The translations under genes and the position numbers were made by a program. Below, piece after piece: positions 1 to 59,708 of a stretch of 59,708 bases of DNA. The DNA is from Bacteroidota bacterium (GTDB taxonomy: Bacteria > Bacteroidota > Ignavibacteria > UBA10030 > BY39), in NCBI GenBank assembly GCA_030017895.1, contig JASEGV010000008.1:1-59708 (forward strand), given 5' to 3'. The notes below the pieces were generated by a model, which was not told the DNA's origin, did no database searches, and saw only the letters and a list, made by a program, of their open reading frames with translations. Positions within the stretch are counted from its first letter, which is position 1. Each line of letters begins with the position of its first letter.

Positions 1-470
1 TATGTTACGCTGTTTCTATCTATCATTTTTACCCACTCACTTCCACGATGAGCCAGTATAAGATAAAAGTTTTTTAAAGCAATATCAATATTTTGATGTG
101 TTAACAAGTGAGGCAATGAATTACCCAAACAAAAGACGGCATCGAAATTAGAATCAACATTTTTCGTCAGATTATGATAACTGGATAGGACCGTCTTAAG
201 ATAGACTGTATAAATTTTAGCATTCTCAGTTAATATTTTTAACATTTTTGGTGAAACGTCTACTGAAGTAACATCACAACCAAGTTTTGCCAATAATATT
301 GAATGAAATCCTGTCCCACAGCCTGCATCAAGAACTTTTTTTAACTGATAACGCTCTACGAGCATTTTGAAAGCCGGTTCTTCCTTCTCAAACCGCTTCT
401 CAAACTGGGTCATCAAGTCATAGTCATCAGCTAACTCATCATAAAAATTTTTAATCTCATCAGAATCCAT
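1..470 (-). CDS. Class I SAM-dependent methyltransferase, C-terminus missing
   Basis: The reading frame runs off the window edge, so only about 156 codons are present. Residues 46-54 read VLDAGCGTG, the glycine-rich SAM-binding motif I, followed about 20 residues later by VTSVDVS, the acidic end of strand 2. A later stretch VDSNFDAVFCLGNSLPH fits motif IV. The sequence around residue 140 (NFYLILA) should lead into a PGG-type loop but continues as HRGSEWVKM, which lies in the edge repeat. The gene is therefore probably interrupted by a mobile element. The substrate cannot be told. It is the last gene of the operon beginning near 6.1 kb. Confidence 0.8.
   Translation of the reverse strand, partial: MDSDEIKNFYDELADDYDLMTQFEKRFEKEEPAFKMLVERYQLKKVLDAGCGTGFHSILLAKLGCDVTSVDVSPKMLKILTENAKIYTVYLKTVLSSYHNLTKNVDSNFDAVFCLGNSLPHLLTHQNIDIALKNFYLILAHRGSEWVKMIDRNSVT
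3..55. repeat. Left copy of 53-bp inverted repeat at window edge
   Basis: These 53 bases are the exact reverse complement of 59656-59708. Identity breaks at position 56. The repeat starts inside the methyltransferase frame, where the normal protein sequence stops making sense. The likeliest reading is the terminal repeat of an insertion sequence present at both contig ends. The inner edge reads GGCTCATCGTGG, which loosely recalls ISL3-type ends; that family guess is weak. Confidence 0.85.
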
Positions 471-497
471 ACCGAATATATTTTATTTTTACAGAAT

Positions 498-1265
498 TCA
501 CTTTGCTATTAAATTTCCTTGTATTCCTACTGTAACGATTTCTATCGGTGTATCCATTCCTGCCATACGGGCAGCTTCGTTTGCAAGTGCAGCTAACCCC
601 GAACAACACGGTACTTCCATTACAACAACTTTCACACTCCGCAGATTAGAATTCTTGAATATGTGCGCTAATTTCTGAACATAGGGAGACGTGTCGTCTA
701 ATTTTGGACAAGCTATCGCTATCGAATTTCCTGTCATAAAATCGGAGTGGAAATTTGAATAAGCGAACGGGACACAATCGGCTACGAGCACAAAATCGGC
801 GTTGCGGAAATAAGGCGCTGTTGGTGGAACCAAATGTAACTGAACAGGCCACTGACGAAGCTGTGAATCAAAATTTGTTTTTAGCTTTTGCACAGCTGGT
901 TGTTCCCACTGAATCATACGCGATGAGGGGCAGCCGCCTCCCACAACCTCCAAATTTGTCGATACTAATTCGTGCTTGTGATTGGCTAAATGTTGGATGT
1001 GCGTTTGCAGTTTATCGGGAGCGTGTTTTCTGATATGTTCAATCACACTTGGTTCGTCATATTCTTCAACATACTCTTCTAGAACGGTTAAAGCATTTTG
1101 TGGACAATCGCCGAGGCAAGCGCCGAGTCCATCGCAGAAACTTTCTTCTACAAGCTTTGCTTTACCGTCTATTATTTGAAGTGCCCCTTCGGGACAAGAG
1201 GGGATACAAAGTGCGCAACCGTCGCATAGCGATTCATCTATTTTTATAATTTTTCTTTTTATCAT
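498..1265 (-). CDS. Soluble 4Fe-4S ferredoxin-like protein
   Basis: The protein has 255 residues. Its first 60 hold two iron-sulfur segments: CDGCALCIPSCP (the full four-cysteine pattern) and CDGLGACLGDCP, which lacks the second cysteine. The C-terminal half has conserved-looking cysteines in VADCVPFAY, IACPKLDD and EVPCCSG, a layout known from a family of uncharacterised 4Fe-4S proteins in anaerobes. I chose the internal ATG at 1265 because the longer frame (from 1337) would overlap the upstream gene and its first 24 residues look non-coding. It follows the NapH-like gene by 34 bases and probably carries electrons in the same nitrite or anaerobic respiratory operon. The redox partner is not known. 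Confidence 0.8.
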   Translation of the reverse strand: MIKRKIIKIDESLCDGCALCIPSCPEGALQIIDGKAKLVEESFCDGLGACLGDCPQNALTVLEEYVEEYDEPSVIEHIRKHAPDKLQTHIQHLANHKHELVSTNLEVVGGGCPSSRMIQWEQPAVQKLKTNFDSQLRQWPVQLHLVPPTAPYFRNADFVLVADCVPFAYSNFHSDFMTGNSIAIACPKLDDTSPYVQKLAHIFKNSNLRSVKVVVMEVPCCSGLAALANEAARMAGMDTPIEIVTVGIQGNLIAK

Positions 1266-1299
1266 ATTTAATTTGCAGTTAGTTGTTGGTAGATTGAAT

Positions 1300-2475
1300 T
1301 TAATCATTTGGTCCATAGTCTGGAACCTGTCCGCCATTGTGTTGGTACAGCGGACTATCTAATTCCTTAAATCTTTTAAGATACTCTTCTTTGGAAATTT
1401 TATTCTGCCAATTTCCCGTTAACATAGCAAGCCCTGTTATTCCTATAAATATTCCGATAATCAGTGATGCAAATACCCAATTTGAAACCCGCTTATTAAC
1501 AAAATGAGTTTTTAGTTCAAGAGTATTTTTTACCGGGCAAGCTTGTACACACTCAAGACAGCTTGTGCATTCATCGCTCCACACAGTTTTTACTTTATGA
1601 ACTTTAATGCTATTAGGGCAAGCTTTCGTACATAAGTCGCAGTTAACACAGTTAGATTCAACGCGCTTAATTTTTATAGGACTTAACCAACTTAAAACAC
1701 CTAACAAACCACCGTAAGGACATAGATAGCGGCACCAGAAATTTTTGATTACAACCGAGAGGAGAGCTAATATTATGATTGTCCAAAGTGCAAATTGAGA
1801 AATGTTTGCAAAAAAGTAGTACATCTTGATATCGGCAACTTTGTTATAAGGGCTAAAAATAAAAGCTTTTAAAGCTTCTGTATCCATCGTCCAAAAAATA
1901 GCCCACACAAAAAAAGCGAGTAATAAATACTTCAATGAACGTAATGGATAATCGAGGAATTTATTTATCGAAATATTCTTACCAAATACTTTTTTCCCGA
2001 GCATCCATAATCCTTCGCTGATATAGCCGACTGGGCAAAGCCAACTGCAAAAACTTTTTTTGAACAGTAACCCGGTTGCGACGACCGCTACAAATATTAT
2101 CAAACCCGCCGGATGGATTTCGTTAATGATACCAGTTTGAAACCAGTACTTCAAACTAATTAGTGCGCTAATTGGCAGAAATCCTTCCACACCCGGAGGG
2201 CGGCCAAAGTATGGAAATGAGCCACCAGATTCCCCCCATTTTATAAACAAATAAAACTCGAAGCCAATCCAGATTACCAAGAGAGCGAAAGTAATTTGCA
2301 CAACGTTTCTGAAAAATTGAGAATCTTCCTTTAACCGCCAAGTAAATCGTTTAAAAATATTTGGTTCGAGGTCGAAATTCAGCTTGGGCTTTCTCAGTTC
2401 AGCTGGTATTTTTTTGATTCCCCTTTCGCTTTGTAAGAATGATTCTTTCTCAATAATGTTTTCTTTGTACGACAT
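1300..2475 (-). CDS. NapH/NosR-like membrane polyferredoxin
   Basis: This 391-residue protein has about five hydrophobic segments and two CxxxCP signatures typical of the NapH/NosR/CcoG membrane ferredoxin fold (CSWLCPVGY near 140 and CRYLCPYGG near 250). Two 4Fe-4S motifs follow (CVNCDLCTKACP and CTSCLECVQACP), then a last membrane helix. The family passes electrons from the quinol pool to periplasmic or cytoplasmic partners. Its place right after nrfA, nrfH and the Rrf2 gene suggests it serves nitrite respiration or matching redox sensing. It is not a standard Nrf subunit, so the role is inferred from context. Confidence 0.85.
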   Translation of the reverse strand: MSYKENIIEKESFLQSERGIKKIPAELRKPKLNFDLEPNIFKRFTWRLKEDSQFFRNVVQITFALLVIWIGFEFYLFIKWGESGGSFPYFGRPPGVEGFLPISALISLKYWFQTGIINEIHPAGLIIFVAVVATGLLFKKSFCSWLCPVGYISEGLWMLGKKVFGKNISINKFLDYPLRSLKYLLLAFFVWAIFWTMDTEALKAFIFSPYNKVADIKMYYFFANISQFALWTIIILALLSVVIKNFWCRYLCPYGGLLGVLSWLSPIKIKRVESNCVNCDLCTKACPNSIKVHKVKTVWSDECTSCLECVQACPVKNTLELKTHFVNKRVSNWVFASLIIGIFIGITGLAMLTGNWQNKISKEEYLKRFKELDSPLYQHNGGQVPDYGPND

Positions 2476-2539
2476 ATATTTATAGATAGTTTTCGTTTAA
2501 CAAATCAGATAATTTTATCTTATTTACACATAAAAAATT

Positions 2540-2974
2540 TTAAAGCGACTTATAACCTGGTTTCGTTATTTCATTTGCAAGTTCCAACAAATTTTTCTTT
2601 TTTATCATTTCAACGATATTATCTCTCAACTCTTTCCAATCGTCGTGAACCGGACACGGAGAATTGCCTGAACAATTCGGGAAACCGAGGACGCAACTTG
2701 TTCTATACCCATCTCCATCTATAGCTTCAACGATATCGAAAAGGAAAATTTCTTCGGAAGATTTTGCCAACTCGAATCCACCGAAAAGACCTTTTTGTGA
2801 ATTCAACATCCTTTTCATTGATAACGATTGCATAATTTTCCCAAGAAAGTGTTGGGGTATGTTCAGTTGCTCTGCAATCTCTTTTATAGAAGTCCATTGC
2901 CCAGAGGTTTTTTTCGCTAAATAAATTAACGCCTGAATGGCATACTCACTTTGTCGACTAAATATTAAACTCAT
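2540..2974 (-). CDS. Rrf2-family transcriptional regulator
   Basis: A 144-residue protein with the N-terminal winged helix of the Rrf2 family (start MSLIFSRQSEYAIQALIYLA, then a recognition helix around IPQHFLGKIMQSL). Three cysteines in the C-terminal half (C-x6-C-x5-C, ending PCPVHDDW) match the iron-sulfur ligand layout of NsrR and IscR relatives. It begins 6 bases after nrfH and is almost certainly co-transcribed. By analogy with NsrR it may sense nitric oxide or nitrite and control this operon; that assignment is inference from the neighbourhood. Confidence 0.9.
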   Translation of the reverse strand: MSLIFSRQSEYAIQALIYLAKKTSGQWTSIKEIAEQLNIPQHFLGKIMQSLSMKRMLNSQKGLFGGFELAKSSEEIFLFDIVEAIDGDGYRTSCVLGFPNCSGNSPCPVHDDWKELRDNIVEMIKKKNLLELANEITKPGYKSL

Positions 2975-2980
2975 TTATTC

Positions 2981-3427
2981 TTAAAAACTATGTCCTACAC
3001 TTTGATGGCAGGTAAAACACCTTTGTCTGTTTTTATGTGTTTGTACAAAAACTGCCGATAACGTTTCTTTATGACAACGGATACAATTATCTTCTACTAC
3101 ATTAGTGCTTCTGGATTTAATTTGTATCACTTCCGGTGGACCGAATGTAAATGCCCACGAATGATTAAAACCGTTTTCTGCTTTTACTAAATATTTCCTT
3201 ATGATGTTATCAGGAGTATGGCATCCATTGCATGCGATATCTCTATGACTTGCTGAGTTCCATGAAGAATAATTTTCCCGCATAACGTGACAATTGACGC
3301 ATGATTTCGGATCGTCCGACATATACGAATAACCTTTTGCATAGATAAAAGTATAAATACCGACGCCTAAAAATATTCCGATAGCAGTAAACATCAAAGG
3401 TAGAAAATATTTTTTCAGATTACTCAT
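2981..3427 (-). CDS. nrfH: Cytochrome c nitrite reductase small subunit
   Basis: The 148-residue protein has one N-terminal membrane anchor (about residues 8-30) and four CxxCH haem sites: CVNCH (43), CNGCH (66), CIRCH (115) and CFTCH (137). This is the NapC/NirT-family quinol dehydrogenase NrfH, which feeds electrons from menaquinol to NrfA in the periplasm. Its start overlaps the nrfA stop by 4 bases (ATGA), showing translational coupling. The length is normal for NrfH. Confidence 0.95.
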   Translation of the reverse strand: MSNLKKYFLPLMFTAIGIFLGVGIYTFIYAKGYSYMSDDPKSCVNCHVMRENYSSWNSASHRDIACNGCHTPDNIIRKYLVKAENGFNHSWAFTFGPPEVIQIKSRSTNVVEDNCIRCHKETLSAVFVQTHKNRQRCFTCHQSVGHSF

Positions 3428-4737
3428 TTACGGGTAACTTTTGTTAAAGTTTTAAATGCCGATAATTCTGCCTGACGTGCAAAGTCGCGTGCATCAGCTA
3501 AAATTCGGGCTGACTCCTGCGGGCTGTGGAAACCCATACTATTTTCAGCGCTGATGAAATCCCAACGCATCTGAGCTTTCCGATGCAACAGTCGCGCTTC
3601 TTCTAATTCCTTATCGCTCACACCTGATTGTATAGCCATCTTTAAAACATCCATCGCAGCGAGAATTGCTTTTTCTGACTTCTGCATCGATTGATATGTT
3701 TTGTCCTGTATCTCCAACACACGGCTTTTCATCTCTGTTTCACTTTGACGGTGGCAATTCAAGCAAGTGTTGGAAATATTTTCCAACGGAGTTCTTATCC
3801 AATGGTCTGTGATCTTTATTGCACCTTCGCGTTTGTAGGGCATGTGGCAATCGGCACAAGCAACGTTCGACCTTGCATGTAAACCAGTCGACCAAAACTC
3901 AAATTCCGGATGCTGAATTTTTATCATCGGAGAATTAGTTTCAGCATGATTCCAATCGGTGAAAGCAACCTCGGAATAATATGAATCGATACTGTCGATG
4001 TTTAATCCTTTATCCCAAGGGAATGTTAAATATTTACCCGGTCCTTTAAAGTAATATTCAACGTGGCACTGAGCGCATACATAAGTTCGCATCTGCTGAC
4101 GGTCAGCTTTCGACAAATCGATTCCCCGACGCTCCATCGCTTCCTTAAATGCGATGCGGGTAATTTTTAAATCCATCGTATTAGCATCGTGGCAATCGGC
4201 ACACGAAACGGAATGTTTGAATCCGTGCTTCTCTGCCAAATCTTTTACAGGTATTTTATAAAAAGCTTCCGCCCCAATCGAATCAATTAACTTCGGTACT
4301 TGCGGACTCTTACAGCTCATACACGTTCCCGGTTTCTTATCTCCCAATCGTTGCGAAGCGAGCATGTCCTGTAGAGCATTCATGTGTCCTCGCTCTTCTT
4401 TGTAATCGATACCAAATGGGTAACCGGCAAAAAGTCGCATATAATCAGGATGTTTATCTAATTTTTGAAATGATTCCGAACCACCATAACGACCATATTT
4501 ACTGTAATCTTCCAACTCACTTGTGCTCATTGTTTTTATGTATGAGTCGTATTCTCGTGGGAAATTATCTCTCCAAACTGCCGGGTCTGGTTCACCTTCA
4601 GGAATTTCTTTGAGTTGTAAGTAAGTAATCCGTCCTTCTTGTTTATGCTCAAATATATTTATCAATAAACCGACTACAGCAATTGTGAGAATTATGCTCA
4701 CAGCCAATATTGCAAAATATCTTTTTTTAATTTCCAT
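3424..4737 (-). CDS. nrfA: Ammonia-forming cytochrome c nitrite reductase, catalytic subunit
   Basis: NrfA reduces nitrite to ammonium with six electrons in the periplasm. The 437-residue protein has an N-terminal signal or anchor (about 6-28), the diagnostic CMSCK active-site haem motif (C139, K143), and four normal CxxCH haem sites (CADCH, CAQCH, CADCH, CLNCH). The stretch IQHPEFE before the fourth site is conserved in the family near the calcium site. Gene order barrel-nrfA-nrfH is compact (24-base gap upstream, 4-base overlap downstream). It is somewhat shorter than E. coli NrfA but has all five haem sites, so it should be functional. Confidence 0.97.
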   Translation of the reverse strand: MEIKKRYFAILAVSIILTIAVVGLLINIFEHKQEGRITYLQLKEIPEGEPDPAVWRDNFPREYDSYIKTMSTSELEDYSKYGRYGGSESFQKLDKHPDYMRLFAGYPFGIDYKEERGHMNALQDMLASQRLGDKKPGTCMSCKSPQVPKLIDSIGAEAFYKIPVKDLAEKHGFKHSVSCADCHDANTMDLKITRIAFKEAMERRGIDLSKADRQQMRTYVCAQCHVEYYFKGPGKYLTFPWDKGLNIDSIDSYYSEVAFTDWNHAETNSPMIKIQHPEFEFWSTGLHARSNVACADCHMPYKREGAIKITDHWIRTPLENISNTCLNCHRQSETEMKSRVLEIQDKTYQSMQKSEKAILAAMDVLKMAIQSGVSDKELEEARLLHRKAQMRWDFISAENSMGFHSPQESARILADARDFARQAELSAFKTLTKVTRK

Positions 4738-4761
4738 ATTTTATCTCTCTCATTAAAATTA

Positions 4762-6024
4762 TTAAAATGAAAATGAAGTTGTTAAATATCCCCAAAGTGC
4801 TACATCGTTACCATCAAACTTTGAACGCATAATTTTGCCGGGCGTAAATAACCCACCACCCCATTCGAAACCTACGTATTTGTTGTACTTCCACGTAAAA
4901 ACTATATCAAGCTCTTGACCTAATTCTGTTTCATCCACTGTAGGTGGATTTAATTTTTCTGCCAATGTAAAATTATGTAAGGTGATGTTAGCAGTTACCG
5001 ATTCATAAGGATGGAATATAAATCGGGCATAGATATCTTGCAGCCCCCGCTCGTCGGTATGCTTTGGTATGTTTGTGAAGTAATCCATGAAGCCGTAGAA
5101 TTTATGTCCGGTTGCGTAAGGTGGTTCGAAAGTTTTGTACTTTGCATCGCCCGCCGGTGTGCCAGATAATCTTTCGAATGAAATAGCTGCAGAAGAAATT
5201 GGCATATCAGTAAAATTATAACCCGCAGTTAGAGCGAACAGATAAGCCGATATATCTTTCCCTTTTTTCCAACCGTTTTGAATTGCGAGGTCGCCTTCAT
5301 AAAATAATTCATTAGTGATAGAACCTTTTGCATATATCCCACTCGTGAAACGTGATAAATCGTTAAAACCGGATACAGATACGTTTCTATCAAGTTGATG
5401 AACTGTAAACAAATCAACCTGATGACCAGTGAAGTATTTTGAAGAATAATAAAGTCCGCTGAATAATTGTCCGGCATCTCTTACAAACTTTACATCTACC
5501 GGGGTGGCAGCAGAAGGAGCGATATTTGTTTCGGCAGTATTCATCACAATCAAATCGAAACGGTGTTCGGGAATTTCGTAACGAAGCAACCCACCGTCAT
5601 AAATCCGCCCGATGTTATTCCACATAACAGCACCCATCATTCGCTCACTTCCGTATGACAAACGCTGCCGACCTAATTTAAAAGTCAACTCATCATACAA
5701 AAATTTATCTAATTGCAAATACCCCTGATGAAGATCGAGATTGCGTGTGTTGCTTATAGTATTATAACTGCCCGTTGCATCTTTTTCTTCACCGAAGATT
5801 CGTGCATCTTGTATTTGAAGATACACTTTTACATTTTCGATTGGTTGGATATTTGCACCAAGTCGTGCGCGAAATAAGCTAAAATAATTTGGAGGAGTAG
5901 CATTTTTAAAATCTCTTCCATCAAGTTCGCTCCGAACCCGTAGTTCCCCATCCCATTTAATTTCCTGAGATTTAGAAGAAGAAATAACTACTAATACTAC
6001 AAGAATTATTGTTAAAATTTTCAT
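4762..6024 (-). CDS. Outer-membrane beta-barrel protein, alginate-export-like
   Basis: A 420-residue protein with a signal peptide (MKILTIILVVLVVISSS, likely cleaved after SKSQ) and many alternating amphipathic strands. It ends in an aromatic residue (TTSFSF), the usual barrel C-terminus. Segments such as FSLFRARLGANIQP, LKLGRQRLSYGSERMMG and IQDARIFG resemble the alginate-export (AlgE-like) barrel family. It is the first gene of the nrf operon; a barrel here may let nitrite or another anion into the periplasm. The substrate is not known. Confidence 0.85.
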   Translation of the reverse strand: MKILTIILVVLVVISSSKSQEIKWDGELRVRSELDGRDFKNATPPNYFSLFRARLGANIQPIENVKVYLQIQDARIFGEEKDATGSYNTISNTRNLDLHQGYLQLDKFLYDELTFKLGRQRLSYGSERMMGAVMWNNIGRIYDGGLLRYEIPEHRFDLIVMNTAETNIAPSAATPVDVKFVRDAGQLFSGLYYSSKYFTGHQVDLFTVHQLDRNVSVSGFNDLSRFTSGIYAKGSITNELFYEGDLAIQNGWKKGKDISAYLFALTAGYNFTDMPISSAAISFERLSGTPAGDAKYKTFEPPYATGHKFYGFMDYFTNIPKHTDERGLQDIYARFIFHPYESVTANITLHNFTLAEKLNPPTVDETELGQELDIVFTWKYNKYVGFEWGGGLFTPGKIMRSKFDGNDVALWGYLTTSFSF

Positions 6025-6086
6025 AGCACTTTCCTTTTATTGTTGATAGATTAAAACAGACTATATTAATAAGAGTAATTTGTCTG

Positions 6087-6115
6087 AATATACAAAAAGT
6101 ATGAGCGATTGTCAA
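6087..6115 (-). promoter_or_regulatory. Promoter of the nrf operon
   Basis: On the minus strand TTGACA (6110-6115) is followed after 17 bases by TATATT (6087-6092), about 60 bases upstream of the barrel gene start. The spacing and hexamers are near the sigma-70 consensus. The AT-rich TATTAATA stretch just downstream could be a binding site for the Rrf2 regulator, but I cannot define an operator. Confidence 0.6.
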
Positions 6116-6171
6116 ATTGAAACCAATAGTAAATATTTTTTTTAGCATCGCTCATTTCACTATTGCCTCAT

Positions 6172-6523
6172 TTAAATATCTTGACGAATATGTTCTGTTA
6201 GAGAACTAGTAGAAAGATAAACAGAATGTTCATCAATAGAAAACAGACGATTCCGGAGTTTAATTAGGTCGCGTTTTAGTTGAGCAGGATTTAAAGTATG
6301 ATAAAGATATTTAAGTTTATTTTTAACATTTTTCGCGACAGCTCAACAAAACAGTTATCATTTTTTTTGTAATCACGACTTCGAGTGAAAGTGATTTTAT
6401 GTTCGTGGCAGTATCTGTAGAGGTGTGAGAGAATGTTCTAACAAGGATATGGTGTTTTAGCAGCGTGCCTGGTTTTGTTGTAGTTCTACCTTTTAACTGA
6501 AATTTTTTTAAGTTCATTGACAA
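6172..6523 (-). pseudogene. Decayed integrase-type transposase remnant
   Basis: Three pieces in different minus-strand frames recall one DDE integrase/transposase family. The first reads TTTKPGTLLKHHILVRTF (near 6450-6510). The second reads CHEHKITFTRSRDYKKNDN (near 6330-6400), which normally sits just before the last catalytic glutamate. The third reads TLNPAQLKRDLIKLRNRL (near 6240-6300), from the C-terminus. The DDE core between the first two is mostly deleted, and the pieces are joined by frameshifts. It is a dead IS copy that probably cut the neighbouring gene at 6525. The family assignment is from remembered motifs. Confidence 0.72.
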
Positions 6524-6524
6524 G

Positions 6525-6764
6525 ATGTCGATGAAAGGATCTCAGATGGCGGAAGCCATGAAGAAAGTGGACGGTTTTCCGATACAGACGACAATAAGCG
6601 GGATGACAGCGATGGTCACTAAAATCGAAAAGAGGTCGATAGCCAAGAGTGAGTTCGAAGTTCCTGCCGGTTTCAAAAAAGTGAAATCAGAAAACATGAT
6701 GGATAAACGACACAAAGGTCAACAGGATCCATCACCGGATGAAGAGGAAAAAGAAAAAGATTAG
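6525..6764 (+). pseudogene. Truncated C-terminal piece of a DUF4412-like lipoprotein
   Basis: The 79-codon frame begins one base from the opposing transposase remnant and lacks a signal peptide. Its core (KKVDGFPIQTTIS, then SEFEVPAGFKKV) is what I expect at the C-terminus of DUF4412-type secreted proteins, where a ...DG.P... strand is followed by FEVPAGY. The tail is very charged (PSPDEEEKEKD). The N-terminal two-thirds is missing, so it is probably a relic left by the IS insertion. Confidence 0.5.
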
Positions 6765-6808
6765 ATTTTTTTATAGAGACTTCTGAAAAATTGTTTATAA
6801 AATTAATA

Positions 6809-6968
6809 AGGGGCTGACCGATAAGTTTGTTTTCTCGTTACATCCCGTTCGAATATAAATAGTAACGAACGGGACACTTGAAAACCGACAGGGTATGCAG
6901 GTTCTCGAGTATCCCGTTCTGACTTGCTCAGAACGGGATGTATCGGGAGAACATTTTAGTCAGCCCCT
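6809..6968. mobile_element. 160-bp MITE-like palindromic element
   Basis: The ends are inverted: AGGGGCTGAC at 6809 and GTCAGCCCCT at 6959, with weaker pairing continuing inward. Inside are nested palindromes built on the same word: CCCGTTCG/CGAACGGG near 6843-6873 and ATCCCGTTCTGA/TCAGAACGGGAT near 6911-6940. There is no reading frame. The structure fits a non-autonomous miniature transposable element whose transposase lies elsewhere. Confidence 0.7.
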
Positions 6969-7039
6969 AAGGATAAAAAGAGAAAATCACTACTGCGCAT
7001 TTCTCTTTTAGACGCACAGTGGTATATTTTTTTGTGAGA

Positions 7040-8404
7040 CTATGCGATTTCTGAAATTCCTGCTAAACTGCGTGTAAGTTCTTCACTCGAAAAATGATTA
7101 GAAGTCAACTCGTTATTTAAGTAGGCATCGTACGCGCCTAAATCCAAAAAACCGTGTCCTGAAAGATTAAACAATATCGTTTTTCTTTCACCGGATTGTT
7201 TACATTTCTCGGCTTGCACCAATACTTCTTTAACAGCATGGGCGCTTTCTGGAGCTGGAATTATTCCTTCTGCCTTTGCAAATATTTGTGCCGCCGCAAA
7301 CACGTCTATCTGATTATGTGCAACTGCTGTCATATATCCATCCTTATAAAGCTTTGATACAAGTGGCGCCATTCCGTGATAACGCAAACCGCCGGCGTGT
7401 ATTTTTTGAGGAATAAATTTATGTCCCAGTGTGCACATTTTGATTAACGGTGTCAAACCCGCTGTATCACCAAAATCGTATGTATACTTTCCGCGAGTTA
7501 ATGAAGGACACGATTCCGGCTCCACAGCTATCACTTCCAAATTCGGTTGGCTGCCGTTTAATTTATCTCGCAAGAATGAAAAGCTGATTCCGGCAAAATT
7601 ACTTCCACCGCCGACACAACCGACGACAACGTCCGGATAATCTCCAGCCGCTTGAAACTGCAACTGCGCTTCTTCACCTATTATCGTTTGATGTAGTAAA
7701 ACGTGGTTTAACACACTGCCTAAGCCGTAATTCGTATCGTCTCTTTGAGCCGCTATTTCCACCGCTTCACTAATTGCTATACCGAGCGAGCCGGGGGAAT
7801 CTGGATTCTCTTCTAAAATTTTTCTTCCCGATGCAGTAAGCTCAGAAGGACTCGGAAAAACTTTGGCACCAAAAAGCTGCATAAAGCTTTTTCTGTACGG
7901 TTTCTGGAAGTAGCTTACTTTTACCATAAACACGTCGCACTCAAGCCCAAAATGACTGCATGCGAACGACAGAGCACTTCCCCACTGACCGGCGCCGGTT
8001 TCAGTAACAAGTTTTTTGATTCCCGCTTTTTTATTGTAGTACGCCTGCGGAATTGAAGTATTAGTTTTATGACTTCCAGCCGGGTTCACTCCTTCATATT
8101 TATAATAGATTTTGGCGGGTGTATCTAAAATTTTTTCTAAAGCCGACGCTCTAACCAACGGTGTAGGTCGGCTTAGTTTGTAGACATCCAGTACCTCGTC
8201 GGGAATTTCGATAAACTTTTCAGAGCTGATTTCCTGCTTTATGAGCTCATCAGGGAAAATTGCCTGAAGGTCGGAAGGTTTAATCGGCTGCAAGGTGCCC
8301 GGATGCAGAGGCGGCTGTAACGGGGTTTTAAGATCTGCTGCTATGTTGTAGTAATAGCGCGGTAATAGATTTTGACTAAGATTGAAGATTTTTTGTGTGT
8401 TCAT
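7040..8404 (-). CDS. Tryptophan synthase beta-like protein, TrpB2 type
   Basis: The 454-residue protein belongs to the PLP-dependent TrpB2 (TrpB-like) group. The PLP lysine lies in GSHKTNTS, the substrate motif in ETGAGQWGSA, and the phosphate-binding glycine loop in VGCVGGGSNF. TrpB2 enzymes make L-tryptophan from serine and indole but usually lack the TrpA-binding features of TrpB1. The start at 8404 (MNTQKIF) is preceded by GAGGT at good spacing; the longer frame to 8509 reads through a leader hairpin. It stands alone with no trpA nearby. A leader of about 200 bases separates it from its promoter. Confidence 0.93.
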   Translation of the reverse strand: MNTQKIFNLSQNLLPRYYYNIAADLKTPLQPPLHPGTLQPIKPSDLQAIFPDELIKQEISSEKFIEIPDEVLDVYKLSRPTPLVRASALEKILDTPAKIYYKYEGVNPAGSHKTNTSIPQAYYNKKAGIKKLVTETGAGQWGSALSFACSHFGLECDVFMVKVSYFQKPYRKSFMQLFGAKVFPSPSELTASGRKILEENPDSPGSLGIAISEAVEIAAQRDDTNYGLGSVLNHVLLHQTIIGEEAQLQFQAAGDYPDVVVGCVGGGSNFAGISFSFLRDKLNGSQPNLEVIAVEPESCPSLTRGKYTYDFGDTAGLTPLIKMCTLGHKFIPQKIHAGGLRYHGMAPLVSKLYKDGYMTAVAHNQIDVFAAAQIFAKAEGIIPAPESAHAVKEVLVQAEKCKQSGERKTILFNLSGHGFLDLGAYDAYLNNELTSNHFSSEELTRSLAGISEIA

Positions 8405-8612
8405 GATAACCTCATATGTTTTGGTGTGTAAATAAATGAGCCGCGACGGAAGCTGTTCACGGTAAACGAGGTTATAAAAACACGAAAGCCATGAACGGCA
8501 TGCCACCATCCACGGCTTGGTTAATTAAAAAATTAAATGCTTCAGGAGGGCGGACAAAACACTGTCCACCACCAAGAAGATAGATTTAATATTTATAAAT
8601 TTGATTTCACGT
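8405..8612 (-). promoter_or_regulatory. Structured leader of the trpB2 gene
   Basis: The transcript from the promoter at 8617-8645 would carry about 200 untranslated bases. Two strong hairpins are visible: GGTGGACA pairing with TGTCCGCC (about 8550-8573), and a 9-bp stem AGCCGTGGA/TTCATGGCT (8487-8517, two G-U pairs) followed shortly by a U-rich run. The first has a TGGTGGTGG run just before it. This could be an attenuator or just a stable leader; it matches no riboswitch I know. Confidence 0.35.
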
Positions 8613-8616
8613 TTAG

Positions 8617-8645
8617 AAAATAGAAAAATTATTGATGAATGTCAA
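8617..8645 (-). promoter_or_regulatory. Promoter of trpB2
   Basis: Minus-strand TTGACA (8640-8645), 17-base spacer, TATTTT (8617-8622). It lies back to back with the hicB promoter, with only 4 bases between the two -35 boxes. Confidence 0.55.
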
Positions 8646-8649
8646 ATAT

Positions 8650-8678
8650 TTGATATTATTTTAAGATTTAACTATAAT
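8650..8678 (+). promoter_or_regulatory. Promoter of hicBA
   Basis: TTGATA (8650-8655), 17-base spacer, TATAAT (8673-8678), 62 bases upstream of hicB. HicB antitoxins usually repress their own promoter, so an operator is expected here; no clear palindrome stands out. Confidence 0.55.
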
Positions 8679-8739
8679 AAGGAGAGTTAGAATATAAAAC
8701 GAGTTTTACTGTTGAAAACGATAATCTTGGATACAACCT

Positions 8740-8979
8740 ATGAAAAATATTAAAATCGTCATCGAACGTCATGAGGACGGATACATCGGGTATCCGATCG
8801 GCTTTACTCGCGGCGCAATTGTAGGACAAGGGGATACATATGCAGAAGCCCTTAAGGATACCGAAGGTGCTATCCGATTTTTTGTTAAACATTATGGAAA
8901 GAAAAAGTTTTTTGAACATTTAGAAACCGATGCCCCAACACTCGAAGCGTACATAGCAGAGACAAGCGTAGCATTATGA
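8740..8979 (+). CDS. hicB: HicB-family antitoxin
   Basis: A 79-residue protein with the partial RNase-H-like fold of HicB antitoxins: strand IKIVIERHEDGYIGYPIG, then GQGDTYAEALKDTEGAIRFFVKHYG, where the family has G.G.T..EA..... It neutralises HicA. It lacks an obvious C-terminal DNA-binding domain, placing it among the short HicB proteins. The antitoxin comes first and its stop overlaps the toxin start (ATGA). Confidence 0.85.
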   Translation: MKNIKIVIERHEDGYIGYPIGFTRGAIVGQGDTYAEALKDTEGAIRFFVKHYGKKKFFEHLETDAPTLEAYIAETSVAL

Positions 8980-9209
8980 AATTTCCCGTTGATGCTTCAC
9001 AGCGAGATGTTCTTAAAGCTTTTGGCAAGTTAGGCTTCTTTATTGTACGGAAAGAAAACCATATAATATTAGAGCGGAAAAATAAAGATGGATCAGTTAC
9101 TCCGTTAGTTTTACCGAATCATCGGACGATTAAAAGCAGTACACTAAGAACAGTCCTGACTCAATCAGGAATCGAGCGTAACGAATTCATCAAAGCTTTT
9201 TATGATTAA
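8976..9209 (+). CDS. hicA: HicA-family mRNA interferase toxin
   Basis: A 77-residue double-stranded-RNA-binding-like toxin. The order RDVLKAFGKLGFFIVRKENHIILERK matches HicA: a helix, then a G-F strand, then the catalytic histidine (in ENHII, where GSHH is more usual). The end LPNHRTIKSSTLRTVLTQSGI is also typical. HicA cleaves mRNA when free of HicB. Translational coupling to hicB by a 4-base overlap supports a working type II toxin-antitoxin pair. Confidence 0.87.
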   Translation: MKFPVDASQRDVLKAFGKLGFFIVRKENHIILERKNKDGSVTPLVLPNHRTIKSSTLRTVLTQSGIERNEFIKAFYD

Positions 9210-9216
9210 AAAATAG

Positions 9217-9244
9217 AACCAACAACCCATAACCATTAACTAAA
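9217..9244. repeat. Heptamer array A (AACCnnn-type, 4 units)
   Basis: Four imperfect 7-bp units in a row: AACCAAC, AACCCAT, AACCATT, AACTAAA. It lies 8 bases after the hicA stop codon. Confidence 0.7.
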
Positions 9245-9289
9245 AATAGCGTAGCCCCGCTTCTTCCGCTATGCGGAATCAGCGGGATT

Positions 9290-9367
9290 GATCCCGTCAT
9301 CCTTCGACTTGGCTCAGGATGCCGGGATCAACTTCGGCTGCTGATTCAGCTCGTAAACCAGCCGAAG
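9290..9367. repeat. Two REP-like palindromes
   Basis: A 14-bp stem (GATCCCGTCATCCT at 9290 against AGGATGCCGGGATC at 9316, one mismatch) is followed by a 9-bp stem (CTTCGGCTG near 9332 against CAGCCGAAG near 9359). The first belongs to the same dispersed family as the palindrome inside the methyltransferase relic at 10818. The sequence has no coding potential. Confidence 0.6.
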
Positions 9368-9393
9368 AATAAATAAATTTACAAGGAATAATT

Positions 9394-9421
9394 AACTAAT
9401 AACCAATAACTAACAACTAAA
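9394..9421. repeat. Heptamer array B (AACtAAn-type, 4 units)
   Basis: Units AACTAAT, AACCAAT, AACTAAC, AACTAAA in perfect 7-bp phase. The unit is related to that of array A, 150 bases upstream. Confidence 0.75.
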
Positions 9422-9446
9422 ATATTAGCGTAGCTTCGGCTGCTGT

Positions 9447-9560
9447 CTTCCAGTAAAATACGACAATTACAAAAAGCAAAGACACAGAAGCGAAGGTGCG
9501 CCCCGAAAGGGGTGCGCTTCGTTTCATCTTTTGCTTAGGGAGTCGTATCCCGACTGGAAG
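9447..9560. repeat. 114-bp long imperfect palindrome
   Basis: Outer arms CTTCCAGTaaaATACGAC (9447) and GTCGTATcccGACTGGAAG (9542) are inverted. Inside, AAGCAAAGA pairs with TCTTTTGCTT, and the tip is a 9-bp stem closed by a GAAA tetraloop (centre near 9505). It could be a MITE or a structured RNA; there is no reading frame. Confidence 0.65.
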
Positions 9561-9587
9561 GGTGAGATGAATGTCGCACCCTTTTTT
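9558..9587 (+). terminator. Terminator-like hairpin before the defence island
   Basis: Stem AAGGGTG (9558-9564) pairs with CACCCTT (9577-9583) and runs into TTTTTG. It would stop transcription coming from hicBA. Confidence 0.5.
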
Positions 9588-9625
9588 GTTGTGGATATTC
9601 CCTGACTAAAAGAAGCCGATCCAAT

Positions 9626-9652
9626 GTAGAGCGAAGTGCCACTTCGCTCTAC
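9626..9652. repeat. 27-bp perfect palindrome
   Basis: GTAGAGCGAAGTG and CACTTCGCTCTAC are perfect inverted copies around one central base. It sits 38 bases before the methyltransferase start and looks like another small palindromic repeat rather than an operator. Confidence 0.6.
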
Positions 9653-9689
9653 GAGACACACCGAAGCTCTGGAACAAAAAACGGAGCTT

Positions 9690-12600
9690 ATGCCATTACA
9701 ATCTGATGTCCATTCACAATTGAGCGCATTCAAAACTCATGATGACGCTGCAAAATTGTTTAGCTTACTCAACTATGAGTACACTGCACAGACGGTATCA
9801 CTAAAACGATTTCCTTCTTCTCTCGACGGAAGAATAAACACACTTCAAATACTTGCAGGGCACGAGGATTTCAAAATCTTCCATTGTGAAGTTGACCAGC
9901 TTATTCTCGGAGTCGAGCGTCCCATTATCGACAACCTGTTGAAAGACCATCCTTATTCGCTTTTTCTCTTTTCCGACGCTAACAAAAATGCGTGGCATTT
10001 CATAAATGTAAAGTATGATGAAGAAGAAACGAGAAGAAAACTCTTCCGCCGCATAGTAATTGGGCCTGATGAACGATTGCATACAGCAGCACAGCGAATT
10101 GCCATGCTTGATGTACATAATGATAAGCTCTCATCGTTGGATCTCCAGCAAAAACATGATACGGCATTCGATGTCGAGGTTGTTACAAAAGAATTCTTTA
10201 ATTCCTTTGTTCAGATGTTTCACCTCTTGAGGGAAGAAATTGAAGAACTGAATCCAAGATACAAAGCAAAGTCGGCTGAATTTTCGCAGTTGCTTCTTAA
10301 CAGGTTGATGTTTCTATATTTTATACAGAAAAAGGGCTGGTTGGACGGTAACACAAGCTATCTCTACCAGCGATATAGAAAAGGTTATAAGGCTCAGCAA
10401 GAAAAGCATACATACTATTCCGAAGTTCTTCTACTCATTTTCAAGAAATTGGCAAATACCGATCTCGAGTTTAAACAGCTTGGCAGTATCCCGTTCCTAA
10501 ACGGTGGACTATTCGAGTCTGAGCCGTGGGAAGATGTACTAAAAATTAGTAACGGTTTATTCGGCAAACTTTTCAAAGACTTATTCGAGCATTATAATTT
10601 CACAGTGCGTGAAGATACAGCGATGGATATGGAGGTTGCCATTGATCCTGAGATGCTTGGGAAAGTTTTTGAAAACTTGATTCTCCAATTAGAAAAAGAC
10701 CCAACGACTGACTTACGTAAGGCAACAGGAAGCTATTACACCCCGCGTGTCATCGTCCACTTCATGTGCCAACAGTCATTGAAAGAATATCTCATTGAGA
10801 ATCTAACACCTTACGTCACCCTGAACTTGGTTCAGGGTCTAAGCACCGATACCTCCGCTCAGATTCCGAATCAATCCTTCGCTGCCGCTCAGGAGAGCGT
10901 TCGGAATGACGGTAAAGGACTGGGTATGGACGCTGAAAAAAAGCAAATACGGGAAAAGATTGAAAAACTTTTCGCTCTCAATCCAGCTTCTCTATTAACT
11001 ACAGAAGAAATCTCTTGGCTAAAATCTTCTTTCACACATGACGAAGCAGAACGAATGAAAAACCTTATTTTCAATTGTCGTGTCTGCGACCCGGCAGTTG
11101 GCTCAGGTGCATTCGTTGTTGGTATGCTGCATGAGATGGTGGCAATTATTAAGCTACTCGATATGTTGCTTATGGGATTGGGGAAAATACAAGAGCGAAA
11201 TTACGATTATGAGTTAAAGCGCAAAATTATCGAGTACTGCCTGTACGGTGTGGATATTCAAGAACAAGCCGTACGGATTTGCGAGTTGCGTTTGTGGCTT
11301 TCTCTTGTTGTGGATTATCAAGGAATAGATATTCCTCCTCTGCCCAACCTCAGCTACCGGATACGACAAGGGAACAGTTTGATTGATAAACTGTTCGGCT
11401 ATCCTGTGAATATGAATATTTCTCAAACGACCGAACGAGGCGAAAAGCTCAAGCAACTCATTGACAGTATTCAGAATGATAAACACGCTTATTTCTATGA
11501 ATCGGATATACAAAAGAAGCGTAAAGCAGAGTTAGGAATACTTGCAAAGCAATGCGACTTAGCTTCAGTATATTTAAAACTTCGACAAGATATAGTCTCA
11601 TCAGAGCATGAAGCGAAGTATGGCAAAGGACTTTTCGGTTACAAAGAACTGAGAAAAGCTGAACAAGAAGACAAAGAAACATTGCAAAAAGAAATAAAAG
11701 AATTAGAAAAACTTATTCTTCTTGCTAAGAACACAAAAGACAAAGTCCTCGCTGTTGAAAAAGGAAAATTGACTGAAGCTGAAAAGACACGGCAATATAC
11801 CTTATGCCTTCATGTGCGACTCCTCAAGCATGAACATACGGAAATTTGTTTTGAGCAAGAAATGCATAATTTTTGTGGATGCATTCCCAGAAAGAGACGA
11901 TCCGAACAAGCGTTTGTTCGAAGCCGCTAAGATGTCAACATGCATAGTAATGATAAAAAATATCTACCGATTAAATAGCTTTCCAGTACGAACACACTAT
12001 TCACGAGTATTTGAGCAAAATATCCGGACGGTCCACCTGGATTGGGTGACCATTCAAGAAATTGACGCCGAGAATTGTTCCATACCTTTGATGACTGACA
12101 ATGGAATGCGAGTAGTACGCAAAGTCATCAATAATGCAAAGCTACGATTGAAGGATATCGGAAGATGTTATGAGGGCGAGATAAACCTGACATTCCACAA
12201 AAAATATATACGTCCTTCAAAAACTGGTAATGCGCTATTGATAAAAGGTGCCGCCATACAGAGATATAGAATTCTCGAAAAAATGAAACAAGGCGAAGTT
12301 GAATACCTTGAACAAAAGAGATACATAAGGGATAACGGGGGTCCTAAGTCCAAGCATTTTCGAGAGAAAAGAATTGTAATGCAGGGCATTACGGGAGTGA
12401 ATGAACATACTAGACTAAAGATGACCATTCTTGATAGCGAAGCATTCTTAGGGAATTCTGCAAACTATATTTTGCTGCGTAGTAAGGATTATTCATATGA
12501 GTTCATATTAGGTGTGCTAAACTCTAAGTTGATAAACTGGTATTTCAAGTTATTCAGCACAAACAGTAACGTTAACGGATATGAGATAGACAATATTCCG

Positions 12601-12798
12601 ATTCCTGAATGCGTTATTCAAGATGAGATTACAGAAATTGTTAGTACCATCTTGTCTTTGACTGAAAATCAAGATTACGAATCAGACCCCAAGAAACAAG
12701 CAAAAGTTAAGGAACTTGAATTGCAGATGGATCATAAGGTAAACCGAACGTATGGGTTATCGGATGAAGATTTCTTAATAGTGAAAGGACAAGGTTAA
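9690..12798 (+). pseudogene. Eco57I-type adenine N6 methyltransferase, inactivated
   Basis: The first frame (9690-11930) holds an N-terminal domain, ATGSYYTP (residue about 344), SAM motif I DPAVGSGAF (about 467) and a later GNSLID-type segment. A second frame (from about 11812 to 12798) continues with FVDAFPERDDP, AKMSTCIV and a target-recognition C-terminus. Between them the stretch that should carry the catalytic NPPY motif is absent, and the frames do not join. An internal deletion plus frameshift has therefore removed catalysis. A palindromic repeat is inserted in frame at 10814-10911. The start at 9690 has GGAG upstream. Originally it coupled to a PLD-SNF2 helicase, whose stub follows the stop with no gap. 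Confidence 0.82.
10814..10911. repeat. 98-bp palindromic repeat inside the methyltransferase frame
   Basis: The ends are CGTCA and TGACG. Inside is a perfect 9-bp stem (ACCCTGAAC at 10818, GTTCAGGGT at 10830) with a 3-base loop, and an outer pair TTCCGAA/TTCGGAA (10864 and 10900). The reading frame passes through it without a stop. It resembles palindromic elements that insert into protein genes in other bacteria. Confidence 0.65.
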
Positions 12799-12927
12799 GT
12801 GCCACAACACGACATCATAGACAACCGCAACGAAAAACTCGTTGAACATATACTCCGCATTTTACCACCGAGTGAGCGGGCGAAGTTTGCAGTGAGATAC
12901 TATGAGCAGATCCTCTTAATTAGGTAA
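12799..12927 (+). pseudogene. 5' stub of a PLD-SNF2 helicase gene
   Basis: A GTG directly after the methyltransferase stop opens a 42-residue frame. Its first 34 residues match the first 34 of the intact helicase at 15026 with about six changes, while the DNA differs at roughly 23 of 102 positions, mostly third codon bases. After that the homology ends and a stop follows. It is the remains of a second, diverged helicase gene that once followed this methyltransferase. Confidence 0.85.
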
Positions 12928-13005
12928 AAAATGAAGAAAATTCAGGCAAAACCGCTCATACATATAAAATATCACATATTTCACCTAATAAATAGTTTTA
13001 TGGAA

Positions 13006-13108
13006 TAGTGAAAATACCAATAGAGTGAAAATAGACTTGATTTTCATAGTTTTTCATTATATATTGGTTTTCATAAAAACATGATAACTCGTATATAGTG
13101 AAAAAATA
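13006..13108 (+). promoter_or_regulatory. Promoter and repeated operator of the AbiE cassette
   Basis: The promoter reads TTGATT (13037-13042), 17-base spacer, TATATT (13060-13065). The word GTGAAAA or its complement TTTTCA occurs six times: forward at about 13008, 13025 and 13098, reversed at about 13041, 13052 and 13068. The motif covers the promoter from both sides. AbiEi antitoxins are known to bind inverted repeats in their own promoter, so these are probably its operator sites. Confidence 0.6.
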
Positions 13109-13119
13109 TCTGAAATATT

Positions 13120-14169
13120 ATGAATGAACAGAAATATCAAGAGAAAATGAAGGAAATCTTGAAACGTGTTTCAGGATTAACAATCATTGGTACAAACGAT
13201 AAGCCCGAATACGGTAATAGGGTAGCCGACTTCGATGTGATTGGTAATGTTAATGGGAAACCTTTCTATCTTATTGTGGACATAAAGCAAAAAGGAACAC
13301 CGCTTAGTATCCGTATGGCGATAGAATCCTTACGTAAAATTATTCCGCAAAATAACACAGGGTCGCCTTATGGTGTAGTAGCAGCACCTTTTATCAGTGA
13401 TATGGGACGAGAGTTATGCCGGGAGGCCGGTGTGGGATGCTTCGATTTAGCGGGAAATTGTTTTCTAAATTTTGGAACTGTCTATTTGGAAATCAAGGGA
13501 AATGCAAATCCGTCTCCCTCCGAATTTAAGCTGTCGCTTTTTTCTCCCAAGTCGAGCAGAATCAGTCGGGTTCTCCTTTCGAATGTTACAAAACTTTGGC
13601 AGGTACAAGAATTAGCAAAGGAGGCGAACGTAAGTTTGGGACTTGCATTTAAAATAAAAGATCAACTTAAAGAGGAAGGATTTCTGATCGAAGAAAACCG
13701 TTTGCTAAAGTTGGTAGCGCCAGAGCGACTTTTAAATGCCTGGACCGAAAGATATTCGTATAAAAGAAATCGCATCTATGAATTTTATTCTAACTCAAAT
13801 GCTGCAACCATCGAATGGTCAGTACAGGAAAATTGTTCCAACAATAATATAAAGTGTGCCTTAGCATTATTTTCTGGTGCTGCACAAGTTGCTCCGCATG
13901 TACGTATGGAAAAAGCGTTCCTCTATGTTGAAAAAGATATAGATCGATTAGTCAAGACATGGGAATTAAAATCCGTTTCATCGGGAGCCAATATTATGTT
14001 ATTAGTGCCTTACGACAAAAGTGTGTTTTATAAAACACAAAAGATTGGAGAGAATTTAGTTGTATCGAACATACAACTTTATCTCGATCTAAAAAAGTAT
14101 AAAGGTCGGGGTGAGGAAGCAGCCGAATTTTTGAAACAAGTCAAACTGAACAAGGAATTGGGGATATGA
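13120..14169 (+). CDS. AbiEi-like antitoxin and transcriptional regulator
   Basis: A 349-residue protein with three parts: an N-terminal nuclease-like fold (FDVIGNVNGKPFYLIVDIKQKG, a D...DxK pattern), a winged helix (about 150-200, LSNVTKLWQVQELAKEANVS), and a C-terminal domain typical of AbiEi-type proteins. These antitoxins block the AbiEii nucleotidyltransferase and repress their own promoter (type IV toxin-antitoxin, phage abortive infection). The downstream toxin start overlaps its stop by 4 bases. Whether the nuclease-like fold is active is unclear. Confidence 0.78.
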   Translation: MNEQKYQEKMKEILKRVSGLTIIGTNDKPEYGNRVADFDVIGNVNGKPFYLIVDIKQKGTPLSIRMAIESLRKIIPQNNTGSPYGVVAAPFISDMGRELCREAGVGCFDLAGNCFLNFGTVYLEIKGNANPSPSEFKLSLFSPKSSRISRVLLSNVTKLWQVQELAKEANVSLGLAFKIKDQLKEEGFLIEENRLLKLVAPERLLNAWTERYSYKRNRIYEFYSNSNAATIEWSVQENCSNNNIKCALALFSGAAQVAPHVRMEKAFLYVEKDIDRLVKTWELKSVSSGANIMLLVPYDKSVFYKTQKIGENLVVSNIQLYLDLKKYKGRGEEAAEFLKQVKLNKELGI

Positions 14170-14993
14170 AGGGTTATCACTCAAGGGAAACTGAAGCTGC
14201 CCATCGTGTGCTTATCGAGCTAATGCAGATATTGGGAGAGTATCGAGAGAAAATGATACTCATCGGCGGCTGGGTGCCTTACATACACTTCGGCAATAAA
14301 CATATCGGTAGTCTGGATGTCGATATCGCACTCGATAAGGATACGATATCTGAGAATGTTTATAGCACGATTCGAAAGATACTCGATCATCATAATTACA
14401 AACCGGATGACAGTCAGCCATTCATTTTTTATCGAGAGGTAAAAATGGATGAAGGTGAACCGATAAAAGTTGAGATAGATTTTTTAACGGCAGAGTACGG
14501 TGGAACAGCTAAAAGTCATCGAACACAGACTATTCAGGATATTAAAGCAAGAAAAGCACGCGGGTCTGATTTAGCATTTGAACACCCAGTGCGTTTAACC
14601 GTAACCGGTAAAATGCCAAACGGTGCTGAAAACACAGTAGAATTACGAGTCAGCGGAATATTACCTTTTCTTGTGATGAAAGGAATGGCTCTCTATGATA
14701 GGCTAAAAGAGAAAGATGCATACGATATATATTTTTGCTTAACGAATTTTCAAGCCGGATTAATTAGCCTTGCGGACGAATTTCGTCCTCTTACCAATAA
14801 TAAACTTGTTATTGAAGGTCTTTCGAAAATCAGAAGTAAGTTTATTTCCATAGGATCGCTTGGTCCCATAGCGGTAGCAGATTTTCTCGGCATAGAAACC
14901 GGAGAAGAACGAACTCGGATAATCAGACGTTCATTTGAGATGGTTAATGAGTTTCTCGATGATCTAAAAATACAACCTTATTCAAAAGAATGA
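14166..14993 (+). CDS. AbiEii-like nucleotidyltransferase toxin
   Basis: The 275-residue protein has the nucleotidyltransferase signature GGWVPYIHFG (34-43) followed by SLDVDIALD, giving the paired aspartates D51 and D53, and a third acidic site in VEIDFL. The segment KGMALYDRLKEKDAYDIYF is the usual KD.YD motif of AbiEii/AbiGii proteins. Known relatives transfer nucleotides to tRNA and stop translation during phage infection. It forms an operon with the antitoxin by a 4-base overlap. Confidence 0.88.
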   Translation: MKGYHSRETEAAHRVLIELMQILGEYREKMILIGGWVPYIHFGNKHIGSLDVDIALDKDTISENVYSTIRKILDHHNYKPDDSQPFIFYREVKMDEGEPIKVEIDFLTAEYGGTAKSHRTQTIQDIKARKARGSDLAFEHPVRLTVTGKMPNGAENTVELRVSGILPFLVMKGMALYDRLKEKDAYDIYFCLTNFQAGLISLADEFRPLTNNKLVIEGLSKIRSKFISIGSLGPIAVADFLGIETGEERTRIIRRSFEMVNEFLDDLKIQPYSKE

Positions 14994-15025
14994 GAAATCG
15001 GTAAAATAAATATTGCAAAAAACCA

Positions 15026-18000
15026 ATGCCACAACACGACATTATAGATAACCGTAGCGAGAAACTCATTGAGCACATTCTCCGTATCCTGCCGTCCAGC
15101 GAGCGGGCAAAGTTTGCTGTGGGATATTTCTTTCTCTCCGGTTTTGAACCTCTGAGAAAACAACTTAACGAGGTTGGTGAAATTCGCTTACTCATTGGCA
15201 ACACAACAAACTATCAAACACTTGAGCAGCTCTCGGAAGGATACAAACGGCTTGAGCTTGTTGAAGAAGCTGAGAAACATGTTAAGTTCCTCAAACGCGC
15301 CGATGAGAAGAGAAATATGAATGTAACAGCAGAGAACATCAAAGACGCTGTATCACTTATGGACCAAACAGATGAGCAGGAAGAATTGGTTGCAACTGTT
15401 GCCTCGCTTATTAAACAAAAGAAACTTAAGGTCAAAGTCTTTACGCGGGGACGGCTTCATGCTAAGGCATATATCTTCGATTACAAGCAGGACGGTCGGT
15501 ATGAGAAAGGTATAGCAATAGTCGGCTCGTCAAATCTAACGCTCTCTGGTATTTCGCACAACACAGAATTAAACGTGGTCGTACATGGCAAAGATAATCA
15601 TACCGATTTATCGCGATGGTTTGATGACCTGTGGAATGAATCGAAAGATTTCGATGAAGCACTTATGAACGAACTCAAAGCATCGTGGGCTTTAGCTCCC
15701 GTTCGTCCGTATGATATTTACATGAAAACACTCTATGAATTGGTGCGAGACCGACTTGAAGAAGGTGAAGCCGCAGATATACTTTGGGATGATGAAATTA
15801 CTACAAAGCTTGCAGATTTCCAGCGAGTAGCGGTAAAACAGGCGGTTCAACTTATCAGAGAATATTCAGGTTGCTTTGTGTCCGACGTAGTTGGTCTTGG
15901 TAAGAGTTTTATTGGTGCAGCAATCGTAAAACATTTTGAGCGAACCGACCACATTCGCCCGCTCATCATTTGTCCGGCGACTCTTGTAGAAATGTGGGAA
16001 GGATACAATGAAACCTACCAACTTAATGCTCGTGTCTTGTCAATGGGAATGCTTAGAGAATCGGAGGAACAAGGTAGGAATATTCTCCTCGATGATGTAA
16101 AATATCGTGACAGAGATTTTATACTAATCGACGAAAGCCACAACTTCCGCCATCATACAACTCAAAAGTACGAAATTCTTCAAGCTTATCTCAGTGCTGG
16201 CAGGAAACGCTGTGTATTTCTCACTGCCACACCGCGAAACAAAGCTGTAACCGATGTTTACAATCAGATAAAGCTTTTCCATCCTGATGATAAAACCGAT
16301 CTTCCTATCGATCCTCAAGATTTAAAAAAGTATTTCGGTTTGATAGAAAAGGGTGAAAAACGGCTACAAGATTTACTGGTGCATATTCTCATCCGCCGCA
16401 CACGAAATCATATACTTAAATGGTACGGCTTCGATAGTCAAACTCACCAACCAATTGATCCTAATCGTTTTGAAGAATATCGCTCAGGTAAACGCCGCGC
16501 TTATGTAATGGTTGGCGGAAGACATCAATTCTTCCCGAAGCGTGAGCTTGAAACTATAGAATATAGCATCGAAAAAACTTACAACGGATTGTATCAACGT
16601 CTGCGAGGTTATCTTGGAAGACCAAAGAGCCAACGAAAAATTAATACTTCAAAGGAATTAATCTATGCTCGTTACTCTTTGTGGGATTATGTAGTGTCTG
16701 AAAAACAGAAGAAACAACCTTACATTGACCTACATCGCGCAGGTGCAAATCTTTTCGGATTAATGCGAACCCTGCTTTTCAAACGATTCGAATCGAGCGT
16801 TTATGCTTTCAGGGAAACGCTAAAACGAATGATTCGGATTCACGAAGCTTTTTTGAAATCATTGGACAAAGGTATTGTCCCTGCAGGCGATGAGGCACAG
16901 GCGATATTGTATGAGTCTGACAATTACGAAGAAGCCGATCTATACGATGCTCTGACGGCAGCCAGCGAGAAATATAAGATTGAGGATTTTAATAAAGATA
17001 AACTAATACGAGACGTTAAGCATGATCTGGGATTTCTACAGGAAATGCTCGATCACGTAAAAGATATAACACCGGAAAAAGATGCAAAACTACAGACGTT
17101 ATTAAAATGGTTACGCAAGGACGCTTTATCGAAAGGAAAGCTCATCATCTTTACACAATTCGCAGACACTGCACGTTATTTATTTGAGAACCTTAATCCA
17201 GGTTCGAAAGAAAAAGATATTGAAGTTATATACAGCGGCGATAAAAGTAAAGCGAAAGTTGTAGGTAGATTTGCACCCAAAGCAAATCCCGATTATAAAT
17301 TCTCAAAAGGTGAAATGGAAATCAGATTGCTCGTTGCGACTGATGTTCTATCAGAAGGGCTTAACCTTCAGGATTGCGATAAGATGATAAATTATGATTT
17401 ACACTGGAATCCAGTCCGGCTCATTCAAAGATTTGGCCGTATTGATCGTATCGGTTCTGAAAGCGAAGTCGTATGGGGTTACAACTTCCTGCCGGAGACC
17501 GAGCTTGAACGAACGCTCGGCTTGCATGCAACGCTACATAATCGTATTCAGGAAATCCATGACACTATCGGTGAAGATGCACAAATACTCGATAAGACGG
17601 AGCTATTAAATGAAGAAGCTATGTATGCTATTTACGAAAAGAAAACTGATCAACTCAATCTATTTGAGGAGGAAGGAGAAGTATCAATCGACTTGAATGA
17701 AGCTGAAGAAATTATGAGGCAACTTCGTAAAGAGAATTTTACTGAGTTTGAGCGTATTGAGCAACTAAGAGATGGTGTCCGTGCTTCCAAAACCTCCAAG
17801 GCGGATGGTACTTTTGTATTTTGTAAGTCGGGTTCCTATAAGCAGCTTTTCTTGACTGATTCAACTGGAAATATTATCTCTCGAGATATTCCCAAAATTC
17901 TTGGTCTTCTTAAATCTGGTGATCGTGAACCGGGTAAACCGCTTTCGAAGAACCACAACAAGACAGTAATGCGAGTCAAGAAAGCCTTTGATGAAGAAGT

Positions 18001-18343
18001 GAAACAACGCGCTACTGAACGTGAACAGTTATCTTCACTCACTCATGCTCAGAGATATGTAATCAGAGAATTACGGGTAATGTTCCAACTATCCGATGAT
18101 GAAGAAACGAAAGCTCAGATAAATATTCTCGACAAAGCCTTCAGGAAATCACAAACAGTTGCTGTACAGAGGGAATTAAATCTTCTACGTAGAAATGGAA
18201 TAATTGGAAAACCATTACTAAAATCTCTCACAAGAATATATCACCAGCATAAGGTTCAACAAAGGATTGAATTGATTGAGCAAAGTTCTAATCCAAGCGA
18301 AGATATACCGAGGATTGTTTGCAGTGAGGGATTGTGTAGTTGA
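15026..18343 (+). CDS. PLD-nuclease/SNF2-helicase fusion, predicted defence protein
   Basis: This 1105-residue protein starts with a phospholipase-D-type domain (HxKx4D motif HAKAYIFD near 145, then VGSSNLTLSG) and continues as an SNF2-family ATPase: VVGLGKS (about 291), DESH (about 368), LTATP, ATDVLSEGLNLQDC and QRFGRIDRIGS (about 800). A charged C-terminal region follows. Such proteins sit beside adenine methyltransferases in restriction-like loci. Here the partner methyltransferase is dead and an AbiE pair lies directly upstream (32-base gap). It lacks the DUF1998 domain of DISARM helicases. I cannot place it in a named system. Confidence 0.85.
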   Translation: MPQHDIIDNRSEKLIEHILRILPSSERAKFAVGYFFLSGFEPLRKQLNEVGEIRLLIGNTTNYQTLEQLSEGYKRLELVEEAEKHVKFLKRADEKRNMNVTAENIKDAVSLMDQTDEQEELVATVASLIKQKKLKVKVFTRGRLHAKAYIFDYKQDGRYEKGIAIVGSSNLTLSGISHNTELNVVVHGKDNHTDLSRWFDDLWNESKDFDEALMNELKASWALAPVRPYDIYMKTLYELVRDRLEEGEAADILWDDEITTKLADFQRVAVKQAVQLIREYSGCFVSDVVGLGKSFIGAAIVKHFERTDHIRPLIICPATLVEMWEGYNETYQLNARVLSMGMLRESEEQGRNILLDDVKYRDRDFILIDESHNFRHHTTQKYEILQAYLSAGRKRCVFLTATPRNKAVTDVYNQIKLFHPDDKTDLPIDPQDLKKYFGLIEKGEKRLQDLLVHILIRRTRNHILKWYGFDSQTHQPIDPNRFEEYRSGKRRAYVMVGGRHQFFPKRELETIEYSIEKTYNGLYQRLRGYLGRPKSQRKINTSKELIYARYSLWDYVVSEKQKKQPYIDLHRAGANLFGLMRTLLFKRFESSVYAFRETLKRMIRIHEAFLKSLDKGIVPAGDEAQAILYESDNYEEADLYDALTAASEKYKIEDFNKDKLIRDVKHDLGFLQEMLDHVKDITPEKDAKLQTLLKWLRKDALSKGKLIIFTQFADTARYLFENLNPGSKEKDIEVIYSGDKSKAKVVGRFAPKANPDYKFSKGEMEIRLLVATDVLSEGLNLQDCDKMINYDLHWNPVRLIQRFGRIDRIGSESEVVWGYNFLPETELERTLGLHATLHNRIQEIHDTIGEDAQILDKTELLNEEAMYAIYEKKTDQLNLFEEEGEVSIDLNEAEEIMRQLRKENFTEFERIEQLRDGVRASKTSKADGTFVFCKSGSYKQLFLTDSTGNIISRDIPKILGLLKSGDREPGKPLSKNHNKTVMRVKKAFDEEVKQRATEREQLSSLTHAQRYVIRELRVMFQLSDDEETKAQINILDKAFRKSQTVAVQRELNLLRRNGIIGKPLLKSLTRIYHQHKVQQRIELIEQSSNPSEDIPRIVCSEGLCS

Positions 18344-18520
18344 ATACCCGCTAAAGAACAACAACCCTACAAGAATAAACACTGGTATCAAAAACGGCAA
18401 TGAATATTTTTCTTATAGATCTTTATATGAGGCAACGATTATCTTTCCCTTAGATTTTTGATGAGTCAAAACAACTTCTTGCTTGTCTTGATTACATTCC
18501 TTATTTTATGTAAAATTAAA

Positions 18521-21403
18521 ATGTTTAAAAATAACAACAATATCAGGCCGAAAACACGTGAACGATTATTTCTATTAGACGGTAGCGCCCTCGCTTACCG
18601 TGCTTACTATTCTTTCATCTCACGACCTCTGATAACATCAAAAGGCGAACATACTAGTGCAGTTTACGGTTTTGTAAACGCTTTGATGAAAATATTAGAC
18701 GAGGAAAAACCCGACCACATCGCGGTCGTGTTTGATAGACCGGAGCCAACGTTCCGCCATAAAATGTACGAGCCATATAAAGCCACCCGGCAAAAAATGC
18801 CCGAAGATATGGCTTCACAATTTGCACGACTACGAGAAGTTGTAGAAGCTTTCAACGTTCCGATACTTGAAATGGCAGGTTACGAAGCTGACGATATTAT
18901 GGGAACACTCGCACACAAAGCCGAGAAGGAAAGCATTGAAACCTATTTAGTAACAAGTGATAAAGACTTTATGCAGTTAATCTCTCCACTGACAAAAATT
19001 TATAGACCTGGCAAGAGCGGCGACGAGTGGGAAATAATCGATTTTGAACACGTGGAAGAAAAGTTCGGTGTTACTCCCGATAAAGTTGTGGAAGTATTAG
19101 GACTGACGGGTGATAAATCGGATAACGTCCCTGGCGTGCCGGGTATTGGCGAGATGACTGCAATCCCGCTTGTTCGTGAATATGGTACGATTGAAAATAT
19201 TTTGGAGAACATAGACAAGATTTCAAAGCCGGCACTTCAACAGAAATTAAGAGAGAATAAAGAAATAGCCCTCCTATCCAAAACACTTGTTACCATTGAT
19301 ACGAATGTCCCCATTGCTGTGGATATTCATAACCTCAAGGCTCAAAAAAAAAATATCGCTAAACTTACAGAGCTTTTTACCGAATTAGAGTTTAAATACC
19401 TCATCCGTAAACTTACATCAATAAAATCGGAAACCTTACGAACATTACCAACGGAAGAGGAAATTACAAAAGCTATCACAGATATTACAACAGACCAACA
19501 TCAATATCATATTATCACAACAGATAAGGAACTAAAAGATTTAGTACAAAAGTTAAAAGCTTCAAAATATTTTGTATTCGATACAGAAACCACAAGCACA
19601 AATCCTTTGATAGCAGAGTTAGTCGGCTTATCGTTTTCTATGAAACCAAGCGAAGCGTACTACATCCCAATAAAAAGCGACAATATTGAGAAGGACAATG
19701 TCATCTTAAATAACACTGTTTTTCAAAAATCTCTTTTCGATGATCATCCGAGAACAAATCCGAAATCCCAAATCCGAAATCCGAAATCCGATCTTATCGG
19801 TTTTGATTTTTCCAAAATCCTAAATTTACTTTCTCCTATTTTTTCAAATGAATCAATTTCTAAATGCGGGCAGAATATTAAGTATGATCTGATTGTACTC
19901 AAACAGAATGGACTTGAAACTGCAGGAACTTGTTTTGATACAATGATCGCAAACTACATTCTTCGCCCCGATGGGCGACACAATTTAGATTCTATGGCGT
20001 TAGAACATTTGAACTATAAAACCATTACGTTCGAAGAATTAGTCGGAAAAGAAAAAGATATCAGGCAGATCGACGTCGAGAAAATTGCTGAATACTCGGC
20101 AGAAGATGCAGATATTACATTTAGACTTTATGAAATCTTAAACAAGAAACTTCAAGATGATAACTTATTAAAAATTTCGAACGATATCGAATTCCCATTA
20201 ATTGAAGTTCTTACCGAAATGGAATTCGCGGGGGTAAAATTAGATACTCCATTTCTGAAATTACTTTCAAAAGAACTTGAGGGAATATTAGAAAAAACCA
20301 TAGAAGATATTTATCATCTCGCAGGAAAGAAGTTTAATATTAATTCCACGCAGCAACTCGGAATAATTTTGTTCGAAGATTTAAAACTTCCTACAGGTCG
20401 AAAAACTAAAACCGGTTTTTCAACAGACGTCGGTGTTTTGGAAAGTCTTAAACATCAACATCCGATAGTCGATAAATTGTTGGAATACCGAACAGTATCG
20501 AAAATTAAATCAACTTATGTGGATGCTCTGCCGGAATTGATAAATCAGAAATCGGGACGCCTACACACATCATTCAATCAAACAATCACTACCACAGGGC
20601 GCTTATCGAGCAGCAATCCGAATCTGCAAAATATTCCTATACGCAGCGAGCTAGGGCGCGAAATTCGCAAAGCATTCATCCCGCAAGACGATAAGTGGAC
20701 AATTTTATCGGCAGACTACTCGCAGATAGAGTTACGAATAATGGCACATATCTCGAACGATCCCGGATTAACTGAAGCTTTCAATGCGGGAGAAGATATC
20801 CACGCATCGACGGCTGCAAAAATATTTGGCTATGAATTAAACGATTTTAAATTGTTACCGAAAGAAACTAAACAAGAGATGCGGCGAAAAGCAAAAGAGG
20901 TGAATTTCGGAATTATGTACGGACTCGGATATTTTGGATTAGCAAACAGGTTGGATATTCCGAAAGAGGAAGCACGTGCTATTATTGCAAAATATCACAA
21001 ACGTTTCCCGAATGTAAAACTTTATATGGAAGAAACTATTAATAAAGCTAAACGCGATGGTTATGTTGAAACCTTATTGGGCAGGCGTCGTTATCTTCCC
21101 GACATAAAAAGCCGCAATCAAAATATCAGAAACAACGCTGAGCGGCAGGCAATCAATATGCCTATTCAGGGAACTGCGGCGGATATGATTAAGTTAGCAA
21201 TGATTAGAATCCATCGCAAAATATCAAACCAAAAAATCAGAATGTTACTACAAGTTCACGATGAGCTTGTTTTCGAAGTGAAAAATAGTTTTGTGGAAAA
21301 TGCTAAAATATTGATTGTGGAAGAAATGAAAAATGCACTCCCGCTGAATGTCCCATTAGAAATTGAAGTGGGATTCGGGAAGAACTGGTTCGAAGCACAC
21401 TAA
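18521..21403 (+). CDS. polA: DNA polymerase I
   Basis: The 960-residue protein has all three domains. The N-terminal 5'-3' exonuclease starts LFLLDGSALAYRAYYSF. The proofreading domain keeps its acidic sites (FVFDTETT, GQNIKYDLI, YSAEDADIT). The polymerase domain has DYSQIELRIMAHIS, RRKAKEVNFGIMYG and LLQVHDELVFEV. Start 18521 is chosen because the longer frame adds a hydrophobic stretch foreign to PolA. A 35-bp run of five AAATCCG-type heptamers (19756-19790) lies in frame between proofreading motifs and adds a loop rich in N, P, K and S. Confidence 0.96.
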   Translation: MFKNNNNIRPKTRERLFLLDGSALAYRAYYSFISRPLITSKGEHTSAVYGFVNALMKILDEEKPDHIAVVFDRPEPTFRHKMYEPYKATRQKMPEDMASQFARLREVVEAFNVPILEMAGYEADDIMGTLAHKAEKESIETYLVTSDKDFMQLISPLTKIYRPGKSGDEWEIIDFEHVEEKFGVTPDKVVEVLGLTGDKSDNVPGVPGIGEMTAIPLVREYGTIENILENIDKISKPALQQKLRENKEIALLSKTLVTIDTNVPIAVDIHNLKAQKKNIAKLTELFTELEFKYLIRKLTSIKSETLRTLPTEEEITKAITDITTDQHQYHIITTDKELKDLVQKLKASKYFVFDTETTSTNPLIAELVGLSFSMKPSEAYYIPIKSDNIEKDNVILNNTVFQKSLFDDHPRTNPKSQIRNPKSDLIGFDFSKILNLLSPIFSNESISKCGQNIKYDLIVLKQNGLETAGTCFDTMIANYILRPDGRHNLDSMALEHLNYKTITFEELVGKEKDIRQIDVEKIAEYSAEDADITFRLYEILNKKLQDDNLLKISNDIEFPLIEVLTEMEFAGVKLDTPFLKLLSKELEGILEKTIEDIYHLAGKKFNINSTQQLGIILFEDLKLPTGRKTKTGFSTDVGVLESLKHQHPIVDKLLEYRTVSKIKSTYVDALPELINQKSGRLHTSFNQTITTTGRLSSSNPNLQNIPIRSELGREIRKAFIPQDDKWTILSADYSQIELRIMAHISNDPGLTEAFNAGEDIHASTAAKIFGYELNDFKLLPKETKQEMRRKAKEVNFGIMYGLGYFGLANRLDIPKEEARAIIAKYHKRFPNVKLYMEETINKAKRDGYVETLLGRRRYLPDIKSRNQNIRNNAERQAINMPIQGTAADMIKLAMIRIHRKISNQKIRMLLQVHDELVFEVKNSFVENAKILIVEEMKNALPLNVPLEIEVGFGKNWFEAH
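19756..19790. repeat. Heptamer array C inside polA (AAATCCG, 5 units)
   Basis: Five exact-phase 7-bp units: AAATCCG, AAATCCC, AAATCCG, AAATCCG, AAATCCG. It is translated as part of the 3'-5' exonuclease domain, near residues 412-424, in a region where family members vary in length. Confidence 0.85.
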
Positions 21404-21413
21404 TATACTTTTC

Positions 21414-21929
21414 TTAAACATCTAATCGTTTCTGTTTGCGTTTAAGAATTAATCCCGCACCTAATATTATCAATATTATGGGCCAATAATTTTTTATGTA
21501 ATACAAAACATCCCACCGGTTCAAATATCCGATTTCAGCAAGAATTAATAAACCGCCGATTACAAAAAAGATGATTGATAAAATAAAGGAACTATATTCC
21601 CTGAAATTATTTACAAACATCATTAGAAAAGCGAAACCGAATATTATAAATACCGCGGGTAAAAATATACGATGGGGCATTTCGATTAAGTTAAATGAAT
21701 GAATAATAAAAGAAATTCCGGTTAAAAACAGCGCAGTTCCCCAAAATACTTTACCGTTGCTGTTAGTTGCGAAACCCCGTATAGTTATAATAAATCCCCA
21801 TAAAGCAAGTGCAATCCAAATAATTTGATAGAATCGGATATTAATTAAACCGGTTTGATGAATGAGTAAAGCAACACCCAAAAAGATTAGAATTATTCCA
21901 TTCCAAGGATATTTATTTTGATGACCCAT
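21414..21929 (-). CDS. DUF5668/LiaF-like multi-helix membrane protein
   Basis: A 171-residue protein with about six hydrophobic helices in pairs (GIILIFLGVALLIHQTGL, FWGTALFLTGISFIIH, WPIILIILGAGLILK). This resembles the small membrane domain (DUF5668) seen in LiaF-type stress proteins. It follows the PspC gene by 11 bases on the same strand, so it probably belongs to a membrane-stress pair. No catalytic residues are visible. It ends 10 bases from the polA stop in a tail-to-tail arrangement. Confidence 0.7.
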   Translation of the reverse strand: MGHQNKYPWNGIILIFLGVALLIHQTGLINIRFYQIIWIALALWGFIITIRGFATNSNGKVFWGTALFLTGISFIIHSFNLIEMPHRIFLPAVFIIFGFAFLMMFVNNFREYSSFILSIIFFVIGGLLILAEIGYLNRWDVLYYIKNYWPIILIILGAGLILKRKQKRLDV

Positions 21930-21940
21930 TTTTATTTTCC

Positions 21941-22615
21941 TTATTTATTTTTTCCATGAGGCATTGCGATTGCAAGAACAATATACAATAAAATACCTAA
22001 TCCAAATGAGCTTAGAGTTAATAACACAAATATGAGTCGAACGATTGTAGGATCGATATCAAGGTATTCAGCTAATCCGCCACAAACGCCCGCAATCTTT
22101 TTATTTTCTATTGAACGTCGAAGAATTTTTGAAGCAGGACGGGGTGTTTCTTGCTGCGACTCAATTACAGGTTCAGTTGAAGGTTGAGTTAAAGGTTTTT
22201 CCGGAGTTCTGAAATAATTCATAACTAACATTACGCCGATAACAATTATTATCAATGGAACAATTATTTTCCAATCAAATATATCCCAAAATTCAAACCA
22301 GTGGAATAATGGTAGCAACTCCATATTTGAAAGCAATAACAAAGCTCCGATAAAGATAAGAATAATCCCCCAAACTTGAGCGGAGCTTTTTTTGACTGGC
22401 ACTCCTGTATGGCAGGGGTTTAAAGGCATCATTATCCACGCTACTATATAAATAATTATTCCCGACCCACCAAGAAACAATAAAATTAATAAAAGTAAAC
22501 GAATTATCAGCGGGTCAACATCTAAATATTCTCCTATACCACCGCAAACACCGGCAATCCAACGGTTTTGCATCGACCGATGCAAACGCTTTACTCCTTT
22601 TGTACCATTTTCCAT
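21941..22615 (-). CDS. Membrane protein with two PspC domains
   Basis: The 224-residue protein has two copies of the PspC domain: residues 9-65 (RSMQNRWIAGVCGGIGEYLD, then a helix) and the last 60 residues (RSIENKKIAGVCGGLAEYLD). Between them lie two further hydrophobic helices. PspC takes part in the phage-shock response to membrane damage. Duplication of the domain in one chain is less common than a single copy. It is probably co-transcribed with the DUF5668-like gene. Confidence 0.88.
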   Translation of the reverse strand: MENGTKGVKRLHRSMQNRWIAGVCGGIGEYLDVDPLIIRLLLLILLFLGGSGIIIYIVAWIMMPLNPCHTGVPVKKSSAQVWGIILIFIGALLLLSNMELLPLFHWFEFWDIFDWKIIVPLIIIVIGVMLVMNYFRTPEKPLTQPSTEPVIESQQETPRPASKILRRSIENKKIAGVCGGLAEYLDIDPTIVRLIFVLLTLSSFGLGILLYIVLAIAMPHGKNK

Positions 22616-22678
22616 AATCAGTCCTTGATAATTAATTTATAAAACTTACGCAGCATTAGTTTTATTGTTTCAAATAAA

Positions 22679-22709
22679 AAGCCACAACTTAAGAACTAAG
22701 CTATGGCTT
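22679..22709. terminator. Hairpin between frr and the PspC gene
   Basis: AAGCCA (22679) pairs with TGGCTT (22704) around an AT-rich loop containing a second small pairing. It sits just after the frr stop on the minus strand and may end the translation operon. Confidence 0.45.
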
Positions 22710-22733
22710 GATAATTAGCATATAGAGTTTAAT

Positions 22734-23291
22734 TTAAACTTCCATAATTTCTTTTTCTTTGTGTGTAACGAGTGAGTCAATTTCTTTAATATGTTTATCG
22801 ATGAGTTTTTGGACATCATCTTCTCCCCTTTTTCTTTCATCTTCAGAAAAATGTTCTTCTTTCTCAGATTTTTTCAGATGTTCAATCGCATCACGCCGGA
22901 CGTTTCGGAGGGAAATTTTTCCATCTTCAGCAAATTTTTTGATTAATTTTACAAGCTCTTTACGGCGTTCTTCGTTTAACGGTGGAACAGGCAAGCGAAT
23001 TACAGTTCCATCGTTTGCAGGATTCAATCCGATATTTGCAGCGAGAATTGCTTTCTCGATAGGACCAATCATCCCTTTGTCCCACGGAGTTACAGTTATC
23101 ATTCGGATATCCGGAGTACCAACAGTGCCAACTTGATTAAGAGGCATTAAAGAACCAAAATAATCTATTTTGATCCCGTCGAGCAGAGTTGTAGTAGCTT
23201 TACCGGTGCGGATTTTTATAAATTCCTGCCTTACAACTTCTACGGCTTTTTTCATTTTGTTTTCGGTTTCCCGTAAAATATCTTTAACCAT
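22734..23291 (-). CDS. frr: Ribosome recycling factor
   Basis: The 185-residue protein has the standard length and hallmark segments: VRQEFIKIRTGKATTTLLDGI near the N-terminus, IRLPVPPLNEERRKELVKLI in the middle, and VRRDAIEHLKKSEKE near the end. With EF-G it splits the post-termination ribosome. It is the last gene of rplM-rpsI-rpsB-tsf-pyrH-frr, 29 bases after pyrH. Confidence 0.97.
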   Translation of the reverse strand: MVKDILRETENKMKKAVEVVRQEFIKIRTGKATTTLLDGIKIDYFGSLMPLNQVGTVGTPDIRMITVTPWDKGMIGPIEKAILAANIGLNPANDGTVIRLPVPPLNEERRKELVKLIKKFAEDGKISLRNVRRDAIEHLKKSEKEEHFSEDERKRGEDDVQKLIDKHIKEIDSLVTHKEKEIMEV

Positions 23292-23320
23292 TTTTACTCC
23301 AAAATTTGTTCGACAATATT

Positions 23321-24046
23321 TTATATAGATTCAATTTTAACATTCTGAACCAGAGTACCAATATTTTCACCCATTAAAAGTTTTTTTAAATTTCCCGGTG
23401 TGTTCATATCAAAAACAATTATTGGAAGTTTATTTTCCCGACATAGTGTTATCGCTGTTAAATCCATAACTTTCAAGTCTTTATTTAAAATATCTAAATA
23501 TGAAATATTTTGAAATTTAATAGCGTTCGGATTTAATTCAGGGTCAGAATCATAAACACCTTGAACGCGCGTGCCTTTCAATATTACATCGGCTTGTATT
23601 TCGATTGCTCTTAAAGCTGCGGCAGTATCGGTTGTGAAATACGGGTTTCCTGTCCCGGCGCCAAAAATCACAACTCTTCCCTTTTCAAGATGCCTGATTG
23701 CCCGCCTGCGGATGAAGGATTCGGCGATTTGCTCCATCTTAATGGCGCTTAATAATCGTGTATAAATTCCTATATGTTCGAGGGCACTTTGTAGTGCTAA
23801 CGAATTTATAATAGTAGCTAACATCCCCATCTGATCGCCTGTTACTTTATCGATACCATCCGATGAATTTCCGACACCGCGATAAATATTACCACCACCG
23901 ATGACTATTCCTATTTCGACATCTAAATCTCTAACACTTTTAATTTCTTCTGCATACTTTTGCAAAACCTCGGCATCAATTCCAAATTCTTTTTTTCCCA
24001 TCAACGATTCGCCGCTCAACTTTAAAAGAATGCGTTTGTATTTCAT
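23321..24046 (-). CDS. pyrH: Uridylate kinase
   Basis: The 241-residue protein is a bacterial UMP kinase of the amino-acid-kinase fold, making UDP from UMP. Seen: [13 protein letters not shown] at the N-terminus, [28 protein letters not shown] and [20 protein letters not shown]. It is the usual neighbour of tsf and frr. A terminator-like hairpin lies between it and tsf, so it may be partly expressed on its own. Confidence 0.97.
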
Positions 24047-24085
24047 TATTTCTTTCCTTGATTGTATATATAATTAAAAGTTAAA

Positions 24086-24111
24086 AAAAATCCGCTTGTT
24101 AGCGGATTTTT
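24086..24111 (-). terminator. Intrinsic terminator after tsf
   Basis: A symmetrical hairpin with stem AAAATCCGCT/AGCGGATTTT and a 4-base loop lies 8 bases after the tsf stop. It has A and T runs on both sides, so it is strong on either strand. Confidence 0.8.
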
Positions 24112-24118
24112 AAGTTTA

Positions 24119-24964
24119 TTATTTTTCTTCACCAAGTTGAAATCTTTCGAAAGACTTTATCGTCAAACCGGAACTACTTTCTGTCAGAACATCTTTAATA
24201 GTTTTGCTTGAGTCTTTAATAAATACCTGTTCGGACAAGCAAACATCCTGATAATATTTTTCTAACTTACCGTTGGCAATCCGTTCAATTATCTGATCGG
24301 GTTTCCCTTCGTTGCGGGCTTGCGTGCGGTAAATCTCGAGTTCACGTTGAATAACATCGTGCGATACCTGATCACGCGAAATATACAACGGGTTCATCGC
24401 GGCAATTTGCATTGCAATATCGCGTCCAATTTGGAGTGCATTGCCGGGGGTACTTGACAATTCAATAAGAACTCCGATTTTATTTCCCATGTGCGTATAA
24501 GATGCAATAAAACCGTTTTCTGTTTGATGCATTTTGTAACGACGAATTTCGATACGTTCACCAATTTTAGCCATCATATCGTTTAAATGCTGGGAAATAG
24601 CTTTTCCTGAATCGTCGGTTACATCTAGAAGTTGTTCAAGAGAAACAGGCTTTTTAGATGAGATGATATTTGCAGCCAATTCTGAGAAGGTAACAAAATC
24701 ATTCCCTCGTGCAACAAAATCGGTTTCACAATTTATCTCTACAATAATTCCGAAATCGTTTTTTCCATTAACGCGTGTAACAATTGTTCCTTCTTTGGCA
24801 GCTTTGTCGGCGCGCTTTTGTGCTGTAGCCGCACCTTTTTTTCTGAGATATTCAATAGCTTTATCTAAATCGCCGGTTGTTTCTTCGAGAGCCTTTTTAC
24901 AATCCATCATTCCGGCTCCGGTTTTATCTCTTAATAATTTAACAAGTTCACTAGTTATTGCCAT
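24119..24964 (-). CDS. tsf: Elongation factor Ts
   Basis: The 281-residue guanine exchange factor for EF-Tu. The N-terminal UBA-like domain reads LVKLLRDKTGAGMMDCKKAL, followed by AIEYLRKKGAATAQKRA and the exchange motif ETDFVARGNDF. The rest is the normal dimerisation core. It lies 6 bases after rpsB on the same strand. Confidence 0.97.
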   Translation of the reverse strand: MAITSELVKLLRDKTGAGMMDCKKALEETTGDLDKAIEYLRKKGAATAQKRADKAAKEGTIVTRVNGKNDFGIIVEINCETDFVARGNDFVTFSELAANIISSKKPVSLEQLLDVTDDSGKAISQHLNDMMAKIGERIEIRRYKMHQTENGFIASYTHMGNKIGVLIELSSTPGNALQIGRDIAMQIAAMNPLYISRDQVSHDVIQRELEIYRTQARNEGKPDQIIERIANGKLEKYYQDVCLSEQVFIKDSSKTIKDVLTESSSGLTIKSFERFQLGEEK

Positions 24965-24970
24965 TATCGT

Positions 24971-25705
24971 TTATCCTTCTTTTCCTGTTGCGTTTGTATC
25001 GGCGCCTTCAGACTGTGCAGATATCATTTCTTTCCCCTCATTAACAGCATCAGCCATAACTTTTGTAATTAATTGAACCGATTTAATTGCATCGTCATTT
25101 GCTGGAATCGGATAATCAATCAGAGTTGGATCGACGTTGGTATCAACCATAGCAAAAACCGGAATGCGTAAACGTTTCGCTTCAGCAATTGCGATGGCTT
25201 CTTTTTTAATATCAACAACAAAAAGAGCTCCCGGTAAGCGTGACATATTTGCAACACCAGAAAGAACTTTTTGTAATTTCTCTTTTTCGCGGTCGATGAA
25301 TAAAATTTCTTTCTTAGTAATTTTATCGAACGTACCGTCTGTTTCCATTTTTTCAATATTATTGAGGCGTTTTACGCTTTTGCGGATGGTAGTAAAATTA
25401 GTCAACATTCCGCCGAGCCATCTTTCTGAAGCATGAAACTGACCGCATCTGTCGGCTTCTTCACGAATCACAGTTTTGGCTTGTTTTTTTGTTCCGACAA
25501 ACAAAACACGTTTCCCTTCGGAAACTAATTTTGCGAGTGCATTACCTGCCTGATCTATTAATTGTTGTGATTTTTTCAAATCGATTATATGAATCCCGTT
25601 CCGTTCCATAAAAATGAAAGGTTTCATTTTGGGATTCCATCGGTGGGTCAAATGCCCGAAATGGGCTCCTGCATTAAGCAGGTCAGTTAATTCTACACGA
25701 GGCAT
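24971..25705 (-). CDS. rpsB: 30S ribosomal protein S2
   Basis: From the ATG at 25705 the protein has 244 residues and starts [20 protein letters not shown], the usual S2 beginning after a short lead. [39 protein letters not shown] and [16 protein letters not shown] are family hallmarks. The longer frame to 25774 adds 23 residues with no family likeness. It has a 120-base gap from rpsI. Confidence 0.97.
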
Positions 25706-25825
25706 AAAATTATTACTCCTTTTTATTTTTGTTATACTTCTACCGGCTTCAACTTTTTCAGAGATTCCGCTCATATCGGGCGGGACACAGTCTAAAAAAT
25801 CCGACGGTATGCTTGATTTAAAAAA

Positions 25826-26212
25826 TTAACGTTTCGAGAACTGGAAGCGCTTGCGTGCTTTTTTCTGTCCATACTTTTTACGTTCCACCATACGGGGATC
25901 ACGAGAAAGCAGTCCGGCAGTCCTGAGCGGTATCCTGTTTTCTTCATTCAACTCGAGTAACGCACGAGCTACGCTTAGTTTTAAAGCGCCCGCTTGTCCA
26001 CTCACACCGCCACCTTGTACCGTTGCTCGGATATCGTATTTCCCGCCGCTCTCAGTTACTTCGAATGGCAATAAAATATCGCGACGATGAGTATCGACTG
26101 GAAAAAATTTTTCCATGGGTTTGTTGTTTACTAAAAATTCGCCTGTGCCCGATTTTAGTACAACCCGTGCAACTGCGTTTTTTCTTCTTCCTACTGTTAT
26201 GATGTTTTGCAT
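25826..26212 (-). CDS. rpsI: 30S ribosomal protein S9
   Basis: The 128-residue protein shows GRRKNAVARVVLKSGTGEF at the start, GGGVSGQAGALKLSVARALL in the middle, and the basic tail RKKYGQKKARKRFQFSKR that reaches the decoding site tRNA. It follows rplM by 10 bases, the universal L13-S9 pairing. Confidence 0.98.
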   Translation of the reverse strand: MQNIITVGRRKNAVARVVLKSGTGEFLVNNKPMEKFFPVDTHRRDILLPFEVTESGGKYDIRATVQGGGVSGQAGALKLSVARALLELNEENRIPLRTAGLLSRDPRMVERKKYGQKKARKRFQFSKR

Positions 26213-26222
26213 CTATAATTCC

Positions 26223-26666
26223 TTATATATCCAATTTTTCTGGGGTTTGTGCTGAATGGGGATGATTAGGTCCTACATACACTTTTAGTTTTGATGCTAC
26301 CCTTTTACCTAACCTGTTATGGGGAATCATTCCTTTTACAGCATGATAAATTACTTTTTCGGGTTTGGTTTTCATCATATCTTTGAAATCCTCAAAGATT
26401 GCTCCGCCCGGATATCCGGTATAATGAAAATACTTTTTTAATTCCGGTCGCCGACCAGTTAATTTAATTTTATCGGCATTCACCACAATTACAAAATCGC
26501 CAACATCTGAATTGGGTGTAAAAGTAGGGCGGTGTTTCCCACGTAAGATATGGGCAACCTTACTTGCCAAGCGTCCTAATGTTTTTCCGTCTGCATCCAC
26601 AAGGAACCATTTTTTGTTCATTTCTTCACTTGTAAAGAAATGTGTTAATTTTTCATTTAGTGCCAC
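26223..26666 (-). CDS. rplM: 50S ribosomal protein L13
   Basis: The 147-residue protein has WFLVDADGKTLGRLASKVA, the signature GDFVIVVNADKIKLTGRR, and GMIPHNRLGKRVASKLKVY. The start is a GTG with GGAG at good spacing. It leads the operon, and a near-consensus promoter lies about 55 bases upstream. Confidence 0.97.
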   Translation of the reverse strand: MALNEKLTHFFTSEEMNKKWFLVDADGKTLGRLASKVAHILRGKHRPTFTPNSDVGDFVIVVNADKIKLTGRRPELKKYFHYTGYPGGAIFEDFKDMMKTKPEKVIYHAVKGMIPHNRLGKRVASKLKVYVGPNHPHSAQTPEKLDI

Positions 26667-26721
26667 TATAAAATCTCCATATTATGTGCTGATTTAAGCA
26701 TTATTGATTTAAAAGCTATCA

Positions 26722-26750
26722 AATTTACCAAATATTTCTGTAATAGTCAA
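26722..26750 (-). promoter_or_regulatory. Promoter of the rplM operon
   Basis: Minus-strand TTGACT (26745-26750), 17-base spacer, TAAATT (26722-26727), then a leader of about 50 bases to the rplM GTG. The strong match fits a highly expressed ribosomal operon. Confidence 0.6.
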
Positions 26751-26828
26751 CAAATTTGAAAAACAATATTACTTGATAATGATTTTATTATTACATAAAT
26801 TGGCATTGCATTAATAATTGTTTTAACT

Positions 26829-29800
26829 ATGATCGAGACTTACCTTAAAGAAATAGCTACGAAAACTAAAAGAGGTGATGCAAGAGAAGAGTCTTACTAC
26901 TCAATCCTGGAATCATTTCTAAAGGAATACTCACAAACAAAACTTAAAAAGAGAATCGAGGTTACTGTTCTACCCAAAAAAACAGAAGCTGGTAATCCCG
27001 ATTTTCGTATTTGGGATGGTAAGCATTCCCAAGTAGGATATATTGAAGCCAAACCGCCCCACGCAAATCTGGATGATATCGAAGAATCGGAACAGTTGCA
27101 GCGCTATATCGAAACTTTTCCAAATCTCATACTCACGAATTTCTATGAATTCCGCCTTTACCGACGTGGCAAATTATTGACGTCAGTCTTACTGGCACGA
27201 CCGTTCATTGCGGCAAAAGGAAAAATTATACCACCAGCCGAGCATACAATAGAATTCTTTGCGTTGTTAGAAAAGTTTTTCCAATTTTCGATCCCAGAAG
27301 ATTTCACTGCCGAAACGCTTGCACGGGAGCTTGCGAGCCGTACACGTTTTCTCCGCGATCAGGTAATAACAGCAGAGCTACGTGAAGCATCGACACCTGG
27401 AGCGAAGAAGATTCTCGGATTTTACGAGGCGTTTCAAAAACATCTTATTGCAAATCTTAAACCGGAACAATTTGCAGACCTTTATGCGCAAACGATTACG
27501 TATGGATTGTTTGCTGCACGAACGAGAGCAAACGGTGCATTCGACCGAAAGACCGCATACGATTTGATTCCAAAGACAATCGGCATTCTGCGGGAGATAT
27601 TTCATTTCATTTCGTTCGATCCACCAGAGCAATTGCAAGCCACAGTCGATGATATCGCTGAAGTTCTTGCTGCTGTTGATGTGAAGAAAATTCTACACCA
27701 GTATTACGATGAAGGCAAAGGAAGCGATCCGATTTTTCATTTCTATGAAACGTTCCTTGCTGAGTACAATCCGCAAGAACGTGAACGAAGAGGAGTATAT
27801 TATACACCTGAGCCGGTCGTTTCGTACATCGTCCGTTCGCTCAATATAATCCTTAAAGAAAAATTCGGGCGCGAAGATGGATTTGCTACTCCAAGCGTAA
27901 CAGTACTTGACCCTGCCGGCGGAACATTGACATTCCTTGCGGAAGCAGCGAAGCTTGCAGTTGAAGAATATGTTTCGAAGTACGGCGATGGCTCTCGACG
28001 GCAGTTTATTGAAGACCACATCCTGAAACATTTCTACGCCTTCGAGCTGATGATGGCTCCGTACGCTGCCGGGCATTTAAAGATGGGTTACCTGCTCGAA
28101 GAATTGGGGCACAAGCTGAGCGGTGATGAGCGATTTCAATTTTATTTGACGAACACGTTGGAGATGGAAGAGCTTACACAGACTTCGCTGCCGGGAATGT
28201 CATCACTCTCGGAAGAATCACATCTTGCAGGAGAGGTAAAGAAGAAACAGCCAATTCTCGTTGTGCTTGGCAATCCTCCCTACTCCGGGCACTCCGTTAA
28301 CAAAGGCGAGTGGATTTCTGAACTCATAGAAACCTACAAGAAAGTGAACGGTGAACCGCTCGGTGAGAAAAATCCAAAATGGTTACAGGATGATTACGTA
28401 AAGTTCATACGATTTGCACAGTGGAAGATTGATCAGATAGGTGAAGGCATACTCGGTTTTATTACAAACCACAGTTATCTCGATAATCCAACGTTCCGTG
28501 GTATGCGGCAATCTTTGATGAACTCGTTTGATGAGATTTATCTTCTCGATTTGCACGGTAACTCGTTGAAGAAAGAAAAAGCTCCCGACGGCTCGAAAGA
28601 CGAGAACGTTTTCGACATACAGCAAGGTGTTGCTATTGGATTGTTTGTAAAGAAGAAAAAGTACAAAGGTGAGAAGAAAATATTCCACGCAGATTTATGG
28701 GGACTAAGAGAACAAAAATATAAGAAGTTAACCACTGTTAACCTCAAGACGGTAAAGTGGAAGCAATTACAACCAAGTTCACCCTTATACTTGTTTGTGC
28801 CGAGAGATGAGAAACGTTTAATCAAATATCAATCGTATCCGAGCATACCGGAAATCTTCCCCGTAAATAGTGTTGGAATAGTTACTGCGAGAGATAGCTT
28901 TGTGATTGATTTTGATCGCAGAGAACTCGAAAGGAGAATTGCCCAATTCAGGGAATCTTCGTTAGAAGATATCTTTGTAGAAAAAACATATGACTTAAAA
29001 GATACAGGCGCATGGAAATTACGTGATGCAAGAAAAGTGTTGTCTAAAGATGAAGATTGGAAAGATCATTTCACCAGATTGCTTTACAGACCGTTTGATA
29101 TACGTGAGATATTTTATCATGATGCTCTCGTTGACCGTTCCAGAAAAGAAGTTATGCAGCATATGCTGGAAAAGAATGTTGGATTGATTACCCGGAGACA
29201 AATGTTGCCTGGTCTGCCATGTAATTACTTTTTTGTTTCTGATTCCTTGATTTCCGACGGAGTGATACGTTCTGATAATAGAGGGGGTGAATCATTATTT
29301 CCACTTTACCTTTATCCAGAACGAAAGAAAAGCAAGTCCGGCAGCGGAATGACCATGATGTTATTCGAACCAGAAGTACCTTACGGAACTGGGAAAAGAG
29401 TTCCCAATATCGCTCCTAAGATTTTTGAAACACTACAATTAGCATACAAGCGAAAGCTAAGTCCGGAAGATATTTTTTATTACATCTACGGCGTGTTGTA
29501 CTCGAATGCTTACCGCCAAAAATACGCAGAGTTTTTGAAGACAGATTTCCCAAGAGTACCGTTTACATCAAATTACAAAGTATTTAAGTCGTTCGCAGAA
29601 AAAGGAGAAGAACTTGTTGCGCTCCATCTTCTAAAATCAAAGAAGCTCGGTAAACCAATTACTCACTGTGAGGGCGAAGGAGATAACAGAGTTGAGAAAG
29701 TAACCTACGATGATAAGAAGAAGCGAGTATATTTTAATCCGTCGCAATACTTTGCCGGTGTTGCAAAAGAGGTATGGGAGTATCATATCGGCGGTTATCA

Positions 29801-29963
29801 GGTTGCTGAGAAGTGGCTGAAGGATAGAAAAGGAAGAGTCCTTTCATCCGAAGAAGTGAGCCATTATTGCAAAGTTGTTACCGCTTTGGCACAGACGATA
29901 AAACTTCAAGGGGGATTGGATGAGTTGTTTAAAGAAGTTGAGAAAAATACCCTCAACCATTAA
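26829..29963 (+). CDS. Single-chain restriction-modification enzyme (nuclease + N6 methyltransferase)
   Basis: The 1044-residue protein combines a PD-(D/E)xK nuclease (D58 in NPDFRIWD, then E73 and K75 in YIEAK), a helical linker, and an adenine methyltransferase with RRGVYYTPEPVV, motif I DPAGGTLTF (about 360) and motif IV NPPY (about 481). A large target-recognition region follows. It resembles the type IIG/ISP group but has no helicase, so it is closer to type IIG. All catalytic residues are present. It lies alone between the ribosomal operon and a lipA fragment. Confidence 0.88.
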   Translation: MIETYLKEIATKTKRGDAREESYYSILESFLKEYSQTKLKKRIEVTVLPKKTEAGNPDFRIWDGKHSQVGYIEAKPPHANLDDIEESEQLQRYIETFPNLILTNFYEFRLYRRGKLLTSVLLARPFIAAKGKIIPPAEHTIEFFALLEKFFQFSIPEDFTAETLARELASRTRFLRDQVITAELREASTPGAKKILGFYEAFQKHLIANLKPEQFADLYAQTITYGLFAARTRANGAFDRKTAYDLIPKTIGILREIFHFISFDPPEQLQATVDDIAEVLAAVDVKKILHQYYDEGKGSDPIFHFYETFLAEYNPQERERRGVYYTPEPVVSYIVRSLNIILKEKFGREDGFATPSVTVLDPAGGTLTFLAEAAKLAVEEYVSKYGDGSRRQFIEDHILKHFYAFELMMAPYAAGHLKMGYLLEELGHKLSGDERFQFYLTNTLEMEELTQTSLPGMSSLSEESHLAGEVKKKQPILVVLGNPPYSGHSVNKGEWISELIETYKKVNGEPLGEKNPKWLQDDYVKFIRFAQWKIDQIGEGILGFITNHSYLDNPTFRGMRQSLMNSFDEIYLLDLHGNSLKKEKAPDGSKDENVFDIQQGVAIGLFVKKKKYKGEKKIFHADLWGLREQKYKKLTTVNLKTVKWKQLQPSSPLYLFVPRDEKRLIKYQSYPSIPEIFPVNSVGIVTARDSFVIDFDRRELERRIAQFRESSLEDIFVEKTYDLKDTGAWKLRDARKVLSKDEDWKDHFTRLLYRPFDIREIFYHDALVDRSRKEVMQHMLEKNVGLITRRQMLPGLPCNYFFVSDSLISDGVIRSDNRGGESLFPLYLYPERKKSKSGSGMTMMLFEPEVPYGTGKRVPNIAPKIFETLQLAYKRKLSPEDIFYYIYGVLYSNAYRQKYAEFLKTDFPRVPFTSNYKVFKSFAEKGEELVALHLLKSKKLGKPITHCEGEGDNRVEKVTYDDKKKRVYFNPSQYFAGVAKEVWEYHIGGYQVAEKWLKDRKGRVLSSEEVSHYCKVVTALAQTIKLQGGLDELFKEVEKNTLNH

Positions 29964-29968
29964 CCTAT

Positions 29969-30293
29969 TTATTTACAACATTTGCTTTTCAGCACGGTAG
30001 GATGACCTGATTCGATGTGTTTGAAGCCCAAGTTAATGCCTCTTTCTTTAATTTCTTTGAATTCGTTTGGATGAACAAAACGAGTTACAGGTAAATGTTC
30101 TTTCGTCGGCTGCAGGTATTGTCCGATAGTCAGTATATCGCAATGAACTTTCCGTAAATCGTTCATCACTGAAATTACTTCCTCTATCGTTTCGCCCAAG
30201 CCGACCATTAAACCCGACTTCGTAGTGAAACCTCGTTTCTTCGCACGTTTGAGAAGTTCGAGTGACCGTTCATATTTTGCTTGCGGACGATGA
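29969..30293 (-). pseudogene. 3' fragment of a second lipoyl synthase gene
   Basis: Translation gives about 105 residues matching the C-terminal third of LipA (RPQAKYERSLELL, KSGLMVGLGE, LTIGQYLQPTKEHLPVTRFV). The last 15 residues depart from the family: the RSSY motif is lost and the chain ends KSKCCK. The radical-SAM cysteines are missing. A stretch of 53 bases (30117-30169) is identical to the intact lipA at 33215-33267, while the flanks differ more. Confidence 0.85.
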
Positions 30294-30392
30294 CGGGTTT
30301 GAATGTCTTGAAGTTGCTCACGACAGCCAACGCATTAAATAATATTGCTTTGATTTTAGACGAGGCTATCTCGCTCGCTTTGGAGTAGATTT

Positions 30393-32051
30393 TTACATGA
30401 GGCAACGGGATTGGTCCGCAAACATTCTTTGAAGCATATAACGTTCTGATTCAGGATAGTAATCCAAAAGATTTTTACCAATATCATAATTCCCGAAAAT
30501 TTTTCTTACTACATCGCTTGTAAGAAATGTTCTTAGTTTCGAACGCATTACATTATTATCTTGTTTTGTAATTTTCGCCAATATATTTATCATATCTATT
30601 CCTTTTGGTCTATCAATTTGTCGTATTTCTCTTAAAAAATTCTTTATTACTTCAGTACCGAAGTCCTCCTCAATTTTTAACCAGAAATATAAAGCCAACT
30701 TATAAGCAATTGGGTCGATAGGTAATAACGGGCGTTCACTCGCTAACTCCCATGAAGCAAGATCAAATGTAATTATATTCTTATTTGGAAATTGTGTATT
30801 TATGTGTTTTTCAAAATTTTCCTTTACCCGCTTTAGGTCATCGATCAAATCTATTTTTTTCTTTTCTTCAAAAGTTAGATTTTCAATAAATTTAAATGCT
30901 ATGTACTCGGCAAGTCCATCCTGTACCCATCTTACCTTAGTATCACCAAAATAAATATTTTCAGCAATGGTATTTTCAGCCCATTCATGTACTGTTACAT
31001 AATAATAATCAAAAGGATAATCATCAATAATTGAATAAGGCCAAACCAAATAATTTTTGAGATTTTCTGGCAAAAGGTAATCAGAAATTACCAAAGGTTT
31101 CTTTTTTTGACTAAGTACAATCGCAAATTGTTTAGGTTCAGTTCCTGTGATGGATTTAATAATTTCTCTCATTCTTGGTAAATAATCTGCTATTTCTAAT
31201 GCAAAATTTTTGTACCCATCCGGGAAAAAAATAATCTCATTCTTAATTTTATGACACAAAAGATTTTCGATATTGATAACATTAATAGTGGTTGCTTCAA
31301 CTGGATAAGAATCAAATGTTAACGTCAATTTTGCTGAAGTTCTTAGAATATATTCACCTTTTCTATCAATATATGGTTCAGAATTAATAAAATTAGCGTT
31401 AAAATATATTAGCAATTCTCCATTATTATCCGTTCTTAAAGAATACTCTCCACAATTAGTAGCCCACAAAAGATCGACACTTTGCGCTATTTTCTTGTCA
31501 GAAAGGTCTGTAAGATAAACTAAAAAAGGTAATCCAGCAATAGGTGAAAAATCAATTAAATTGAATCTATCAATTAAATCTCTTTTAAGAGACCTGCCGA
31601 AATTAAATGCATAATTTCGCACCATTGGGTAGTAATCTAGTGTGATTTTATCTTTTACTTCGATACGAATTTGATACAAAGGATTTTCGGCTGCTAGATA
31701 CGGATTGGTTTCATAAAATCTAACATCTCCAGAGAAAATTGTATTACCATTGAAATCTGTACTAAAAACTTTTAAAAAACAATCCGTCTTTAAAATTATT
31801 CTCGCATTTTTTATTCCTCTTCCATTTGAATCTACAACGGTAATACTTAAAAAAATATTTTGATTTTCACCAATATAACTATTTAGATTAATCGAACGTT
31901 CTTCGAAACCATACGGTAATTCCCACTTTAGTTGATTTAGCCTTGTATACGGTTGCTCGTTAATATAGTAACAACAATTAAAAATTAAGGTGAAGATAAT
32001 GAAAAAATATTTAATATTAGATTGAAATATCAATAATGATCTTATGTTCAT
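30393..32051 (-). CDS. Secreted protein with degenerate zincin-like domain
   Basis: A 552-residue protein of unknown function. A hydrophobic segment (about 14-30) ending in two cysteines suggests export, perhaps as a lipoprotein, though the lipobox is poor. Two beta-rich segments with DxNG turns (VDSNGRGIKNARIILK, LRTDNNGELLIYF) look like Ig/MG-type domains. Near 360 VTVHEWAENTIAE is followed by WVQDGLAEYIAFKF, laid out like a gluzincin metalloprotease (HExxH, then a glycine-glutamate helix), but the second histidine is missing. It is probably not an active protease. It overlaps the upstream small ORF by 35 bases. Confidence 0.6.
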   Translation of the reverse strand: MNIRSLLIFQSNIKYFFIIFTLIFNCCYYINEQPYTRLNQLKWELPYGFEERSINLNSYIGENQNIFLSITVVDSNGRGIKNARIILKTDCFLKVFSTDFNGNTIFSGDVRFYETNPYLAAENPLYQIRIEVKDKITLDYYPMVRNYAFNFGRSLKRDLIDRFNLIDFSPIAGLPFLVYLTDLSDKKIAQSVDLLWATNCGEYSLRTDNNGELLIYFNANFINSEPYIDRKGEYILRTSAKLTLTFDSYPVEATTINVINIENLLCHKIKNEIIFFPDGYKNFALEIADYLPRMREIIKSITGTEPKQFAIVLSQKKKPLVISDYLLPENLKNYLVWPYSIIDDYPFDYYYVTVHEWAENTIAENIYFGDTKVRWVQDGLAEYIAFKFIENLTFEEKKKIDLIDDLKRVKENFEKHINTQFPNKNIITFDLASWELASERPLLPIDPIAYKLALYFWLKIEEDFGTEVIKNFLREIRQIDRPKGIDMINILAKITKQDNNVMRSKLRTFLTSDVVRKIFGNYDIGKNLLDYYPESERYMLQRMFADQSRCLM

Positions 32052-32307
32052 AACTTTTATCTGAACGCCTTATCTTATATTCGTTAGTAAAAATTATAGT
32101 TGGTTTTGGTTTACCAACAAGCAAACCATCAAATTTTATATTTATCATGTAATATCGATTACTAGCAGCCTCAACAGCCTGGAGAAATTTTTTCCAAAAC
32201 CTATCTGGTATATCAAATAATAATTTAATTTGCTCTTCACTCAAATCAAAATTATTCTTAATATAATTTATAGCATTAATACTATATTGTTTACTTTCAA
32301 GCTGCAA
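32017..32307 (-). CDS. Small protein of unknown function, 96 residues
   Basis: The frame starts with TTG, overlapping the stop of the preceding broken ORF by 3 bases or so, and has no signal peptide. Its first half is helical and contains NNFDLSEEQIKLLFDIPDRF; its second half is strand-rich. The helical motif closely parallels NNFRLSDQQRQLI plus the next frame in the neighbouring ORF, so the two are paralogs. I do not recognise the family. It may act with the larger gene downstream. Confidence 0.55.
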   Translation of the reverse strand: MQLESKQYSINAINYIKNNFDLSEEQIKLLFDIPDRFWKKFLQAVEAASNRYYMINIKFDGLLVGKPKPTIIFTNEYKIRRSDKSYEHKIIIDISI

Positions 32308-32681
32308 GGTAACATCTTACTGTTATTCTTGGATATTCTATACAACTCGGAATATGTCCCCATTCAATTCTAGCCTCACTTCTAACACAAGCATCCCTAT
32401 ATATACCAGGGTTCTCATTCGCAAAATTTCCAATATCCACATAAATGGGAATATCATACTCTAGAGCATGGGCAATATTGTTACCGATGCTTTTTGTGAC
32501 AGATGCAGGTAAATCTCTATATTAATTGTCTTTGTTGATCAGATAACCTGAAATTATTTTCTATAAAACTAACTAAGCTTTCGCGAAGTTGTTTTATAAC
32601 ATCATCTTTTAATGATTGATTTTCTAAAATATCCTTATAAAATATGCTAATTCCTTTATTACTAAAATCATATGTTGCCAT
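32297..32681 (-). pseudogene. Frameshifted paralog of the 96-residue protein
   Basis: A 54-residue frame (32517-32681, ATG with GAGGTG upstream) ends SDQQRQLI and stop. A shifted frame continues without its own start as YRDLPASVTKSIGNNIAHAL and runs to 32297. Read together they give about 128 residues whose middle aligns with the 96-residue protein (FRLSDQQRQLIYRDLP against FDLSEEQIKLLFDIP). A single-base indel near 32518 explains the break. The function is unknown. Confidence 0.6.
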
Positions 32682-32787
32682 ATCACACCTCTGTAATTTA
32701 TTTTTATAAATTAATTAAAATTCATTGTTAAAATATAAATTAAATGATTAAAAGTCAAGTTTTCAACTGGGGTGCACCAAGACATCG

Positions 32788-32982
32788 TTACCAGCTAATA
32801 TTGTCAAAGCAAATTAAAAAAGCCAGTATTATATTTTCGTTAAAAAAGTATTGGCAAAAATCAAATGAAGCACCTCTTCCATAAGGTGACCTTAAATTAG
32901 CGCCATTATTATTCTTATAAATCTTTATATTTTCGCATATGGTTTCTCTCAAATATGATTTGCCTTTGTTATTCAATGGCAT
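32788..32982 (-). CDS. Doubtful 64-residue ORF
   Basis: An isolated frame with no recognised motif; a basic first half (KGKSYLRETICENIKIYKNN) precedes NNGANLRSPYGRGASFDF. It lies in the decayed stretch between the paralog pair and lipA. It may be a fragment of an imported gene or not coding. Confidence 0.2.
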   Translation of the reverse strand: MPLNNKGKSYLRETICENIKIYKNNNGANLRSPYGRGASFDFCQYFFNENIILAFLICFDNISW

Positions 32983-33057
32983 TAGAATATCCTAAACCTT
33001 CTACCTAAATTTAATAATCTTTAATTTCATACAGTTGTTAACATCCTTGTAAATCGT

Positions 33058-33927
33058 TTATTTAAACACTCTCTCCGCCCTATATGAGCTCCTGACCAAC
33101 GGCCCCGCCTCTACATGTTTAAAACCCATCTCCAAACCTTTATCGTTTAGCATCCTGAATTCATCCGGATGGACGAAACGATCAACTGGTAAATGCTCTT
33201 TTGTTGGCTGCAGATATTGTCCGATAGTCAGTATATCGCAATGAACTTTCCGTAAATCGTTCATCACGTCAATTACCTCATCTAAGTTCTCGCCGAGTCC
33301 TAACATCAATCCCGACTTCGTTGTAAATCCTCTCTTCTTTGCTCGATGCAATAACTGGAGGGAGCGTTTGAACTTTGCCTGCGGGCGCACCGTCGGATAC
33401 AGGCGCGGTATGGTTTCAGCATTATGGTTTAGAATATCGGGAAAAGCATCCAGCAGAATGTTAAGCGCGAATTCATCCCCTTTAAAATCAGGAATCAATA
33501 CTTCTACTTTACAGGCAGTATTAACCTCACGAATTTTTCGGATGGTCTCTGCAAAGATGGATGCACCGCCGTCGTATAGTTCATCTCGGTTCACCGATGT
33601 TACAACAGCATATTTAACATTCATCAACTTTACAGCTTCAGCAACACGTCGCGGCTCATCGGCGTCGAGTTCTGTCGGCATTCCGGTTTTTACTGCACAG
33701 AAACCACAGCTTCGCGTGCAGATATCTCCGAGTATCATAAATGTCGCCGTGCCGCTATTCCAGCACTCGCCCATATTCGGACAGTGAGCTTCGCCGCAAA
33801 CTGTGTGAAGTTTGTGCTTATCTATTATCGTCCTGATGTTGCTGAAAGTTTCACCAACAGGCATACGGACTTTTAACCAATCGGGACGAGGTTTGTGAAT
33901 TGTTTCTATTGTTTTATCTTTGTTCAT
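33058..33927 (-). CDS. lipA: Lipoyl synthase
   Basis: The 289-residue radical-SAM enzyme inserts two sulfurs into octanoyl groups on E2 subunits. It has the auxiliary cluster cysteines (CGEAHCPNMGECW), the radical-SAM motif CTRSCGFC, and the C-terminal RSSY serine ligand (GPLVRSSYRAERVF). Complete and normal in length. It is near the E2, E1, lipB and lpdA genes on the same strand. Confidence 0.97.
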   Translation of the reverse strand: MNKDKTIETIHKPRPDWLKVRMPVGETFSNIRTIIDKHKLHTVCGEAHCPNMGECWNSGTATFMILGDICTRSCGFCAVKTGMPTELDADEPRRVAEAVKLMNVKYAVVTSVNRDELYDGGASIFAETIRKIREVNTACKVEVLIPDFKGDEFALNILLDAFPDILNHNAETIPRLYPTVRPQAKFKRSLQLLHRAKKRGFTTKSGLMLGLGENLDEVIDVMNDLRKVHCDILTIGQYLQPTKEHLPVDRFVHPDEFRMLNDKGLEMGFKHVEAGPLVRSSYRAERVFK

Positions 33928-33941
33928 AGCCTGTAAATCAC

Positions 33942-33969
33942 TAAATTCTAATATCTAAATCCTAAACAA
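33942..33969. repeat. Heptamer array D upstream of lipA (TAAATnC, 4 units)
   Basis: Units TAAATTC, TAATATC, TAAATCC, TAAACAA in 7-bp phase, beginning 15 bases upstream of the lipA start codon. Confidence 0.65.
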
Positions 33970-34002
33970 ATCCAAAAAACAAATGTTCAAATTATCTCAT
34001 TA

Positions 34003-34275
34003 TCAACCAGACTTAGTTATGATTGAACCAAATATTTTCATCAGTTCAGTAGCTTCTTGGATAAAGGAATCTTTTTCTTTTTGTAATTCTTCTTTACACT
34101 TAATCAATCTTAACCAATATCCTGTTTCCTTTGCTTCTTTCCTACAAATCTTTATCCGCATAATAAAATCTTTTTTACTTAAAGCTTCATTCGCCTCAAT
34201 ATAGTTTGAACCCACAGAGCCAGACGATCGGACTACCTGTTTACAGTATTCTAAGTTTGGTAAAGTTTTTGACAC
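34003..34275 (-). CDS. S23/IVP-type four-helix bundle protein, start unclear
   Basis: The protein matches the 23S-rRNA-intervening-sequence (S23) family: SSGSVGSNYIEANEALSKKDF is its signature. The given start is a GTG at 34275 (90 residues), but the family-like frame continues upstream for 28 codons (YDLEERTEKFAKQVGEF, to about 34359) with no ATG, GTG or TTG before a stop. The missing start region abuts heptamer array E. The gene may be dead, or may use a rare start such as ATT. The function of these proteins is unknown. Confidence 0.75.
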   Translation of the reverse strand: MSKTLPNLEYCKQVVRSSGSVGSNYIEANEALSKKDFIMRIKICRKEAKETGYWLRLIKCKEELQKEKDSFIQEATELMKIFGSIITKSG

Positions 34276-34371
34276 TTTTTCTGTAAACTCTCCAACTTGT
34301 TTCGCAAATTTCTCAGTTCGTTCTTCTAAATCATATTTTCTATCGTTTGAAATTTGGAACCTTTTATATTG

Positions 34372-34406
34372 TTTAGGATTTCGTTTTTAGATTTTAGGGT
34401 TTATAC
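34372..34406. repeat. Heptamer array E between S23 gene and E2 (TTTAGnn, 5 units)
   Basis: Units TTTAGGA, TTTCGTT, TTTAGAT, TTTAGGG, TTTATAC. The array runs into the last codons of the E2 gene and touches the 5' edge of the S23 frame, where a start codon is expected but absent. Confidence 0.65.
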
Positions 34407-35725
34407 TCAAACTCTTCTAGGTATTTGACCACTCTTTCGACAAACATTCCGCCAAGAGCGCCATCAACAATCCTATGGTCGAAAGACAAAGTGAGATAGG
34501 AGATTGAACGAATTGCAATTGCATCGTTTCCGCCATAGGCGGATCCGCCTCCGGCGGAAATTACTACCGGCTGCTTTTTAATAGCACCGATTCCAAGTAT
34601 CGCAACGTTCGGCTGGTTGATTATCGGAATGCCGATAATATTTCCAAACACACCATAGTTTGTAAATGTAAAAGATGCGCTTTCAATATCTGCAGGAACT
34701 AATCTCTTACTGCGTGTACGTACTGCAAGATCGTTAATCGCACGAGCCAAACCTATAAAATTCTTCTCATCTGCATTTTTTATAACCGGCACAATGAGTC
34801 CTTGCTCGGAAGCTACAGCCATACCTAAGTTGACAAATTTCTTCACTATTATTTTATCACCTTCCACAGAACTATTAACTAACGGAAAATCTTTCAGCGC
34901 CTTTATAACTGCAGCGGCAATAAAAGGAGTGTAAGTTAGTTTGTAGCCCTCTGCCTTTTCGAATTCCGCCGCATTAGCATCCCGGTATTTAACAATGTTC
35001 GACATATCGCATTCAGAAATAGCTTGAACGTGCGGCGAGGTGGCAACGCTGTTTACCATGTGGTGAGCCATTTTTTGAATAACGTTGCTCATCTGCAAGA
35101 TTTCATATTTAGGCGATGGATATTTTGCAACCAAATCACCTGCATCAACAACTTTCAGAGTTGTTTCAACGCGTGGTGCGGTTGGTTTGGAAATTTCTTC
35201 CTTAACTACTTGTACAGCTTTACGAGTTTGGAAATAACTCATAATGTCCTTCTTACTTACGCGCCCTCCGATACCTGTTCCCGGAATGTTCTCCAATTCA
35301 GCCATCGAAATTCCTTCTTCACGAGCGATGTTCAAAACAAGTGGCGAGTAAAATCTACCGGCGGCTGGCTTTTCGGCTTTTTCAATCTGTTTAGGTTCAA
35401 TCTTCATTACAGGTTCTGCTTTATCTACTGTAGGTCCGTTAGCTAACGGATGCGGTTTTGCTTCAGCAGTAACCTCAGCACCGGCTTCGGTTTCTATTTC
35501 TGCAATCACGGTTTTTATTGCAATCGTATCAGTCTCGTTAAATAATATTTTCGTTACAACTCCGCTCACTGGCGATGGTATTTCGGAATCAACTTTATCT
35601 GTGCTGATTTCTAAAAGTGTTTCATCCCTCTTTATTGGGTCGCCTATTTTTTTATGCCATTTAACTATTGTGCCTTCGGTTAAACTTTCGCCTAACTGCG
35701 GCATTATTACTTCTATCTTTGCCAT
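34394..35725 (-). CDS. 2-oxoacid dehydrogenase E2, dihydrolipoyl acyltransferase
   Basis: The 443-residue protein has one lipoyl domain (lipoylated lysine in STDKVDSE, about 44), a linker rich in A, E and P, an E1/E3-binding domain (SPLVLNIAREEGISMAEL), and a catalytic domain ending SFDHRIVDGALGG with the active-site histidine. It takes acyl groups from E1 to CoA. Substrate (pyruvate or branched-chain 2-oxoacid) cannot be fixed from sequence. GAGGT precedes the start; heptamer array F lies just upstream of that. Confidence 0.93.
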   Translation of the reverse strand: MAKIEVIMPQLGESLTEGTIVKWHKKIGDPIKRDETLLEISTDKVDSEIPSPVSGVVTKILFNETDTIAIKTVIAEIETEAGAEVTAEAKPHPLANGPTVDKAEPVMKIEPKQIEKAEKPAAGRFYSPLVLNIAREEGISMAELENIPGTGIGGRVSKKDIMSYFQTRKAVQVVKEEISKPTAPRVETTLKVVDAGDLVAKYPSPKYEILQMSNVIQKMAHHMVNSVATSPHVQAISECDMSNIVKYRDANAAEFEKAEGYKLTYTPFIAAAVIKALKDFPLVNSSVEGDKIIVKKFVNLGMAVASEQGLIVPVIKNADEKNFIGLARAINDLAVRTRSKRLVPADIESASFTFTNYGVFGNIIGIPIINQPNVAILGIGAIKKQPVVISAGGGSAYGGNDAIAIRSISYLTLSFDHRIVDGALGGMFVERVVKYLEEFEYKP

Positions 35726-35740
35726 GATAAACCTCGTTTG

Positions 35741-35775
35741 ATTTTAGATTTTAGATTTTAGATTTCAGATTACAG
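35741..35775. repeat. Heptamer array F upstream of E2 (ATTTTAG, 5 units)
   Basis: Units ATTTTAG three times, then ATTTCAG and ATTACAG, in perfect phase, starting 16 bases before the E2 start codon. Confidence 0.85.
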
Positions 35776-35859
35776 ATTTAGTATTTTTAATTTGTTTTGA
35801 AATTAGTCCGTTCAGTTAGTCAGTTGACTAATAGCAAACGGATTGTATTTCGAGTTTAT

Positions 35860-37260
35860 TTAATATGCAGCTAACTTCTCAAGTGCATTAATAATATCTT
35901 GAGTTTGCGGCAGCATTGCATATTCGAGAGTCGGAGCGTAAGGCACCGGAGAATCTTTCGCTCCCACACGCATTATCGGACCGTCTAAATATTCAAAAGC
36001 TTCGTTAGAGATAATAGCGGCAAGCTCTCCGCCAAATCCGCTGAACAGCGTATCTTCATGAACAATTAAAACTTTTCCGGTTTTCTTCACCGACTTTAAT
36101 ATTGCATCCTTATCTAAAGGATTCAGAGTTCTTAAATCTATAACTTCTACATCAACTCCGTGTTCTTCCAATTTGCGGGCAGCTTCCAGGGAGCGCTGAA
36201 CCATCATTCCGTATGTAACGATTGTAATGTCGTCGCCTGTTCGTTTTACTTTTGCTAATCCGAATGGAACTAAATAATCTGCATCGGGCTCGGGTGTGGC
36301 TGCAAAACTTTGACGGTACATTCCTTTGTGCTCAAGAAATATTACAGGGTCATCGTAGCGACAGGCAGTTTTCAACAACCCTTTTGCATCTGCGGCGTTT
36401 GATGGAAATACAACACGCAAACCAGGACTGTGAGTAAAGAAACTTTCGATGGATTGACTGTGGTAAAGTCCGCCGTGTATGTAACCGCCAACAGCAACAC
36501 GAATAACGACTGGAGCTGCCCACGTATTATTCGAGCGATATCTTATCATCGATAGCTCATCACGAATTTGCATAAATGCGGGCCAGATATAATCACCAAA
36601 TTGAATTTCAACAACCGGTTTCCACCCTCGCAACGCTAAACCGAATGCAGTTCCGACGATGCTTGCTTCGGCTAAAGGCGAATTGAACACACGGTCTCTG
36701 CCAAACTTCGCTGTGAGTCCTTTAGTAACCGTAAACACCCCTCCTTTATCACCGGCAACATCTTCGCCGTAAATTACCATTTTTGGATTTCGCTCCAACT
36801 CTTCGGCAAGTGCGTGGTTGATTGCATCTACCATCACTACGTTCGTTCCGCTAAATTCTTTTTCAACAAACTTCTCTTTAGTTATAACCTCGTCTGATGA
36901 GTAAACATAAAGCCCAGCCGTCGATCCATCGGCTTGTTCTTGAGCTTCAGTCCAATCGGCAAGGTCGTTTATTTCTTTTATAACAGCATCCTTGATATCC
37001 TGAATTTGTTCAATTGTTAGAATTCCTTTTTCGATGAGATGAACTTCAAATTTTGGAATCGGGTCGCGAACTTTATCTTTTTCGAGTTCCTCAGCCGAAC
37101 GGTATTTCCGTTGGTCATCTGATGATGAGTGGGGGAAAAGTCGAACCACATCCGACTCGATAAGCGCTGGTCCTTCGCCCCGTCTTGCTTTCGCAACAGC
37201 ATCGATTGCTGCGGCGTAAACTTCGAAGAAATCGGTTCCATCTACAAAATATCTATTCAA
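35860..37260 (-). CDS. 2-oxoacid dehydrogenase E1, C-terminal (beta) part, out of frame
   Basis: This 466-codon frame holds the end of the alpha part (NRYFVDGTDFFEVY, EGPALIE, HSSSDDQRKYRS) and the full beta part (YGEDVAGDKGGVF, NSPLAEASIVG, ESFFTHSPGLRVVFPS, VEVIDLRTLNPLD). It joins the frame at 37253-37933 only through a +1 shift at about 37265-37285. It has no proper start of its own (TTG at 37260 is inside the alpha domain). Together they form one fused alpha-beta E1 of about 690 residues. Confidence 0.88.
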   Translation of the reverse strand: MNRYFVDGTDFFEVYAAAIDAVAKARRGEGPALIESDVVRLFPHSSSDDQRKYRSAEELEKDKVRDPIPKFEVHLIEKGILTIEQIQDIKDAVIKEINDLADWTEAQEQADGSTAGLYVYSSDEVITKEKFVEKEFSGTNVVMVDAINHALAEELERNPKMVIYGEDVAGDKGGVFTVTKGLTAKFGRDRVFNSPLAEASIVGTAFGLALRGWKPVVEIQFGDYIWPAFMQIRDELSMIRYRSNNTWAAPVVIRVAVGGYIHGGLYHSQSIESFFTHSPGLRVVFPSNAADAKGLLKTACRYDDPVIFLEHKGMYRQSFAATPEPDADYLVPFGLAKVKRTGDDITIVTYGMMVQRSLEAARKLEEHGVDVEVIDLRTLNPLDKDAILKSVKKTGKVLIVHEDTLFSGFGGELAAIISNEAFEYLDGPIMRVGAKDSPVPYAPTLEYAMLPQTQDIINALEKLAAY

Positions 37261-37933
37261 TCCTTTGAAACCCTTCGGTGAGTGTGTATATAGAACCCGT
37301 TGCCATTTGCTCGGCGAGCGGGACTGATATTGCGTATTTGTTATTTTGAATATGGAAAATCACCGGAAATTTTTCGCGGGTTGACCAGTTGAGCGCTTCC
37401 CAAAATTCGCCTTCGCTCGTTGTGCCTTCTCCCGACGAAGTATAAACAACTTCATCAGTCTTTTCTTTCACAGCGCCCATCGCAGTACCTACGGCTTGTA
37501 AAAATTGAGTGCCTGTGCAACTCGACTGCGAAGGTATTCTCAATTTTTGATTTCCCCAATGGCAGGGCATCGCACGACCGCCCGAGCCGCCTGCTTCTGC
37601 GCGATGAAGCGCTTCAAGAAGAATCCCTTTCGGCGTTTCTCCAAATCCCAAATTGAATGCGATATCCCGGTAATACGGATAAGCCCAATCGTAACCCGGC
37701 TTCATTGCTTTTGCAATTCCGATTTGTGCAGCTTCGTGCCCGGGTGCGCCGATGTGAAAAAACTGCTTCCCTTGTTTTAAAAATGTTAGCTGCTTTTCAT
37801 CTAATTTCCTAGATAAAACCATTAATCTGTAAATTTCGACTAATTCATCTTTAGTTAAATTACGGAAAGCATCGGTTTTATATGCGGGAGCTTCTTCTGT
37901 TCTTAAAGTGTCGATATTTTTTTTTGGTGACAT
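37253..37933 (-). CDS. 2-oxoacid dehydrogenase E1, N-terminal (alpha) part, frameshifted
   Basis: The frame has the start of the E1 alpha chain: LVLSRKLDEKQLTFLKQGK, the GAPGHEAAQIG substrate motif, and the thiamine-diphosphate motif (SSGEGTTSEGEFWEALNWS, then NNKYAISVP). It breaks after TGSIYT: the next residues TEGFQRIE and stop replace KGFKGLNRYF, which is in the next frame. A one-base indel is the simplest cause; it could be a real mutation or an assembly error. The stop of lipB touches the start region without a gap. Confidence 0.88.
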   Translation of the reverse strand: MSPKKNIDTLRTEEAPAYKTDAFRNLTKDELVEIYRLMVLSRKLDEKQLTFLKQGKQFFHIGAPGHEAAQIGIAKAMKPGYDWAYPYYRDIAFNLGFGETPKGILLEALHRAEAGGSGGRAMPCHWGNQKLRIPSQSSCTGTQFLQAVGTAMGAVKEKTDEVVYTSSGEGTTSEGEFWEALNWSTREKFPVIFHIQNNKYAISVPLAEQMATGSIYTLTEGFQRIE

Positions 37934-38659
37934 TTATATTCCTTTTCTGTCCCCGTTAGCTAACGGATGACGGATTTGTTCTGTTATTAGTTTAATAAAA
38001 TCTTCTTTCTCGAGTGTCGATGTCTCAACACCAAAAACTTTTTCAAGGTTCGATATAATTGATTCATTAACTTCTTCGATATCCACACTATGACCTAAAA
38101 CTTGCTGAAGCGAAGTAACACCTTTATGAAATATACCGCATGGAATGATTCGGTCAAAATAAGATAAATCTGTATTCACATTAAAAGCAAATCCGTGCAT
38201 CGTAATCCAGCGGCTGATTTTTATTCCAATGGCAGCAATTTTATTATTGCCAACCCAAACGCCTGTCATACCCTCGGAGCGCGTTCCCTGAAGTTGAAAA
38301 TCTTTTAGAGTTAAAATTAAAGTTTCTTCGATATCGCGTAAGTATTTGTGTGTATCTAAATAATAATTGTTCAAATCTAATATCGGATAACCGACTAACT
38401 GACCGGGTCCGTGATAAGTAATATCGCCGCCGCGATCAGTGTAAAATACTTCAGCGCCTGTTGCCAGTAATTCTTCTTCAGTCGCTAAAAGGTGGTTGCC
38501 GTTTCCGCTTTTACCGATTGTATATACGTGATTGTGTTCGTTTAACAAAAGAATATCGGGAATTCTATTTTCAGTGCGAAGATCAAAAAGCTGTTTCTGC
38601 AAATCCCAGATTTCTTTATATTCCGTGCAACCAAGATATGTTGATATAAGTTGTTTCAT
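37934..38659 (-). CDS. lipB: Octanoyl transferase
   Basis: The 241-residue enzyme moves octanoyl groups from acyl carrier protein to E2 lysines before LipA acts. Seen: NEHNHVYTIGKSG, RGGDITYHGPGQLVGYPI (the family signature), KIAAIGIKISRWITMHGFAFNV with the lysine, and CGI near the catalytic cysteine. The ATG at 38659 is preferred to the adjacent TTG. It ends exactly where the E1 gene begins, so the two are co-translated. Confidence 0.95.
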   Translation of the reverse strand: MKQLISTYLGCTEYKEIWDLQKQLFDLRTENRIPDILLLNEHNHVYTIGKSGNGNHLLATEEELLATGAEVFYTDRGGDITYHGPGQLVGYPILDLNNYYLDTHKYLRDIEETLILTLKDFQLQGTRSEGMTGVWVGNNKIAAIGIKISRWITMHGFAFNVNTDLSYFDRIIPCGIFHKGVTSLQQVLGHSVDIEEVNESIISNLEKVFGVETSTLEKEDFIKLITEQIRHPLANGDRKGI

Positions 38660-38685
38660 CAATGTTAAAATAAAATCAAATCTTT

Positions 38686-38772
38686 TTCACCACTCAGTCA
38701 CTGAGGGCACTAAGAAACACCAAGATTTTTTACTACCTACTTTCTACTTCCTACTTTTTATTTTTTACTTCT
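38686..38772. repeat. Heptamer array G and adjoining dispersed repeat (lipB-lpdA gap)
   Basis: At 38731-38772 six 7-bp units follow in phase: TACTACC, TACTTTC, TACTTCC, TACTTTT, TATTTTT, TACTTCT. Just before (38686-38730) is a low-complexity stretch built from CACT/GAGG/CACTAAG words that looks like another dispersed non-coding repeat. Confidence 0.75.
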
Positions 38773-38785
38773 AAAATCTCACTTC

Positions 38786-40180
38786 TTATATATGTATCGC
38801 CTCGTCATAAGCATTCGCGGCTGCTTCCATCACAGCTTCCGATAAAGTTGGATGGGCATGTACAGTTTTTATTAACTCGTGTGCAGTAGTTCCTAAAGTT
38901 TTTGCAACTCCAAGTTCTGCAATCATCTCAGTCGCATCGTTTCCTAAAATATGTGCACCTAAAAGTCCGCCGTACTTCGCATCGAAGAATAACTTGACCA
39001 ATCCGTCGGTTTCTCCGATTGCACGTGCTTTACCACTCGCGGCAAAAGGGAAACGACCGATTTTTAATTCAAAACCTTGCTCGATGGCTTTTTCTTCAGT
39101 CAAACCGATACTTGCAACTTGCGGTTGGCAATATGTGCAGCCGGGTATATTTTCGTAATCTACAACTGGTGGATTTTTTCCGGCAATCGCTTCAACGCAT
39201 ATTATTCCTTCTGTCGAAGCAACGTGGGCAAGGAGCGGCGGACCGATTATATCGCCGATTGCGTAAATACCATCGACGTTTGTTTTGTAGTATTCATTTA
39301 CTTTGATAAAGCTCTTTTCGTATTTAACTCCGATTTCATCCAAGCCGACATTCTCAACATTGCCTCGCACACCGATAGCCATCAAGGCAACATCGCCTGC
39401 GATTTCTTTCGACGCATCTCTTGTTGAAATGGTGAGTTTAACGTTATCGCCCACAATAACTTTTTCTACTTTAGTGTCGGTTAAAATTTCTATTCTTGCT
39501 TTCTTCAAGTTGCTTTCTAAAAGTTTTGTAATTTCCTTATCTTCGATAGGAAGGATACTCGGCATCATTTCAACGAGAGTTACTTTAGTCCCGAAAGTAT
39601 TATAAAAATATGCAAACTCAACTCCGATCGCCCCAGCGCCGATAATAAGCATCGACTTAGGCGGTTCTTGCAAAATCATCGCTTCGGAACTGGATATAAT
39701 TTTCATACGGTCAATCTCAACGCCCGGAATTGAACGCGGTCGAGCACCCGTCGCAATTATGATGTGTTTTGATTCGATGGTTTCTACCGGTTTGCCGTCT
39801 TTGGTGACTTCAATATTTCCTTTGCCGACAATTTTACCATGTCCTGAAATCAAATCAATTTTATGCTTCTTAAAAAGATACTCGACTCCTTTCGAGTTGC
39901 GTAGCGCCACGTCGCGGCTGCGTTTAATTATTTTTTTGAAGTCGAATTGAAGATTTTCATAAGTTATCCCAAATTCAGCAGCGTGTTTGAAATGGTTATA
40001 GATTTCGGCATTTTTCAAGAGTGCTTTTGTGGGGATACACCCCCAATTTAGGCAGACGCCGCCTAATTTATCTTTTTCTATAACAGCAGTTTTAAAACCT
40101 AATTGTGCTGCCCGGATAGCGGCAACGTAACCACCAGGTCCTCCGCCGATTATTGCAATATCGTATTGTTTATTTTCCAT
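38786..40180 (-). CDS. lpdA: Dihydrolipoyl dehydrogenase (E3)
   Basis: The 464-residue flavoprotein reoxidises dihydrolipoamide with NAD+. It has the FAD motif IIGGGPGGYVAAIRAAQLG, the redox disulfide GGVCLNWGCIPTKALL, the NAD motif IIGAGAIGVEFAYFY, and the C-terminal base in HAHPTLSEAVMEAA. It completes the E1-E2-E3 set together with the lipoate genes. Confidence 0.97.
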   Translation of the reverse strand: MENKQYDIAIIGGGPGGYVAAIRAAQLGFKTAVIEKDKLGGVCLNWGCIPTKALLKNAEIYNHFKHAAEFGITYENLQFDFKKIIKRSRDVALRNSKGVEYLFKKHKIDLISGHGKIVGKGNIEVTKDGKPVETIESKHIIIATGARPRSIPGVEIDRMKIISSSEAMILQEPPKSMLIIGAGAIGVEFAYFYNTFGTKVTLVEMMPSILPIEDKEITKLLESNLKKARIEILTDTKVEKVIVGDNVKLTISTRDASKEIAGDVALMAIGVRGNVENVGLDEIGVKYEKSFIKVNEYYKTNVDGIYAIGDIIGPPLLAHVASTEGIICVEAIAGKNPPVVDYENIPGCTYCQPQVASIGLTEEKAIEQGFELKIGRFPFAASGKARAIGETDGLVKLFFDAKYGGLLGAHILGNDATEMIAELGVAKTLGTTAHELIKTVHAHPTLSEAVMEAAANAYDEAIHI

Positions 40181-40280
40181 ATTTTCTCATTATGATGTTT
40201 TTTAGAAAGGAATGGTTCCAAGCTTTAGAAAATATATGAAACGGGGGTTTTAAAAGCAAAGAGTGGTTTTAATATGGCGA

Positions 40281-40308
40281 GAAGTAAGAAGTAAGAAGTG
40301 AGAAGTGA
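40281..40308. repeat. Heptamer array H (GAAGTAA, 4 units)
   Basis: Units GAAGTAA, GAAGTAA, GAAGTGA, GAAGTGA, then a looser fifth. It lies about 100 bases upstream of lpdA in the 318-base gap before the POT gene. Confidence 0.8.
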
Positions 40309-40354
40309 GATGGAAGACGAAATCAGAATTACGAATGTCGGATAACAAATATAG

Positions 40355-40392
40355 AACACTGATGACACAGATTAAACGGATTTTCACAGATA
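40355..40392. repeat. Dispersed repeat, ACACAGATTnAACGGAT type
   Basis: This stretch (GACACAGATTAAACGGAT, then TTTTCACAGAT) is related to 53905-53965, where AACGGATCAACACGG and its neighbours occur in reverse. Both lie in intergenic gaps next to heptamer arrays. Confidence 0.45.
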
Positions 40393-40425
40393 GAGAACTA
40401 ACTCAAAAAAAACTACTACTTCTTT

Positions 40426-40453
40426 TTGCATCTCTCCATATTTCTTTTATATT
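40426..40453 (+). promoter_or_regulatory. Promoter of the POT transporter gene
   Basis: TTGCAT (40426-40431), 16-base spacer, TATATT (40448-40453), 46 bases before the start codon; AAGGAAA serves as the ribosome-binding site. Confidence 0.5.
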
Positions 40454-40498
40454 GTAGCAATTATTAATTAATCCAAAACAATCATAAGGAAATTTATT

Positions 40499-41809
40499 AT
40501 GGCAGAAGCTGCTACTGATAAACAAAAACAAACATTTTTACAAACACTTAAAACTTTTCCAAAAGTCTATTGGGTGGTGATAGTGATGGAATTTTTTGAA
40601 CGCGGCTCTTATTACGGAATGATGAGCATCCTCTCTGTTTACATGACCGATCAATTATTATTCAGCAAAGAGAGTGTCGGTGTTATAAAAAGCACAATCC
40701 AACCGCTGCTCTATATATTACCGATCCTTGCCGGAGCGATTGGGGATAGGTTTGGTTACCGCAGAACACTTATATTTGCATTTTCATTTTTAGGATTAGG
40801 ATACTTCCTTGTTAGTCAGTCAAGTGATTATGCACTTGTCTTTGCAAGTTTAGTGATTATGGGAATCGGAGCGGGCGCTTTTAAACCGATGATATCCGGA
40901 ACGATTGCTCGCACTACTACCGAACAAAACAGCACACTCGGATTCGGAATTTTCTATTGGTCGATAAACTTTGGGGCATTTTTATTCCCACTCATCCTTG
41001 TTCCATACATTAAAAACGCTTTCGGTTGGGAATACGTTATGGTCGCTTCAGCTATCGGCACGGCTTCGATGTTGATTCCCACTATCTTCATGTACAAAGA
41101 ACCACCTAAACCTGCAAGCACCAAAACTCTTCCTGAAGTGCTCAAAGGTATGGTAATGGTCCTAACCGACGTAAAGTTCATAGGATTGATTGTTATCTAT
41201 TCCGGTTTCTGGATTTTGTATTTTCAAATGTTCGATTCCGTTTTGTGGTATGTAAAAGATTATGTTGATGCTACAGCATTAAATAATTTTGTTAATTCAA
41301 CTTTTGCGGCAATCGGAATTAATTTGAACTGGCGTTTCGACGTTGAACACGTTACTGTGATAAATGCCGGCACTATTATCTTCCTGCAGATGGTGGTTTC
41401 CAATATTGTTAAAAACACAAGGGCGCTGCCCACTATGATTGTGGGTATAACGATGGGAACTATCGGAATGGCTATACTTGCAATCTCGGCTGATATATGG
41501 GTTTTTATTGCCGGTATTACAATATTTTCAATAGGTGAAATGACTGCACATCCTAAATTTATAAGTTATGTTGGATTGATTGCACCGCCGGATAAAAAAG
41601 CGACCTATTTAGGATATGCGTTTCTATATGGTGTGATTGGATCATCTATCGGTGGAATTTTAGGTGCAAATATGTATGTTCATTTTGTAGATAATTTAAA
41701 AGACCCGCAAACACTTTGGATACTATTTAGTTTAATCGGTGTTGCAACTATAATCGGACTGTTATTTTATAATAAATTCGTTGCCGGCAAATTAGGACAT
41801 AGCCATTAA
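40499..41809 (+). CDS. POT/PTR2-family proton-dependent peptide transporter
   Basis: The 436-residue protein has about 12 membrane helices of the major facilitator fold. The first helix carries MEFFERGSYYGM, the ExxER-like signature of POT transporters, and GAIGDRFGYRRTLIF is the loop 2-3 motif. The family imports di- and tripeptides with protons. It lies alone between lpdA and the fur-feo operon; a strong terminator follows. Some members carry other substrates, so peptide uptake is the best guess. Confidence 0.88.
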   Translation: MAEAATDKQKQTFLQTLKTFPKVYWVVIVMEFFERGSYYGMMSILSVYMTDQLLFSKESVGVIKSTIQPLLYILPILAGAIGDRFGYRRTLIFAFSFLGLGYFLVSQSSDYALVFASLVIMGIGAGAFKPMISGTIARTTTEQNSTLGFGIFYWSINFGAFLFPLILVPYIKNAFGWEYVMVASAIGTASMLIPTIFMYKEPPKPASTKTLPEVLKGMVMVLTDVKFIGLIVIYSGFWILYFQMFDSVLWYVKDYVDATALNNFVNSTFAAIGINLNWRFDVEHVTVINAGTIIFLQMVVSNIVKNTRALPTMIVGITMGTIGMAILAISADIWVFIAGITIFSIGEMTAHPKFISYVGLIAPPDKKATYLGYAFLYGVIGSSIGGILGANMYVHFVDNLKDPQTLWILFSLIGVATIIGLLFYNKFVAGKLGHSH

Positions 41810-41836
41810 AACTCGAAATTAGAATTACTAAGTTCT

Positions 41837-41873
41837 AAAATCCCCTTCGTTGAAAAATGAGGGGGATTTTTTT
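41837..41873 (+). terminator. Intrinsic terminator after the POT gene
   Basis: AAAATCCCC pairs with GGGGATTTT around a 17-base loop and runs into a T tract, 28 bases after the stop codon. Confidence 0.85.
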
Positions 41874-41949
41874 ATAACTCACTGCTCAATCACTCCCCAC
41901 CTGAACGCTAAAGGCGGACAGGCATTAATCCAATAATCCATCTCCACAT

Positions 41950-41978
41950 TTGACTTCTTCCTAAAAATCCCTTATCTT
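41950..41978 (+). promoter_or_regulatory. Promoter of fur-feoAB
   Basis: TTGACT (41950-41955), 17-base spacer, TATCTT (41973-41978), directly upstream of the Fur-type palindrome. Confidence 0.6.
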
Positions 41979-42000
41979 TATTTAGAATAATTCTAAATAA
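41978..42000. promoter_or_regulatory. Fur/PerR-type operator
   Basis: A 23-bp palindrome with one central base. Its core TTAGAATAATTCTAA matches the 7-1-7 box of Fur-superfamily repressors, closest to PerR-type sites. It overlaps the expected transcription start, 5 bases before the fur start codon, so the regulator should repress its own operon. Confidence 0.82.
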
Positions 42001-42004
42001 GAAA

Positions 42005-42436
42005 ATGAGTGATAATTCAACTTTCGACATACTGAAGAAATACATAAAGGAAAAGAAACTCCGTTCCACACCTGAACGCGAGCGTATTTTGAACGAAGTA
42101 ATGAAACTCGACCGCCATTTTACCGCTGAAGAGCTATATGGGCTTTTAAAGAAAAAGAAAGAGGGATTTGTATTAGCAACAATCTACAATACACTCGACC
42201 TATTCGTTTCGGCAGGAATTCTTACCAAATATCGTTTAGGAGCCGGGCATTCATACTACGAACGAGCGATAGATAAGCCCGGACACCACCACCTGATTTG
42301 TTTAGAATGCGGAAATATAATCGAGTTTGTTGCCGATACATTATCCGATTATGAATTGAAAATAGCAAAACAAAATAAATTCCACGTCCAAAATTCAACA
42401 CATCAAATTTTTGGAATTTGTAATAAGTGCCAATAG
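42005..42436 (+). CDS. Fur-superfamily metal-dependent repressor
   Basis: The 143-residue protein has the winged helix (TPERERILNEVMK, AEELYGLLKK, VLATIYNTLDLF) and metal sites: PGHHHLICLECGNIIEF (regulatory histidines plus one CxxC) and CNKCQ at the end (the second structural CxxC). The palindrome 5 bases upstream implies self-control. Co-transcription with feoAB suggests iron sensing (Fur), although the box looks PerR-like; peroxide sensing cannot be excluded. Confidence 0.92.
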   Translation: MSDNSTFDILKKYIKEKKLRSTPERERILNEVMKLDRHFTAEELYGLLKKKKEGFVLATIYNTLDLFVSAGILTKYRLGAGHSYYERAIDKPGHHHLICLECGNIIEFVADTLSDYELKIAKQNKFHVQNSTHQIFGICNKCQ

Positions 42437-42447
42437 GAAAATTAACA

Positions 42448-42684
42448 ATGACTCCAAAAAACCATATCCCTCTCTCAAAAGTAAAAAAAGGTAACATAGT
42501 CAGGATTATCACACTCCCCGATGGTTTAGCTAGAACTCAATTAATACGTTTTGGAATTGTTGAAGGCGACTTAGTAAAATGCTTGGAACACCTACCCGGT
42601 GGTACAATAGTAATACAAAAGAAACGTCAGGAAATTGCTCTCGGTTCAAAACTTTCCCACAAAATAATTGTAATCATAAATTAA
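42448..42684 (+). CDS. feoA: Ferrous iron transport protein A
   Basis: The 78-residue SH3-like protein reads LSKVKKGNIVRIITLPDG, then LIRFGIVEGDLVKCLEHLPGG, as in FeoA. It binds the cytoplasmic part of FeoB. The ATG at 42448 with AGGA upstream is preferred to the earlier ATG that overlaps fur. Confidence 0.92.
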   Translation: MTPKNHIPLSKVKKGNIVRIITLPDGLARTQLIRFGIVEGDLVKCLEHLPGGTIVIQKKRQEIALGSKLSHKIIVIIN

Positions 42685-42685
42685 T

Positions 42686-44560
42686 ATGCCAGCGAACGAA
42701 ATTAACCATATCGAACATCATACTCACATCGAAAAATCACCGGTTATATCGAATGGGCTAAATCCGAAATTAGTTCTTGTCGGTAATCCAAATGTTGGCA
42801 AGTCGGTGGTCTTCAACTATCTCAGTGGAATTTATGTTGATGTGTCGAATTTTCCCGGAACTACCGTAGAAATCACAAAAGGTAAATATCTAAACTATGA
42901 AGTTTACGACACCCCCGGCATTTACGGTGTGTCCTCGTTCAATGACGAAGAACGGGTTGCCCGTGAAATAATATTAGAAGCCGATATAATAATCAACATT
43001 GTGGATGGCGTGCACATCGAGCGTGATTTGTTCCTGACTCAACAGTTGATTGATATGGGCAAACGAATCGTGGTAGTAATCAATTTCATGGATGAAATCA
43101 AAAAGCACCACATAAAGATTGACACTGCACAACTCGGAAAATTGTTAGGCGTCCCTATCGTTACAGCTACAGCGATTAAAAAAGAAGGTTTAAAAGAACT
43201 TGAACAACTCATCGAAAAAGCACGGCAGGGAGAACAAAACAAAGACCTGCACTTGAAGCTGCATAATATGCTGAACTCTGTCGGCTCACAAGCCGAAGCG
43301 CTGCTTGTTATGGAAGGCGATGAATACACAGCTGACAAACACGGAATAAAACCTTTAGCCCAACGCGAACAATTATACATCGATAGACGCAATCGTGTGA
43401 ACAGCATTGTAAACCAGGTAATCGAAGATGCATCGGTCAGAAAACATATCACTTCGTTAATCGGCCGCTGGTCGCTCAACACTCTAACCGGAATTCCAAT
43501 TCTTCTCGGTGTTTTATATATAGCATATCTTTTCATCGGAAAACTTGTTGCGCAAGATTTAGTCGGCTTTACCGAATCATACTTCGGAAAAGAACTCTGG
43601 GAAACATGGATTCGCTCTGCTGTTTCTGATTTCATCACCCCAACCTCCTTCTTGGGAACGGTCTTGATTGGCGAGTTCGGAGTTCTTACGATGACTGTTA
43701 CTTACTTATTGTTTCTCTTGTTTCCATTGGTCTTTGCATTTTATATAACACTTTCGTTTTTGGAAGACACCGGATATTTGCCGCGACTTGCCACGATGGT
43801 TGACAGAAGTATGAATTTTTTAGGATTGAATGGACGGGCAATTATTCCGATGATATTAGGATTTGGGTGCGTTTCAGCCGCTACAATCACTACTCGTTTA
43901 CTCGCGAGCGAACGTGAGAAAACTATCGCAACAGCAATTCTGCAATTTGCAATTCCCTGCTCGGCTCAACTTGCGGTAATCACAGCACTTTTGATGGGAG
44001 CCGGATTCAAAGCTCTATTGATTTATGTCTTTGTAATTGTTTTGGTGTTCATCGCTATTGGAACGATATTGAACAAAATATTGAAAGGTGAATCAACTCC
44101 TTTATTAATCGACCTGCCGCCTATACGTATTCCAAGAATGAACAATGTTTTACAAAAAACAACTGTGAGAACTTTTTCGTTTATGAAGGAAGCCACGCCT
44201 TGGTTCTTTTTCGGCGCCGCGGTTATTGGTACAATGGAAGCAACCGGCTTGTTGCAAGTTTGGCAAAAAGCACTCTCACCTTTAACAGAACATTGGCTAA
44301 AACTTCCACCCGAAGCGACAACGGCTTTTGTGATGGGACTTGTCCGCCGCGACTTTGGAGCGGCAGGATTGTATGATATTGCAATGAATCCAATGCAAAC
44401 AGTTGTCGCATTAGTTACAATTACACTCTTTGTTCCATGTATTACTTCGATTTTAATAATGTATAAAGAGCGCGGCTGGAAGACAGCTACGATAATCTGG
44501 ATTGGAACTTGGATTGGCTCGTTCACAATAGGCGGTATCGTTGCTCAAATAATTGTATAA
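42686..44560 (+). CDS. feoB: Ferrous iron transporter B
   Basis: The 624-residue protein has an N-terminal G domain (G1 GNPNVGKS, G3 DTPGIYG, G4 NFMD) and a membrane core with the two inverted gate repeats (GRAIIPMILGFGCVSAATITT and the later FVMGLVRRDFGAAG). FeoB imports Fe(II) across the inner membrane. It is shorter than E. coli FeoB but keeps all landmark segments. It starts 1 base after feoA. Confidence 0.95.
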   Translation: MPANEINHIEHHTHIEKSPVISNGLNPKLVLVGNPNVGKSVVFNYLSGIYVDVSNFPGTTVEITKGKYLNYEVYDTPGIYGVSSFNDEERVAREIILEADIIINIVDGVHIERDLFLTQQLIDMGKRIVVVINFMDEIKKHHIKIDTAQLGKLLGVPIVTATAIKKEGLKELEQLIEKARQGEQNKDLHLKLHNMLNSVGSQAEALLVMEGDEYTADKHGIKPLAQREQLYIDRRNRVNSIVNQVIEDASVRKHITSLIGRWSLNTLTGIPILLGVLYIAYLFIGKLVAQDLVGFTESYFGKELWETWIRSAVSDFITPTSFLGTVLIGEFGVLTMTVTYLLFLLFPLVFAFYITLSFLEDTGYLPRLATMVDRSMNFLGLNGRAIIPMILGFGCVSAATITTRLLASEREKTIATAILQFAIPCSAQLAVITALLMGAGFKALLIYVFVIVLVFIAIGTILNKILKGESTPLLIDLPPIRIPRMNNVLQKTTVRTFSFMKEATPWFFFGAAVIGTMEATGLLQVWQKALSPLTEHWLKLPPEATTAFVMGLVRRDFGAAGLYDIAMNPMQTVVALVTITLFVPCITSILIMYKERGWKTATIIWIGTWIGSFTIGGIVAQIIV

Positions 44561-44564
44561 CGAT

Positions 44565-44750
44565 ATGAAACAATCATTAAGCGAAAAATTAAAATCTGAA
44601 ACCCGCAGTTGCCCAACTTGTAAGTTCGTTATCGAAAACCCGTTTGCAGAAAAATGCCCCCGCTGTACAACTGAATTGCAGAAACTTGAAGTTGGTTGTT
44701 CAGCCTGCCAATATAAATCTCAATGTTCATTATCGTATGTGAGGAAATAA
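44565..44750 (+). CDS. Small cysteine-rich (zinc-ribbon) protein of the feo operon
   Basis: A 61-residue protein with CPTC, CPRC, and a last CSACQYKSQC cluster. The first two pairs look like a zinc ribbon. It begins 4 bases after feoB and probably takes the place of the FeoC or FeoB-associated cysteine-rich proteins seen in other feo operons; the role is inferred from position. Confidence 0.65.
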   Translation: MKQSLSEKLKSETRSCPTCKFVIENPFAEKCPRCTTELQKLEVGCSACQYKSQCSLSYVRK

Positions 44751-44817
44751 GTATACCCGTCAGCCCCACCACCTTAGGTTGGACTTCAATAAATTCAAAA
44801 ATAAAAGGAATAAACAA

Positions 44818-46008
44818 ATGATTAAATTTTTATCAACCGTTTTTACATTAGTACTGTTACTTAGTTTTGCGGCATTCACACAAGAACCAACTACGAACAT
44901 TGGTGGTTATGGTGAACTTCACATAAATGTTCCCGAAGGAAGTTTGAAGAAGGAAGCCGACTTTCATCGCTTTATTATTTACGTGGGACATAATTTCAAC
45001 GAGAAGTGGTCGTTTATGTCGGAACTTGAAATTGAACACGCCGGTAAGGAAGTAGAGTTAGAGCAAGCATATTTAGAATACCGCCACTCGAAAGCATTGG
45101 GATTTCGTGCGGGTGTGCTGCTGCAACCGCTTGGCATCATCAATCAATACCACGAGCCGCCTATGTTTTTTGGTACTGAACGCCCAAATTTCGAGAAAAG
45201 CATAATCCCGACGACTTGGTGGGAAAACGGAATCGGAATTTTCGGTCGCATTACCGACGAAATAGATTACACCGCACAAATTACATCGGGTCTCCGAGCA
45301 GATGGCTTTACAGCAAAAGACGGGTTACGGGGTGGAAGACAAAAAGCAATCGAAAGTTTTTCTGAAAATCCATCTTTCATCGGCAGCATAAATTACACTC
45401 CGATGCCAGAATTAAAAATCGGCGGCGGAGTTTTCTTTGGCAACTCGGTTCCGGCAAACGACAAACGTTCCGGCAAAATAGATGCAAACGGTTTTGTAAG
45501 TTTAGGCGTAACACATTTACAATACAAACGAAATAATTTTGAGTTTAAAGCCGAGTATGCGTTAGTGAACCTCGCAGATGCAGATAAAATAAACCGTGCA
45601 TACCCGACAATAACAGAAAAAACAGTCAATCAAAAAATTGTAAATATCAGCGGCGATACTTTAACAATTCCTACAATACAAAAAACATCTGCACAAAATA
45701 ATGTAGCAAGTCTGATGAACGGAATTTTGATTGAGGGCGCATACAATTTCTTACCGTGTTTAATCGAAACATCCGAAGAACTCTGGGCATTCGCTCGTTT
45801 GGAAAAATACAACACACAAGCAGAAATGCCTTCCGGTTTCGTTGCAGATAGTAGATACAACCGCACCGAAATTACTTTTGGGTTTAGCTATAAACCCGTT
45901 TATAACGCCGTAGTAAAAGCCGATTTGCAAATGTTCGGAAACGAGAAGGATGGCTTCGGCAATAATATCAAACAATTTAATTTTGGAATAGGTTATTATT
46001 TCTTTTAA
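44818..46008 (+). CDS. Outer-membrane porin-like beta-barrel
   Basis: The 396-residue protein starts with a signal peptide (MIKFLSTVFTLVLLLSFAAF, cleaved near TQE). The body is strand-rich (NIGGYGELHINVPEG, ELEIEHAGKEVELEQAYLEY, GFRAGVLLQPLGIINQYHEPP) and ends in FNFGIGYYFF, a barrel terminus. It resembles phosphate-selective or general porins of the OprO/OprP type. It leads the FMN/ApbE gene set at a 0-base gap, suggesting it serves the same periplasmic redox system. Confidence 0.82.
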   Translation: MIKFLSTVFTLVLLLSFAAFTQEPTTNIGGYGELHINVPEGSLKKEADFHRFIIYVGHNFNEKWSFMSELEIEHAGKEVELEQAYLEYRHSKALGFRAGVLLQPLGIINQYHEPPMFFGTERPNFEKSIIPTTWWENGIGIFGRITDEIDYTAQITSGLRADGFTAKDGLRGGRQKAIESFSENPSFIGSINYTPMPELKIGGGVFFGNSVPANDKRSGKIDANGFVSLGVTHLQYKRNNFEFKAEYALVNLADADKINRAYPTITEKTVNQKIVNISGDTLTIPTIQKTSAQNNVASLMNGILIEGAYNFLPCLIETSEELWAFARLEKYNTQAEMPSGFVADSRYNRTEITFGFSYKPVYNAVVKADLQMFGNEKDGFGNNIKQFNFGIGYYFF

Positions 46009-46554
46009 ATGAAATTTTTATTCCAAATTTTTTTAGCGTTCTTGGTTTGGGAAGTAGTTTATCCCCAAGCCAATCTTACCGATAAAGCCGCTGCATCCCT
46101 AAAAACTTATTTCGGCGATTCAGTTGAAGTCGTATCACGCGTATTTAGATTTTCTGAAGAAGAAAAATTAAAAATACAACTGGCTCAGAATTCCAAAACT
46201 AATATTGATTCTATATCTTTGTTTATATGCACAAGTTCAGGACAGAGATTGGGATATGGAATATTGGATAACGTGAAAGGCAAATCGCAGCCGATAACGT
46301 ATCTGACTGTGATTGATACCTTAGGAGATGTTGTTGATGTGAATATACTCGTTTACCGAGAATCGCACGGCGGTGAAGTTCAAAACGAAAGTTTCCGCCG
46401 GCAATTCCGCGGCATGAATGCAAAAAGCAAGATTGATATTGGAAGGGATATTAAAAGTATAAGCGGAGCTACAATTTCTTCGCGCTCCGTTACTGGGGGT
46501 GTGAAAAACGTTATAAGAATTTTTGAAATTATTAGACCATCACTGAACCAATAA
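46009..46554 (+). CDS. FMN-binding domain protein, covalently flavinylated
   Basis: The 181-residue protein has an N-terminal signal (about 1-18) and an FMN-binding domain as in RnfG/NqrC. SGATISSRSVTGGV near 150 carries the S/T-G-A-T-x-S-S flavinylation motif; the threonine should receive FMN from ApbE, encoded two genes downstream. It starts directly after the barrel gene stop. Expected to work in the periplasm as an electron carrier. Confidence 0.88.
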   Translation: MKFLFQIFLAFLVWEVVYPQANLTDKAAASLKTYFGDSVEVVSRVFRFSEEEKLKIQLAQNSKTNIDSISLFICTSSGQRLGYGILDNVKGKSQPITYLTVIDTLGDVVDVNILVYRESHGGEVQNESFRRQFRGMNAKSKIDIGRDIKSISGATISSRSVTGGVKNVIRIFEIIRPSLNQ

Positions 46555-46557
46555 ACA

Positions 46558-47055
46558 ATGCTTAACAATTTTTCTTTACGACAATCAGATTTTAATCTGA
46601 AGATTCTGATCACAGCCTTCCTGATTCTTCTAACCTTTGGCTACAGTATCGGTTTGCTTTTAGTTGAACATAAAACAGCGCTCACACCAAGCGGCATTAC
46701 TGAAGAATACAAAGGCACGAACGAAGACTCGCAAGCGGAAGTTATCAAATATTCTCGAAGTAAAAACGAGATGTACATATTTTTACATAACCATATAACT
46801 TCGCTTTCGGTAATATTTTTCGTAATCGGATTTATTTTTTATTTCAGCTCGATTGCATCAAATCAGCTTAAAACATTTTTAATACTCGAACCTTTTATGA
46901 GCATAGCAATTACATTTTCCGGAATATGGCTTTTGTGGGAAACATCACAATTGTTCTCTTGGCTTGTATTGATATCTGGAATTTTGATGGGTTTATCATA
47001 CGCAGCAATGGTTATTTTAATACTCATTGAATTATGGATTCCAAAAAGAAAATAA
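46558..47055 (+). CDS. Four-helix membrane protein of the flavin cluster
   Basis: A 165-residue protein with four clear membrane helices (about 16-36, 81-101, 110-130, 135-157) and an external loop after the first. It overlaps the apbE start by 22 bases. A histidine (LHNHITS) precedes the second helix. I do not recognise the family; by position it could link the quinone pool or inner membrane to the FMN-binding protein. Confidence 0.6.
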   Translation: MLNNFSLRQSDFNLKILITAFLILLTFGYSIGLLLVEHKTALTPSGITEEYKGTNEDSQAEVIKYSRSKNEMYIFLHNHITSLSVIFFVIGFIFYFSSIASNQLKTFLILEPFMSIAITFSGIWLLWETSQLFSWLVLISGILMGLSYAAMVILILIELWIPKRK

Positions 47056-48062
47056 ATATTTTTAACAGACGGGATTTTCTGAAGTTAAGCGGGATTCTTA
47101 TAGCGGGAAAATTAATCCTTCCTTCTAAAATATTTTCCGCAATAAAACAGCCATCGAAGGTTTTACGGTCAACATTCACAATGGGTAGCATTGTAACAGT
47201 GGAAGCACACTGCGACGATAAAGTTTTGTGTAACCTTGCAATCAACGAAGCTTTCAACGAAATGAAAACCATCGATAAATTGATGAGTGTGTTTGATGAT
47301 TCAAGTCAAGTTTCGCTCATTAATAATTTCGCTAACAGTGAAGCTGTTAAGGTTGATTCACGAATTATCGAGTTAATAAAGTATGCACAAGATATTTCAC
47401 AACGAACAGATGGAAATTTTGATATAACTGTTGAACCGTTGATGCAACTTTACGGCTTTAGAAGCGATGATGAGATAAATGAGATACCTTCAGATAAAAA
47501 GTTGAATGAAGTCCTTTCCGCTGTTGGAATGGAAAACATTGTGATTAATGAAAATGAATCATCTGTATTCCTAAACAATTCCAAAACTAAAATTGATTTC
47601 GGCGGCGTAGCAGTGGGTTATGCAATGGATAGAGCGGTTTCTATTTTAAAATCTTACGGTATCGAGTCAGCATTCATCAACCACAGCGGCGATATTTTCG
47701 CAATCGGTTCTCCTCCGGAAGAAGCAGCCTGGAAAATTGGTGTCATTGACCCAACTAAACAAAACGATATAGTTACTACTATTAATCTAAAAGATGAAGC
47801 TCTTGCAACATCGGGCAACTACAGTAACTTCGTAAAAATAGATAGTAGAAGGGTTGGTCACATATTAAATCCTAAAAAAGGTATGCTTGATGAAAATTTT
47901 TTAAATTTTTCTATAACTGCCCCAAAAACTATTGAAGCCGATGCTCTTACTACAGGACTTTTTGTTTTTGATATTGAAAAAGCCAATTCTTTTTTTAAGT
48001 TGAACGAAAATCTGAAATACATTGCGGTTTTGAGGGATTGTAATATCGTAAAGAATTATTAA
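47034..48062 (+). CDS. apbE: FAD:protein FMN transferase
   Basis: The 342-residue protein has a Tat-like signal (NRRDFLKLSGILIAG) and the ApbE fold: FTMGSIVTVEAHC, DFGGVAVGYAMDRAV, SAFINHSGDIFAIG and ATSGNYSNFV with the metal-binding end DALTTGLFVF. It attaches FMN to periplasmic proteins, here presumably the FMN-binding protein two genes upstream. The short overlap with the previous gene indicates one operon. Confidence 0.94.
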   Translation: MDSKKKINIFNRRDFLKLSGILIAGKLILPSKIFSAIKQPSKVLRSTFTMGSIVTVEAHCDDKVLCNLAINEAFNEMKTIDKLMSVFDDSSQVSLINNFANSEAVKVDSRIIELIKYAQDISQRTDGNFDITVEPLMQLYGFRSDDEINEIPSDKKLNEVLSAVGMENIVINENESSVFLNNSKTKIDFGGVAVGYAMDRAVSILKSYGIESAFINHSGDIFAIGSPPEEAAWKIGVIDPTKQNDIVTTINLKDEALATSGNYSNFVKIDSRRVGHILNPKKGMLDENFLNFSITAPKTIEADALTTGLFVFDIEKANSFFKLNENLKYIAVLRDCNIVKNY

Positions 48063-48089
48063 CATTTCGCAATACCAAAAAAAAATCTC

Positions 48090-48118
48090 TTGACTATTAT
48101 CTAAATTTATTTTATAAT
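48090..48118 (+). promoter_or_regulatory. Consensus promoter of SufT-like gene copy 1
   Basis: TTGACT (48090-48095), 17-base spacer, TATAAT (48113-48118), 27 bases before the ATG. It is duplicated with its gene. Confidence 0.75.
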
Positions 48119-48144
48119 TGCATCAACATTTTTTAAAAATAATT

Positions 48145-48465
48145 ATGAGCGAAGATAAAGCATCAATCATTACAGAAGAAGAAGTTTACGAAGCACTCAG
48201 AGAGTGCTACGATCCGGAAATACCAGTGAACGTAGTTGACTTAGGCTTGATCTACGATGTGAAAATAATAGATGATTGGGTTGGTATTAAAATGACGTTG
48301 ACTGCACCGGGATGTCCTGCCCACACATGGATTTCTCAAAACATCCGCAACCGGATATTGCAAATGCCTGGAATTAAAGACGCCGATGTCAGGATTGTTT
48401 GGGAACCTTTATGGAACCCCAGCTTAATGTCGGAAGATGATAAGAAAATTTTAGGAATGCCTTAA
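48145..48465 (+). CDS. MIP18/DUF59 (SufT-like) iron-sulfur assembly protein, copy 1
   Basis: The 106-residue protein is a single MIP18 domain: ECYDPEIPVNVVDLGLIYDV near the start and MTLTAPGCPAHTWI with the conserved cysteine. Such proteins help deliver iron-sulfur clusters. The ATG at 48145 is preferred; the earlier TTG falls in the promoter. A nearly identical second copy lies at 50140-50460, with about five residue changes. Confidence 0.92.
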   Translation: MSEDKASIITEEEVYEALRECYDPEIPVNVVDLGLIYDVKIIDDWVGIKMTLTAPGCPAHTWISQNIRNRILQMPGIKDADVRIVWEPLWNPSLMSEDDKKILGMP

Positions 48466-48473
48466 ATTAAATC

Positions 48474-48559
48474 AAGCCCGATGGATCCCATTTTTATGGG
48501 TGGGGATACGCTACCGCCTCCCAGCTATCTCTTAACAATTCGTCGGGCTTCCCCTTTTT
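48474..48559 (+). terminator. Structured terminator of copy 1
   Basis: Outer stem AAGCCCGA (48474) and TCGGGCTT (48543) enclose at least two smaller pairings (CCCAT/ATGGG and GATAcGC/GC-TATC) and end in CCCCTTTTT. The whole structure is duplicated with the gene. Confidence 0.75.
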
Positions 48560-48565
48560 CCCATC

Positions 48566-49970
48566 TTACGCACTGGGCCACCCAAAATTAATTTCGAATA
48601 ATTTTAACAGTTGAACTTGCTCTTCATTTTTTATCAAAAGTCTTGTGTAGCTTGATTTTGAATAAGGCGTGGTGATGGTAAGAGCATAAATAGTCCTTAA
48701 AATGTCGATTGCTTTTTCGGGACTTAACTCTGAGGTTTTATTTTTAAGTTGTCGTTCCAGTTCTTTGTAAACAACACATGCTGCAAATGATACAAACGTG
48801 TGCTTCTATTCTGCGTTTTAAGTAATGGAAGACCGGACGTATGCGTAAATCTGTTTTGGATATGCGGAATGTTTTTTCAACCTGCCATAGCTGTTTGTAT
48901 TGTGCTATTACTTCTCCGTCTAATTTTAAGTATTTGTTGTACCCTTTATGGGTTATATGTTTTTTTGTGAGTTTTTCTGCTGATAGTGATTTTTCAAGTT
49001 TCTTTAATCCACGTTTTCTGTTATACTCATCTTTTTTCGCTCTTTGTGCAGAATAACTGATGATCATTTTTTGTCCCTCTTGCTTCTGTAAAATAGCGCT
49101 TTGACCATCGTTTAATCTTAACGATAGTAATTGTGTTTTTAGTGATTCAGATTCGCTCTTTATTCGCGCTCCAACAATAAATTCATATTTCTTTTCAATT
49201 AGTTCTTTTATGTTTTGGTTTAACATCAATCCCGCATCAGCTACTACGACTAATTGTTCTATCTTATATTTTTTCTTGAATGTTTCAACAACAGAAAGCA
49301 TCGTATGCCCCTCAAATTTATTCCCTTCAAAAATTTCATACCCCAGAGGGAACCCAGTAACATTTACCAACAAACCAAGTACGATTTGAGGTTGTTGATG
49401 TTTACCATCTTTGCTAAATCCCATCTTACGCAGTTCGTCTTCCTCTTCTGCTTCAAAATATAATGTGGTAACATCATAGAAGACAATAGTTGCGCCACCT
49501 TGCACAAGCTTCATTTGTTGCTGTTGTAGCTTATCTAAGTAACGATACACTTTATCAATATTAATACTGATTCCTTTGTACTTATAAAGATAATCAACTG
49601 TTTTTAGTTTGCTTACAGGGTATACTAAACGGGTGATCACCAAATGTCGGAACAACTCATCTTGTAATTTATTTAATCCAATTTGATCAAATATTTTACC
49701 CAATAATAGTTCGGGACCTATTAATTTGAATTCTTCTACCGAATTGAAAAATATATCTACTAATTCTTTTTCTTTATTGATTTCAAAATTGAATTGCTGT
49801 TGTCCGTGAAGTGTTTTTATCTCTTGCTTGGCTTGTTGATAAAGCTCGTCAACTATAGTGCTATCATCAGAGTTGCCGATAGTTTTGATAACTTTGTATT
49901 TACCTGAACTTTTGTCAATGATTTGAATACTGATTTTACCGCTTTTATTTTTCTTTTTCCGTACAAACAT
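48566..49970 (-). pseudogene. IS1634-family transposase with a late frameshift
   Basis: The first frame gives 408 residues with the IS1634 (IS4-like DDE) layout: VFYDVTTLYFEAE (first D), VVADAGLM (second D) and YKQLWQVEKTFRISKTDL (YREK-like, last E). It ends early at CSMCCLQRTGTTT. Shifting frame near 48785 restores FAACVVYKELERQL and runs to 48566, ending inside the IS terminus. The indel (probably 2 bases lost) removes only the last ~70 residues. Activity is doubtful. Confidence 0.85.
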
Positions 49971-49998
49971 ATTACAATATTACACACTGGGACACCCA
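48566..49998 (-). mobile_element. IS1634-like insertion sequence
   Basis: About 1.4 kb. The ends contain TGGGnnnCCCA palindromes (48574-48584 and 49988-49998), so they read both as inverted and as direct repeats; TTACrCACTGGG is repeated directly at 48566 and 49980. The IS lies exactly between the two copies of the SufT-like gene. The transposase fills almost the whole element. I could not identify a clear target duplication. Confidence 0.8.
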
Positions 49999-50084
49999 AA
50001 TTCAAGAAAAATATACGGTTTCTGGTAAAATTTCTAAAGATTTTTCGTTTCTGTTAAAAATGTGCGGAAGTCAGGAAAAATCTC

Positions 50085-50113
50085 TTGACTATTATCTAAA
50101 TTTATTTTATAAT
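50085..50113 (+). promoter_or_regulatory. Consensus promoter of SufT-like gene copy 2
   Basis: TTGACT (50085-50090), 17-base spacer, TATAAT (50108-50113), identical to copy 1 through both boxes and spacer. Confidence 0.75.
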
Positions 50114-50139
50114 TGTATCAACATTTTTTAAAAAAAATT

Positions 50140-50460
50140 ATGGGCGAAGATAAAGCATCAATCGTTACAGAAGAAGAAGTTTACGAAGCACTCAGAGAGT
50201 GCTACGATCCGGAAATTCCTGTAAACGTAGTTGACTTAGGGTTGATTTACGATGTGAAAATAATTGATGATTGGGTTGGGGTGAAGATGACGTTAACAGC
50301 GCCTGGATGTCCTGCACACACATGGATATCTCAAAACATCCGCAACCGGATATTGCAAATGCCCGGCATCAAAGACGCCAATGTGAGGATTGTTTGGGAA
50401 CCGTTATGGAATCCCAGCTTAATGTCGGAAGATGCTAAGAAAATTTTAGGAATGCCTTAA
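50140..50460 (+). CDS. MIP18/DUF59 (SufT-like) iron-sulfur assembly protein, copy 2
   Basis: The 106-residue protein differs from copy 1 at about five positions (for example MGEDK for MSEDK, DANVR for DADVR, SEDAKK for SEDDKK). All motif residues, including the GCPAH cysteine, are kept. Silent changes outnumber coding ones, so both copies have stayed under selection. Promoter and terminator are duplicated as well. Confidence 0.92.
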   Translation: MGEDKASIVTEEEVYEALRECYDPEIPVNVVDLGLIYDVKIIDDWVGVKMTLTAPGCPAHTWISQNIRNRILQMPGIKDANVRIVWEPLWNPSLMSEDAKKILGMP

Positions 50461-50469
50461 TTTAAAAAC

Positions 50470-50556
50470 AAGCCCGATGGATCCCATTTTTTGGGTGGGG
50501 ATACGCTATCGCTATCCGGCTATCCCTTAACAATTCGTCGGGCTTCCCCTTTTTTA
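50470..50556 (+). terminator. Structured terminator of copy 2, shared with ychF
   Basis: Same design as after copy 1: outer stem AAGCCCGA (50470) with TCGGGCTT (50538), inner pairings kept although the loops differ, then a T run. It overlaps the last codons of ychF on the other strand and may end both transcripts. Confidence 0.75.
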
Positions 50557-51648
50557 TACATTGACTCTGAAAAATACAACATCCCCGTCCTCAATTGAAT
50601 AATCCTTGCCGTGAATGTGTAGTAGCCCTTTCTCTCTTAATACCGCATCAGACCCAACCGCAATTAATTCTTTCAACTTTATTACTTCAGCTTTAATAAA
50701 ACCTTTTTCAAAATCTGTATGAATTTTACCGGCTGCTTTTGGCGCTTTTGTTCCCTTCTTGACTGTCCACGCACGCAGCTCTTTTTCGTTGTGTGTGTAG
50801 AAAGTAATTAGATCCAACAACCAATATCCTTCCTTGATTACTTTATCCAAACTTGATTCAGAGATACCTAAATCTTTCAAAAATTTTTCCCGTTCATCAT
50901 AATTTATATCAGCGATTTCAGCCTCCATTTCTCCGTCAACGACCATTACTTTAGATCCGCGATGAACTGCCAACTGTTCTACAATTTTTAGAAAGTCATT
51001 ACCTTTTGTTAATCCATCTTCATCAACATTTGCAATAAACATAACCGGTTTTGCCGTTAACAGATGAAGATGACAAGCAAGCTCTTTTTCTTCATCATCT
51101 AAATTTAGCATTCTGGCAAGTTTGCCTCCAGCTAGATGATTTTTTAACTTCTGACAAACCTCAATTCCGTGTCTTATCTTCTTATCACCGGATTTTGATT
51201 GTCTTTCCAGTTCAGATAAGTTTTTTTGGATTGTTTCGATGTCTTTAAGTATCAGCTCTGTTTCAACAATTTCAATATCTCTTTTTGGATCGACACTTCC
51301 GTAAGTGTGAACAACATTCTCACCTTCGAAACACCGAACAACATGTGCAATCGCATCGACTTCGCGAATATGAGCCAGAAATTGGTTCCCCAAACCTTCA
51401 CCCTTATTTGCTCCTTTAACTAAACCCGCGATATCTACAAACTCAATCGTGGTTGGAATAATATTAGGTGGTTTAAAGATTTTCGCAAGGATCGTTAATC
51501 GTTCATCGGGGACAGTAACAACACCTGAGTGCGGTTCCTTCGTAGTGAATGGAAAATTTCCAACTGCCGAATTTGCTGAAGTAATTGCATTAAAGATGGT
51601 AGATTTACCAACATTGGGTAAGCCTACTATTCCACAATTAAAGCCCAT
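50554..51648 (-). CDS. ychF: Redox-regulated ATPase YchF (OLA1 family)
   Basis: The 364-residue protein has GLPNVGKSTIFNAIT (G1), DIAGLVKGANKGEGLGNQFL (G3) and NVDE in place of the usual NKxD, which is why the family prefers ATP. The C-terminal TGS-like domain starts near LITFYT. It binds ribosomes and takes part in stress control. It begins 3 bases from heptamer array I, with no Shine-Dalgarno visible. Confidence 0.96.
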   Translation of the reverse strand: MGFNCGIVGLPNVGKSTIFNAITSANSAVGNFPFTTKEPHSGVVTVPDERLTILAKIFKPPNIIPTTIEFVDIAGLVKGANKGEGLGNQFLAHIREVDAIAHVVRCFEGENVVHTYGSVDPKRDIEIVETELILKDIETIQKNLSELERQSKSGDKKIRHGIEVCQKLKNHLAGGKLARMLNLDDEEKELACHLHLLTAKPVMFIANVDEDGLTKGNDFLKIVEQLAVHRGSKVMVVDGEMEAEIADINYDEREKFLKDLGISESSLDKVIKEGYWLLDLITFYTHNEKELRAWTVKKGTKAPKAAGKIHTDFEKGFIKAEVIKLKELIAVGSDAVLREKGLLHIHGKDYSIEDGDVVFFRVNV

Positions 51649-51650
51649 AA

Positions 51651-51671
51651 TAAATTTTAAATTTTAAATTT
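51651..51671. repeat. Heptamer array I at the ychF start (TAAATTT, 3 units)
   Basis: Three exact TAAATTT units, starting 3 bases upstream of the ychF start codon, where a ribosome-binding site would lie. Confidence 0.65.
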
Positions 51672-51744
51672 AGTATTTTCTTCTAATGGATAATTATTGT
51701 ATTTGAAAATCAAAACCTATCCATCGCTGTTATTTTCAGAAAAA

Positions 51745-52848
51745 TTATTTCCCGGGTTGGAAGTTTTGTACTTCTTCTAAAATTGTACTGACAATTTCGT
51801 CTTCTTTAATCTTTTTAATCATCTCCCCTTTTCGATACAAAATTGCAACACCTTTTCCTGCCGCAATCCCGATGTCGGCTTCGCTTGCTTCTCCCGGTCC
51901 GTTAACGACGCAACCTAACACAGCAATTTTGATGGGTTTTTTTTCGCCCGCTAACTTTTCTTCAAGCTGTTTAACTATACTGAATAAATCAACTTCCAAA
52001 CGTCCACAAGTGGGACAAGCAATCAGCTCAACATTCCGAGATGCCAAACTTAACGAGCGGAGAATCTCCTTACCAACTTCAATCTCTTTGACGGGATCAT
52101 CAGTGAGTGATACCCGAATGGTATCGCCAACCCCTTCAGCTAACAAAGTTCCGATTCCTACGGCAGATTTAATTGTGCCAATTTTGGTGGTTCCGGCTTC
52201 GGTTACACCAAGATGAAGCGGTAGGTCGGTCTTTGACGCAATCAATCTGTAAGCTTCTATCATTAATTTTACATCAGTCGATTTTACAGAGATTACTACA
52301 TCTTTGAAATTGAACTCATCACATATTCCCACATGCCTCATGGCACTCTCATACAAAGCTTCGGCAGTCGGGAAACCGTGTTTTTCGAGTATATCTTCTT
52401 CAAGCGAACCTGAGTTTACTCCGATACGTATCGGAATTCCTTTTCCGGCTGCAGCTTCCAAAACTTGTCGAATCCTATTCTTCGAACCAATATTTCCGGG
52501 ATTGATTCTAACTTTTGCAACTCCCGCTTCAATTGCTTGCAAAGCAAATACATGATTGAAATGAATATCCGCGACAACAGGTATTGGCGACTTCATCACA
52601 ATCTTCGGCATTGCTTCGGCTGCCTCTTTATCATTAACTGTAACACGTACGATATCGCAGCCAGCTTCTGTTGCTTCAATTATCTGCTTTACCGTAGCAT
52701 CAACATCGCCGGTTTTGGTTTTAGTCATTGTTTGCACAGAGATTGGTGCATCACCGCCAATAAGCACACCACCAACATTGACTTGCCGGGTTTGTCTGCG
52801 AATACCAACTTTGTATGTAGGATGACTATTTAGTTCCGAAGAGGACAT
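51745..52848 (-). CDS. ispG: 4-hydroxy-3-methylbut-2-enyl diphosphate synthase
   Basis: The 367-residue enzyme of the MEP isoprenoid pathway. The N-terminal TIM barrel shows PISVQTMTKTKTGDVDATV and VRINPGNIG; the C-terminal 4Fe-4S domain has ACPTCGRLEVDL and GCVVNGPGEASEADIGIA, giving three cysteine ligands. The length fits the compact bacterial form. Confidence 0.97.
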   Translation of the reverse strand: MSSSELNSHPTYKVGIRRQTRQVNVGGVLIGGDAPISVQTMTKTKTGDVDATVKQIIEATEAGCDIVRVTVNDKEAAEAMPKIVMKSPIPVVADIHFNHVFALQAIEAGVAKVRINPGNIGSKNRIRQVLEAAAGKGIPIRIGVNSGSLEEDILEKHGFPTAEALYESAMRHVGICDEFNFKDVVISVKSTDVKLMIEAYRLIASKTDLPLHLGVTEAGTTKIGTIKSAVGIGTLLAEGVGDTIRVSLTDDPVKEIEVGKEILRSLSLASRNVELIACPTCGRLEVDLFSIVKQLEEKLAGEKKPIKIAVLGCVVNGPGEASEADIGIAAGKGVAILYRKGEMIKKIKEDEIVSTILEEVQNFQPGK

Positions 52849-52855
52849 GGATATT

Positions 52856-52897
52856 TATGATTTATGAAATATGAATTATGAATTATGAATTTTGATT
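52856..52897. repeat. Heptamer array J at the ispG start (TATGAAT, 6 units)
   Basis: Units TATGATT, TATGAAA, TATGAAT three times, TTTGATT, in strict phase. The array begins 8 bases before the ispG start codon and ends at the stop codon of the rhomboid gene. Confidence 0.85.
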
Positions 52898-53808
52898 TAC
52901 TTCAATTTCTTACTCGCTTCAAAGAGGATTTGTTTTTCTTTTTCAGAAAGATTTTGATAACCTTCTTTACTTATCTTATCGAGAATTTCATCAACCCGTT
53001 GTTGTAGTGCATCCTGGTTTTCTTCAATATCAAAATATTTCGCATCGCTGATTATATCTGGACTTTTTTTTGTAGCGGTTGTATATCTTCCCGGCTTTTG
53101 ATAAATACTGATGAACTTTTCCCAGAAGTTTATTAGTTGATATCTTTTAGAATCTATTATAATGAGAATGAAACCAACAGCAGCGCCACCTAAATGAGCG
53201 AAGTGTGCGATGCCGTCTTGTGTTCCGGTTATTCCGGCATATAACTCAATTGCCATGAATATCGTCACAAAATATTTTGCTTTTATTGGGAGGAAGAAAT
53301 AGAGAAAAATTGGTCGATTAGGGAAAATTATTCCGAAAGCAAGCAAGATTCCATAAACGGCACCCGATGCACCAACAGTAGGACCGCCCTGCCCGAATAA
53401 AGGACCCAACAACAGATTTGAGATGCCGGCACCGATACCACAAGCAAGATAAAAGAGAAGGAATTTTTTTGAGCCCCAATTATTTTCCAATTCCATTCCA
53501 AACATCCAGAGTGCAAACATATTAAATAATAAGTGCATAAAACTGGCATGCATAAACATGTATGTGAATAATTGCCAAAATTGGAGTGTTGGCATTTCTG
53601 GGATGTTTGAGAATATCGGATATAGAGCAAAGGTTGAGTCAATAAAGTAAGCTAAAGAATAATCGCCAATCCTGAATAACCCGAAGAAACCAGAAAATAA
53701 AAATATGCTTATATTAATAAGCAATAACGCTTTGATTACTGGGGGGAAAAATCGGAAGCCGCCAAAAAGCGAGGGTCGTTGATAGTTATATGTTTGGTTG
53801 TAAGACAA
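52897..53808 (-). CDS. Rhomboid family intramembrane serine protease
   Basis: With a TTG start at 53808 the protein has 303 residues and about six membrane helices. Catalytic landmarks are present: HASFMHLLFNMFALWMFG (HxxxHxxFN), GASGAVYG with the active serine, and HFAHLGGAAVGF with the histidine. A longer frame to 53925 reads through heptamer array K and a dispersed repeat, and its extra 39 residues look like translated repeat. The C-terminal 60 residues form a charged cytosolic tail (NLSEKEKQILFEASKKLK). Confidence 0.87.
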   Translation of the reverse strand: MSYNQTYNYQRPSLFGGFRFFPPVIKALLLINISIFLFSGFFGLFRIGDYSLAYFIDSTFALYPIFSNIPEMPTLQFWQLFTYMFMHASFMHLLFNMFALWMFGMELENNWGSKKFLLFYLACGIGAGISNLLLGPLFGQGGPTVGASGAVYGILLAFGIIFPNRPIFLYFFLPIKAKYFVTIFMAIELYAGITGTQDGIAHFAHLGGAAVGFILIIIDSKRYQLINFWEKFISIYQKPGRYTTATKKSPDIISDAKYFDIEENQDALQQRVDEILDKISKEGYQNLSEKEKQILFEASKKLK

Positions 53809-53843
53809 GTTAATTGTTAACGGTTGATGGTTAATAGTTAGTA
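53809..53843. repeat. Heptamer array K at the rhomboid start (GTTAATn, 5 units)
   Basis: Units GTTAATT, GTTAACG, GTTGATG, GTTAATA, GTTAGTA in phase, beginning at the base next to the proposed TTG start codon. Confidence 0.8.
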
Positions 53844-53904
53844 AAGACTTTTGAAAAATTATATCTGCAAGTAGTGAATAATTATATATAGAACAGGGAA
53901 AAAC

Positions 53905-53965
53905 GCGAATTTGACGGATATTCACGGATTATTATCCGTGTTGATCCGTTGAATCTGTGTTCTAT
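53905..53965. repeat. Dispersed palindromic repeat upstream of the rhomboid gene
   Basis: Contains a perfect 7-bp stem CACGGAT/ATCCGTG with a 4-base loop (53923-53940), flanked by GACGGATATT and GATCCGTTGAATCTGTGTT. Related wording occurs at 40355-40392. No coding function is apparent. Confidence 0.5.
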
Positions 53966-53988
53966 TTACTATGTTTCAGCAGTCTCTT

Positions 53989-55182
53989 TTAACAGTTAGA
54001 AAGTGCCACAACACCTGGTAAAACTTTACCTTCTAAAAATTCGAGAGAGGCGCCACCGCCTGTAGAAACGTGGCTAACAGCTTTCTCAAGTCCTGCTTTC
54101 GCAATCGCAGCCGCTGAGTCGCCACCACCGATAATCGTAATGGCACCGGTTTTTGTTGCATTTGCCAGCGCCTGTGCAACAGCGTTAGTTCCTACTGCAA
54201 AATTTTGCATCTCAAAAACACCCATCGGTCCGTTCCAAACAATTGTTTTGGATGCAGCGATAACATCTGTAAAAAGTTTTACAGTTTCAGGGCCTATATC
54301 AAGTCCTTGCCATCTGGGTTCGATGTTCTCGACTTTTACAACTTTCTTTTGAGCAGCGTTATCAAATTTATCAGCAATCACACAATCGACAGGAAGTAAA
54401 AATTTAATATTGCGTTTTGAAACTTCTTCCAACAACGATTTGGCTAAATCAATTTTATCTTGTTCAAGAAGCGAATCGCCAATCTCCAAACCTTTTGCTT
54501 TGTAAAAAGTGTAAGCCATTCCACCGCCGACAATCAATGTATCAACTTTATTCAACAGATTGTGAATCACATCAATTTTTCCTGAAACTTTTGCGCCTCC
54601 TAAAATAGCCGTGAAAGGACGGACAGGATTTTCAAGAGATTTTCCTAAATAATCAAGCTCTTTTTTCATCAGGTAACCCGCAACTGCAGGTTTGATATAA
54701 CGAGTTACTCCTTCAGTCGAAGCGTGAGCACGATGTGCACTACCGAACGCATCGTTCACATAAACATCACCTATTGAAGCTAACTCTTTTGCAAAATTTT
54801 CGTCGTTCGCTTCTTCTTCATTATGGTAGCGGAGGTTCTCCAACAACAAGCATTCACCGTCCTTCAAACTTACAACAGCGGTTTTTGCCGGTTCACCAAT
54901 ACAATCAGAAGCAAACCTGACAGCCAGACCTAAAAGCTCAGATGTACGTTTTGCAACCGGTGCAAGTGAAAATTCCGGTTTGGGTTTCCCCTTTGGTCGT
55001 CCCAAGTGACTCATCAAAATTGCTCTACCGCCGTCGGCCAAAATTTTCTTGATAGTCGGGAGAGATTCTACAATTCTTGTATCATCAGTAACCACTCCGT
55101 TTTCCATTGGGACGTTGAAATCAACACGTACCAAAACTCGTTTCGATTTTACTTGTATATCATCAATCGTCATTTTATTCAT
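53989..55182 (-). CDS. pgk: Phosphoglycerate kinase
   Basis: The 397-residue glycolytic kinase makes ATP from 1,3-bisphosphoglycerate. Seen: [46 protein letters not shown], and the nucleotide site [13 protein letters not shown]. The ATG at 55182 has a GAGGAAA site and gives the normal length; a longer frame adds 20 unrelated residues. It follows gap on the same strand with a terminator between. Confidence 0.97.
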
Positions 55183-55220
55183 GATCATTTCCTCATAAAG
55201 AATTTTAATTTTTAAATAAA

Positions 55221-55254
55221 ACGGCTCACAAGATATTTTCACCGCGAGCCGTTG
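55221..55254 (-). terminator. Terminator or attenuating hairpin between gap and pgk
   Basis: AACGGCTC pairs with GAGCCGTT, followed on the minus strand by TTTATTTAAAAATT. It lies after the gap stop and before pgk, so it may lower pgk transcription relative to gap. Confidence 0.75.
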
Positions 55255-55276
55255 GAAACTTTATTAAAATAATGAT

Positions 55277-56287
<1,011 letters not shown>

Positions 56288-56382
56288 TTAATTATAAATC
56301 ATTTCAGTTTAATTTTTGTTAAATTCACATCAAATTTATGAATAAATGGGTAGAAAGGCAAATAAGGGATTATAGGTAAATA

Positions 56383-57792
56383 TTAAAAAGAGTGATAGCG
56401 TTTTATCTTCCCATTAATAATAGCAACCAGAATATCAAGGTCGAATGGTTTCGTTATATAATCATCTACACCAAGTTGGAAACCTGAACGCATAACTAAT
56501 TCATCTTGCAAAGCACTCATGAAAATAAAAGGAGTCTTTCTCAGGTATGGAATTTCCTGTACCGAGGAAAAGAACTTGAAACCATCCAAATCCCCCTGCG
56601 GAAACATTATATCACATAGTATCAGGTCAAATGCACTAGTCTTCAGCTTTTCAAATGCACTCTCAATATCAAGAGCCGTAGTAACATCGAATCCGTTTCC
56701 CCTTAATGTGTCTTCAAGTATTTGCAGCAAGATATCATCATCGTCAACCACAAGAATACTCCCTTTACTTTTCTTTTTCTTAAAACTTGATTTAATGAAA
56801 GACTCGATTTGTGATTTTTGTTCGTCGGTTATATGAAATTGTTTTCTAATGTCGTCTAACTTTTTTTTATTTTTTAAAGTGATTTCACCTGCAAGAATTC
56901 CCTTTTGGACCTGAGCGATGTACAACTCGAGCTGTACATCGGACTCAAGACTGAAATGTTCATCAAAAGTAAGTTCAAGAAGCTCTTTCAACCGCATCAA
57001 TATCTTAGCACCTTCAACCGAAGGTTGTCCGTTAGTGTAATTCGCGTGCATCTTTTCGCGATACAGTGCAATTCTTCCTTCTCTCGTATCCGGTACTTTT
57101 ATTCCCAATATCTCAAGCTTGTCGTCGTACTCCTTCGATATTTGTTCCAACCTACGGAGAAAAGTTTTTTCCATTTTACTATGGAGTTCTTCTCTTATTT
57201 CTTTTATTGCTCTGTTATTTTCAGCTACCAAAGCATCATATTTTTGTTGGAAATTTTTCTTTTCTGCAGCTATCATCGCTTCAGCATCAGCTTGAATTCG
57301 TTTTCTCTCCTCTGTGATTTGGGTTTGATACATTGCTTCGAATTCCCGCTCGAGTAATTGTAGAAAAGCATTTCTGTTTTTCTCGAATTGTTTTAGTGTT
57401 TGCGCAGCATTTCTTTCAGCATTGTGAAGTTCCTGTGTATATTTTTCTTTAAACTCGTTTTCTATCTCATTTCGAATAGTTTGTTCAGATGGAATAAGGA
57501 TATTGTTTATCTGTTCAACCGTTTGAGCAGGTTTTTCGGTTGTTACACTTTGGCTTCCTTCAACCCTACTTTTTTTAAGAAGGTGAGGGTTATCTTCTAA
57601 AAACTGTATTCTTTCTTCAAAGGCTTTCAGGTATGGATTCATGGGTCCCCATTCTTTTGCTTCTGCTAAACTCTCTCTGGCTTTAGTAAGATTTCCATTT
57701 TTTATTGAGCCATCAACCTCCCTGAGACAACGATGAAAATTTTTCGTTACATCTGCGGAATTGATATCTGAATTTGATTGATTCGTTTGCAT
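56383..57792 (-). CDS. Coiled-coil protein with C-terminal response-regulator receiver domain
   Basis: The 469-residue protein has a charged helical N-terminus (a short TPR-like helix pair around SIKNGNLTKARESLAEAKEW), a long coiled coil (about 100-230, rich in E, K, Q and R), a helical middle, and a CheY-like receiver at about 345-469 (ILVVDDDD, phosphoacceptor in LILCDIMFP, conserved FIFMSA and ITKPFD). There is no DNA-binding output domain, so it probably acts through protein contacts. No kinase lies nearby. Confidence 0.85.
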   Translation of the reverse strand: MQTNQSNSDINSADVTKNFHRCLREVDGSIKNGNLTKARESLAEAKEWGPMNPYLKAFEERIQFLEDNPHLLKKSRVEGSQSVTTEKPAQTVEQINNILIPSEQTIRNEIENEFKEKYTQELHNAERNAAQTLKQFEKNRNAFLQLLEREFEAMYQTQITEERKRIQADAEAMIAAEKKNFQQKYDALVAENNRAIKEIREELHSKMEKTFLRRLEQISKEYDDKLEILGIKVPDTREGRIALYREKMHANYTNGQPSVEGAKILMRLKELLELTFDEHFSLESDVQLELYIAQVQKGILAGEITLKNKKKLDDIRKQFHITDEQKSQIESFIKSSFKKKKSKGSILVVDDDDILLQILEDTLRGNGFDVTTALDIESAFEKLKTSAFDLILCDIMFPQGDLDGFKFFSSVQEIPYLRKTPFIFMSALQDELVMRSGFQLGVDDYITKPFDLDILVAIINGKIKRYHSF

Positions 57793-57889
57793 ATCTTTAT
57801 TTTTGTTCCCGATTTTATTTGTTTATTAGTTCTACTTTTTTATTGAGCCAGATGAAATTTCTTCCATTGATGAAAATAAAGACTGCTTT

Positions 57890-57918
57890 ATAATAGCAAA
57901 TATTTTGAATATTTTCAA
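57890..57918 (-). promoter_or_regulatory. Promoter of the receiver-domain gene
   Basis: Minus-strand TTGAAA (57913-57918), 17-base spacer, TATTAT (57890-57895), about 95 bases before the start codon. Confidence 0.5.
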
Positions 57919-58412
57919 ATCGGGGATTATCGCAAAATGTCCACAAATAATCAAAACTCGGATTCCTGACAACAGTGCAGAAGTAATCTGTTGTTAAATA
58001 AATTATTAAGAGTCTCCTTCCAATCCCTATCCATCAGCTTTATCTAATTTTCCATAAGGACTGTGTTATACAACTTCCCCATATTTATTTTTATGTCCCC
58101 CTTTTAACAGTAACAAGTGGTGGAAAAGTCGCAAACCCTACAGATGTGTATATTCAATAGAATTGAAACAATTGCGGTATTGAAAATAATTTCAATAATA
58201 ATAACACTCATATATTTTTTTTAATCACAGAGCTTCAAACAATACAAAATTAATGAATACTTATGCGAATTGATTCGTAAACAAGCGCTCCGATATCCTA
58301 CAATACCGGAGCGCTTGGGATGAATGATAGGAGCTACTATTTGAATTCCCTTAATGTCACAAATAAACCTTCTTTATGCATCTCATTACAATAAGTGTTT
58401 ATCACAGTATAA
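57919..58412. other. Intergenic region without a gene
   Basis: About 490 AT-rich bases with no frame that looks coding on either strand. Apart from the hairpin at 58283-58316 I see no repeat or conserved signal. Confidence 0.5.
58283..58316. terminator. Strong hairpin, possible terminator
   Basis: AAGCGCTCCG (58283-58292) pairs perfectly with CGGAGCGCTT (58307-58316). No T run follows on the plus strand, so it may be a factor-independent stop on the minus strand or a small palindromic repeat. Confidence 0.45.
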
Positions 58413-59021
58413 TTATAAACTTAAAATAATTCCAGGATAAAAATAATTTCCACAAATATTAGGACCCACCATGTTTGAAAAATTTAGTGTTAATAATCCA
58501 AATAATTTCAAAGCTATCCTTTTCACAACAAAAGGACCACCTGATTCTAGGCTCAAATCGAAGGAATATTCTTTACCTATTAAAAAATGGAACCATATAC
58601 CAGCACCTGTGCTAAAATGATTTTCATAAGTGGAAACGAATTCGCGTTTCACAGGGTCATAACCATCACTCCCTCCATTATTAGCGATAAATATACCATA
58701 GGTCCCCCCTATGTATACACCCACGTGGTCATCGTTTGAATATCCAATTCCAGCACGAGGCATTAATTTAAAAAAACCGCCACTCACATCGAGAAATTTT
58801 GAGCCAGTAACTTGAGAAGATAGCCCAAAAGCAATTGACCTAAAGGACAGGAAGCTTTCCAGACTCACACCTGAGCCTAATCCTGTTCGCCGCCCATTTG
58901 GAGTTTCTACATCGATAAAAGCTGGTGTAAAAAGCCACCCTCCCTTTTTCGCTTGACCATATAAATTTTCAAAAGATAAAATGCTTACAAATAATAGCAA
59001 TATGTATATTTTTAGTATCAT
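58413..59021 (-). CDS. Secreted beta-barrel-like protein, 202 residues
   Basis: The start is a signal peptide (ILKIYILLLFVSILSF, cleaved near LYGQ). The body is glycine- and aromatic-rich with alternating strands (GLGSGVSLESFLSFRSIAFG, GVYIGGTYGIFI), typical of small outer-membrane barrels. The end PGIILSL is hydrophobic but not a perfect barrel terminus. It follows the 194-residue gene by 12 bases and probably shares its transcript. The function is unknown. Confidence 0.65.
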   Translation of the reverse strand: MILKIYILLLFVSILSFENLYGQAKKGGWLFTPAFIDVETPNGRRTGLGSGVSLESFLSFRSIAFGLSSQVTGSKFLDVSGGFFKLMPRAGIGYSNDDHVGVYIGGTYGIFIANNGGSDGYDPVKREFVSTYENHFSTGAGIWFHFLIGKEYSFDLSLESGGPFVVKRIALKLFGLLTLNFSNMVGPNICGNYFYPGIILSL

Positions 59022-59033
59022 AAGTGGGACTCA

Positions 59034-59618
59034 TTATAAAATTAAAAATTTTATCCCAGCTAGTAATTGGATATTCCATATTCTACTTAATTCAAAATTC
59101 CCAACCATATCCATTGTATATCTCGTCTCAAAAAACGGTGAGAACGTCGATCCTTTGTTAAGTTCAAGTCCTCCTCCACATATAATTTTATAACCAGAAT
59201 TAAAAACCAATCTGATTCCTTCGACCGAGGTCTCATGCTTAAATATAAGACTTAATCCACTGACAAAATAAGTTACGACTGAACTTGGCGATGAAGTTAA
59301 CTTAAATAAAAGGGGTAATTCAATTTGATATGAATTATAGTTGGATTTTTTCAAGATGAATGAATAATTTTCAGAATTATCTGAAGTCTGGATTTCTCCA
59401 CTCACTTGTTTGTATTGTAATTCACATCTCAATGAGATCCTATCAGATGCTTGTGTCTCAATCAAAAACCCAAATAATATTGTGGCATCGGGTATTCTTG
59501 TGAAAGTTGGCTCTTTGATGTAACCACCTAATTCTCCGCCAATATTAAGTGTAGATTGTGCCACAATAGTAGAATTAAAAAATAACAAACTAACAGTTAT
59601 GAAGATCATTATATTCAT
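59034..59618 (-). CDS. PorT-like small outer-membrane barrel protein, 194 residues
   Basis: A signal peptide (about 1-20, ending VAQ) leads into a strand-rich body (FLIETQASDRISLRCELQYK, QIELPLLFKLT, YFVSGLSL) ending IKFLIL. The pattern ELPLLFK plus a late GL.. strand is what outer-membrane beta-barrel (OMP_b-brl/PorT-type) families of Bacteroidota look like. It is the first gene of a two-gene unit; its upstream region is cut by the window edge and the 53-bp repeat. Confidence 0.68.
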   Translation of the reverse strand: MNIMIFITVSLLFFNSTIVAQSTLNIGGELGGYIKEPTFTRIPDATILFGFLIETQASDRISLRCELQYKQVSGEIQTSDNSENYSFILKKSNYNSYQIELPLLFKLTSSPSSVVTYFVSGLSLIFKHETSVEGIRLVFNSGYKIICGGGLELNKGSTFSPFFETRYTMDMVGNFELSRIWNIQLLAGIKFLIL

Positions 59619-59655
59619 ATTTTTTCTTTTATTTTTTACAATTTATTTTTTATAA

Positions 59656-59708
59656 TGGCTCATCGTGGAAGTGAGTGGGTAAAAATGATAGATAGAAACA
59701 GCGTAACA
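59656..59708. repeat. Right copy of 53-bp inverted repeat at window edge
   Basis: Exact reverse complement of 3-55. It begins 37 bases upstream of the start of the 194-residue barrel gene and runs to the end of the window. Confidence 0.85.

Follow-up and report, generated by a model that had tools for sequence, protein, structure and literature searches.

In the Hma-like group of type-2 BREX-related (BR) systems an HKD nuclease-Swi2/Snf2 helicase fusion is accompanied by an N6 methyltransferase, as in the locus analysed here, and auxiliary nucleases, including PIN nucleases, can be embedded in or beside the core, a likeness to the helicase loci described below (PMC12839542). Both BREX and BREX-related systems have already been reported to contain auxiliary nucleases embedded in this way (PMC12839542). 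However, a DUF499 ATPase is indispensable in type-2 BR systems of the Hma-like group, as is DUF3780 in nearly all cases (PMC12839542), and the source genome lacks DUF499; membership was ruled out, as PF04465 (DUF499) gave no match in the whole genome. DISARM class 1 is similar in that our helicase (HEL) matches DrmD models and our methyltransferase (M) matches DrmMI models, but the DrmD score amounted to 161 bits when compared to a curated cut-off of 610, and drmA, drmB, and drmC are absent beside the locus, which rules out this class as well. The best PADLOC match of HEL was C3a139 'HKD+Snf2' (E = 1.6e-86), covering most of its length, and the NCBIfam model NF042964 for a phospholipase D anti-phage protein scored 168 bits against a cut-off of 1100. 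In the tvr locus of Streptococcus pneumoniae the toxin-antitoxin (TA) pair tvrAT lies between methylase and restriction genes (hsdM and hsdR), as the AbiE pair does here; the main role reported for it is the control of transcription and rearrangement within the tvr locus, and it thus provides a precedent for control by a TA pair placed in such a gap (PMC6265443). In contrast to the present locus, tvr is a Type I system with shuffling hsdS genes and a different TA family, which acts on the recombinase gene and not on the restriction gene (PMC6265443). How cells avoid damage by their own restriction nuclease and how they react when phages disable it are questions for the many helicase-nuclease systems without a known control gene.

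The window, that is the whole stretch of DNA analysed, is an entire contig of 59,708 bp from a 3.2-Mb draft genome. The open reading frames of the locus area are trpB-like, HicBA, M, AbiE, HEL, and polA and, between the HicBA pair and polA, a broken M, a helicase stub, AbiEi, AbiEii, and HEL follow each other on a single strand (Table 1). Every part of the layout proposed by the sequence-only reading (methyltransferase relic, stub, AbiE pair, intact helicase) was found in its place, and there is no unassigned gene in the interval from M to HEL. Our account as a whole, which may equally well prove right or wrong, is that of a remodelled ATP-dependent RM-like locus that would have taken up a segment with AbiE and a second HEL allele, lost M by deletion and come to use the module as a gate for HEL.

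Table 1. Features of the remodelled locus (window positions).
Feature	Position	Strand	Remarks
M, N-terminal part	9690..11793	+	motif I DPAVGSGAF; ORF continues out of frame to 11930
Deletion junction in M	11785..11800		about 80-100 codons missing, among them motif IV NPPY; frame shifted
M, C-terminal part with TaqI_C specificity domain	11812..12798	+	other frame
Helicase stub	12799..12897	+	opening 33 codons of older HEL allele; direct repeat, codon comparison
AbiE promoter/operator (putative)	13020..13119	+	palindrome TTTTCATTATAT...GTATATAGTGAAAA overlapping promoter-like site
AbiEi antitoxin/regulator, 349 aa	13120..14169	+	AbiEi_2, E = 7.6e-15
AbiEii nucleotidyltransferase toxin (predicted), 275 aa	14166..14993	+	AbiEii, E = 2e-4; 4-nt overlap with AbiEi
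HEL, complete PLD-nuclease and SNF2 helicase, 1105 aa	15026..18343	+	PLDc_2, SNF2-rel_dom, Helicase_C

The relic is an inactivated adenine methyltransferase of the Eco57I/TaqI type (9690-12798) whose sequence is divided between two reading frames (ORFs 9636/9690-11930 and 11812-12798). Its N-terminal part matches Eco57I/N6_Mtase in Pfam and REase_MTase_IIG in PADLOC (E = 2e-55) and is 36% identical to the M of the viral-collection contig L186, while its C-terminal part matches TaqI_C (E = 1.5e-10) as well as TIGR02987 (E = 8e-39, under the curated cut-off of that model). Motif I is retained. NPPY is missing from the window M and present in 8 of 8 related M proteins checked, in one Alw26I-type protein from the same-genus genome G001 and in the M sequences of L186 and L187. 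With the L049 homologue as reference, the N-terminal part of the window M aligns up to residue 730, where a spacer follows, NPPY is located at 892 and the C-terminal part begins at 961, so that the window M jumps from the spacer preceding NPPY to about 70 residues beyond it and into another reading frame. As the two fragments flank NPPY of the homologue, a single deletion covers both the motif loss and the frame change, and one deletion of some 80-100 codons (an estimate), with a length that is not a multiple of three, would explain the inactivation of M. Apart from this lesion the two fragments together stay open for about 1,030 codons and, as the remainder has no further stops, the loss of M looks recent. 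For an in-frame insert in M (10,806-10,925) a second copy was not found in the genome.

HEL, in turn, retains its HxKx4D nuclease motif and the motifs GLGKS, DESH, TATP, and QRFGRIDR (QRxGRxDR), and hence the HKD and full SNF2 motor motifs of a two-gene M and PLD-SNF2 system, whereas an intact N6 methyltransferase with NPPY beside it is not present in the window. The sample of HEL-type genes comprised 94 from related genomes, plasmids, and contigs of KSB1 and Anaerolineales. An M-type gene occurred within the fetched stretch for 81 of the 94, directly adjacent in 46 cases and with at least one ORF between in 35, and some of the 13 HELs without M belong to loci that are cut by contig ends. Most loci have HEL before M, minus-strand loci with M overlapping HEL being taken as M downstream. 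Since 81 of 94 HELs have M nearby, HEL belongs with M and is predicted to be the restriction half of a two-gene M and HEL system, in which M would methylate and recognise DNA and HEL would be a PLD nuclease driven by an SNF2 motor. A Pfam domain search revealed no recognised specificity domain in HEL; as the specificity domain (TaqI_C) lies in M, HEL alone would not restrict and the window system is probably restriction-dead.

The stub begins with a GTG immediately 3' of the M stop codon, which indicates an ancestral order M-HEL with an empty gap between the two genes. Its identity with the start of the intact HEL is 79-80% at the DNA level, and a search of the whole genome with HEL recovers the stub with E = 3.4e-12, so the match is not due to chance. 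The sequence-only reading had announced a stub of 34 matching codons; the stub itself stands, and its matching stretch amounts to 33 codons. Among 102 bases 22 differ, 16 of them at third, 5 at first and 1 at second codon positions, which changes 15 codons synonymously and 5 non-synonymously (the start codon being one of the latter), with a dN of 0.06 and a dS that is not computable. As had been read from the sequence, the two copies thus differ mainly at silent sites; both therefore evolved as working genes, and the codon comparison supports protein-level constraint on each of them before they met, so that the locus is likely chimeric in origin. A target-site duplication through AbiE transposition was considered and ruled out, since the supposed duplicate has a changed third position in 16 of its 33 codons.

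Recombination between two related loci, as previously suggested, gives a good account of the silent-site divergence of both helicase copies, and the simplest account is that a related locus supplied a segment which replaced the old HEL. An ancestral M-HEL operon, in which the HEL start directly followed the M stop, would have received a segment consisting of an independent AbiE module and a diverged HEL allele, probably by recombination; upon its entry only codons 1-33 of the old HEL would have survived, as the stub, and the new HEL would have come to lie 32 nt downstream of AbiEii. The inactivation of M by one deletion would be a separate event. It is distinctly unlikely that the locus instead goes back to an old tandem duplication (M-HEL1-HEL2), with later decay of HEL1 to the stub and insertion of AbiE between the copies: stub and HEL are indeed mutually closest among the sequences found (identity 0.79 compared to 0.64-0.71 for others), yet with 16 of 33 third positions changed HEL1 would have been functional alongside HEL2 for long, and a tandem HEL of the window type occurred in none of the fetched loci. 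Similarly, that the loci of two strains were joined in assembly at about 12,900-13,020, or that an assembly error at about 11,790 broke M, is highly improbable even for a source genome that is a draft of 176 contigs, given its completeness of 100% and contamination of 0.7%, the immediate divergence of stub and HEL past codon 34, a junction without a shared word, and similar gap fillings in independent records. The window on its own has the more modest meaning of a locus that has undergone recombination and probably no longer restricts DNA, but whose AbiE pair looks live.

This pair resembles AbiE type IV TA systems in that it is bicistronic, with AbiEi_2 and AbiEii domains encoded by overlapping ORFs in one operon (AbiEi_2 above its cut-off, the AbiEii model slightly under), in the conserved nucleotidyltransferase motifs of AbiEii (GG, DxD, and others) and in the inverted repeats at its promoter. 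It differs in that some 140 additional N-terminal residues precede the winged-helix and AbiEi_2 parts of AbiEi, and in the presence of HEL 32 nt downstream of the AbiEii stop. A search of solved structures by sequence did not find a relative of AbiEi, and a single-sequence AlphaFold model of this protein (mean pLDDT 38) was set aside. Within the 100 nt upstream of AbiEi the palindrome TTTCA(C/T)TATAT...ATATAGTGAAA is conserved across six AbiE loci and overlaps a promoter-like site at 13037-13065, although such sites are no commoner than in shuffles. Two reports describe abiE autorepression through binding of AbiEi to inverted repeats of its own operon (PMC3985639, PMC7319586), and by analogy the palindrome fits an operator-like element. 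The AbiE pair may still act as a TA pair.

AbiEi shows 74% amino acid identity with an AbiEi of G001, which resides on a different contig where HEL and M are absent from the 18 kb read, and DNA homology (75%) between both genomes covers 13020-14228, from about 100 nt upstream of the AbiEi start into AbiEii. The window AbiEii is about 56% identical to stand-alone AbiEii proteins of the genomes G036 and G104, and stand-alone AbiEi/AbiEii pairs of the window's family occur in these two genomes and in G064; relatives of AbiEi were encountered on 46 plasmids and AbiE pairs also on contigs of the viral collection. As related modules stand alone in G001, G036, G104, and G064, AbiE is an independent module. 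This finding, together with the methyltransferase as usual partner of HEL, does not sustain the earlier proposal of a dedicated AbiEi-AbiEii-helicase defence unit. That the three genes work as such a unit independently of M is very unlikely: they are intact, closely spaced and on the same strand, and in Thermococcus profundus AbiEii overlaps HEL, but only 2 of 24 AbiEi_2 genes from 150 related genomes adjoin HEL, M is retained in T. profundus and in L049, AbiEi of T. profundus belongs to a different, weakly matching family, and the window HEL is devoid of a recognised specificity domain. The same overlap in T. profundus bears out the expectation that AbiE occurs next to HEL elsewhere, and in L049 (genome G073) HEL is preceded by an AbiE pair at a distance of about 1.4 kb. 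The arrangement had been regarded as a one-off scar should such helicases always be paired with a methyltransferase and never with AbiE; the methyltransferase is indeed the normal partner, but AbiE accompanies HEL in these two loci as well, and the arrangement is not a one-off. AbiE is one among several different modules beside HEL.

A phylogenetic tree places the window HEL in a group with KSB1 L004 and Anaerolineales L005 at a support of 100; L035 joins next at 98, followed by L073 and L074, which are archaeal genes from plasmids and sit on long branches, at 90. Scans with an alignment of this clade added the viral-collection contigs L186 (55%), L187 (63%), and L188 (61%), whereas single-sequence scans of the viral collection had yielded no HEL relatives; a second clade alignment gave no additional members. 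Only seven clade members show the upstream side, six of them with both M and HEL visible, and in 6 of 6 M lies upstream of HEL with a filled gap. The gap holds the AbiE pair in the window; a 601-aa protein, an AbiEi_4-like protein and the overlapping AbiEii in the Thermococcus plasmid of T. profundus; a PIN protein with a 68-aa partner in L186; a weak PIN match (E = 0.003, under the cut-off) with a 259-aa protein in L035; a sigma-70 protein overlapping HEL in L187; and TBP in Halorussus. In the seventh, KSB1, a divergent RHH-PemK (MazEF) pair is found directly upstream of HEL at 60 nt, and M is off the contig. Wherever the filling is divergent, the gene nearest HEL encodes an antitoxin, a putative antitoxin partner or TBP at 60-150 nt from the HEL start. 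At 61 other HEL loci the upstream side comprises 115 neighbours; none of the families with at least two members there is PIN, PemK, or AbiEii, so that each of these three is present no more than once, and the background TA rate is bounded family by family. The resulting 5 of 7 clade members compared to at most 3 of 61 others (Fisher p ~1e-4) is a post hoc comparison of few cases. The M-module-HEL layout recurs in the window's clade, which is the new element here.

The most likely role that we propose for the gap modules is the gating of HEL expression. HEL would be read from, or divergently to, a self-repressed promoter of the module and remain at a low level as long as nothing, such as a phage, interferes with the antitoxin or regulator. 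In the window, where no terminator-like site occurs between AbiEii and HEL, HEL would be transcribed from the AbiE promoter and hence held down by AbiEi, while in relatives the target of the divergent antitoxin or regulator would be the intergenic region that it shares with HEL. TA modules insert at many sites and carry their own promoters, and position alone is therefore no proof of control. With an appreciable, though less than even, chance the gap is a permissive defence-island site, the insertion of AbiE and the loss of M are stages in the decay of the system and AbiE and HEL are functionally unlinked; the independence of AbiE, the very diverse cargo of HEL-M loci, the dead M and an AbiEii in G001 that is itself interrupted by another TA pair (MNT-HepT) speak in favour of such neutral cargo, whereas the intactness of HEL, AbiEi, and AbiEii, the filled gap in all six clade members with M and HEL visible and two fillings that are transcription-initiation factors rather than addiction modules speak against it. 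Gating by the module could be extended to a dedicated regulatory socket in one bacterial and archaeal PLD-SNF2 clade, a generalisation that we regard as unlikely, in which interchangeable self-repressing TA pairs (AbiE, MazEF, VapBC) or initiation factors (sigma-70 with a copy of the N-terminal domain of M; archaeal TBP) would gate the nuclease, and restriction would be turned on once the antitoxin or regulator is lost in an infected cell. If unrelated TA pairs and transcription factors do repeatedly fill one gap, the control point would be located and plasmid-borne relatives would provide test material.

As side observations that count against a gate, most HELs adjoin neither a TA pair nor a regulator, and the ancestor of the stub had an empty M-HEL gap.

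The cargo located between HEL and M includes DUF1016/YhcG (seven loci and the paralogue in the own genome), Bro-N, ORF6N, KilA-N, DUF3800, NYN, VapBC, and PDDEXK_3. A scan of the genome_contigs set revealed only two HEL relatives. In the source genome a second HEL-M system resides on contig C11, with 27% identity and an M that is open over 1,234 codons, which could in principle complement the system of the window.

Genes for transcription-initiation factors were found beside the PLD-SNF2 helicase (HEL) in several of the compared loci. In L187, a viral-collection contig, the sigma-70 factor encoded next to the adenine methyltransferase (M) begins with 125 residues homologous to M's own N-terminal domain (35%, E=5e-15), and in Planktothrix (L175) a sigma-70 gene likewise lies directly upstream of HEL. 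Together, these two cases suggest a sigma factor that is dedicated to the nuclease. The TATA-binding protein (TBP) gene of the Halorussus plasmid locus L073, which is divergent from HEL and separated from it by 150 nt, is an archaeal counterpart of the sigma factor case.

Coordinates of cargo genes and sequence features in the window and in compared loci
Feature	Locus	Coordinates	Remarks
Sigma-70 factor gene	L187	7737-9023	between M and HEL; sigma-70 regions 2 and 4
Sigma-70 gene	L175, Planktothrix	4429-5988	comparison region
Archaeal TBP gene	L073, Halorussus plasmid	7284-7826	between M and HEL
Second HEL-M system	L053, own genome, contig C11	2090-10612	
SMODS nucleotidyltransferase and SLATT pair	L177, Microcystis plasmid	4493-9273	between M and HEL
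AbiEi N-terminal 140 residues	window	13120-13540	precede winged-helix and AbiEi_2 parts
In-frame stretch PYVTLNLVQGL...ESVRNDG in M	window	10806-10925	
AbiEii interrupted by MNT-HepT toxin-antitoxin pair	L132 = G001 contig C40	7899-9707	
Small upstream gene and HicA toxin gene (HicBA-like pair)	window	8740-9209	directly upstream of M

Other cargo was also encountered at this position. The pair in L177 is CBASS-like, and in the second system of the own genome (27% identity) DUF1016/YhcG and ORF6N genes separate HEL from M.

Within the window, the in-frame stretch in M aligns poorly to homologues and resembles a translated repeat; a search of the genome turned up no further copy of it. The structure prediction for AbiEi was of poor quality. 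The N-terminal region of this protein carries a D-x-D ... (D/E)-x-K pattern that is kept in most homologues and is reminiscent of PD-(D/E)XK nucleases.

In the same-genus genome G001, AbiEii breaks off after 21 codons and the MNT-HepT pair is located at the break, so that one toxin-antitoxin module is inserted inside another.
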